This document shows positions 1-34,756 of a stretch of 34,756 bases of DNA, one piece after another. Source of the DNA: Alkalinema sp. FACHB-956 (lineage in GTDB: Bacteria > Cyanobacteriota > Cyanobacteriia > Leptolyngbyales > Leptolyngbyaceae); NCBI RefSeq assembly GCF_014697025.1, contig NZ_JACJRC010000044.1, forward strand, positions 1 through 34,756, in the 5' to 3' direction. A program made the translations under genes and the position numbers. Positions within the stretch are counted from its first letter, which is position 1. Each line of letters begins with the position of its first letter. Below the pieces are notes generated by a model. The model was not told the origin of the DNA. It saw only the letters and a list, made by a program, of their open reading frames with translations, and ran no database searches.

Positions 1-329
1 ACAATGAGTTTGATTAACTGAAGCATTGGTTAGATCGATCTCTTTTGATCTATGAGCTAGCTGAGCTCACGTTACACTTAGAGCTTAACTTTCATTAGAT
101 CTTGTCCAAACACTTGGGTCCACCGCACAACTCGAAGATGCTTGCCTCAATAACGCTCAGAAACCGTTCTGCTGAGCTAAGAAGTCGCACTCCAGTTCTT
201 GGTTGAGGAGGCTGTACAGGTGAAAGCTGAATATCGCAAACTTTTTTTGAAAAATGTAAATTAATTTCTACTTGAAAAACAATGAAGAGAAGATTATTCT
301 GAGGCAAATACAGCGGTTAAAAGAGTCTT
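1..329. other. AT-rich stretch with no convincing gene
   Basis: No reading frame here has a good start, ribosome binding site and protein-like composition together. The longest leftward frame (95-307) would need a TTG start and its product shows no recognisable domain, so I do not call it. The segment probably holds the promoter of the membrane-protein gene that begins at 330; no clear -35/-10 pair was identified. Confidence 0.5.
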
Positions 330-932
330 ATGAGCCAAGATAAGCCATCACGACTAGATGTATATCTGCAAGAATATGAAAAGTTGAAGGACGAACAAAC
401 AAGCCGGATCGGGTTTCGAGACAATTTGTTATATGTGAATTTAGCGGCTATTGGGGGGATTTTAGCGTTTGTTTTTTCTAAGGAATCTAGCGGAGATGCA
501 CCCAACTATACTGCGTTATTAATCATTCCTTGGGTGTCTGTAATTTTGGGTTGGACTTATTTGATTAATGATGACAAGATCTCTTGTCTTGGCAATTATT
601 TTAAGAAGAAATTGGCGGATAGCATTCAGACGGAGCTTCAGGGAAGCCAGTTGCAGGAGGACGAACTTAGAGATGAATCGCTGTTTGCTTGGGAAGAGTT
701 TAATCGCACATCTAAGAGGAGAATACGCCGGAAGATTGTGCAGTTGTTAATTGATGAAATAGCGTTTGTGGTACCTGGCATTCTTTCGGTAATTACCTTT
801 AGTCGGTTAGGTGGGACTACGATCGATTCCCTGGTTCAAGCCTTGTGCTGGGTTGAGTTATTAATTGTGATTCTGTTAGGTGTCGAGATTTTTATTTATG
901 CGGAGCCGTGGAAACTATTAGACAAGAACTAA
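330..932 (+). CDS. Four-helix membrane protein, unknown function
   Basis: The 200-residue product has two pairs of hydrophobic helices, roughly residues 32-50 and 61-80, then 140-162 and 170-192. Between them is a charged, probably cytosolic helical loop of about 60 residues (KKKLADSIQTEL onward). A charged amphipathic N-terminus precedes helix 1 and there is no signal peptide. I do not recognise a named family; the layout loosely recalls the two-helix SLATT-type membrane modules of conflict systems, which is only an analogy. Its stop codon overlaps that of the convergent EAD-nucleoside phosphorylase gene in a shared CTAA, so the two genes are very tightly packed. It may be a membrane partner or effector of that neighbour, or unrelated. 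Confidence 0.75.
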   Translation: MSQDKPSRLDVYLQEYEKLKDEQTSRIGFRDNLLYVNLAAIGGILAFVFSKESSGDAPNYTALLIIPWVSVILGWTYLINDDKISCLGNYFKKKLADSIQTELQGSQLQEDELRDESLFAWEEFNRTSKRRIRRKIVQLLIDEIAFVVPGILSVITFSRLGGTTIDSLVQALCWVELLIVILLGVEIFIYAEPWKLLDKN

Positions 933-2158
933 TTCTGAAATGATTCAAGAGCAAGTTGATCTGACAAAACATGGTGAATCAAGCTTGCAGCCGAAGCAGC
1001 AGCAACCTCTCGATGAGATCGCTTGTTGTCTTTATTTCCATCGCCCCAGTCACTAATGCCTTTAACAACAATCCAAGGAAGATTATGCTTATCTGCTACT
1101 TGATACAAACCATACGCTTCCATTTCTGCACCAATTGGGGCTTTTTCTTTGAAATCCCAGAATAAATTGACTTTGTCATCTAATCTATTCAGCAATTTGT
1201 TTCCAGTTAATATTGCTCCTGGCCTATGTGCTTGGCAGCGCTTACCATCGGGGCGGAAAAACTCCCAACCTGAGGATGAAGCATCCCGACATAGAAGCTT
1301 TAAATTATGATTAGATGGGGGGTTTGGAGAACTATATTGATTGTATGGATTTTGAACACGCACAGGATCATAGGGAATGATGTAGTCAGATATTAAGATA
1401 TCCCCAACTTTTTGCGTTTTGGGAGACCTACCACAGGCAATACCCACCATAATTAAAATACGAGGATTCAAATCTTTTATGCTATCTTCCACAATGTCTG
1501 AGACAGCGCCTCGACCTGCATAACCCTGTCTACTACACATGATCACAGCAGTATTAAACGCACCAAACTTACCAAAGTAATAAGTAGGAATACGTACCTT
1601 CAAAACTTCTTGATGATTCGGATATGGCTCCAAGAGGCGCAAAACAGAATCTTGCTCTGTTTCTGATGCTGTCACTAGAAGGACATCAATTTCATTCTTT
1701 AACTTTGGGATCTCATCTCGGCTAATTGATTTTATCTGAGGTTTCTGTTTTTGGTACCAACCACAGACTTTAAGATCGTATTCAAAACTATCAAGTGAGT
1801 CTTCTCCAGATAATTCATCACGTAAATTTTGTTTACTAGGAGCTGCTTTGGTCTCTATCAATTCCCTCTCAGATACTTTCTTTGTATATTCTTCAACAAC
1901 AGCAACCCATACATTAGGATAATACTTGTGAATTATACGCATTAAATCATGTAAGCCATCTGGCTCTTCATCATATATTTCAACCAGTTTTTCTATTTTC
2001 CTGATGCTTTTATTCTTTCCTTTAGGTACTTCTTCCCGTCGAGCAATTAATCCACCATCAAGAGCATTCTTTACAAGGAGATCTACATTCCTAGGGAACT
2101 TAGGAACCACTATTAAGATAGCGTCACGTAAGAAACCGGAATCGTTTAATTCAATCAT
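929..2158 (-). CDS. EAD-like domain fused to nucleoside phosphorylase-family domain
   Basis: This 409-residue protein has an all-helical N-terminal domain (about residues 9-92) of the effector-associated/death-like type, a linker, and a C-terminal nucleoside phosphorylase (PNP_UDP/MTA-SAH nucleosidase) fold at about 157-400. Supporting motifs are DVLLVTASETEQ, MVGIACG, GDILISDYI, the substrate-site GAEMEAYG (343-350) and the catalytic-type SDWGD (369-373). Family knowledge: PNP domains cleave the N-glycosidic bond of nucleosides or nucleotides, and EADs recruit effectors to sensors by homotypic contacts. Inference: a nucleotide- or nucleoside-depleting effector. The ATG at 2158 has GAGG nine bases upstream. 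The next gene upstream carries a paralogous EAD. A housekeeping salvage enzyme is less likely because of the EAD. No STAND NTPase sensor is present in the window. Confidence 0.85.
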   Translation of the reverse strand: MIELNDSGFLRDAILIVVPKFPRNVDLLVKNALDGGLIARREEVPKGKNKSIRKIEKLVEIYDEEPDGLHDLMRIIHKYYPNVWVAVVEEYTKKVSERELIETKAAPSKQNLRDELSGEDSLDSFEYDLKVCGWYQKQKPQIKSISRDEIPKLKNEIDVLLVTASETEQDSVLRLLEPYPNHQEVLKVRIPTYYFGKFGAFNTAVIMCSRQGYAGRGAVSDIVEDSIKDLNPRILIMVGIACGRSPKTQKVGDILISDYIIPYDPVRVQNPYNQYSSPNPPSNHNLKLLCRDASSSGWEFFRPDGKRCQAHRPGAILTGNKLLNRLDDKVNLFWDFKEKAPIGAEMEAYGLYQVADKHNLPWIVVKGISDWGDGNKDNKRSHREVAAASAASLIHHVLSDQLALESFQN

Positions 2159-2219
2159 CTTTCAATTCCTCAATATGTTTTTATACAGTGCAATATATAA
2201 AAATATGAAGTTAATCAAT

Positions 2220-2807
2220 CTATATTAAGCGCGTTTCATAATTTTCAAGTTCAATATGTCGCGAATGTGATTTTCTATTTCTCCTTTTACTATTGTCCTG
2301 TCTTTTATTGTATTCTTCTAATACTTTGCTTGCAATTGCTTCAAAGTATTTGTCAATTACACTCATTAGCTTGAACACTCCCTCCTCACTGTATTGCTCC
2401 TCGTATATCTCAACCAACTTTTCTATTTTCTTGATACTTTTATTCTTTCCTTTAGATACTTCTTCTTTTCGAACAAATAATTCTCCTGAAAGAGCATTAC
2501 CAATTAAGAGATCTACGTGAGCAGTGAACTGGGGAACTACTTCTACGATAGAAAGGCGTAGAAAGCCCTTATCCAAAGATTGCCAATCTAGATCATCAAA
2601 TGATTGAAAATCTAGACTCAATGATTGTCGATGATCTAGAATTGCTTGCTGGTCGTCATAGGGTGGACTATTATGATGCAGCCCTGTGGACGTTTCCGTT
2701 GTCGGCACAGAAACACATAACCAAGGAGTCGTGTCATCGTTAAACCTAACCCAAACGATTTGCCGATCCTCAGAATTAATGCGACGATACTTGCCTTTAG
2801 CGTGCAC
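2220..2807 (-). CDS. Stand-alone EAD-like adaptor protein
   Basis: This 195-residue protein starts at GTG 2807; an in-frame stop lies directly upstream, so no longer start exists. Residues 82-168 are clearly homologous to the N-terminal domain of the nucleoside phosphorylase protein downstream. Both carry SKGKNKSIKKIEKLVEIY or a near-identical PKGKNKSIRKIEKLVEIY, and the match extends to the DNA level. Residues 1-80 (including VWVRFNDDTTPWLCVSVP) form a different, unrecognised domain, and the tail (KRRNRKSH) is basic. By family logic the shared EAD would allow homotypic pairing, so this looks like an adaptor or sensor linking an unknown input domain to the PNP effector. The 61-base gap to the PNP gene is compatible with one transcript. 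Confidence 0.75.
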   Translation of the reverse strand: MHAKGKYRRINSEDRQIVWVRFNDDTTPWLCVSVPTTETSTGLHHNSPPYDDQQAILDHRQSLSLDFQSFDDLDWQSLDKGFLRLSIVEVVPQFTAHVDLLIGNALSGELFVRKEEVSKGKNKSIKKIEKLVEIYEEQYSEEGVFKLMSVIDKYFEAIASKVLEEYNKRQDNSKRRNRKSHSRHIELENYETRLI

Positions 2808-2976
2808 TTAAAATTCTCTGATATATACGTAATCATTAGTAGATTAACTTATTCGTAGAAGAGACTCAATTAGTATATTTCAACTAGTCAGGAATCAGGA
2901 CTTGTGAAAAATCCCCTCAGGTTATTGCAACTATCAGAAAGTTATTTGCCTACTTCCTTCGGGGTATATCAATAAG

Positions 2977-3135
2977 CTATTTTCTTTTTCTCTTCTTCTT
3001 TTTCTTTCTATTCGTATCACTGTCATCAGAAGACCAAGCTCCCCCTGACTTACTTTCTCCTGAATCTCCTCGGGGATTAAAGTTGCGATTCTCGGGATCT
3101 TTACGTTTTTTCGGCTTATCCCAGTCTGGACTCAT
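2977..3135 (-). CDS. 52-residue charged peptide with polylysine tail
   Basis: An ATG at 3135 opens a 52-codon frame ending in TAG at 2977. The product begins MSPDWDKPKKRKDPENRNF, has a Gly/Ser/Asp-rich middle (GDSGESKSGGAWSSDDSD) and ends in a run of Lys and Arg (RKKKKKRKRK). It looks disordered and highly charged, with no hydrophobic segment. A weak purine-rich stretch (GGGCGGTGA) lies just upstream of the ATG. The gene lies between the EAD adaptor and the 105-residue orphan, on the same strand. The tail could bind nucleic acid or an acidic partner. Such a low-complexity frame could also be fortuitous. Confidence 0.5.
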   Translation of the reverse strand: MSPDWDKPKKRKDPENRNFNPRGDSGESKSGGAWSSDDSDTNRKKKKKRKRK

Positions 3136-3314
3136 TATGATCACCGCCCTAAATCAATGATTGAATTAAATAATACTTAAATTCAACGAATGTTACCTTA
3201 GCTGAGCCAATTCATCGACTTGCTGCAAACCAGTGTATTTATAATACAAATGCATTAATAAATGTAAGCTGTATTTGGTGTTCATGATTAAGATGAGATA
3301 GGCTCTCTACTGAT

Positions 3315-3632
3315 CTACCATAGAAGTGATAAGTTTCTGATTAAATTGTCAAATTTATACATCATAGATGAATCAACTAATTCACTCTTAATTCGCCTTT
3401 CTGTATATGTATCTGTCCCATTTCCATGACAGAGAGATTGAATGTACCATTCAAATAATGCTCGTTCGGAATGTAAGGAGCGGCAGATTTCGCTATAAGC
3501 CTCTGCCAATCTATCATCCAGATATGAAGGGGCTGCGCATCCTGACTGCGCATCATCATATCCCCTATTTGTAGGATCGATTGGATGACCACCCCCTGGC
3601 GACCAACCCGGACGTATCGGTTGTGAACTCAT
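3315..3632 (-). CDS. Small soluble orphan co-directional with the GIFT-protease gene
   Basis: This 105-residue protein begins with ATG at 3632, four bases after the stop codon of the large gene upstream, so the two are almost certainly co-transcribed and translationally coupled. The N-terminus is Gly/Pro-rich (RPGWSPGGGHPIDPTN). The rest looks helical, with a YSEICRSLHSERALFEWYIQ stretch, and the protein is hydrophilic with no signal peptide. I recognise no domain. Tight coupling suggests a small partner or regulator of the GIFT/metalloprotease-like protein. Confidence 0.65.
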   Translation of the reverse strand: MSSQPIRPGWSPGGGHPIDPTNRGYDDAQSGCAAPSYLDDRLAEAYSEICRSLHSERALFEWYIQSLCHGNGTDTYTERRIKSELVDSSMMYKFDNLIRNLSLLW

Positions 3633-3636
3633 ATCT

Positions 3637-6261
3637 TTACCAATCTAGCTTTTGGCCAATAGATGAATCAACGAATTCATCCAAATCAACGCGCTCCTGA
3701 CCAAATTTTAACCGCTTTTGCTCCGATCGCAACTTTTCCGCCGAGCCTTGCAACAGATCATAAATATCGCGCAACCGCATATCCGCCCTGGCATCATTTT
3801 GCGAAGCCTTGATCAGCGAAGCCTCCAATACTTCTGGTTCCAAGGCAAATTGAACTTGACCATTAGACTCCCCAATACCCAAATCAACATCCGTCGCCTT
3901 CAGAAAAGCAGCCATTGCCCACCGGATCCCATCTTCCCCAAACCAGCCCTGAATCTGCTGCAAATATTCACAACCCTCCCGATACCGCGAAATCCGGAAC
4001 GGTGGAAACTTCTCAAAATACTCACTTTTCTTTGCCCTTGCCGACAACCCGTTATCCCGCTCAAACAAAAACGTTCGACGACGATAGGCCGACTCCGCCA
4101 TCACACCCCCCATTTGAGTGAGTACCGTCAACTCCAACCAAGTCGCAAACCCCTCATTCACAATCACCGAACTATCCCACAACGCCTGAATCGCCTTGCG
4201 ATAGCGGAGATACATAGCCCGAGGATAGGGAGCCTTCAACCGCTTAACCTCCGCATTGCGCGTCATCCCATGGCGATACAAAATCGCTAACTGCTGCCCG
4301 AGCTTCGTATGACTAAAAAAGAACCCATGCCCATACTTCTCATGCAGCACCAACGCCGCCAAATTCTGCGGCAAGCGCTCCTCTTCACCCTCCGCAATCA
4401 ACAAATTCTGAGCAATTCCCTCCGCAAAATTCCGGTGCCGTTGCCCCAGTTCCGCCGCCAACTCCGGATCATAGGGAATACAGCACCCATGCAACGGAGA
4501 AAACGTTGGAGCAACCTGATTCAGCAAATACTCGATCAAGGGACGATTTGACCTACGCTCCTGCCGCGCCACCCGCAACGCCTCCAACTTCTGCTCAGCC
4601 GTCTCAGGTGAATTCAGCAACCGAACTTGATCTTCCGGGGTATAAATCTTGCAGGGGATGTTGCGAATGACCTCCGAATCAAACCGCCAATCCAGTTGCG
4701 ATACCTGGTACTGTAGCTGCGCTATGAGTGGCTGTAACGCTTCCCGCTCAATCCGCTCAATCCGATTCTGCACCGACTCTGCCACCTGTACCAAAAAAGG
4801 AGAAACTTTCCGCTCCGATGCTCCCACCCGCACCGTAATCGGCAGCGTTCCCGCCCCCAGCGCACTCAGCCGCCAACGATTACTCATCCCTGCCTTCAGT
4901 GGCTCAAGCTGAATCTTGTGCGATGGAGACTGCAATTGCACTTGCAACTCCGAATCCGGCACTGCTACTGTTTTTTTCAACACCGCCACCACCTCATAGG
5001 GCTTGCCCGCTTCCAGTACCTTCGGCACAGTCCCACTATCATCCAAAACCACCAGATCAACTTCCCCATCTGGTACACATTCAAACTGCGCCGCAGTATC
5101 AAAAAACAACGGATTCCGCTGAGCAAGCTCGATCGTTAACCGAAGTTGATGATCACCCAACTGATGGGGAATCACCATCCACTGCATTTGCGTCTGTTGA
5201 AACGGGCCGATCGATCGAATCTGCTGCCTAGACTCCCGAATTTCCACACCTCGGCTTCCCTCCAGCAAGCAGCCAACATATTCCAATCGCCGCTGGCTAG
5301 AATTTTTTAGCGTCATCCGAAATTCGACCGCTTGCCCCTTCACCACCTCCGATGGCATTGTTGGCTCCAAGCAATCGATCGGATTCTCCGCCATTAACCA
5401 CCGCACGATATTGAGCATAAGCTGGCGATGACTTCCGTAGCCCAGATAATCGTCTTCAAACAGTGCATAATCCGCGATCGCCGCTACTCGACCATACTGA
5501 ACATCCACCCCCACCAGAAAAATTTCCTGAGTTTCTGGCAGGCGAGCCACAACCTGCGGACTCCCCAGTACTTCATCCGGAAGCTCCGGTAAAATTTCCA
5601 AGTAAGCAGGCTCCCGCAAGAAAATTTTATTAATATCTGAACTCATGTAATGAGGCTCAAACTGAGCAATGTCTTCGGGGGGATAGCTCAAAAGGCGCTT
5701 AAATCGAAGGCCAAATTCTTGCATTAAATAATTCGTACTATATTTTTCATCCTCTTCTGATGCTGGAGGATCTTGATCTTGCTCATAAACCTGGCGCTCT
5801 TGCTCAAACAGGGAATCGTAGCTATGGGCAACTAGCAAGCCACCCCCGTCCTGAACAAACTTAACAATTCCATCGATTTCCTCCTGAGTCAACAAAGTCT
5901 TCGGCGCACCTAAAACCAAGACTTTTACAGTGTCAGGACTCAAACCCTTTTTCAAATCCCCGAGGGATCCGACAGAACATTGCACCTGAAACTCATTGGT
6001 TAAGCTTTGAAAGAGCTGAGAGTTAGCTTCTTGATCACTATGATCTACATCAGACTCATCACGTTTTCGCTTAGGACGCTTGACGGCCTGTCCAGACTGA
6101 TCCCCCCCTTCCACTGAGGCAACTGTTTGTTCCCCTTGGGGTTGCCACAATTCGTCATGGGATGAAGTAAACCAGATTAGCTTCTTTTTTTTAGTAGCTT
6201 GTGTCACTGAACCCTCATTCTCCAGCACGCCAATATTCTGTCCTGCGAGTAGTTCTAGCAT
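3637..6261 (-). CDS. GIFT/IFT52-like domain protein with C-terminal gluzincin-like metalloprotease domain
   Basis: I choose ATG 6261 (AGGTGG five bases upstream) over the tandem GTG codons at 6270/6267; residue numbers follow the ATG and the protein is 874 residues. Residues about 27-300 resemble the GIFT/glutamine-amidotransferase-like fold (VKVLVLGAPKTLLTQEEID, then DGGGLLVAHSYDS). A low-complexity basic/acidic insert (KRPKRKRDESD) lies near 60-80. Residues 300-500 look like beta-sandwich, CARDB-type domains. The C-terminal part carries HEKYGHGFFF (H640, E641, H645) and, about 60 residues later, VNEGFATW (E703). This matches the metal-ligand logic of gluzincins such as DUF885 (HExxPGH...EGW), but with only three residues between E and H. 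There is no signal peptide, so it is presumably cytosolic. Protease activity is inferred. It heads a leftward cluster ending in the EAD proteins. Confidence 0.7.
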   Translation of the reverse strand: MLELLAGQNIGVLENEGSVTQATKKKKLIWFTSSHDELWQPQGEQTVASVEGGDQSGQAVKRPKRKRDESDVDHSDQEANSQLFQSLTNEFQVQCSVGSLGDLKKGLSPDTVKVLVLGAPKTLLTQEEIDGIVKFVQDGGGLLVAHSYDSLFEQERQVYEQDQDPPASEEDEKYSTNYLMQEFGLRFKRLLSYPPEDIAQFEPHYMSSDINKIFLREPAYLEILPELPDEVLGSPQVVARLPETQEIFLVGVDVQYGRVAAIADYALFEDDYLGYGSHRQLMLNIVRWLMAENPIDCLEPTMPSEVVKGQAVEFRMTLKNSSQRRLEYVGCLLEGSRGVEIRESRQQIRSIGPFQQTQMQWMVIPHQLGDHQLRLTIELAQRNPLFFDTAAQFECVPDGEVDLVVLDDSGTVPKVLEAGKPYEVVAVLKKTVAVPDSELQVQLQSPSHKIQLEPLKAGMSNRWRLSALGAGTLPITVRVGASERKVSPFLVQVAESVQNRIERIEREALQPLIAQLQYQVSQLDWRFDSEVIRNIPCKIYTPEDQVRLLNSPETAEQKLEALRVARQERRSNRPLIEYLLNQVAPTFSPLHGCCIPYDPELAAELGQRHRNFAEGIAQNLLIAEGEEERLPQNLAALVLHEKYGHGFFFSHTKLGQQLAILYRHGMTRNAEVKRLKAPYPRAMYLRYRKAIQALWDSSVIVNEGFATWLELTVLTQMGGVMAESAYRRRTFLFERDNGLSARAKKSEYFEKFPPFRISRYREGCEYLQQIQGWFGEDGIRWAMAAFLKATDVDLGIGESNGQVQFALEPEVLEASLIKASQNDARADMRLRDIYDLLQGSAEKLRSEQKRLKFGQERVDLDEFVDSSIGQKLDW

Positions 6262-6547
6262 AGCCACCACCTAATGAGACTAGATATTTTGCTTCTGTCT
6301 AGTTATGATACAAAAATACTATAGTACATAAAAACTATTTTAGCTATTAAATAATCGTTTCCTGAAAAAGAGAAGTTAAAGTGTTCATCTAGGTCAGTGG
6401 AATAGTCTTTAAGAAACGAAACAGTTTACACAAATTGAAACTACAACCAACTCACACTGACCACAGCCGAACACCACCGCGATGTCAGGAAATCGTTCCC
6501 ATTATTGCTACCAAATATTTTTGGACTCCCATGGGATCAAGGTTCCG

Positions 6548-7102
6548 TCAGCTTAAAAGACCTGTACAGAGTTGTTGCGGTAGTTGTTTGACAACGCGCT
6601 GAAACGGGGCAGAATCTTGTAATCCTTGGGATAAAATCAACGCGCCCTGAATGGCGATCACGCCATCTTCTCCCCGTTGCTGAGCCAGGTTAGCATCCAT
6701 CCCAGCTTCCTCCAGTACCGCCGCGATCGCCGCAATCCAGTCCCGCAAAATCTCACTGACCTGAGCGTGAAAAACATCACGGGCAGAACCCAAAAGCAAA
6801 ATGGCAAAAAGACAGGGTTGTTGCCCACCCTCATACACCTCATACATCCGATCGCACATCACCTGAAAACGGGTTAATGGCTCACCTGAACTCCGCAGCA
6901 TTTGTAGCACATTGCGATCCAGCCAGCCTTCAAGATAATCCAACACCGTTTCCACCATTTCATCCTTACCGCCGGGGAAATGATGGTACAAGCTGGCTCT
7001 CCCCAATCCAGTGGCTTCAGAAATTCTGGACAAGGTCGCGCCATCGTAACCATACTGCCGAAACAGGTTCAGTAGGCAGGGAATATACGTGTCTTTGGGC
7101 AT
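6548..7102 (-). CDS. TetR/AcrR-family repressor
   Basis: With the ATG at 7102 the product has 184 residues. The N-terminal helix-turn-helix is typical of TetR proteins: an YGYDGATLSRISEATGL helix pair followed by GRASLYHHFPGGKDEM. The C-terminal ligand-binding part is helical. A longer frame exists back to GTG 7174, but it runs through a 13-bp tandem repeat that is not a multiple of three, so I treat that part as leader. The gene is divergent from the glutathione S-transferase gene and the shared region carries two matching palindromic operators, so autoregulation and control of the GST-PPOX-DUF1348 genes are expected. The inducer is unknown; electrophiles or oxidants are plausible from the targets. 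Confidence 0.9.
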   Translation of the reverse strand: MPKDTYIPCLLNLFRQYGYDGATLSRISEATGLGRASLYHHFPGGKDEMVETVLDYLEGWLDRNVLQMLRSSGEPLTRFQVMCDRMYEVYEGGQQPCLFAILLLGSARDVFHAQVSEILRDWIAAIAAVLEEAGMDANLAQQRGEDGVIAIQGALILSQGLQDSAPFQRVVKQLPQQLCTGLLS

Positions 7103-7121
7103 GGGACTTGTTTGGAATATA

Positions 7122-7160
7122 GCCAGTGAATGCGGCCAGTGAATGCGGCCAGTGAATGTC
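7122..7160. repeat. Three tandem 13-bp units
   Basis: The unit GCCAGTGAATGCG occurs at 7122-7134 and 7135-7147, and a third copy at 7148-7160 ends in TC instead of CG. The repeat lies in the leader of the tetR-type gene. Copy-number change would alter leader length and would frameshift any longer N-terminus, which supports the ATG at 7102. Confidence 0.85.
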
Positions 7161-7177
7161 GCTATTGAATTCACCTA

Positions 7178-7206
7178 TTGACAGTGTACCGTTCGTTCGG
7201 TATAAA
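7178..7206 (+). promoter_or_regulatory. Near-consensus promoter for the GST operon
   Basis: TTGACA at 7178-7183 and TATAAA at 7201-7206 are separated by exactly 17 bases. The first operator fills the spacer. Transcription would start close to the second operator and leave a leader of roughly 215 bases before the GST start codon. Confidence 0.75.
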
Positions 7207-7230
7207 TTAGATGTACCGAACGAACGGTAC
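7186..7230. promoter_or_regulatory. Twin TetR-type operators
   Basis: Two 18-bp sites, GTACCGTTCGTTCGGTAT (7186-7203) and GTACCGAACGAACGGTAC (7213-7230), are inverted copies of each other differing at one position. Each has TACCG/CGGTA arms, as expected for a dimeric TetR repressor. Their centres are 27 bp apart, about 2.5 helical turns. One overlaps the -35/-10 spacer and the other covers the likely transcription start. Confidence 0.85.
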
Positions 7231-7430
7231 AGTCCTTAGCCCCCTTTCCGGGAAACCCAGTCACTTCACGATCGCCCTCAACCCAGCCCCATTCAAGACG
7301 GGAACCTCGCCCTGCTGAGATTCTCTCCCTGCTGCAACCCGCCCCGGACTCAAAGCCTCACAAGTCGCGCCCGCACTGTTTTTATCCCTACCGTCTCATC
7401 TTTACCCCTGCATCCAAAAGGAGCATTCCA

Positions 7431-8033
7431 ATGATTCAGCTCTACGGTCATGAAATCTCTGGTAATAGCTACAAAGTTCGGTTGATGCTGTCATTGCTCA
7501 ACCTGGAGTATGAATGGGTCAGAGTGGATTTAATGCAAGGCGAGCATAAGTCGCCGGAATACCTCGCCATGAATCCCTTGGGACAAGTACCACTTCTAGT
7601 GGATGGAGCCATTCAACTGGCCGATGCCCAAGCCATTTTGGTTTATCTGGCGCGGCAGTATGGCGGTGACCCATGGCTCCCGCTGGAGGCTCTCCCCCTC
7701 GCGCAGGTGATCCGCTGGTTATCGATCGCGGCGGGAGAAGTGCGCCAAGGGCCTGAAAATGCGCGTCTCTACCATTTATTCGGCACTGGAACCAACATCA
7801 ATATTGAGCGAGCGACCCAAAAAGCAAACTTAATTCTCAGCCAACTCGATCAGCATTTGCAAACCCATACTTGGCTGGAGTTTGACCGTCCTACGATCGG
7901 TGATGTCGCTGTCTTTCCCTATGTTGCTCTCGCTCGTGATGGAAAAATTGATTTAGATGCATTTCCCAACGTGTTGAACTGGATCGATCGGGTCAAACAA
8001 TTACCCGGTTACATACCCATGGCAGGACTGTAG
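7431..8033 (+). CDS. Glutathione S-transferase
   Basis: This 200-residue protein has an N-terminal thioredoxin-like domain (MIQLYGHEISGNSYKVRLML, then NPLGQVPLLVDG with the cis-proline, and LADAQAILVYLA containing the glutathione-contacting acidic/serine-type position). An all-helical C-terminal domain follows, containing the N-capping PTIGDVAVFPY motif. Length and motifs are standard for cytosolic GSTs. It is the first gene after the TetR-operated promoter and is followed by a flavin-binding PPOX-like gene and a DUF1348 gene, suggesting a detoxification operon induced by electrophiles. An AGGAG-like site lies before the ATG (AAAGGAGCATTCC). The substrate cannot be predicted. Confidence 0.93.
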   Translation: MIQLYGHEISGNSYKVRLMLSLLNLEYEWVRVDLMQGEHKSPEYLAMNPLGQVPLLVDGAIQLADAQAILVYLARQYGGDPWLPLEALPLAQVIRWLSIAAGEVRQGPENARLYHLFGTGTNINIERATQKANLILSQLDQHLQTHTWLEFDRPTIGDVAVFPYVALARDGKIDLDAFPNVLNWIDRVKQLPGYIPMAGL

Positions 8034-8078
8034 TTCTCTGCAATTTAACTCATCCCATTGCATAGGAGAGAATGTACC

Positions 8079-9026
8079 ATGGCAAATCCAGGCTGGTCAC
8101 AGACCGCGTCTCCTTTCCATGCGGGGGAACTGGCCATTCAGGCGCGCTTGGGCATCCAAGAACAGATGGACAAGCAAGGTCGGCGAGTCATTCGGGACTA
8201 TCTCCCCGATCAGTTTCGGCAATTCTTTGCCCAGCTGCCCTATGTCATCGTTGGCACGATCGATGCAACCGGGAATCCCTGGGCATCGATCCTGGTCGGC
8301 ACTCCTGGCTTCCTTTCCACGCCGGACGATCGCACATTGAAAGTGGTTACCCAGCCCCTCTTGGGCGATCCCTTCGCTGCTAATCTGGCGCAGGGGACCA
8401 ACATTGGCTTGCTGGGGATTGAACTGCCAACCCGTCGCCGCAACCGGGTGAATGGGATTGTCACTGTCATTGATTCCGATGGCTTTGAGGTACAGGTACA
8501 GCAAAGCTTTGGCAATTGTCCCCAGTATATTCAAGTCCGCAGGTCTGAGTGGGCTGAAGGTGATTCGACAACTAAATTCCCACATTCGATCGATCGATTG
8601 GGCGAGAGAGAACAAACCCTCATTACCACGGCTGATACTTTTTTTATTGCCACAGCCTATCAAGCTGAATCAGCGGGTGCGGCCAGTGGCGTGGACGTTT
8701 CCCATCGGGGCGGGAAACCGGGTTTTATCCGACTGGAGGGCGATCGCACCCTCACCATTCCTGATTTCTCCGGGAATCATCACTTCAATACCTTTGGCAA
8801 TCTGGAGGTGAATCCCCGGGCTGGTCTTTTGTTGATCGATTTTTCTCAAGGCCATTTACTTTACTTAACAGGGACTGCTGAAGTGATTTGGGAAGGAGCG
8901 GAAATTCTCACCTATGCTGGAGCAGAACGCTTATTGCGCTTTCATCTGCAAAGTGGCTATTACGTGGAAAGGAGTCTGCCGCTGCGTTGGTCAGATCCCG
9001 AATTTTCACCGTTTCTCGCTGACTAA
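8079..9026 (+). CDS. Pyridoxamine 5'-phosphate oxidase-like flavin-binding protein
   Basis: The ATG at 8079 (MANPGWSQT) has AGGAGAG eight bases upstream and is preferred over the in-frame ATG at 8058; the product has 315 residues. It contains two split-barrel regions of the PPOX/flavin-nucleotide-binding type: FFAQLPYVIVGTIDATGNPW with ASILVGTPGF, and TFFIATA with DVSHRGGKPGF and GNHHFNTFGN. Such proteins bind FMN/FAD or F420 and act as reductases or oxidases on unknown substrates. It lies 45 bases after the GST gene, in the same probable operon. This is a family-level call only; it is not a true PdxH. Confidence 0.88.
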   Translation: MANPGWSQTASPFHAGELAIQARLGIQEQMDKQGRRVIRDYLPDQFRQFFAQLPYVIVGTIDATGNPWASILVGTPGFLSTPDDRTLKVVTQPLLGDPFAANLAQGTNIGLLGIELPTRRRNRVNGIVTVIDSDGFEVQVQQSFGNCPQYIQVRRSEWAEGDSTTKFPHSIDRLGEREQTLITTADTFFIATAYQAESAGAASGVDVSHRGGKPGFIRLEGDRTLTIPDFSGNHHFNTFGNLEVNPRAGLLLIDFSQGHLLYLTGTAEVIWEGAEILTYAGAERLLRFHLQSGYYVERSLPLRWSDPEFSPFLAD

Positions 9027-9086
9027 GCTGCTCTGAATTAGCCCCTTAGTATCTGCCTCATTCATCATTAGGAAGGCGTTTTGATT

Positions 9087-9512
9087 ATGGAAACCAAGCC
9101 ACCCCTGCCTCCATTCACCCTAGAAACCGCCAAGATCAAAGTCCAAGCCGCTGAGGATGCTTGGAATACCCGCGACCCCGATCGCGTCGCGCTGGCCTAT
9201 ACTGAAGACTCTGAATGGCGGAATCGATCGGAATTTTTTAGCGGGCGACCTGCGATTAAAGAGTTTCTCAAGCGCAAATGGGCCAAGGAACTGGATTACC
9301 GTTTGAAGAAAGAACTCTGGTGTTTTATGGATAACCGCATTGCCGTGCGATTCGAGTATGAATGGCATGATGATGCAGGGTTCTGGTATCGCGCCTATGG
9401 TAATGAAAACTGGGAATTTGCTAGCAATGGTCTGATGATGCGTCGGTTCGCCAGCATTAACGATGTGCCCATCCAGGAATCAGAACGCAAGTTTCGTTGG
9501 GAGCGTACCTAA
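9087..9512 (+). CDS. DUF1348/SnoaL-like NTF2-fold protein
   Basis: ATG 9087 is preferred to TTG 9081 because AGGAAGG lies ten bases before it. The 141-residue product matches the DUF1348 pattern: [20 protein letters not shown], then [44 protein letters not shown] and MRRFASIND. This is an NTF2-like cone fold of about 140-150 residues, normally a cytosolic binding or isomerase-type protein without a defined reaction. It is the third gene of the TetR-controlled cluster, 60 bases after the PPOX-like gene. Family assignment is firm; function is unknown. Confidence 0.88.
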
Positions 9513-9547
9513 TCGTTGCATGAGCCGTAATTGCATAGGAAGGGAGA

Positions 9548-9619
9548 ATGAGTCTTTTGAAGCTGAATTTAGGCTGGTTGCGCTGGATATCGATCGAGAG
9601 CCCCTTGGCGCAGGTGTAG
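9548..9619 (+). other. 23-codon mini-ORF with strong ribosome binding site, possible gene remnant
   Basis: The frame MSLLKLNLGWLRWISIESPL(AQV) begins at ATG 9548 and ends at TAG 9619. It is preceded by ATTGCATAGGAAGGGAGA, which closely copies the initiation region of the PPOX-like gene (ATTGCATAGGAGAGAATG, ending at 8074). It may be a genuine micropeptide, or the start of a fourth operon gene that has been lost. Nothing else recognisable follows before 9778. Confidence 0.3.
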
Positions 9620-9777
9620 CGGCCCTCAACGAACCAACCCAACTTTGCATAATTCAGAAACCTTGGCGCTATAAAATCGTCTTAGGAAAAGAAATCGTCT
9701 AGCCCGATCGGCCTTTTTTCCCTGATTTCCCCTCGGGTCGCTGGACAATTCTTTAAAAGCCCATTACTCAATTTCCT

Positions 9778-10689
9778 ATGCGTCATTCTATTTTTGCAAT
9801 TAGTTGTCTGACCCTCTCAACCCTGCTGACGGGCGGCCTCACCACCGGTGGCCTTGCGCAACCCTCCACTGTCCCCGCCGCACGATCCGGCCTCAGCGAC
9901 GAAATTGGCTGGGAATTTGTCGGTGAATCCACTCTCAACTCCACCCAAATTGTCGAAACGGAATATGTGGGCGACTGTCCCGGCAGCGAGATTGAAACAA
10001 AAGAAGCCCGCTTCACCTCCAGCAAAACCCCAACCGGCGATCGCCGACGGGTTCTTGTGCGTAACACCACCCGTGGCCTGACGGGAGATACGATGCCCTT
10101 CACGAATCGGGAATATGACAAGGGCCGATCGTCGGAAGCCACCAAAATGGAATTCGGTACCAGCCACTCCTCTAAACGCTTGCGGGTACTGCCGGGAGTC
10201 AATGAATTTGACTATGAAATTCGAGAGCGCGATCGGGTGATTGACTCCGGTAAATTCAGCGCCAATATTGAAAAAGCAACCCGCCAAATTACCCGCAATG
10301 CCCAATGGTACAACGAAGAAGTTTGTGCAAATTCTTCCGTTTCCAATAATGTTTGTGCTGATTTACGGCAGCGTCGCCAGTTCCGTTGTTCCACGGGTAA
10401 AGTGCTGCAAAGTTATTTTGAATCCGACGATTCTCCCAGCTATCGCACGTTGATTTCCAATCAAACCAACAAATCGATTCGGCTATCGATCGATGGCGAT
10501 CTCTACCGTTTGGAATCTGGCGAAAGCGTGCGCGTTCGTCGCCGCAGTTCCTTTGAAGTGCGCTACAATCCCACCTGCCAAACCTGCGAATTGACCCACA
10601 GCAACTATGTGGAAGCTGGGAAGCGGGTAAAATTCCGCCAGCAAAATAGCCGCATCGAACTCGTAGACTATCCCCGCGACGATTACTAA
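9778..10689 (+). CDS. Exported protein of unknown function
   Basis: This 303-residue protein starts with a Sec signal peptide (MRHSIFAISCLTLSTLLTGG, cleavage probably after GGLAQ). The mature part has several Cys residues (CPGSE, VCANSS, NVCADL, RCSTGK, NPTCQTCELTH), suggesting disulfides in the periplasm. The C-terminal third (TLISNQTNKSIRLSIDGDLY onward) looks like a small beta domain. I recognise no named family. It converges on the TPS-CHAT gene with 64 bases between the stops. No conserved active site is evident. Confidence 0.8.
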   Translation: MRHSIFAISCLTLSTLLTGGLTTGGLAQPSTVPAARSGLSDEIGWEFVGESTLNSTQIVETEYVGDCPGSEIETKEARFTSSKTPTGDRRRVLVRNTTRGLTGDTMPFTNREYDKGRSSEATKMEFGTSHSSKRLRVLPGVNEFDYEIRERDRVIDSGKFSANIEKATRQITRNAQWYNEEVCANSSVSNNVCADLRQRRQFRCSTGKVLQSYFESDDSPSYRTLISNQTNKSIRLSIDGDLYRLESGESVRVRRRSSFEVRYNPTCQTCELTHSNYVEAGKRVKFRQQNSRIELVDYPRDDY

Positions 10690-10753
10690 AACGATTGCTA
10701 AAAATTACCAAAACGATTACTAAGATGACTCCCCAGAGCCCTCAGCGATGGCC

Positions 10754-13700
10754 TTACCAAGGACTCCCAATGAGGGTGAAGGCTGACCAGTAGTAGGGAT
10801 GGGATAGGGTGCGATCGCCTAAACTTTCCAGCTCGTTCGGTAACGCCGCTTTTCCACCCGACCATTGCAATTGGCCGTTCTGCAACTTCACCTGGCCCTT
10901 CAGCATTTGGATTTGGGCCTGCCGAATGGCCTCGGCTTTGATGGGCGACTGGCGCAATTGTTGATAAAACTCCGCCATTAACCCCGATGTCCCCTCATCA
11001 TTCACATTCCACAGGCTTGCCAGCGCCGATCGAGCCCCCGCCTGCACCGCTAACCCCGCAAAACCCAACTCCGCCTCGCGATCGCCCAGGGCCATGCGGC
11101 AAGCACTCAGCACTAACAAATCTAAGGGCGGATCGTTCCAATTCAGCTCCCGCAACTGATTCAGCCGGAGGCGTTGATCCTGAAGTTGAATGTAGGAATC
11201 CGTCAGATCCCCCGGCAAGAATTCGCCATGGGTGGACAGATGCACCAGTCCAAAGGGTTGACGCTGGCGTTGATTTTTCAGATTCGTCAAGGTGAAGTCT
11301 TGGTTTAATAAAATACTTCCCGGCCAGAGTCGGCGAATGTTGGTCAATTCCAATTGAACTGCTGGCAATGGGGCTTGGTCAGTGAACTGGGTGGCTCCCG
11401 CAGCCAGCACTTCCGCTTGCCCCAAATCCACGAGGCGCGAGTCAGTCAGACTGAGGCTCGGCATGAGGCCAATGCTGTAGTTTTCCACGAGGAACTGTTT
11501 GCCATCGTAGAGCGCTGCTAACGGAATAAACCGCAGCCCCGTATCTAGAACAAAGGCAATATTGCCAATCTGCCGATCGCGCAATTCCCGTTCGATCGGA
11601 CGAATCAGCCAGTCATACAGTTTTTTAGCGGATTTCAAATAACTGCGGGTATTGGTTTTGCTGGGGTCAGCCACTTCCGATCGGAATTGCTGGGCTAGGG
11701 CCACAACCTGGGTGCGATCGGCTTGGGGAATGCGCAGAACGTAGGGGGGCTCAGTGGGGGTCACCAACAGCAGTTCCAAGGACTCCTGCTCCTTGACCCG
11801 CAATTTGATATCCTTTTCCTGCCGTTCGATCGCGCCTTCTGTCGTGGGGACGAATCCCACATACAGCAATGCCGGTCGGATGCCAGTGACCTCAGATACC
11901 CGTTCTAGGGTTTTACGCGCCGCACCCAAAGAAATCACTCTAGGCAGATCCGGCAAATCTAAATAATCGGAAAATTCAAATGTGTGATCATTTTCCCAGT
12001 TATCAAACTGACTCCCGAGATCTAACAAATTATTATCGCTAGCCGGTGGCGTTTCATTCTCGTTAGGCGATTTTTGTTGAATTTCGGGGAAAGGCCGTAA
12101 GTTAACCGGCGCTAGTGGCGTAATAATCGGTTGATCGGGTGTAATGATGGTAATGGTGCTAGGCGCTGTCCCCTGAACAAAGGTGCCAGCAATCGATCGT
12201 GTGGGGTTTAAGCGGTTGGTGCCCCCCGTCGTAATCGCTGCGGCAGTTCCGCTAATACTGGCATCACCAATCGTGAATGGAACATTCGGCACTAATTGAT
12301 TGGTTCGGATAATGACAGAACCACCCCCACTCCCACCCGCAGTAGAAATTGTAGAGAGAACCCCATTTCGATCGGTAAAACTGCCACCCATCCGTAGGAA
12401 TCTCGCAGTGGTAATATCAACATTTCCACCAATGCCGCTTGTGCCTCCCTGGGCATTGATAAAACCAATTTCAACATCACCATTGGGATCAACCAAGACA
12501 TTGCCACCGTTACCAAGATAGGAATAACTAACGATTCCTTTAAGACGAATTTGGTTCTGGGCGATGACTTCAATATTCCCGCCTGCTTGGGTGCTACTAG
12601 CGCTACTGGGTAGAGCGGGGCTACTGGTGATTTGCAGAGGAGGGAGAACGGCGCTGCTGAGTACTAGTTTGGGGGCATCGATCGAGGCCGCTTGTAAGGT
12701 CAGTTTGCCGCCTGCGGTATCGAAGACAAGGCTATCGGGAACGGTGAGGGTTCCTGTGAGTTTGAGGGTCAAATCGCCGCCGCCGGTTAAAACCAGAGTT
12801 TTTGGGAAGGTCAGATCGCCAGCTTTACTAAGGCTAAAATTGCCGCCCCCCGTACTCAGGATGAAAGGCAGTACCAAGGTTGTTGGAGCCAGTTGATCAC
12901 CGATCGTCAGGCTGCTACCGGAGAGCAGAAATTCATCCGGCATGGTGAGGGTTCCGCCTGCATTCACAACCAGCTTGCCGTTTTTGCCCAGTTCTACGGT
13001 ACGATTGCCAATCACGATCGGTTCCTGAGTCACTGGATCGAGTTGAGTAGCTGCGCCCCCTACAGTCACGTTCTGAGCAGCCCACAGGTTAATATCGCCT
13101 GCTCGATCGGTTCCGCTAGCACTAATCACCCCCGTTTTCAGACTGCCTTTCTGGGCAATGATATCGATATTGGAGCCAACCTTAGCATTGCTAGAGCGAA
13201 CATCTTTGACATCAATATTTCCCTGTTGGCTCACCAAACGAATGGTGCTAGCAGAATCACCTGCATTGGGTACGATTGGCACAATCCCTGTCCCAGAATC
13301 TCCTGTTACATCCAAAATCACACTGCCGGATTGAATCATTTGTCCAGCTGAAATTTGAACATCTCCTGAACGGCTGAGCCCTCGAGTATAAATGCTACCA
13401 ATGCTCGCTGCTCCGGTAGTCGATAACGTTACTGCACCGCCCACCGGATTGGCTACGTCAGAAATAATGACGCCAGTCCGGATGCCACCATTGCCTGCAG
13501 TGAGACCAATGTTCCCACCTGTTTGAGACAACAGATTGTTAGTAGGAGGACCACCGTAAATAGCGAGATCGCCTGTGGTGATTCCCCCAGCATTCGCCGT
13601 AAGAGTAATGTCTCCCACACTAGCTCCATATTTGCGAATGTTTAAATATCCAGTACTGATGTTGCCAGATCGGGCAGTGAAATTAATGCTTCCGGCTGAT

Positions 13701-15352
13701 AAATTGTTAGGAAAAAGGCCGGGACTGGTTGTGATTGTACCTACACTAATGTTATTGGCTGTGATTATCAGGTTTCGACCTAGTGTATCAATAGAAAATC
13801 CTGTTCCATTAAAATTTCCCAATGCTTCAAACGTTACCGTAGAATTGGCAGGAGTAGTAAAGGTAATATTTTGATTGAGATTGATATCGCGGCTGGCTTG
13901 GAGAATTAAATTCCCTGTAATGGCTGCAATCTCATCAGCCTGAATGCTCAAATCGGTAGTTGTTCCAAACTGATCAAATAAAATACCATTGTCTAAGTTG
14001 ACGGGGGGGAGATAAGGGTTAAACCCAATGATATTAATATCCTGCGGATCAAGTAAAACCGTTCCCGCAGGCCCCTGACTGGCGCTGACATCCGCTTTCC
14101 CTAAAAAGCCGAGGTTTTGTTTGCCGGACACTTCAACAAAGCCGCCTTGAGTTACGCCTTTGGCAGTAATCTCGCCGTTAAACTGCGTAGCCCGATCGCT
14201 CCAAACAATCACCCGTCCACCGTCACCGGATTGCAACGCATCGGCTTGAATTTTAGAAGCTTGATCAATATAGGTTTGTTCTGCATTGGGAATCGTGCCT
14301 TTGCCTTGGTAGTCGCCCCCAATGCGAATTGTGCCTCCGCCAGCATTACCCGAAGCGTTGAGATTGGCATTGACGATCGCGACTTGGGTTCCCAAGTTCG
14401 TAATCGACCCACCCACGCTGGATGTACTGGACGGATTGGATACATCCTGGGTGCCAGAGACGATCGTCGTACCCGTTGTCGTTGGGATTTTCAAATTTGA
14501 TCCGGTGAGTTGTAACGTGCCATCGGCATTGACCGTAACTCCCGTTGCCGTTGGCAGATTGCCCCCCGTCAGCAGTTCCGGCAGAGACGTGGTGCGGAAA
14601 TTCTCTGGGGCGTCTATCCAGGGCTGGAGTTCCAAACTCAGTAACCCAGTCTCGGAATTCAACGTCGCAACGGTTTGCCCAGATACGGACGCGATCGTGA
14701 GTTGTCCCCCCGGTGCGGAGAGCGTCCCAAAGTTAAATACCGTCCCTGCCAGCAAGCTCAGATTTTGTCCCGTCGGAACTGCCAGATTGCCAAAATTCGC
14801 GATCGAACTCGGTTGCGGAGCCGTAAAAGCAAAGGTATTGGGCGTTCCCAACAGATTGCTGTAGTTGTTATTGCCGAGGACATTCAACCACTGATTGCCC
14901 AAGCCCACCCGATCGGCAGTCGTAGCGGTGAATGCAGCGGGAACATTCAGGGATGCATTACTGCCAAATAAAATTCCCGCTGGATTAATTAGGACGAGAT
15001 TAGGATTACCCCCGGTAATTTGAATCAATCCGTTAATGATTGAAGGATTACCACCATTCACGCTCCCCAGAATATTCTTCAACGCGGGATTGGCTAAAAA
15101 ATTAGCCGTTTGCCCCGTCTCCAGGCCAAACTGAGTAAACCGATGAAATAAATTGCTACCATCCTGGGAACGACTGCCCCCGGTAATCTCAAAGCGGTTC
15201 CCCTGCTGGTTGACGATCGTTCCTGTCCCGTCGGCTGCGGGCACGATCGGTTGTGCTTGCACCGAGGCCATTAGCCCGATCGCCCCTAGGGGTAAACTCA
15301 GCACAGACAAACTCAGTCGCGAACTCATTAACCGCTTTAATAATAGATTCAT
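10754..15352 (-). CDS. Exported TPS-domain (filamentous haemagglutinin N-terminal) protein with C-terminal CHAT protease domain
   Basis: This 1532-residue protein has a signal peptide (MNLLLKRLMSSRLSLSVLSL..., cleavage near VQAQP). A two-partner-secretion domain follows at about 40-270 (GSNLFHRFTQFGLETG, NPSIINGLIQITGG, LINPAGILFGSNASLNVP), then a long Gly/Ser/Thr-rich beta-helical stretch with degenerate repeats. The C-terminal CHAT caspase-like domain spans about 1150-1532, with catalytic LVHLSTHGEF (H1375) and LLVLSACRMALGD (C1418). TPS domains are normally exported through a TpsB/ShlB pore, which is not encoded here. The start overlaps the DUF928 stop as ATGA, so the genes are translationally coupled. 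This architecture is known in cyanobacteria; the target of the exported protease is unknown. Confidence 0.92.
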   Translation of the reverse strand: MNLLLKRLMSSRLSLSVLSLPLGAIGLMASVQAQPIVPAADGTGTIVNQQGNRFEITGGSRSQDGSNLFHRFTQFGLETGQTANFLANPALKNILGSVNGGNPSIINGLIQITGGNPNLVLINPAGILFGSNASLNVPAAFTATTADRVGLGNQWLNVLGNNNYSNLLGTPNTFAFTAPQPSSIANFGNLAVPTGQNLSLLAGTVFNFGTLSAPGGQLTIASVSGQTVATLNSETGLLSLELQPWIDAPENFRTTSLPELLTGGNLPTATGVTVNADGTLQLTGSNLKIPTTTGTTIVSGTQDVSNPSSTSSVGGSITNLGTQVAIVNANLNASGNAGGGTIRIGGDYQGKGTIPNAEQTYIDQASKIQADALQSGDGGRVIVWSDRATQFNGEITAKGVTQGGFVEVSGKQNLGFLGKADVSASQGPAGTVLLDPQDINIIGFNPYLPPVNLDNGILFDQFGTTTDLSIQADEIAAITGNLILQASRDINLNQNITFTTPANSTVTFEALGNFNGTGFSIDTLGRNLIITANNISVGTITTSPGLFPNNLSAGSINFTARSGNISTGYLNIRKYGASVGDITLTANAGGITTGDLAIYGGPPTNNLLSQTGGNIGLTAGNGGIRTGVIISDVANPVGGAVTLSTTGAASIGSIYTRGLSRSGDVQISAGQMIQSGSVILDVTGDSGTGIVPIVPNAGDSASTIRLVSQQGNIDVKDVRSSNAKVGSNIDIIAQKGSLKTGVISASGTDRAGDINLWAAQNVTVGGAATQLDPVTQEPIVIGNRTVELGKNGKLVVNAGGTLTMPDEFLLSGSSLTIGDQLAPTTLVLPFILSTGGGNFSLSKAGDLTFPKTLVLTGGGDLTLKLTGTLTVPDSLVFDTAGGKLTLQAASIDAPKLVLSSAVLPPLQITSSPALPSSASSTQAGGNIEVIAQNQIRLKGIVSYSYLGNGGNVLVDPNGDVEIGFINAQGGTSGIGGNVDITTARFLRMGGSFTDRNGVLSTISTAGGSGGGSVIIRTNQLVPNVPFTIGDASISGTAAAITTGGTNRLNPTRSIAGTFVQGTAPSTITIITPDQPIITPLAPVNLRPFPEIQQKSPNENETPPASDNNLLDLGSQFDNWENDHTFEFSDYLDLPDLPRVISLGAARKTLERVSEVTGIRPALLYVGFVPTTEGAIERQEKDIKLRVKEQESLELLLVTPTEPPYVLRIPQADRTQVVALAQQFRSEVADPSKTNTRSYLKSAKKLYDWLIRPIERELRDRQIGNIAFVLDTGLRFIPLAALYDGKQFLVENYSIGLMPSLSLTDSRLVDLGQAEVLAAGATQFTDQAPLPAVQLELTNIRRLWPGSILLNQDFTLTNLKNQRQRQPFGLVHLSTHGEFLPGDLTDSYIQLQDQRLRLNQLRELNWNDPPLDLLVLSACRMALGDREAELGFAGLAVQAGARSALASLWNVNDEGTSGLMAEFYQQLRQSPIKAEAIRQAQIQMLKGQVKLQNGQLQWSGGKAALPNELESLGDRTLSHPYYWSAFTLIGSPW

Positions 15353-16203
15353 GGCTTTTCTCTTAAGGGAACTTCACAACAGGTATTTAACGGCTGCGTG
15401 GCAACCTCGTCTAATCCGGCGGTTTTCAGGAGACTTTGCCATTCTTTTTCGATCGTGCCATCTTTAGGTTGCTGCAACCGTAGATTGGCCATAATGGTTA
15501 GGGCTTCATTCCAAATACCGGCTTGCATATAGCGTTTCGATCGTTCGATCGGTGGAGCTAATAAAATTCCTTGGAGCAATTTGGGTTCTGTTTTTAAACG
15601 AATCATTGAAATATCAACAAACTGATTAACGGAGGTATCTTTTTCATCACACCTGACAACAAATTTCCAATGGACGATTTGATTAAACGGTAGTGGTGCT
15701 TCCGTTTTGGGCAGTTGAATGCGCATCACTCCAGGCTGAGCTTGCTTGAGCGTCAAGATCGTGCGCTGGATGGTGAACTGATTATCTTCAGGATCGGGTT
15801 CCTCAATGCGTAATTCGGCGGGATGATTGGGGGTGAGGGCATAGGGCAGGTAAAACCAGAGGGTGGGATGGGCTTCGGTCGTAGATCCCACAAATAGCGG
15901 TGCTTCTTTCCCTTCCCGTAGCATGGGCACGAGGGCAGTCAGAGGTTTGTCCGATCGACAGCCTCCTCGGCTAGCGGCTCCCCGAGGTCGGTTGTTGTCT
16001 GCCCGCCGGGATTGTCCTGTGAGTAACCGCCGAAGCCGCTCGGAAATGGATTGTGCGGCACTGGGGGGAGCCTGAATACTGAAATTCAGTCCCGTGAAAA
16101 CCAGCGCCAAGCCGACGGCAAGGAGCTTACGATCAAGGAATTTACGATCGTAGATCACGTAATCTCGAAAGCATTGACGCCAGTGTTGGGGAAACTTCAT
16201 CAT
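15349..16203 (-). CDS. DUF928 exported protein
   Basis: This 284-residue protein has a membrane-targeting N-terminus (LLAVGLALVFTGLNFSIQA, signal cleavage near PPSAAQ). The DUF928 signature follows: RGAASRGGCRS, LTALVP, TEAHPTLWFYLPYAL and IVHWKFVVRCDE. It is probably a soluble or peripheral periplasmic protein. It is the middle gene of a leftward set, 68 bases after the TIR-CHASE2 gene and overlapping the TPS-CHAT start by four bases. DUF928 genes commonly accompany CHAT/TPS and CHASE2 genes in cyanobacteria (general knowledge, not checked here), so it probably works with the exported CHAT protein. Biochemical role unknown. Confidence 0.88.
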   Translation of the reverse strand: MMKFPQHWRQCFRDYVIYDRKFLDRKLLAVGLALVFTGLNFSIQAPPSAAQSISERLRRLLTGQSRRADNNRPRGAASRGGCRSDKPLTALVPMLREGKEAPLFVGSTTEAHPTLWFYLPYALTPNHPAELRIEEPDPEDNQFTIQRTILTLKQAQPGVMRIQLPKTEAPLPFNQIVHWKFVVRCDEKDTSVNQFVDISMIRLKTEPKLLQGILLAPPIERSKRYMQAGIWNEALTIMANLRLQQPKDGTIEKEWQSLLKTAGLDEVATQPLNTCCEVPLREKP

Positions 16204-16271
16204 ACGGGTAGATTGCCTATTGTCTGATAGATTGTCTAGTGTCTTAATAAATTGCCTAATAAATTAATTAC

Positions 16272-18194
16272 CTATTGTCTGGACTGCTGCTGACGAGCGG
16301 CCATTTTAACTGAAATGACTGCCGTTGTTACCATCATAAACGCCGGGGGGAGGAGCGGTACCCAGGTGGAACCCAGGCTAAACCACAAGCAGGCACTGCC
16401 CACCAATCCGCCCATCGCGATGCCGAGAAAGAGGCTCCGCCGCACTGGATCGAGCCACAGAACCACGATCGCGCCACCCACGCCCGCCCAGGCCCAAATC
16501 CACAGGATATCTAACCAGAGGGGCCAGACTTGCAGCAGGGGCCGATCGTTCAAGGCAGCACTCAGGAGTTGGCTGGTCATTTGGGCTTGCAACACCACTC
16601 CTACGATAGAACCGTAGGGGGTTTTAAAGTAGTCGTTGTTGGCCTCAGAACTGATACCGACTAAGACAATGCGATTGCGGACATCCTGTTCGGTGAGCTG
16701 GCGATTCAGCACGTCTTCTAGGGTGACTCGTTTAACAAAGTTGTTCACCCGTTCCTGGGCGGTTTTGCCGGGGCCGAGCCGATAGTTCAACAACAGGTAA
16801 TGTCCTTCGGAGTCGATGCTGCCCTGGTAGGCGTTACTAAACAGCCCCAGTCCCGGTAAATGGGTTTTCCCAAAGGAAATCGATCGACCGATGGCATCCG
16901 GTGCAATTTTCGCAAGACCTGTTCCTTGTACCCGATCGAGGTAATGCTGGGCCACTGCCCAACTGAAGGAGGCGATCGTGGGACAGGGCATTTCAGGCAG
17001 GGGTTTCCGTACCATCATCTGCTTACGCACAATTAAATCAACGTCATAGACAACGTCAGAAAATCCTAAGCGATTTTGGGGAAGATCCGGTGGTGGATTA
17101 ATGGCGCGATTGCTGTCAGGATCTCGTCCGTCTCCGTTGGGCAGTTTGCAAAGGCCAATGATGCGGTTGTCAGTCCGGAATCGCTGGGCGAGTTGTTTAA
17201 CTTGAGGGTCGATCGTGAAGTCGCGGTAGAGATCTAAGCCGATTAAGCGGGGCTGGTAGGGCAGCAGTGCGCTGAGGACGCGATTGAGGGAAACATCAGA
17301 GAGGGTGCCACGGGCGTTTTCGTTGCGTTGCAGTTGGGCTTTAATATCCGCTTCCGTGACTTCGATGATGAGAAAGCGATCGTCGGTGCCTTCCACGGGT
17401 TTGATTTGGGCCATGCGATCGAAGACCCACAGTTCCACGGGTTCCAGTAATCCGGTGACGCGAATTCCCCCGATCGCCAGGAGCATCGCCGCACTGGTGA
17501 CCAAAAGGGTAGGTAGGTTGGGGCGATAGCCAGGGGCTTGACGGCTGGTGGTGATGTATTGGACTTGCAGTTCCGTAGGGGCGGGGGCTTTAGTTGCACT
17601 TGTTTGCAGCCAGGTTTCCGCTTGAATGAGGTCTTTTCCACGCAAGAGAAAACTGGGTTCGCGGTGGTTGCGATCCCACTCCAGGGCTTTGATTTGCAGG
17701 CGGGTGTGTTGTTTGGCGTAGTCCAGATCGGTGTCGATCGCGGTGACTAGGGTTTGGAAGCCTTGCTCAAAGTTGTCCTGATCGCGCAAGAAAATCCAAT
17801 TGAGGGCACTGAGGGTGGGGTGGACTTGCTGCGGATCAACGTCACGGTAGATGACGGGAACGAGGCGTTTATTGTTTTGGATGGCGTGTTCGATTTCCCA
17901 ACCGCAGACTTCCGAAGTGACTGAATCAGGCGAGAGAATAAAGACGAAGGTATTGGCGGCTTCGATGCCCGATTGAATGGATTTCCACCACTGTTCGGTG
18001 GGTTGGATGTTTTGCCAATCGACCCAGAGATCGCGATCGCCTTGGCGCAGGGCGTCGTGTAATTTCTGCACGAAGGCTTTGTCACGACGGGAGTAGGAAA
18101 TAAAAACGTCGGGGGTGGAGCCGGGAGGCAGGTCGGGGGTGGAGCCAGGAGGCTGGATCGGTTTACTCGATCGGGCTTTAAAGCGAGGCAACAT
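16272..18194 (-). CDS. TIR-CHASE2 transmembrane receptor protein
   Basis: I start at ATG 18194 (MLPRFKARSS); a longer frame would need TTG 18251. The 640-residue protein has a cytosolic TIR domain at about 29-150 (DVFISYSRRDKAF, LWVDWQNI, FILSPDSVTSEVCGWEIEHA with the candidate catalytic Glu). A linker typical of cyanobacterial TIR receptors follows (HTRLQIKALEWDRN, LLRGKDLIQAETWL). Then come a membrane helix near 228-247, an extracytoplasmic CHASE2 domain about 250-530, and about three C-terminal helices (555-635). CHASE2 senses extracellular cues; TIR domains can cleave NAD or act as scaffolds. A duplicated PPGSTPD sequence precedes the TIR domain. First gene of the operon with DUF928 and TPS-CHAT. 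Confidence 0.92.
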   Translation of the reverse strand: MLPRFKARSSKPIQPPGSTPDLPPGSTPDVFISYSRRDKAFVQKLHDALRQGDRDLWVDWQNIQPTEQWWKSIQSGIEAANTFVFILSPDSVTSEVCGWEIEHAIQNNKRLVPVIYRDVDPQQVHPTLSALNWIFLRDQDNFEQGFQTLVTAIDTDLDYAKQHTRLQIKALEWDRNHREPSFLLRGKDLIQAETWLQTSATKAPAPTELQVQYITTSRQAPGYRPNLPTLLVTSAAMLLAIGGIRVTGLLEPVELWVFDRMAQIKPVEGTDDRFLIIEVTEADIKAQLQRNENARGTLSDVSLNRVLSALLPYQPRLIGLDLYRDFTIDPQVKQLAQRFRTDNRIIGLCKLPNGDGRDPDSNRAINPPPDLPQNRLGFSDVVYDVDLIVRKQMMVRKPLPEMPCPTIASFSWAVAQHYLDRVQGTGLAKIAPDAIGRSISFGKTHLPGLGLFSNAYQGSIDSEGHYLLLNYRLGPGKTAQERVNNFVKRVTLEDVLNRQLTEQDVRNRIVLVGISSEANNDYFKTPYGSIVGVVLQAQMTSQLLSAALNDRPLLQVWPLWLDILWIWAWAGVGGAIVVLWLDPVRRSLFLGIAMGGLVGSACLWFSLGSTWVPLLPPAFMMVTTAVISVKMAARQQQSRQ

Positions 18195-18561
18195 AGAGTA
18201 CAGAATAGAGCACAGGTGATCTGGGTGAAAATGGCTGGAAAACGGATTCAAAACGGGGGATAACTGGACAATTAAGAATGCTATCAGTTAATAGAATCGG
18301 AGCATTCTAAGGAACATGCAGGTCACAACAGGTCACATTTTTTAGCGTAGTTGCCCGGTTTGAATTTTGCAACGATACAACGGCTGAAAATCAGGTCTGT
18401 GTGAGTAGCATTTGATACATACTTAATGCTGGGTGATGCAGAGGTGCGAGGTTAAAAAAGATGCCTCAGGATTCTCCCAAGGCAATTAAAAAGAAATACG
18501 ATCGTGATTAAAGAAGTGTAGAGATTAGTCAATGAAACTTGAATTGTGTGGGCAACACTAA
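18195..18561. promoter_or_regulatory. Intergenic region with inverted and direct repeats upstream of TIR-CHASE2
   Basis: No gene is seen here. An 8-bp perfect inverted repeat (AGAATGCT at 18275-18282, AGCATTCT at 18301-18308) lies 80-115 bases upstream of the TIR-CHASE2 start. Just beyond it are two direct 10-bp units, CAGGTCACAA (18319-18328) and CAGGTCACAT (18329-18338). They are exactly one helical turn apart and read TGTGACCTG on the coding strand. They could be an activator site, but no known factor can be assigned. Confidence 0.35.
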
Positions 18562-19257
18562 TTAACGAACGCTTCGCACTAGAAAGTTAGGTTGGCCACA
18601 ACTTTTCTGGGAGTTTTTCAGAAGTTGGGTGCTGCACTCTCCCGGTTGACCGTTTTTGCTATGGCAGACCATGACTTCTTTGAGGAAGCGTCCGGAGCCG
18701 GAGCAGGTGGGGGCGATGCTATTTTCGGTCATGGCGGGGTTGGCGCGGATGAAGTCTTGCTTCAGGTCGCCGATCGTGGTGCGGAAGGGTTGGGTGGGTT
18801 TGATGTAGCGATCGGGGATTTTGACGCCGTTTTTCAGGTCAAAGGCGAGTTGGTGATATTTAGTTTGGCTGAGGCCGGAGCAGGTGCCGTGTTTTTCCCA
18901 TTCGTGGGTGTAGAGTTTGGGGCTGGGATAGAGGTTGGGGAATTGTTTTTTGATTTTGGGGTTGAAGGCTTCGGTGGTGCAGTTGGCGGGCCAGCCGCTG
19001 TTGTATTGGGGCCAGAGGCCATGGAGTACAAAGCCGAGTTGTTTGCCTTTGCTGCATTGGTTGGGGTCGCGGGAGCCTGCGGTTTCGCAGTAGTCGGGGG
19101 ACCAGGAGAGGGTGAGGACGTAGAAGTCGAATTTGCCAGGGACGTTTTGGCTGGTGGTGGTGGGTTTGGATTGGGGTCTGCGCCGTGCTTCGGAGATGAA
19201 GGGGGTGAGGCAGAGGGTGGCGAGCAGCAATGTAGGGAGGATTGCTTTTTTCAACAT
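18562..19257 (-). CDS. Ribonuclease T2 family enzyme, exported
   Basis: This 231-residue protein has a signal peptide (MLKKAILPTLLLATLCLTPF, cleavage near ISEA) followed by a complete RNase T2 fold. The two catalytic segments are present: FVLHGLWPQY (H79) and HEWEKHGTC (H118, E119, H123). Flanking Cys residues fit the usual disulfides. T2 enzymes cleave RNA endonucleolytically through a 2',3'-cyclic phosphate, here in the periplasm or outside the cell, usually for nutrient scavenging. No inhibitor or immunity gene lies beside it. Its reading frame forces a long G-rich open frame on the opposite strand, which is not a gene. Confidence 0.93.
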   Translation of the reverse strand: MLKKAILPTLLLATLCLTPFISEARRRPQSKPTTTSQNVPGKFDFYVLTLSWSPDYCETAGSRDPNQCSKGKQLGFVLHGLWPQYNSGWPANCTTEAFNPKIKKQFPNLYPSPKLYTHEWEKHGTCSGLSQTKYHQLAFDLKNGVKIPDRYIKPTQPFRTTIGDLKQDFIRANPAMTENSIAPTCSGSGRFLKEVMVCHSKNGQPGECSTQLLKNSQKSCGQPNFLVRSVR

Positions 19258-19486
19258 GGTGAATCCCGATTGACGATCGATCTAGAAAGTGGATGTGTGT
19301 GCGATAAGGCTGTAGGAGCTATACATCAGGGTAGGGGATCTTTCCAGAAATGTAGCGATCGTTGCAATATTCGTTTAAGTTCAGGGTCGATCGGGCTTGC
19401 AATAAGGTGAAAGTCTTGCGTGAAAGAGCATGGCCATCCTAGGTTTCACATTTGTGACTTAGGAAACCCAAAGCCTTGGGATTTTG

Positions 19487-19828
19487 CTATGTTCCCAATA
19501 TGATTTCTTGAATGAGTATGAAGATGCGATCGATTACTACCTGATTCACTACACCGAATCTTTTGATAATCAACGTTTGATCCAAGGCATAGATTTTGTC
19601 AGCCCGGATGACACTAGGCTTTTTGAGATTTCCGCTTTCCAAATCTGGATTATCGATCGTGAAGCTAAACGGTACAAGATCGGGGTTGGAGGTGACTGCA
19701 ACTACCAGTGCATCTCGTGAGTGGCGATTGTACTGTGTACTAGAAATGATAATGACTGGTCGGCGCTTTTGAGAGGATAAGTCAGTGAATGGAACAGGAA
19801 TGAGAACGAGTTCACCTTGTCTAAGCAT
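19487..19828 (-). CDS. MazF/PemK-type mRNA interferase toxin
   Basis: With ATG 19828 the toxin has 113 residues (MLRQGELVLIPVPFTDLSSQ). MazF-fold motifs include the RRPVIIISS strand with its conserved Arg-Arg-Pro, VVAVTSNP, and KPSVIRADKIYALD. MazF toxins cleave specific mRNA sequences. In-frame starts at 19843 and TTG 19849 would lengthen it by five to seven residues. The start lies inside the last codons of the upstream antitoxin gene, the usual translational coupling of type II modules. Autoregulation by the antitoxin-toxin complex is expected from the family; no operator was identified. Confidence 0.88.
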   Translation of the reverse strand: MLRQGELVLIPVPFTDLSSQKRRPVIIISSTQYNRHSRDALVVAVTSNPDLVPFSFTIDNPDLESGNLKKPSVIRADKIYALDQTLIIKRFGVVNQVVIDRIFILIQEIILGT

Positions 19829-20042
19829 TATTCCATTCCGCATCGTCAATTTCGTTATCCCAGAATCCCAGACTACTGCTGGCTGCTGCGACTAGGTCAG
19901 CGAGGGAATCAGGCTCATCTGGCAGAACTAAGACAATCACTTTCCGGCCTGTTGCGAAGGGAACTTGTAGTTCAATATGACCTTGCGCTTGGACTTCAAC
20001 TTCATATCGAAGCGGTGTTGGGTTGGAAGCTATTTCAGACAT
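19821..20042 (-). CDS. Antitoxin partner of the MazF-type toxin
   Basis: This 73-residue protein starts at ATG 20042 with AGGAA about six bases upstream. The N-terminal half forms a short beta region (RYEVEVQAQGHIELQVPF, then GRKVIVLVLPDE). The acidic C-terminus (FWDNEIDDAEW) is of the sort that wraps around and neutralises MazF in cyanobacterial pairs. It overlaps the toxin start by eight bases. The pair stands alone between the RNase T2 gene and a HicB-like gene. Confidence 0.82.
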   Translation of the reverse strand: MSEIASNPTPLRYEVEVQAQGHIELQVPFATGRKVIVLVLPDEPDSLADLVAAASSSLGFWDNEIDDAEWNNA

Positions 20043-20073
20043 CGGAATTTCCTATCAATGTTCAGATTAGTTA

Positions 20074-20298
20074 CTATTGTAGAGCACTCATGATCTGGAG
20101 AATGGGCTGGGCTGTGAGACAAAAGATTGAGGGATCTTCGTCTTCTAGGTGAAGGGCGACGGTTTCACTGAGGTTGGCGGTGACTTCATCGAGGGTTTGC
20201 CCTTGGGTGACGACGGAAATTTCGCGGCATTCGGCAACGTAGCCATTGTGGTCATCGCTACGATAAATGCAAGCGTGGATGTAAGGGGATAAACTCAT
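20074..20298 (-). CDS. HicB-like (partial RNase H fold) orphan protein
   Basis: Starting at ATG 20298 the product has 74 residues: MSLSPYIHACIYRSDDHNGY, then VAECREISVVTQGQTLDEVTANLSETV. This is the typical HicB pattern of a strand pair, the 'G.T.dEA..N..E' helix and an acidic stretch. HicB antitoxins sequester the RNase HicA; no hicA gene lies on either side, so this is an orphan. A longer frame back to 20355 has an un-HicB-like N-terminus and is not used. It is divergent from a second HicB-like gene. Confidence 0.75.
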   Translation of the reverse strand: MSLSPYIHACIYRSDDHNGYVAECREISVVTQGQTLDEVTANLSETVALHLEDEDPSIFCLTAQPILQIMSALQ

Positions 20299-20516
20299 AG
20301 ATTCTGCTCTCGAACTGAAAGTTCTGCCCACTGGAGTTAGCGTAGCAAGCAACATCCCCAGTAGCTGAGTTAGTTAACCAGGAATAGCCCTATTTTAGCC
20401 GATCGCTCTAATAGTCATAGTCTTATTAGCGATCGAAGGACAGATGATAAAATGGGACGATCATGTTCGATTTGAAAAAGCACTAGAAATACTGAATTAC
20501 TCTAGGGATAACTCCG

Positions 20517-20744
20517 ATGGAGACGCTGAAATACACCCTGATCATTCAGTGGTCAGAAGAGGATCAACTCTATCTCGTTCATTGTCCCGATTTCCCGTGG
20601 CAGCAGTTTATTACCCACGGTAGAACCTATCAGGAAGCGGCGCGTAATGGACAGGCCGCGATCGAAGGGCTGATTGCGGTGCTACAGGATAATCATCAGC
20701 CCGTTCCTGTACCATCTATCAGTCCAATGCTGAATGTGGTTTAA
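20517..20744 (+). CDS. Second orphan HicB-like protein
   Basis: This 75-residue protein (METLKYTLIIQWSEEDQLYL) continues VHCPDFPWQQFITHGRTYQEAARNGQAAIEGLIAVL. It is a classic HicB N-terminal fold with the GxTxxEA-type helix and a Pro-rich end. There is no DNA-binding C-terminal domain and no adjacent hicA. It is divergent from the other HicB-like gene across about 220 bases. Solitary HicB proteins are common in cyanobacteria; function without a toxin is unknown. Confidence 0.8.
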   Translation: METLKYTLIIQWSEEDQLYLVHCPDFPWQQFITHGRTYQEAARNGQAAIEGLIAVLQDNHQPVPVPSISPMLNVV

Positions 20745-20848
20745 ATAGCGAGGTGCAAGGTTGAATCGATCTGCCCTTCCCCTTTTCCATCTTCCCCTTT
20801 CCCTAATACTTATGTCAGAATAGAAAATAATTAGGATGAGGTTGAGCG

Positions 20849-23239
20849 ATGATACGAGAAGATCTATTAGCCATCATTGAAGAAGCAAGGCAGAGTGGCC
20901 GGAAAAGTCTTGATTTGTCGTGGAAGCAAATTCAAGAATTACCTGATTCAATTGGTCAGCTAACTAACCTCACGCAATTAAATCTTTACAACAATCAACT
21001 GACTGAATTACCTGATTCGATTGGTCAGCTAACTAACCTCACGCAATTAAATCTTTACAACAATCAACTGACTGAATTACCTGATTCGATTGGTCAGCTA
21101 ACTAACCTCACGCAATTAAATCTTTACAACAATCAACTGACTGAATTACCTGATTCGATTGGTCAGCTAACTAACCTCACGCAATTAAATCTTTACAACA
21201 ATCAACTGACTGAATTACCTGATTCGATTGGCAAATTAACCAACATTAAAACACTTGATCTTCATGACAACAAATTGGTTGGCTTACCTGATTCAATTGC
21301 TCAACTAAGCAACCTTGCAATACTTGATATCAGTTTAAATGAGTTAAAGAATTTACCTGATTCAATTGGTCAATTACATGGTTTGGTAACACTTTATCTC
21401 AGCAACAATCAGCTGAAAAATATCCCTGAATCAATCGGTAGATTAACCAACCTTACAGCACTTTATATCAATAGTAATAAACTAGAGACTCTTCCTCGAT
21501 TAGTTGGCAAATTAATCAAATTGCAAACATTCAATCTTGAGGGCAATTTCTTGAATACAATCCCTCCTGAGGTTATTAAACAAGGAGGAATTGCGGTTCG
21601 TGACTATTATCGACAGCACATAGAAGCAACCACAGATTTTATTTATGAAGCTAAGCTGATTATCATTGGTGAAGGTGGATCGGGTAAAACCAGCTTGGCA
21701 AATAAGCTAATCAACTCTCAATACGAGCTTAAACTCGAAGGCGGCAGAAATCCTGAACAATCGACAGAAGGAATTGCTGTTATGTACTTAGATTTTAATC
21801 ATTATAGTGGTCAAAAATTCCGTATCAATATTTGGGACTTTGGTGGCCAAGAAATCTACCACGCTACCCACCAATTCTTTCTTACCAAACGATCCCTCTA
21901 TCTCCTCGTTGCTGATACTCGACAAGAAAATACTGACTTTAACTATTGGTTGGAAATTGTTGAACTCCTCAGCGAAGCCAGTCCCACTCTGATCATCAAA
22001 AACGAAAAACAAGATCGTCCCTGTCAAGTGAATGAGAACCAACTGCGGGGCCGGTTTCCAAACCTAGAAAAAATTCTGGCAACCAATCTCGCTACTAATC
22101 GCGGCCTCCCCGAAATTTGTGCTGCTATCAAACACCACATCAGCCAACTTCCCCACATCGGCACCCCATTGCCCAAAACCTGGGTCAACGTCCGCCAAGC
22201 CCTTGAAACCGACACCCGCAACTACATCACCCAACAGGAATTCCTCACCCTCTGCGACACCCACGGCTTCAAACGCCACGAAGACAAACTCCAACTCAGC
22301 GGCTACCTCCACGACCTCGGCGTCTGCCTCCACTTCCAAGACGACGACCTCCTACAACGCTACGTCATCCTCAAACCTGAATGGGGCACCACTGCCGTCT
22401 ACAAAGTCCTCGACACCGCTAAAGTCCGACAAAACCTCGGTTGCTTCACCAGCGAAGATCTCAAACTCATCTGGGCCGATGAACAATACGCCGACATGCG
22501 CCCAGAACTCCTGCAACTGATGAAAAACTTCAAGCTCTGCTACGAAATCCCCCACCGCCCCAAAACCTACATCGCCCCCCAACTCCTCTCCCCAAACCAA
22601 CCCGATTATCCCTGGGACGACACCGATAACCTCATCCTGCGCTACCACTACGAATTCATGCCCAAAGGGATGCTCACCCGCTTCATCGTTGAAATGCATC
22701 GGCTCATCGACAGCGATCTCGTTTGGAAAGACGGCGTCATCCTCCAATCCGCCAACACCCGCGCCGAAGTCATCGAAGCCCGTTACCGCAACGAAATCCG
22801 CATCCGTATCTCCGGCTATCCCAAAAAATCCCTCCTAGAACGCATCCGCCACGAGTTCGACAAAATCCACCAATCCTATGGAGAACGTCTCCGCTTCCAA
22901 GAATTTATTCCCTGCAACTGCACTACCTGCAAAGGCTCCCAAACTCCGCATTTTTATGCACTTAATCGCTTGGAAGAACGACTCAAAAACAACCGATATG
23001 AGATCGAATGTGATATCAGCTATCAAATGGTATATGTGGAAGGTTTAATTGATGATGTTTTACGTGTAGAGAGCAATCAATCGAGTATTGTCGATGGTAG
23101 AGATCCAGTAGAAGATATACAAGTATACGAAAAGTTTCCTATTTTTTCTATGGACGTAATCAAAGCTTATCTAAATGAGGTTGATGAATTAAATTCCTCG
23201 ACACAAAATAATATGGATATAGATGATCAAGTCGTTTAA
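20849..23239 (+). CDS. LRR-Roc-COR (Roco family) GTPase
   Basis: This 796-residue protein has about nine 23-residue leucine-rich repeats (about 20-240; unit ELPDSIGQLTNLTQLNLYNN). A Roc GTPase follows with P-loop GEGGSGKTSL (274 onward), switch II WDFGGQEIYHATHQFF (about 329-344) and a degenerate G4 (NEKQD rather than NKxD). A COR dimerisation region (about 430-720) includes the CNCTTC cysteine cluster seen in bacterial COR proteins. An acidic Asn/Asp-rich tail ends the protein. GAGG precedes the ATG. The protein is cytosolic; Roco proteins couple ligand sensing by LRRs to GTP-dependent dimerisation. The next gene, 47 bases on, encodes a deoxyribosyltransferase-like/TIR protein, a likely effector. 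Base composition is mosaic: LRR/Roc AT-rich, COR very C-rich, tail AT-rich. Confidence 0.93.
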   Translation: MIREDLLAIIEEARQSGRKSLDLSWKQIQELPDSIGQLTNLTQLNLYNNQLTELPDSIGQLTNLTQLNLYNNQLTELPDSIGQLTNLTQLNLYNNQLTELPDSIGQLTNLTQLNLYNNQLTELPDSIGKLTNIKTLDLHDNKLVGLPDSIAQLSNLAILDISLNELKNLPDSIGQLHGLVTLYLSNNQLKNIPESIGRLTNLTALYINSNKLETLPRLVGKLIKLQTFNLEGNFLNTIPPEVIKQGGIAVRDYYRQHIEATTDFIYEAKLIIIGEGGSGKTSLANKLINSQYELKLEGGRNPEQSTEGIAVMYLDFNHYSGQKFRINIWDFGGQEIYHATHQFFLTKRSLYLLVADTRQENTDFNYWLEIVELLSEASPTLIIKNEKQDRPCQVNENQLRGRFPNLEKILATNLATNRGLPEICAAIKHHISQLPHIGTPLPKTWVNVRQALETDTRNYITQQEFLTLCDTHGFKRHEDKLQLSGYLHDLGVCLHFQDDDLLQRYVILKPEWGTTAVYKVLDTAKVRQNLGCFTSEDLKLIWADEQYADMRPELLQLMKNFKLCYEIPHRPKTYIAPQLLSPNQPDYPWDDTDNLILRYHYEFMPKGMLTRFIVEMHRLIDSDLVWKDGVILQSANTRAEVIEARYRNEIRIRISGYPKKSLLERIRHEFDKIHQSYGERLRFQEFIPCNCTTCKGSQTPHFYALNRLEERLKNNRYEIECDISYQMVYVEGLIDDVLRVESNQSSIVDGRDPVEDIQVYEKFPIFSMDVIKAYLNEVDELNSSTQNNMDIDDQVV
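20936..21211 (+). repeat. Four tandem 69-bp LRR units, nearly identical
   Basis: Units start at 20936, 21005, 21074 and 21143. They are identical except for one base in the first copy (GATTCA versus GATTCG). Each encodes one 23-residue leucine-rich repeat. A fifth unit at 21212 matches for its first 20 bases or so and then diverges. Identity at synonymous positions indicates very recent amplification or ongoing homogenisation. Confidence 0.97.
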
Positions 23240-23286
23240 GATGAATTGCTAAAAATGATTAAAAATAAAAGCTATATATAATCCAA

Positions 23287-24429
23287 ATGTCGAATAACCA
23301 TAAGCTAGATATCATGAAAAATCCAAAAAATATATACATTTTGTATCCTCAAGAATGCAAAGATTTTTTTGAGTATGCAGTTGTACCTGATCTTCAAAAA
23401 TCACTAAATTTAAATTGTAGCTTACAAGGCTATAAGCATATAGACCGAGAAATTATTCAAATCATGATTAACAAAATCAAAAATGCTAGTATTCTAATAT
23501 TTTGCTATTTTGGAAAAATTGAACTAGAGCATGCTTATAAGCTGGGTCTTGCGCATGCTTTTAATAGCAGAGTAGTATTGATAAACTTTGCTTGTACAAA
23601 AAATGATTTGAACTTTCCTAGCTTTATAAATTATGATTTCCTTATTCTTGTTAGAAAATCTATCAGTAGCGAAGATATCAAACGGTTGAATGAGGATATC
23701 CAAAATGTAATTATCTCATGTTTATCTGTAGATACAATTGGTTTTCTATACAAAAAAGCTGTCAATATTTGCAAATCACTCGAGCAGAGATATTTACGTA
23801 AAATACCAGTAGTCGATCAATCGATATTTGCAAGTCGATTGAAAAAAGAGGAGATTCGCATGTGTTTAAATGAGTATGATAAATCTTCGAAAATATTGCT
23901 TGTCAAGGTGATTGAAGATATTCATATACTAAGTATTTTGCAGATCAATGAACAATTCTTTTCTAATCCTACTCCTAGTTTTAATTTAGGTGATATGAAA
24001 ATTTTCGTTAGCTACAGCCATGAAGACGCCGAATGGCTGAAAAAACTGCAAATCCACCTCAAACCCCTCACCCGCAAAGGCACGATCGATCTTTGGGACG
24101 ACACCCGCATCCAAACTGGCGACGACTGGCAACAGGCAATTGAAACCGCCCTCGCCAACGCCCAAATCGCCATCCTCCTCGTCAGCCCCAACTTCATCGC
24201 CTCCGACTTCATCGCCGACAACGAACTGCCCCCCCTCCTCGATGCCGCCCAAGCCAACGGCCTCAAAATCTTCTGGATTCCCATCAGCTACAGCAGCCAC
24301 ACCGAAATGGACTTCAACAAATACCAAGCCGCCCACAACCCCAAACAACCCCTTGCCAGCCTCCCCCCCGTCGAACAAGACCGCGTCCTCGTCAAAATCT
24401 GCCAAGACCTCAAACGCCTCGCCACCTAA
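23287..24429 (+). CDS. Deoxyribosyltransferase-like domain fused to TIR domain
   Basis: Residues about 11-140 of this 380-residue protein look like a Rossmannoid nucleoside 2-deoxyribosyltransferase/TIR-like domain: IYILYPQECKDFF, IKNASILIFCYFG, then ELEHAYKLGLAHA and RVVLINF, paralleling the 'aD..v.dl...N.ev.yElG.A.a' pattern. Residues 140-235 are helical. A clear TIR domain starts at 237 (MKIFVSYSHEDAEWLKKL, IDLWDDTRIQTGDDW, ILLVSPNFIASDFIADNELP with the candidate catalytic Glu). Both domains could attack nucleotide N-glycosidic bonds; TIR enzymes hydrolyse NAD. It follows the Roco gene by 47 bases. An RBS-like sequence lies directly before the TIR methionine, where composition jumps from AT-rich to C-rich. 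The N-terminal assignment is tentative; the TIR is firm. Confidence 0.85.
   Translation: MSNNHKLDIMKNPKNIYILYPQECKDFFEYAVVPDLQKSLNLNCSLQGYKHIDREIIQIMINKIKNASILIFCYFGKIELEHAYKLGLAHAFNSRVVLINFACTKNDLNFPSFINYDFLILVRKSISSEDIKRLNEDIQNVIISCLSVDTIGFLYKKAVNICKSLEQRYLRKIPVVDQSIFASRLKKEEIRMCLNEYDKSSKILLVKVIEDIHILSILQINEQFFSNPTPSFNLGDMKIFVSYSHEDAEWLKKLQIHLKPLTRKGTIDLWDDTRIQTGDDWQQAIETALANAQIAILLVSPNFIASDFIADNELPPLLDAAQANGLKIFWIPISYSSHTEMDFNKYQAAHNPKQPLASLPPVEQDRVLVKICQDLKRLAT
23988..23997 (+). promoter_or_regulatory. Possible internal ribosome binding site and start for a free TIR domain
   Basis: AGGTGAT, complementary to the 16S rRNA tail, immediately precedes the ATG at 23995 that encodes the first residue of the TIR domain (MKIFVSYS). 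Internal initiation would release a 144-residue TIR protein. The spacing is short, so this is only a candidate. Confidence 0.35.
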
Positions 24430-24569
24430 TCCCGATCCGCCCCCGCAACCCCAACCCTAGCCACCCTCCAGCCCACCGAAGCCACACCCCTGAGCGCCAA
24501 AGATTTTCGTTCCATTAGAAGTTTCTGAAGTAGAATCCAAACGAAGCTTCCAAAAAAAGGGTTGAGTTC

Positions 24570-24842
24570 GTGATTCAAGTTCTAGCAGCGCCAATGGAGA
24601 CGGATGTGGATAACGAAGCATTTGAATTGGGCATCGATCCGGCTCTTGTGCGGTCTGCTCGGGTAATTTACGAAACCTTCTACACCGTTCACCCCGAAGT
24701 CACCGACCTTCCCCTCGGCGTCGCCATCAACCGCTTCACCCACCGAGGCAAACTCATCTTCAGCGGCAAACCAATCTTGTTGCCCCAGGAATGTTTTATC
24801 CCCTTTGAACTGTTTGACCATCCCCTCGGGCAATATGAGTAG
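24570..24842 (+). CDS. Small hypothetical protein
   Basis: This 90-residue frame starts at GTG 24570 (AGGG eight to nine bases upstream) or at ATG 24594. The product (VDNEAFELGIDPALVRSARV, then IYETFYTVHPEVTDLPLGVA and INRFTHRGKLIFSGKPILLP) looks soluble and mixed alpha/beta. I recognise no family. It ends directly at a dispersed repeat. It may be the surviving part of a larger gene, because upstream sequence from 24430 is C-rich like the TIR coding region and holds no start. Confidence 0.5.
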   Translation: MIQVLAAPMETDVDNEAFELGIDPALVRSARVIYETFYTVHPEVTDLPLGVAINRFTHRGKLIFSGKPILLPQECFIPFELFDHPLGQYE

Positions 24843-24846
24843 TACC

Positions 24847-25000
24847 CAATCAACTTGTGATTGCAACCCATAACGATCCCCCCAAATCCCCCTATCTCCT
24901 ACGGAGAGGCTACGCCAAGAAAAAGGGAAACTTTGCAAGAATCTGGCTAAATTCCCCCCTTTTGAAGGGGGGCGAGGGGGGATCGAATTTCGCGCACTAC
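24847..25000. repeat. Dispersed cyanobacterial repeat, copy 1
   Basis: The block begins CAATCAACTTGTGATTGCAA, continues CCATAACGATCCCCCCAAAT, contains a hairpin-forming GGAGAGGCTACGCC type segment and ends with CCCCCCTTTTGAAGGGGGG followed by GAGGGGGGATCGA. A second diverged copy lies at 30145-30310 with the same order of parts. It occupies the whole gap before the prepilin peptidase gene. It is likely a non-autonomous mobile repeat. Confidence 0.7.
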
Positions 25001-25008
25001 CCTCCGCC

Positions 25009-25836
25009 ATGGATTTCCTATTTGAACTCCCTATATTCGCCTTCGTCCTATTCCTCGGCGCATCGATCGGAAGCTTCCTCAACGTCGTCATCTATCGCTT
25101 ACCCGCAGGGCTATCCCTCATCCACCCGCCCTCCCGCTGCCCCCACTGCCTCACCCCCCTCCGCAAACGCGAAAATCTCCCCGTCATCGGCTGGCTTCTG
25201 CTACGCGGCAAATGTGCCCACTGCCAAGCCCCGATCGCAGCCCGCTATCCCCTCGTAGAACTGATCACCGGACTGCTCTTCCTCGCCACCTTTCTCCACT
25301 TCGGTTGGACTTGGCAGACCCTCGGCTATTGGGTCTTAATCAGTTGGCTATTGTCCCTTGCATTAATCGATCTAGATACCCTCACATTACCCAACGTCCT
25401 CACCCAATCCGGTTTAGTATTTGGTCTAGCATTCCAAACCACGATCGGCATTGCCACCACCCAAACCCTCACCGGAGGTATTCACGGCTTAATGACAGGG
25501 GTGATTGCCGCAGTGTTGGGCGTTTGGTTGCTGGATATAATCACCTGGCTCGGCGCGATCGCCTTTGGTAAACCCGCCATGGGGGGTGGAGACGCCAAGC
25601 TCTTCGCCATGTTAGGCGCATGGCTCGGCTGGCAAAACCTGCTCCTCTCCGGCTTCCTCGCCTGTGCCCTAGGAGCCTTTGTCGGGGGGGGCGCAATCGC
25701 CCTCCGCCTGCTCGATCGGCAAAAGCCCATCCCCTTCGGCCCCTTTCTCGCCCTCGGCGCACTGATTGCCGTCTTCTGGGGCAACACCTTAATTTCTGGC
25801 TATCTCAACTTGTTCTTCCCCACCCTTGTCCCATAA
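25009..25836 (+). CDS. pilD: Type IV prepilin peptidase / N-methyltransferase
   Basis: This 275-residue polytopic membrane protein matches PilD. It has the N-terminal GASIGSFLNVVIYRLP motif, and two cysteine pairs in the cytosolic zinc-binding methylation domain, CPHC (44-47) and CAHC (69-72). The two catalytic aspartates of an A24 protease lie in LIDLDTLTLPN (D121/D123) and GGGDAKL (D195). About eight hydrophobic helices follow the usual topology. It removes leader peptides from type IV pilins and methylates the new N-terminal residue, so it is needed for pili and motility. It stands alone between two dispersed repeats and is followed by a strong terminator. Confidence 0.95.
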   Translation: MDFLFELPIFAFVLFLGASIGSFLNVVIYRLPAGLSLIHPPSRCPHCLTPLRKRENLPVIGWLLLRGKCAHCQAPIAARYPLVELITGLLFLATFLHFGWTWQTLGYWVLISWLLSLALIDLDTLTLPNVLTQSGLVFGLAFQTTIGIATTQTLTGGIHGLMTGVIAAVLGVWLLDIITWLGAIAFGKPAMGGGDAKLFAMLGAWLGWQNLLLSGFLACALGAFVGGGAIALRLLDRQKPIPFGPFLALGALIAVFWGNTLISGYLNLFFPTLVP

Positions 25837-25847
25837 TCTTGAATGGA

Positions 25848-25890
25848 AAACCCTCTTCCCCAGCTATCCACCAGAGAAGAGGGTTTCTTT
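25848..25890 (+). terminator. Intrinsic terminator after the prepilin peptidase gene
   Basis: An 11-bp perfect stem, AAACCCTCTTC (25848-25858) with GAAGAGGGTTT (25876-25886), encloses a 17-base loop and is followed by CTTTATT. It begins 12 bases after the stop codon. The symmetric stem may act weakly in the other direction as well. Confidence 0.8.
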
Positions 25891-25892
25891 AT

Positions 25893-25985
25893 TCCCCCTG
25901 TTTTCCAAGTCCCCCCTTTTTTGCTTTATTCCCCCCTTTTTAAGGGGGGGTAGGGGGGGATCTAAAAGGAGTGAGGGGGGATCAG
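25893..25985. repeat. C-run/G-run dispersed repeat between convergent genes
   Basis: Alternating C-runs and G-runs (CCCCCCTTTTTTGC, then CCCCCCTTTTTAAGGGGGGG and TAGGGGGGGATC) form a strong hairpin. They resemble the right part of the other two dispersed repeats in this window. The repeat fills the gap between the prepilin peptidase and PstS-like/DUF4912 genes. Confidence 0.7.
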
Positions 25986-25998
25986 AACATCCCGCTAA

Positions 25999-28332
25999 CT
26001 AAGCCGGAGGAATGTGCACCGACATCGATCGCGCTACATCAATCCACTCACCCGATCGATCGAGATAGCCCACTTCCACCACGTAATCCCGATCGGGCAC
26101 CGGAACCTCAATTCGCAGCTCCTGGGTCAACTCACTGCAATCGTACTGGTAGTAGTTTTCTAAGACCGACTGATTGGGATCAACCCCCGTCACATCATAG
26201 AGCCGTAGCGCCAGATCCATTCCGCCCCGGCTGTGGGCATCGGCCTTTTGCTCATCGGTCAATTGCCAGCGCACCACCGCTTCCTTCGCCGTTTGCGGAA
26301 TCAGCACAATCCTCGCCCGATCGCCCAGAATGCGCGTCCGAGCCGCCGCTGCCGTTCCACCGACAAACGCCGCCCCTGCGGCCAGGGTTTCACTGCCTGC
26401 CTGGGTCACGCCTTCCACCGCATTCTCCGCAGCAGCCCCCGCTCCCGTGATCAGCGTCGAAGCAGAATCCTTCAACTTCCCGAAGAACCCAGGAGCATCG
26501 GCATCGCTCCCCGTCCCAGCCTCCGTGCCCGTTGGTTCTCCCCCCAGGTCAAAGGCCACATCATCTAACCGACCCCTTGTATCCGGAGCCAGCTCATTGA
26601 GATTGGAGGATTCGAATTCCCAATCCGCAGCGGTTTCAGACCCCGTGGCGGCAGGGGGATTCGTTGTCCCCGGAACATCCTGTGGCCCCCGCAGGAACGA
26701 CCAAGCGGCAGCTCCGGCGGCTCCCGTTGCTGCGACTCCGCCTGCGATCGTCCCGCCGTCTACAGGCGTTTCAGGGGGCGTCCAGTCGGGCTTGGTCCAG
26801 TCGGGATTCGCCCAATCCGTGGGGGTGCCGAGGGCATCCTGATCGTCGCTGGTGGCACTGTCCCGATCGCTCCAGGCATCACCGGCCACATCCACATCGT
26901 CATTGGCTTGGGTTTGGAAGGGGGCCCAAGTGGCGGATTCCGGTTCCGTCGGCGTGGGGGACGGTGTGGCGGTAGAACGGCTAGAGAGCGCCGCTGCATC
27001 GGAGCTTTCGTCAGCCTTGCGGGGCAGCAGTAACAGCAACAGCCCCAAGCCCAATAACCCCAGGGGCAGCAGCCACTTCAGCCAATCTGGAAATCCATCC
27101 CCCAGAAGTCCCTTGTCCGCCGCAGCGCTGGGATTGGTGGTGGTTGGGTTGACCTGTTCTCCCGTCACGCCCGGATTTGGCGCATTATTGGGAGCATTGT
27201 TGGGGGCGTTGTTGGGAGCATTATTGGCCGCGATGCTGGAGGGCCGATCGGCATTGCTCACGGCCCCTGGTTTTTCATTCCCGGCATTGCCCTTGGGAGC
27301 GTTGGCAGGCACGGCTTTATTCGTACTGTTGGCCGCCTTGCTAGCCGCTTGGGCATTGGCGATCGCGCCGGGAGCATTGAAGTCGATCGCTTGGGCAATC
27401 CCCGCCTGTTGAATTGCCTTCTGTCCTGCCGTGGTTCCCGCTACGCCCAGGAAGGCTTGGACGGCGGGGCTGGGTTTGGGGCCTTTGTAAACGTAGAACA
27501 ACGGCTGGGAGAAGGGATACTTGGGATTACTAGGATCCACCCCATCCATCGTCAGCATCCGGAAGCCCGCCTGGTTCTTCAGTTGGTTGGCGGGGACAAA
27601 GCTGACTCCGTTATTGCCCAGCTTGCCCAGGAGCGCCTTCATGCTGGTGTCTTCCAACTTGGTGGCCGTAGCTCCCGAGTCAAACTTGCCGGATTGGAAG
27701 GCCGGATAGGCTGGGAAGGCTTGACGGGTATCGCTATTGACCCGATCGATGACTTGGATGCCTGCTTTGGGGCCGCCTAGCTCCGACCAGTTTTTCAGTT
27801 CACCGCGAAAAATTTTGGCAAATTTGGGAATGCTCAAATCTTTTTTAAAGGGATTCGCGCTTCCCACCACGATCGCGATTTTGTCCCGACCGACGGGGAT
27901 CGCCACCAAGCCTTGGGCTACTTCTGCTTCGGTTAAGGGGCGTCCGATCGCAGCGAGGTCCGCTTTGCCACTCAGCACCGCTTGCAGGGCAGCTTGGGCG
28001 CTGGTTGTGTTCAGGTTGACCGTCGCTTTGGACTTAGCAAATTCTTTTTCAAATTGTTGCTTCAGGGCTTGGTTCACCCCTGCCATGCTGTTCGCGCTGG
28101 AAATACGCACCGCTGTGCCCTGGGGAACCCCACTGGGCAAGGGAAACGGCACAGACACAGCCTGAGCCAACTCAACGGGCGTTAACAAGCTGAGAGTGGT
28201 CAAACTCAAAGAGGTTGTGAGGGGGGTCGCTGCCGCCATCAACGCAACCATCAGCCCCATTTGCTTCGGGGAAAGGATATTTTTTTGCACCATACGATTC
28301 ACCCTACGCACGTAGGAAATTGTGTTTTGCAT
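25999..28332 (-). CDS. PstS-like binding domain / transmembrane / DUF4912 fusion protein
   Basis: This 777-residue protein has an N-terminal export signal (about 20-55). A phosphate-binding PstS-like periplasmic domain spans about 65-320 (VRISSANSMAGVNQALKQQF, GKADLAAIGRPLTEAE, IPVGRDKIAIVVGSANPF, IFRGELKNWSELGG). An Ala/Asn/Pro spacer with NNAP repeats, one strong membrane helix near 416-436 (WLLPLGLLGLGLLLLLLP) and a long acidic low-complexity region with YadA-like alanine-rich stretches follow. The C-terminal DUF4912 domain is about 680-777 (RARIVLIPQTAKEAVVRWQL, LRLYDVTG, YVVEVGYLDRSGEWIDVARS). The layout suggests a one-pass sensor or scaffold that reads an extracytoplasmic ligand, perhaps phosphate, and presents DUF4912 inside. 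No pst transport genes are adjacent. Divergent from the methyltransferase-glycosyltransferase gene. Confidence 0.87.
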   Translation of the reverse strand: MQNTISYVRRVNRMVQKNILSPKQMGLMVALMAAATPLTTSLSLTTLSLLTPVELAQAVSVPFPLPSGVPQGTAVRISSANSMAGVNQALKQQFEKEFAKSKATVNLNTTSAQAALQAVLSGKADLAAIGRPLTEAEVAQGLVAIPVGRDKIAIVVGSANPFKKDLSIPKFAKIFRGELKNWSELGGPKAGIQVIDRVNSDTRQAFPAYPAFQSGKFDSGATATKLEDTSMKALLGKLGNNGVSFVPANQLKNQAGFRMLTMDGVDPSNPKYPFSQPLFYVYKGPKPSPAVQAFLGVAGTTAGQKAIQQAGIAQAIDFNAPGAIANAQAASKAANSTNKAVPANAPKGNAGNEKPGAVSNADRPSSIAANNAPNNAPNNAPNNAPNPGVTGEQVNPTTTNPSAAADKGLLGDGFPDWLKWLLPLGLLGLGLLLLLLPRKADESSDAAALSSRSTATPSPTPTEPESATWAPFQTQANDDVDVAGDAWSDRDSATSDDQDALGTPTDWANPDWTKPDWTPPETPVDGGTIAGGVAATGAAGAAAWSFLRGPQDVPGTTNPPAATGSETAADWEFESSNLNELAPDTRGRLDDVAFDLGGEPTGTEAGTGSDADAPGFFGKLKDSASTLITGAGAAAENAVEGVTQAGSETLAAGAAFVGGTAAAARTRILGDRARIVLIPQTAKEAVVRWQLTDEQKADAHSRGGMDLALRLYDVTGVDPNQSVLENYYQYDCSELTQELRIEVPVPDRDYVVEVGYLDRSGEWIDVARSMSVHIPPA
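27181..27226 (-). repeat. Short 12-bp tandem repeat coding for NNAP units
   Basis: About four degenerate 12-bp units (plus-strand GGGAGCATTGTT type) encode consecutive Asn-Asn-Ala-Pro tetrapeptides. They form the extracytoplasmic spacer between the PstS-like domain and the membrane helix. Copy number probably varies between strains. Confidence 0.75.
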
Positions 28333-28615
28333 ACCACCCTGCTTGGCCTATGCGCGCCCGAACCGAGAACAAATCCGCGATCGCGAGCTAGCAAAAACAG
28401 GGATTCGGATCGTTTGCAGTTCATTCTGTCAAAAGAATCCCGCCTTGTACCAAAAATTTAAGGCTTTTTCCGGTGTATTGCCTCCCGCTCCAAGGAATTT
28501 CTGCCGGTATTGGCCAACGGAATCATTCCCTACCCCCGAATCACCCATCAAATTATGAATGTTGGCCCCACTCATCCTGTAACCTATACTTTTGTACTTT
28601 CCACGGTTCGAGTTC

Positions 28616-30118
28616 ATGGCACTGATCCACCCTTCTCAGCCGAGTGTTCCCACGCCGATCGGCAAGGATGCTTTTAAAGAGACCGTGCGGGCTTATTTTG
28701 AGCAGATTGCGCCGGAACTCGATCGCTGGAGTCGTCGGAATCGCTATTACTATCAAGACCTAGAGCGGTTCCATCAATTTTTTATTCCGGTGGGCAGTCG
28801 GGTGTTGGAGATTGGCTGCGGGACGGGAGATCTGCTGGCGAGTTTGCAACCGGCGGTGGGGGTGGGCATTGACTTCGCTGCGCCGATCGTCGAGATTGCG
28901 CGATCGAAGTATCCCTATCTCACCTTCCACTGTTTGGATGCGGAAACCCTGACGCCCAAGGATTTGGGGTTTAGTTTTCAACCCTTTGATTTCATTATTC
29001 TCTCTGGGACGTTAGGGCATTTGGGGGATATTCAGCGGGTGTTGCAACAGTTGCAGCCCTTTTGCCATGCGCGGACGCGGCTGATCCTGACGTTCCATAA
29101 CTTTTTGTGGCAGCCGGTTTTAAATTTGGCTGAAAAAATTGGCCAACGTCGTCCCCAACCGCCCCAGAGTTGGCTGTCCATGGATGATGTGGAAAATTTG
29201 CTGACGATTACGGGCTATACGCCGGTGAAAAAGGGGCGGCGGTTCCTTTGTCCGAAGCCGATTCCGGGCCTTGCAGCGCTGTGTAATCGGATTTTGGCAC
29301 ACCTGCCGGGGCTGACGCACTTGGGGTTGACGAATTACATCATTGCCCGTCCCCAGCGGTTGGTTCCGGCGCACCAAGCTTCGGCGGAACAGTCGTCGTT
29401 GACCTGTTCTGTGATCGTTCCCGCGCGCAATGAAGCGGGCAATATTGCCAACATTATCGATCGCATCCCGAAGTTGGGACGGCACATGGAAGTGATTTTC
29501 GTGGAGGGCCATTCCCAGGACAAAACCTGGAAGGAAATTGCCTATCTGGCGCAACAGGGACACCCGAATTTTAAATTGAAAGCCTATCAGCAAAAGGGCA
29601 AAGGCAAGGCGGATGCTGTGCGGTTGGGCTTTGAACGGGCGGGGGGCGATATTTTGATGATCTTAGATGCGGATTTAACCGTGGAACCGGAGGATTTGGT
29701 TCACTTTTTTGAGGTGATTGCGTCGGGGCGCGGGGAGTTTGCCAATGGATCGCGCTTGGTCTATCCCCGATCGGGTCAGGCGATGCCGTGGTTGAATAAT
29801 TGGGCCAATAAGTTTTTTAGTTTGGCGTTTTCATTTTTGTTGGGTCAGCCGATCAAAGATACGCTCTGTGGGACGAAGGTATTACGGCGAGAGGACTATT
29901 ACAAAATTGTTGAGGGTCGTACCTATTTTGGGGATTTCGATCCCTTTGGGGATTTTGATTTATTGTTTGGTGCGACGAAGTTGGGGTTGCATATTGTGGA
30001 TGTGCCGGTGCGTTATCAACCGCGTACCTACGGGGAATCCAATATTGCCCATTTTAGGGAAGGGTTAGTTTTGCTCAAGATGTGTTTATATGCATCACAG
30101 AAGATTAAATTTTTTTAA
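28616..30118 (+). CDS. SAM methyltransferase-glycosyltransferase family 2 fusion
   Basis: Starting at ATG 28616 (MALIHPSQ; a TTG start at 28592 is less likely) the product has 500 residues. Residues about 20-240 form a class I methyltransferase with VLEIGCGTGDLL (63 onward) and VGIDFAAPIVEIA. Residues about 262-500 form a GT-A glycosyltransferase of family 2, dolichyl-phosphate-mannose-synthase type: CSVIVPARNEAGNI (264 onward), KGKGKADAVRLGFE, ILDADLTVEPEDL (D351/D353, metal and sugar-nucleotide binding) and DTLCGTKVLRR. There are no membrane helices. The fusion suggests successive sugar transfer and methylation in cell-envelope glycan or lipid synthesis. Substrates cannot be predicted. Confidence 0.92.
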   Translation: MALIHPSQPSVPTPIGKDAFKETVRAYFEQIAPELDRWSRRNRYYYQDLERFHQFFIPVGSRVLEIGCGTGDLLASLQPAVGVGIDFAAPIVEIARSKYPYLTFHCLDAETLTPKDLGFSFQPFDFIILSGTLGHLGDIQRVLQQLQPFCHARTRLILTFHNFLWQPVLNLAEKIGQRRPQPPQSWLSMDDVENLLTITGYTPVKKGRRFLCPKPIPGLAALCNRILAHLPGLTHLGLTNYIIARPQRLVPAHQASAEQSSLTCSVIVPARNEAGNIANIIDRIPKLGRHMEVIFVEGHSQDKTWKEIAYLAQQGHPNFKLKAYQQKGKGKADAVRLGFERAGGDILMILDADLTVEPEDLVHFFEVIASGRGEFANGSRLVYPRSGQAMPWLNNWANKFFSLAFSFLLGQPIKDTLCGTKVLRREDYYKIVEGRTYFGDFDPFGDFDLLFGATKLGLHIVDVPVRYQPRTYGESNIAHFREGLVLLKMCLYASQKIKFF

Positions 30119-30144
30119 TGGATCGGGATGCGTTACAGACTGCA

Positions 30145-30310
30145 CAATCAATGTGTGATGGCAATCCATAACGATCTCCCTAAATTTCCCTGACAATTTC
30201 CCTGACTTTAAAAGACTGTCACTCAATCTCCCCTTTTTCTAGCGCAGCGGCGCGTAGCGCGGGGGCTAGGGGGGATCGGATCTGTCGCATTAATCAATCA
30301 ATTGGGTACT
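30145..30310. repeat. Dispersed cyanobacterial repeat, copy 2
   Basis: CAATCAATGTGTGATGGCAA, CCATAACGATCTCCCTAAAT and the G-run segment (GGGGGCTAGGGGGGATCGGA) parallel copy 1 at 24847-25000. An internal GCGCAGCGGCGCGTAGCGCG segment can form a strong hairpin. The right end reads ATTGGGTACT, the reverse complement of AGTACCCAAT at the left edge of copy 1, hinting at terminal inverted repeats. The block occupies most of the gap before folK. Confidence 0.7.
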
Positions 30311-30315
30311 CAACC

Positions 30316-30882
30316 ATGGCTATTAGCGCCTCACCGATAACCCCCTCACCGAAGCCCGCTGCCCGCTGTGCGATCGCGCTGGGCAGTAATTTGGGGAATT
30401 CCTTGGAAATTTTGGAATCAGCGTTAGCGGTTTTGGCGGCGACCCCAGGGATTCAAGTGCTGGCCCGATCGTCGTGGTATCTCACCCAGGCGGTGGGGCC
30501 GCCCCAACCGGACTATTTCAATGGCTGTGCTCTGCTGCAAACCCAGATGCCGCCCCAGGACTTGATGACGCAACTGCTGCACACGGAAAACCAGTTTGGA
30601 CGAGTTCGGCGGGAACGGTGGGGTGCAAGGACGTTGGATTTAGATCTATTGCTGTTTGAGGATGTCATTTTAACGACGCCAAGGCTGGAATTGCCCCATC
30701 CCAGAATGCAGGAACGGGCGTTTGTCTTGGTGCCGTTAGCGGAAATTGCGGCGGATTGGGTTGATCCCAGGACGGGTCGATCGGTGGCGGAATTGCTGGC
30801 GGGGATTGACTGTCGTGGGGTGGAAAAGTGGCAGAATTGCCCGGATGGACGCCAGTCTCCGGTGAAAGAATTGGGTATTTAG
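30316..30882 (+). CDS. folK: 2-amino-4-hydroxy-6-hydroxymethyldihydropteridine pyrophosphokinase
   Basis: This 188-residue cytosolic protein matches HPPK throughout: AIALGSNLGNSLEILESAL at the N-terminus, DYFNGCALLQT, ENQFGRVRRERWGARTLDLD with the Arg-rich catalytic loop and the metal-binding DLDLLLFED, and the PROSITE-type LPHPRMQERAFVLVPLAEI. It transfers pyrophosphate from ATP to 6-hydroxymethyl-dihydropterin in folate synthesis. No other folate gene is adjacent. It is followed by a hairpin and then the Nudix gene on the same strand. Confidence 0.95.
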   Translation: MAISASPITPSPKPAARCAIALGSNLGNSLEILESALAVLAATPGIQVLARSSWYLTQAVGPPQPDYFNGCALLQTQMPPQDLMTQLLHTENQFGRVRRERWGARTLDLDLLLFEDVILTTPRLELPHPRMQERAFVLVPLAEIAADWVDPRTGRSVAELLAGIDCRGVEKWQNCPDGRQSPVKELGI

Positions 30883-30918
30883 GGGGACGATCGGGTTTCT
30901 CTACGGCAAAAGTTGAGA

Positions 30919-30981
30919 AATTCTGGGCTTGCCCTTAGAATTCTTGGAGACTCGCTTGGTTTCCTCGAAGCGGTTGCTTCG
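30919..30981. other. Two hairpins between folK and the Nudix gene
   Basis: AATTCT (30919-30924) pairs with AGAATT (30937-30942) around a GGGC/GCCC core, and CGAAGC (30966-30971) pairs with GCTTCG (30976-30981) across GGTT. Neither is followed by a T-run, so they are more likely repeat remnants, RNA-stability or processing elements than terminators. Confidence 0.5.
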
Positions 30982-31017
30982 CTGTTCTCCTTATTGATTT
31001 TAGGTTGATTAAACACT

Positions 31018-31572
31018 ATGCCCTTTGGTTCTGAACCGCCCCAATTGCTGCGTCGTAAGCTATTTTATCAAGGTCGTAAGTTTGCCTATGAGGTCAATCG
31101 CCTACGGTTGCCGAACAAAGTGGAGGGGGAGTTTGAATGTGTGCGTCATCCCGGTGGCGCGTTGGTGATTCCGGTGACGCCGGAGGGCAAGCTGGTGCTG
31201 GTGCGGCAGTATCGTTTTACGGTGAAGTCGCGCATTCTGGAATTTCCAGCCGGTACGGTGGAAGAGGGGGAAGAGCCGGCGGTGACGGTGGCGCGGGAAG
31301 TGCAGGAAGAGACGGGATATAAGGCGGCGAGTATTGAGCCGTTGGGAGAGTTCTTTTTGGCTCCAGGGTATTCCGATGAGATTATCTATGCGTTCCTGGG
31401 GACGGGATTGGAGCGGTTAGAGCATCCGCCGGAGCAAGATGATGATGAGGATATTGAGGTGGTGTTAATGACGCCGGAGGAAGTGGAGGCGGCGATCGCG
31501 ACGGGGGATTTGGCCGATGCGAAGTCGATTTCTGCGTTTGTCATTGCCCGATCGAAGTTGATGGGAGGCTAG
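31018..31572 (+). CDS. Nudix hydrolase, ADP-ribose pyrophosphatase-like
   Basis: This 184-residue protein carries a complete Nudix box at residues 79-101: G79-x5-E85-x7-R93-E94-V-x-E97-E98-x-G100. Upstream are HPGGALVIPV and LVLVRQYRF, and downstream FFLAPGYSDEIIYAFLGTGL, a pattern characteristic of ADP-ribose pyrophosphatases. The likely reaction is ADP-ribose to AMP and ribose 5-phosphate, with magnesium. ADP-ribose is also the product of TIR-type NAD hydrolysis, but the gene is 6.6 kb from the TIR gene and beside folK, so a housekeeping role is more likely. A terminator lies 120 bases downstream. Confidence 0.92.
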   Translation: MPFGSEPPQLLRRKLFYQGRKFAYEVNRLRLPNKVEGEFECVRHPGGALVIPVTPEGKLVLVRQYRFTVKSRILEFPAGTVEEGEEPAVTVAREVQEETGYKAASIEPLGEFFLAPGYSDEIIYAFLGTGLERLEHPPEQDDDEDIEVVLMTPEEVEAAIATGDLADAKSISAFVIARSKLMGG

Positions 31573-31801
31573 AAGCTGCGGGACGGCGGGGGGCATTCTT
31601 TGCATTGGGGTTCGTATTCCCAAATGAGTGCATGACCTGATGTCGTTGATGACGTTACCCGTATTAATGCTTTGGATTGTAAATTGACTTTGTTAGCGTT
31701 GGTAGTATTTCTATCAACGCTTTTTTTTGAGATCGATCGCGGAGTCACGGGGGCAACCTACGGGTATCGAATGATACTCGATCGATTTTTGTAAATACGG
31801 A
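31573..31801. other. Start of a 535-base gene-free stretch
   Basis: No protein gene is seen between the Nudix stop and the small gene at 32108. This first part holds the terminator at 31695-31728 and a weak hairpin (GGGTAT/ATACTC near 31760). The second part holds a candidate promoter and a structured leader, listed separately. No tRNA or rRNA was recognised. Confidence 0.6.
31695..31728 (+). terminator. Intrinsic terminator downstream of the Nudix gene
   Basis: AGCGTTGGTAG (31695-31705) pairs with CTATCAACGCT (31711-31721) through eleven base pairs with one G-T wobble and a five-base loop. A run of eight Ts starts at 31721. This is a textbook rho-independent terminator on the plus strand. 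Confidence 0.92.
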
Positions 31802-31831
31802 TTGACAGTGCCGCTGGTTTATTCGTAGGCT
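31802..31831 (+). promoter_or_regulatory. Candidate promoter of the structured leader
   Basis: A perfect TTGACA (31802-31807) is followed after 18 bases by TAGGCT (31826-31831), a weak -10. It lies about 75 bases beyond the terminator and 276 bases before the small gene, so a transcript from here would contain all the predicted hairpins. Confidence 0.4.
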
Positions 31832-31930
31832 AGTTTCTCAAGGCGACTCCGTGGACATCCTTCTTTCAGTTGGGTTGACGATTGACGGTTTGGCATGAAG
31901 CACGGGGCCGCTGGGATCCTAAAAATTTAG

Positions 31931-32097
31931 GGCACTACCCTTTGTTGCGGGAACAACTCCGGGTAGCTAACCCCCTCGCTGCACTACCAGCAAGGAGGCT
32001 TGTTGAGAATTTTAACATTCGATCGAGCCACTCTTGTTTGTGATGTCAAACGGGGTGGCTCTAAATTTTTGGGCTTCTTACCACCTCTCAACAGGAG
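31931..32097 (+). ncRNA. Structured 5' leader or small RNA candidate
   Basis: Four helices can be drawn in order. CTACCC/GGGTAG (31935-31940 with 31961-31966) encloses TTGTT/AACAA. CCTC-GCTG pairs with CAGC-GAGG (31974-31998). An 8-bp perfect helix TGTTGAGA/TCTCAACA (32001-32008 with 32086-32093) ends one base short of the GGAG ribosome binding site. It encloses GAGCCACTC with GGGTGGCTC (32025-32033 with 32053-32061), followed by TAAATTTTT. The last helix plus T-run resembles an attenuator or sRNA terminator. I recognise no known riboswitch class. Covariation was not tested. Confidence 0.45.
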
Positions 32098-32107
32098 AAG
32101 CTCAATT

Positions 32108-32326
32108 ATGACGAAAGGTTCTAGCGATCGGAGCGATCGTGAAGTTCAACCTGAAAAACAACGGTTACAGATCCACTTAATTGGTCACAAAGAGTTCGTG
32201 CAGGATACGATTAATCAATTCCATGCCCATCGGCTCGCAGATCGGATTCATTGGAGTCAGCCAATGAAGATTGTGCATTCCGATGGACAATACATCAGCA
32301 TATTGAGTCGCGAACGGCTGCGCTAA
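32108..32326 (+). CDS. Small hypothetical cytosolic protein behind a structured leader
   Basis: ATG 32108 has AGGAGAAG about ten bases upstream; a longer frame back to TTG 32000 runs through the RNA structure and is rejected. The 72-residue product has a charged, disordered start (MTKGSSDRSDREVQPEKQ) and a compact alpha/beta core (RLQIHLIGHKEFVQDTINQF, then IHWSQPMKIVHSDGQYISIL). There is no membrane segment. I cannot name the family, but the pattern is reminiscent of small proteins annotated as hypothetical in cyanobacteria. It is not in an operon. The elaborate leader implies post-transcriptional control. Confidence 0.7.
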   Translation: MTKGSSDRSDREVQPEKQRLQIHLIGHKEFVQDTINQFHAHRLADRIHWSQPMKIVHSDGQYISILSRERLR

Positions 32327-32344
32327 CGCTTAAAAAGTAGGTGT

Positions 32345-32380
32345 CCCATAGGCTGCGTTGGCTATTCCGTGGCCTGTGGG
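32345..32380. other. Strong hairpin downstream of the small gene
   Basis: CCCATAGGC (32345-32353) pairs with GCCTGTGGG (32372-32380) through nine base pairs with one wobble, around an 18-base loop. It begins 19 bases after the stop codon. No T-run follows, so it may protect the 3' end of the message or be a repeat remnant rather than an intrinsic terminator. Confidence 0.5.
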
Positions 32381-32582
32381 TTCCTGAATGTCATAGTTGG
32401 TCTTCCACTTGTAAGTTTTTATGGGCGGAGATATTAGTTTGGGAAGAACGCTATACTGAAAGTATTCTGCCTAAGATCTCAGCCTTGCAAGTTAAAAGTT
32501 GATTACGTCGAGATTTTAATGCAATCCAATTTTGGTGTTGTAGGAGATCCATCGATGTAGCCCAGGCAAGAGGGAATAAACC

Positions 32583-33164
32583 ATGACTCAGGCTCTCGAA
32601 CCCAAACTCTGCACTCCCGATGAGTATCTCGCCCTTGAGCTTGCTTCAGAAACTCGCAGTGAATACCGCAATGGAGCGATAATTCCCATGACCGGGGGAA
32701 CTCCAGACTGCAATGAAATCGCCATTAATCTAGCCTCCCTGCTCAAATCTGCCTTGCGTGGCAAACCCTACCGGATTTTTGGGGCCGATCAACGGTTGTG
32801 GATTCCCGATCGCAACCTCTACACCTATCCCGATGTCATGGTGGTTGAAAAACCGCTACAACTCCAAACTGGGCGAACTGATACCGTCATGAATCCCTGT
32901 TTTATTGCTGAAGTGCTATCCAAATCAACCCAAGATTATGATCATGGCGAAAAGTTCTCTGCCTATCGTTCGATCGATAGCTTTCGGGAATATCTCTTGA
33001 TCGATCAGTACAGCATCCATGTAGAACACTACGTCAAGACAGCCGCGAATCAATGGCTACTTTCAGAATATGATGATCCGACGGTTACGTTGTCCTTGAA
33101 GACAGCAGCAGCCCAAATCGAAATCATCACGCTCTACGACAATATTGATATCGATGGGGTTTAA
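32583..33164 (+). CDS. Uma2/DUF820 family putative restriction endonuclease
   Basis: This 193-residue protein follows the DUF820 pattern of PD-(D/E)XK nucleases: CTPDEYLALELASETRSEYR with the conserved Glu, NGAIIPMTGGTPDCNEIAIN, FGADQRLWIPDRN, YTYPDVMVVEKP with the metal-binding Asp, and CFIAEVLSKSTQDYDHGEKF (the ExK-like position reads E-V-L-S-K-S). Such genes are present in dozens of copies in many cyanobacterial genomes. They are suspected to be nucleases linked to mobile elements; no activity is established. No methylase or partner gene is adjacent. Confidence 0.9.
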   Translation: MTQALEPKLCTPDEYLALELASETRSEYRNGAIIPMTGGTPDCNEIAINLASLLKSALRGKPYRIFGADQRLWIPDRNLYTYPDVMVVEKPLQLQTGRTDTVMNPCFIAEVLSKSTQDYDHGEKFSAYRSIDSFREYLLIDQYSIHVEHYVKTAANQWLLSEYDDPTVTLSLKTAAAQIEIITLYDNIDIDGV

Positions 33165-33273
33165 ATCTGCAAGGGCGATCGGGGCTATGGTACGTAGGCT
33201 TGCTATTAGTACGGCTGGTTCGTAGATTAGTAGGTTGTAGAATAGAAGAGAATTATTGAGATGGATGCATACC

Positions 33274-33519
33274 ATGTCTTCTCCTGCTATTACCACGATC
33301 GTTAAAATGGTTGAGTCTTTACCTGACGAGCTTCAAGAGCAGGCGGTGGAGCATGTTCGAGCTTTTCTTGCTGAAATTGAAGAAGAAAAGCGGTGGGAAG
33401 ATTCGTTTAAGCGGACAAAGCAGAATCTAGTTGCAGCAGCCCGAAAAGCTAAAGAGGAGATTGCAGCGGGATTGTCCACGCCAATGGACTACGAACAGCA
33501 GCTATACACTTCAAAATAA
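33274..33519 (+). CDS. Small helical antitoxin-like protein
   Basis: Starting at ATG 33274 the 81-residue product (MSSPAITTIVKMVESLPDEL) has two helices. One contains ELQEQAVEHVRAFLAEIEEE and the other EDSFKRTKQNLVAAARKAKE. The terminal STPMDYEQQL stretch is frequent in orphan antitoxin-like genes of cyanobacteria. No toxin follows: its TAA overlaps by one base (TAATG) the start of a membrane-protein gene, so the two are coupled. Assignment to toxin-antitoxin systems is by resemblance only. Confidence 0.7.
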   Translation: MSSPAITTIVKMVESLPDELQEQAVEHVRAFLAEIEEEKRWEDSFKRTKQNLVAAARKAKEEIAAGLSTPMDYEQQLYTSK

Positions 33520-34154
33520 TGGAGCGCTTAAAGATGATTTTGTTAGATATTCTTGTTTTTGGGTTAGTGTGTTTCTTCAGTCTATTGTTTGGAATATTCC
33601 TGAGTGGAGTTTTTGGTGAAGAAGCACCAGCCTTACTAAGAATTATCCTTGGCTTAATGGGGCTATCGGTACCACCAGTGATCGTTTGGTCTCTGAGAAA
33701 TCACTCTTACTGGAACAGGATACGATTAGGGCTCATAGCTCTTCTTACCGGGATGATAGTTGTTCGATGTGCCATTTTAAAACCTGGAAATATGAATAAA
33801 GCCCAAAGAGGAACTCAGACTCCTACGCAGGAAGTATCAATTTCTCAGAAAGCGTCTCTCCTGAAAATGGGTATGACTTATCGAGATGTTGTTGCTGCGT
33901 TAGGTCAAACGCCTGATACAGTCATAAATAACCAAATTCGTCAAGAAATAGGTGAACCTATTCAAGAGAACAATCTGATTACTTTTGAATGGAAAAATGA
34001 TAATCCTGATTGTCATCCCATTTCCGCGCAGTTTAATCCTTTAGATCTGACTTTAACAGGATGGAATGAAGGCAAAACTTGCACTGGCCCTAGCAGTTTC
34101 AATAAACCTTCTGGTAAATCTTGTGCCGAAACAACGCTCTGTGATCTTAAATAA
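33519..34154 (+). CDS. Membrane protein with BamE/SmpA-like C-terminal region
   Basis: This 211-residue protein has hydrophobic helices at about 8-30 (ILVFGLVCFFSLLFGIFLSG), 40-57 and 66-84. A soluble C-terminal part starts near residue 105. Its segment ASLLKMGMTYRDVVAALGQT followed by ITFEWKND resembles the small alpha/beta fold of BamE/SmpA-type proteins ('l..GmT..qV...lG.P'), in which the helix is followed by a strand pair. Cys residues near the end (DCHP, KTCTGP, SCAETTLCDL) could form disulfides if this part is outside. Its start overlaps the preceding stop by one base. Function unknown. Confidence 0.7.
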   Translation: MERLKMILLDILVFGLVCFFSLLFGIFLSGVFGEEAPALLRIILGLMGLSVPPVIVWSLRNHSYWNRIRLGLIALLTGMIVVRCAILKPGNMNKAQRGTQTPTQEVSISQKASLLKMGMTYRDVVAALGQTPDTVINNQIRQEIGEPIQENNLITFEWKNDNPDCHPISAQFNPLDLTLTGWNEGKTCTGPSSFNKPSGKSCAETTLCDLK

Positions 34155-34288
34155 GTAACTATTCGTAGTTGTAATTCAACAATCTTGATTAAAGGGACTA
34201 TCAAAGTAGATCGTTATGATAGTTACGTGCACTACAGGAGACCGTTATCCTATCTCAACGGATACAGATTTTTCTCAGGCTACTTTAT

Positions 34289-34519
34289 GTGAACTACCAA
34301 CACATCATCACAATAGAACCTCGAAAGCGCAGTGGTAAGCCGTGTATCCGGGGAATGCGAATTACGGTGTATGACATCTTAGAATATCTGGCCAGTGGAA
34401 TGACCGAGGCAGAAATTCTGGAAGATTTTTCTGAACTGACTCCCGAAGACATCAGAGCTTGCCTTGCGTTTGCTGCCGATCGTGAGCGTCGAGTTATGAT
34501 CGCTCCCTTATCCATATAA
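34289..34519 (+). CDS. DUF433 antitoxin-like protein
   Basis: This 76-residue protein starting at GTG 34289 fits DUF433 fully: ITIEPRKRSGKPCIRGMRIT, VYDILEYLASGMTEAEILED, FSELTPEDIRACLAFAADRE. DUF433 proteins have a winged-helix-like fold and are usually paired with a DUF5615 PIN-like toxin encoded directly downstream. Here the downstream position is taken by an insertion-sequence-like element, so the toxin gene may have been displaced or lost. Confidence 0.88.
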   Translation: MNYQHIITIEPRKRSGKPCIRGMRITVYDILEYLASGMTEAEILEDFSELTPEDIRACLAFAADRERRVMIAPLSI

Positions 34520-34571
34520 CAATACTCCGGACACATTTTCCAGAGAAAAAGGGGTTAAAAATCGACAAAAA

Positions 34572-34622
34572 GCGATTCATCGGATAAGGTGCCAGTATCA
34601 ACTCAAGCACGAGATGAATCGC
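34572..34622. repeat. Inverted repeat covering the transposase start codon
   Basis: GCGATTCATC (34572-34581) and GATGAATCGC (34613-34622) are perfectly complementary across a 31-base loop. The right arm contains the transposase ATG at 34614. Such a structure could hide the start in read-through transcripts, as known for some insertion sequences. It may alternatively relate to the end of the element. Confidence 0.65.
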
Positions 34623-34756
34623 ATTATGGATATTGTACACAGCCTACTGAATCAAGTGGGTGGTTTCGCAAACCGCAAGGCCAATTTCTAGCGAGTCTGT
34701 TTGTGACGTTATGGGTTGTGTGTGGCAAGGCGAATTTCACCAATTTGAGTCGATAT
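34614..34756 (+). pseudogene. IS4-like transposase, frameshifted and cut by the window end
   Basis: Frame 1 from ATG 34614 gives MNRIMDIVHSLLNQ and then leaves the family pattern and stops after GGFANRKANF. The frame one base later continues it as SGWFRKPQGQFLASLFVTLW, then VVCGKANFTNLSRY to the end of the window. Together these match the N-terminus of cyanobacterial IS4/IS701-type DDE transposases (MNRIM..., GWxxKPQxKFL, FxNLSRY). The two parts join if one A is restored in AATCAAGTGGG, so a single-base deletion is likely. The catalytic DDE region lies beyond the window. Confidence 0.7.

Follow-up and report, generated by a model that had tools for sequence, protein, structure and literature searches.

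The window, a 34,756-nucleotide stretch from Alkalinema sp. FACHB-956, carries three minus-strand genes that encode, in order, a TIR-CHASE2 receptor, a DUF928 protein and a TPS-CHAT protein (Table 1). This order, the 68-base gap and the 4-base ATGA overlap, all proposed in an earlier note on this DNA, are exact to the base. The receptor gene opens with an ATG at 18194, with a TTG further upstream in the same frame at 18251, and the DUF928 gene opens with an ATG at 16203, 68 bases after the TIR-CHASE2 stop. Neither promoter-like sites (10 in the region vs 7.6 in shuffles) nor terminator-like sites (11 vs 9.5) show a clear excess.

Table 1 Genes and junctions of the TIR-CHASE2 locus and the basis of each assignment
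Feature	Position	Strand	Basis
TIR-CHASE2 receptor gene	16272..18194	minus	Pfam, hydrophobic segments, structure model
68-base gap, TIR-CHASE2 / DUF928	16204..16271	minus	read from sequence
DUF928 gene	15349..16203	minus	Pfam, structure model, signal-like N-terminus
ATGA overlap, DUF928 stop / CHAT start	15349..15352	minus	read from sequence
TPS-CHAT gene	10754..15352	minus	Pfam, signal-like N-terminus, His/Cys sites

Pfam assigns TIR_2 (6e-29) and CHASE2 (2e-52; 179 bits vs a cut-off of 26.3) to the receptor, whose predicted layout runs from an N-terminal TIR through a helical linker and one transmembrane helix to CHASE2 and three further transmembrane helices. This one-before, three-after arrangement, which characterizes CHASE2 receptors, corresponds to hydrophobic segments 245-263, 579-597, 606-624 and 630-648, which are also helices in the structure model. 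The TIR carries a Ser-x-x-Cys-x-x-Glu motif with the Glu intact and thus combines the fold and the catalytic-type residue of NADase TIRs; the receptor model matches the TIRs of SARM1, SPARTA and AbTir in Foldseek, in which nearly all rows are TIR chains, so that the comparison bears on the TIR fold. From its sequence, this TIR may cleave NAD. In PADLOC, the TIR matches the models of ThsB and other TIRs in part, and the DUF928 and TPS-CHAT proteins give no match; Thoeris was set aside, as no ThsA model match was found among the three genes and two neighbors.

The second protein matches DUF928 (2e-42, Pfam) and is modeled as an Ig-like sandwich with C-terminal helices. Its best fold match is the C-terminal domain of MtxA (Z 9.2 over 150 residues), a likeness of predicted fold at 11% identity that carries no functional assignment; the next rows fall to Z 7.5 over about 96 residues, and searching PDB sequences with the DUF928 profile returned two weak matches (E 0.021 and 0.11). 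In the available text of one report, the gene after mtxA has similarity to CHASE2 and adenylate cyclase (PMC4439547). DUF928 itself is named in one paper of the literature searched, which describes a single Nostoc cluster where WD40, CHASE2 and DUF928 genes occur together. By a simple rule, 34 of the 37 DUF928 proteins among the matches listed have a signal-like N-terminus, and we propose that DUF928 is a periplasmic partner of CHASE2.

The third protein joins a signal-like N-terminus, a TPS secretion domain (4e-35, 122 bits), a long middle part and a C-terminal CHAT domain (4e-70, 237 bits; both Pfam). A TPS domain behind a signal sequence (again by the simple rule) is the mark of a TpsA protein, and a His-Cys dyad within CHAT that of a CHAT protease; the dyad reported in the earlier note was found at exactly His1375 and Cys1418. 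Both residues are present in 37 of the 39 listed CHAT domains of the annotated loci that are not fused to CHASE2, a set that includes CHAT domains of other CHASE2 loci, and the remaining two have no residues aligned at these sites. A search of PDB sequences with the CHAT domain gave no match up to E 1. Export of the CHAT protein fits the signal-like N-termini predicted for 8/8 TPS-CHAT and 15/17 other CHAT proteins among the matches listed; of the two exceptions, one is a 232-residue fragment (L094) and the other (L083) has a frame that overlaps the end of a TPS frame. No TpsB (ShlB) match lies on the window's contig (Pfam), and so the TPS-CHAT gene has no TpsB gene beside it. The absence of a TpsB pore gene asserted earlier therefore holds for the window, but 13 of the 31 homologous loci listed have TpsB within 8 kb. 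Elsewhere in the genome, five ShlB matches exceed the Pfam cut-off, one of them adjoining the TPS-CHAT gene of a related locus on contig C25.

Relatives of the receptor were recovered from genome contigs with an alignment of linker and CHASE2 as the query; the window protein alone found none. We took matches covering the linker or TIR (4 + 14), plus 4 frames of 650-703 residues, and called domains at each locus with profiles derived from Pfam-checked domains of the window genome and from relatives of those domains. From 54 annotated loci we left out those without both TIR and CHASE2 (L077, L078, L105, L152 and L155) and duplicates (L073, L102, L075, L141 and L142); L108, a TIR-only locus of Anaerolineales, was annotated separately, outside the 54. 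TIR-CHASE2 genes number at least 44, with at most 3 or at most 16 candidates scored per genome in the two contig searches. Kept among the 44 are four that end within 320 bases past the receptor frame (L079, L080, L107 and L143), one in two frames (L103) and one with a broken receptor frame (L097).

An inactive TIR Glu across homologs, which the earlier note would have held against its reading, is not what these proteins have: at least one TIR retains the Glu in 44/44 listed. Most of them (35/44) carry several TIRs, usually three. Additional TIR genes adjoin the gene set in L106, L153 and L156. Within the 35 listed multi-TIR proteins, the membrane-proximal TIR lacks the Glu in 11, so some TIRs may be scaffolds. 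If this were extended to the whole protein, the TIR would be a non-enzymatic scaffold that recruits other TIR proteins, a model that draws on the tandem arrays, the Glu losses and the extra TIR genes. We judge it improbable, as the Glu is kept in all nine single-TIR proteins and in the outermost TIR of 34 of the 35 multi-TIR proteins listed.

Is the gene set itself conserved? Among the matches listed, 37 TIR-CHASE2 genes have 1.5 kb or more of downstream sequence, and DUF928 lies within 6 kb of 33 of them. Of the 31 flanked by 3.5 kb on either side, 22 have CHAT within 8 kb and 27 are near CHAT, TPS or TpsB. This survey, suggested in the earlier note, supports the joint function that the note had read from gene spacing, because both partners recur at these frequencies. 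Independent occurrence, the countervailing outcome, is partial: TIR-CHASE2 is seldom without DUF928 (4/37 listed; 4 of the 31 loci) and has no near CHAT at 9 of the 31, and DUF928 and CHAT are also found apart from TIR-CHASE2, as a rule next to CHASE2 proteins of another output type. The exact gene order of the window is common to five genomes, its own included. At the 22 listed loci with CHAT, same-strand copies lie upstream in 12 cases and downstream in 6, and opposite-strand copies downstream in 3 and upstream in 1; company is thus kept while order varies. Many cyanobacteria carry such a set, in which a membrane receptor with a cytosolic TIR of the cell-death type is joined by partners, among them a caspase-like protease, that seem to be exported across the inner membrane. 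As a whole, the earlier interpretation is partly supported.

More broadly, TIR-CHASE2 represents one of several outputs within a larger CHASE2/DUF928 scheme. Across the 18 CHASE2 proteins of the genome, the attached domains are cyclase (5), HisKA (4), GGDEF (1), protein kinase (1), N-terminal CHAT (6) or TIR (1), and 10 of the 12 DUF928 genes have a CHASE2 gene within 4 kb; the DUF928 side is constant and the cytosolic output variable. In six genomes, 38 of 47 DUF928 matches have a CHASE2 match no more than 4 kb away (~0.9 expected at random), and 24 of the 47 have a strong CHAT within 6 kb (~1.8 expected). Here a strong CHAT scored at least 87 bits in the window genome (31/38 used) or, in the remaining five, 114 bits or more (76/133 used), one DUF928 match below the Pfam cut-off was kept, and a DUF928 gene and a CHASE2 gene of genome G389 that were each split into pieces were merged. 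These numbers bear on a rather unlikely alternative, in which CHASE2 and DUF928 form a receptor pair for an ordinary envelope signal and CHAT/TPS genes are separate surface genes that are often nearby. DUF928 is indeed nearer and more constant than CHAT at the listed loci, and CHAT matches are common (38 in the window genome). Yet the excess of strong CHAT near DUF928, the constancy of company despite varying order, and locus L139, where TPS-CHAT directly precedes TIR-CHASE2 without DUF928, argue against mere proximity. The CHASE2 and DUF928 trees of the window genome are not significantly correlated (r 0.24 over 10 pairs; 2979 of 20000 permutations as high).

In the CHASE2 tree, from which L103 (two pieces), L107 and L037 were omitted for their short domains, the TIR-CHASE2 sensors among the matches listed form one clade of 43 tips, comprising 42 TIR proteins and one CHAT-CHASE2 protein, L155, and nested among CHAT-CHASE2 proteins (FastTree support 1.0; UFBoot 98, or 92 once re-rooted). 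L155 adjoins DUF928 and a CHAT protein that carries POTRA domains; its receptor frame reaches the contig end, and so its N-terminus may be incomplete. Two other CHAT-CHASE2 proteins, L039 and L040, fall outside the group holding the TIR clade. A second tree combined the genome's own CHAT types with L155 and a random draw of 14 more CHAT types.

We propose, with about even confidence, that the three genes encode a transmembrane alarm receptor in which TPS/CHAT and DUF928, once exported, provide the input to the CHASE2 sensor, and this sensor in turn gates the TIR. The gene set, its conservation, the predicted topology, the kept catalytic-type residues and the variable output beside DUF928 are observed; the direction of signaling and the steps that follow are our inference. 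First, a TpsB pore encoded elsewhere would bring the CHAT protein's TPS part up to the outer membrane or across it, placing CHAT and DUF928 on the input side, in the periplasm or at the surface. Second, a surface event could alter or free CHAT, whose substrate in the pathway would be DUF928 or the CHASE2 sensor. Anchored in the inner membrane through its one preceding and three following helices, CHASE2 would relay this change inward and gather the TIR domains. Finally, gathered TIRs could act on NAD, leading to cell suicide or a nucleotide signal. In favor of this model we count gene conservation, the change of order, the variable output beside a constant DUF928, the tree, retention of Glu, His and Cys, the signal-like N-termini, the MtxA match, the POTRA domains of the CHAT protein at L155 and the NsrA precedent; against it, the loci with CHAT or DUF928 gaps, the nonsignificant tree correlation, the Glu losses, the numerous CHAT matches, the possibly incomplete L155 receptor and the 11% identity. 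Signals could also flow from the inside out, with the receptor controlling release of an exported CHAT effector that acts against neighbors or surface proteins. The kept dyad would suit such an effector, as would the precedent of CdiA, also a TPS protein, which keeps its C-terminus periplasmic until contact according to the available text (PMC9086364). We nevertheless consider this direction distinctly unlikely, since a cytosolic domain that varies (cyclase, kinase, GGDEF, CHAT or TIR) beside a constant DUF928 fits an output role.

The alarm-receptor model would, if the TIR is gated in this way, describe a membrane-bound bacterial TIR receptor with extracytoplasmic input and, in most members among the matches listed, several TIRs per chain. 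A more specific version, which we offer tentatively and think less probable, has a Toll-like layout, with tandem TIRs (one, three or five) inside, CHASE2 outside, and an exported protease acting through an Ig-like DUF928 adaptor to cause NAD-based death or alarm upon attack at the cell surface. The gene set provides a testable route linking the cell surface with a TIR domain, and shows that within one genome related envelope sensors can bear a TIR, CHAT, cyclase or kinase output. In the literature searched, with most subscription papers outside its reach, we found no published report of a TIR-CHASE2 protein, and no work on CHAT domains with two-partner secretion in cyanobacteria or with hemagglutinin and secretion.

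Parts of this arrangement have parallels in known systems, several of them compared here from the available portions of the reports cited. The metacaspase-CHASE2 protein of Trichodesmium erythraeum likewise joins a cytosolic N-terminal cell-death-type domain to an outer CHASE2 with 1 + 3 transmembrane helices, but has a metacaspase in place of TIR, and the available text mentions no DUF928, CHAT or TPS partner (PMC3501461, PMC2853523). An exported or envelope partner gene also adjoins a CHASE2 receptor gene in the mtxA/CHASE2-cyclase pair of magnetotactic bacteria (PMC4439547) and in FecR/CHASE2 pairs (PMC5192318, PMC9239204), whereas the outputs there are cyclases or histidine kinases and TIR and CHAT go unmentioned in the accessible text. 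Sinorhizobium CHASE2 cyclases are described as answering a plant protein via outer-membrane NsrA, which thus relays a protein signal to CHASE2 receptors; NsrA, however, is a β-barrel rather than a TPS/CHAT protein, and the output is a cyclase (PMC13001267). In the predicted TRADD-N conflict systems, CHASE2 is among the interchangeable C-terminal domains of a variable second gene, and the available text does not mention TIR-CHASE2, DUF928 or exported CHAT (PMC8195603). A Thiohalocapsa protein reportedly joins CHAT and TIR without CHASE (PMC10907252). NADase TIRs such as SPARTA TIR-APAZ, SARM1 and AbTir share the TIR fold and catalytic-type Glu but have no CHASE2 anchor. CdiA, surface-displayed by two-partner secretion, carries a delivered toxin at its C-terminus where the window protein has CHAT. 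The CHAT-CHASE2/DUF928/CHAT loci of the same genome share the receptor layout and partners and differ in that a divergent CHAT replaces the TIR; CHAT-CHASE2 sensors are the nearest relatives on the tree among the sequences included.

The TIR-CHASE2 receptor of the window belongs to a family of membrane-bound TIR receptors that mostly carry three TIRs, and this family is one branch of a broader CHASE2-DUF928-CHAT scheme, which extends the earlier note's view of a single operon. The best reading is that the signal would run from outside to inside. The window is one complete contig of a 6.16-Mb genome in 59 contigs, with TIR-CHASE2 followed by DUF928 and then TPS-CHAT. The 68-base gap and ATGA overlap described for this trio are both exact in the sequence, and the His1375 and Cys1418 assigned to the CHAT stand at precisely those positions. 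The TIR contains a Ser-x-x-Cys-x-x-Glu motif, whose Glu would be the NADase residue known from TIR enzymes. Close to the trio, an LRR-Roc-COR gene is followed 47 bases further by a gene for a C-terminal-TIR protein with matches in PADLOC to ThsB and to further TIR models; the two may form a second TIR signaling pair.

Coordinates of the trio and of the nearby TIR gene pair in the window
Feature	Position	Strand
TIR-CHASE2	16272-18194, alternative in-frame TTG start at 18251	minus
DUF928	15349-16203	minus
TPS-CHAT	10754-15352	minus
LRR-Roc-COR protein	20849-23239	plus
C-terminal-TIR protein	23287-24429	plus

Association of the three genes is real and conserved. The receptor was used as query against 386 genomes of the phylum, and an alignment of its linker and CHASE2 against 97 relatives plus a named genome collection; neither DUF928 nor CHAT served as query in these searches. 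Removing duplicates and loci without both domains left at least 44 TIR-CHASE2 genes. Cyanobacterial records account for 29 of the 30 named loci, with filamentous Nostoc, Anabaena, Leptolyngbya, Symploca and Coleofasciculus among the carriers; the remaining locus (L108, Anaerolineales) is a TIR match only. These records point to a cyanobacterial source for the window. Among the matches listed, DUF928 lies within 6 kb of 33 of the 37 TIR-CHASE2 genes with at least 1.5 kb downstream, overlapping the receptor gene or sitting within 200 bases of it in 29 of these 33, and adjacent pairs occur in three taxonomic families (f1, f7 and f23). In the 31 listed loci flanked on each side by at least 3.5 kb, DUF928 is near in 27, CHAT in 22, TPS in 23 and TpsB in 13; at least one of CHAT, TPS and TpsB is near in 27, DUF928 and CHAT together in 19, and any partner in 30. 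As a point against the proposed route, nine of the 31 have no near CHAT. One exception, L147, has no partner gene near TIR-CHASE2. Other exceptions are L096 and L106, where a TPR gene replaces DUF928 next to TPS-CHAT, and L139, which has TPS-CHAT without DUF928. Among the matches listed, the exact one-strand order of the window recurs in four loci (L140, L153, L154 and L156), all of its own family; the usual order in Nostoc, Anabaena and related loci is TpsA, TpsB, CHAT, TIR-CHASE2, DUF928 (L073 and L074 also checked with Pfam).

More broadly, the genome of the window has 18 CHASE2, 12 DUF928 and 38 CHAT matches, and 10 of the 12 DUF928 genes have a CHASE2 gene no more than 4 kb away (expected, 0.33), in every case on the same strand. 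Pooling six genomes, 38 of 47 DUF928 matches lie within 4 kb of CHASE2 (expected, about 0.9), and 24 have a strong CHAT no more than 6 kb away (expected, about 1.8). The nearness to CHASE2, together with the MtxA-like fold of the window member (below), makes DUF928 a candidate for a partner that cyanobacterial CHASE2 receptors use in general. Among the 14 named control genomes searched, DUF928 was found in none, CHASE2 in two and CHAT in one. The domains joined to CHASE2 in the window's genome are cyclase (5), HisKA (4), GGDEF (1), protein kinase (1), N-terminal CHAT (6) and TIR (1, that of the window). The CHASE2 tree places the 42 TIR tips in a single clade, nested inside the CHAT-CHASE2 proteins, together with one CHAT-CHASE2 tip, L155 (FastTree support 1.0; UFBoot 98, or 92 once the tree is re-rooted). 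L155, which adjoins DUF928 and a CHAT gene, looks like an exchange of TIR for CHAT, but its frame runs up to the end of the contig and could be incomplete. What is constant lies outside the membrane, and what varies lies inside; on this we chiefly base the proposal that DUF928, along with CHAT and TPS, would be the input side and the TIR the output. As a point against it, CHASE2 and DUF928 trees within the window's genome showed no significant correlation (r 0.24; 2979 of 20000 permutations as high). Separately, genes for a sigma-70 region 4 protein and a DUF1822 protein (L031:3373-6074, plus strand) lie upstream of a CHAT-CHASE2/DUF928/CHAT set.

On the output side, the 44 listed proteins carry one TIR (9), three (30), five (4) or two (1, a broken frame). 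The Glu is kept in all 9 single TIRs, 34 of 35 outermost TIRs and 24 of 35 membrane-proximal TIRs, the others having Gln (10) or Asp (1). Every one of the 44 retains at least one Glu-bearing TIR, in keeping with the NADase-type TIR of the earlier note. Because TIR active sites form between neighboring TIRs, a one-chain array may be a ready-made assembly, with the inner TIR partly structural. Extra TIR genes stand beside some sets (L106:17342, L153:9716 and 11055, and L156:11879, all plus strand), one encoding 1409 aa with four TIR matches. In L078, G000:C16:21186-21947 has 50% identity to the window TIR and linker; the match crosses two TAG codons, and a 480-aa frame containing the TIR is still open.

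Across ten Nostoc-type loci picked for possessing the parts (eight for TpsA), the TIR array had a mean pairwise identity of 0.83 and the CHAT domain one of 0.82; CHASE2 and TpsB both stood at 0.79, the remainder of the CHAT protein at 0.73, DUF928 at 0.68 and TpsA at 0.53. TpsA, the likely surface protein, is thus the most variable. Since exported proteins often vary more, this does no more than fit a recognition role.

By a simple rule, signal-like N-termini occur in 34 of 37 DUF928 proteins (the window's included), 15 of 17 CHAT proteins without TPS, 8 of 8 TPS-CHAT proteins and 14 of 16 TPS proteins. No TpsB gene is present in the window, as previously noted, but five exceed the cut-off elsewhere in the genome, one directly after TPS-CHAT in a CHAT-CHASE2/DUF928/TPS-CHAT locus on another contig (C25), and the pore could therefore be supplied in trans. 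A 1295-aa CHAT protein with POTRA and TPR domains (L155:4462-8349, minus strand), adjoining DUF928 and CHAT-CHASE2, gives CHAT another tie to two-partner secretion.

The receptor starts with the TIR, which a helical linker joins to a single hydrophobic helix; CHASE2 and then three further helices follow (model mean pLDDT 77.3). This predicts a cytosolic TIR and CHASE2 outside the inner membrane. A Trichodesmium metacaspase-CHASE2 protein shares this layout, including the cytosolic N-terminal domain, in the portion of PMC3501461 that describes it. The AlphaFold model of the window DUF928 (mean pLDDT 76.5) is a beta sandwich with C-terminal helices. Among solved structures the C-terminal domain of MtxA matches this model best: Foldseek gives E 1.5e-4, and 150 residues spread over model residues 87-271 align with Z 9.2, compared with 7.5 and about 96 residues for the next matches. 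At 11% identity this modeled fold match does not demonstrate function. MtxA combines a signal peptide with Ig-like and TPR parts, and the gene that comes after mtxA shows similarity to adenylate cyclase and CHASE2 (PMC4439547, excerpted text); this CHASE2 neighbor, shared with DUF928, played no part in the fold search. Finally, CdiA keeps its C-terminus periplasmic until receptor binding by its surface part (PMC9086364, excerpted text). If TPS-CHAT behaves analogously, its CHAT would be in the same place as DUF928 and CHASE2.
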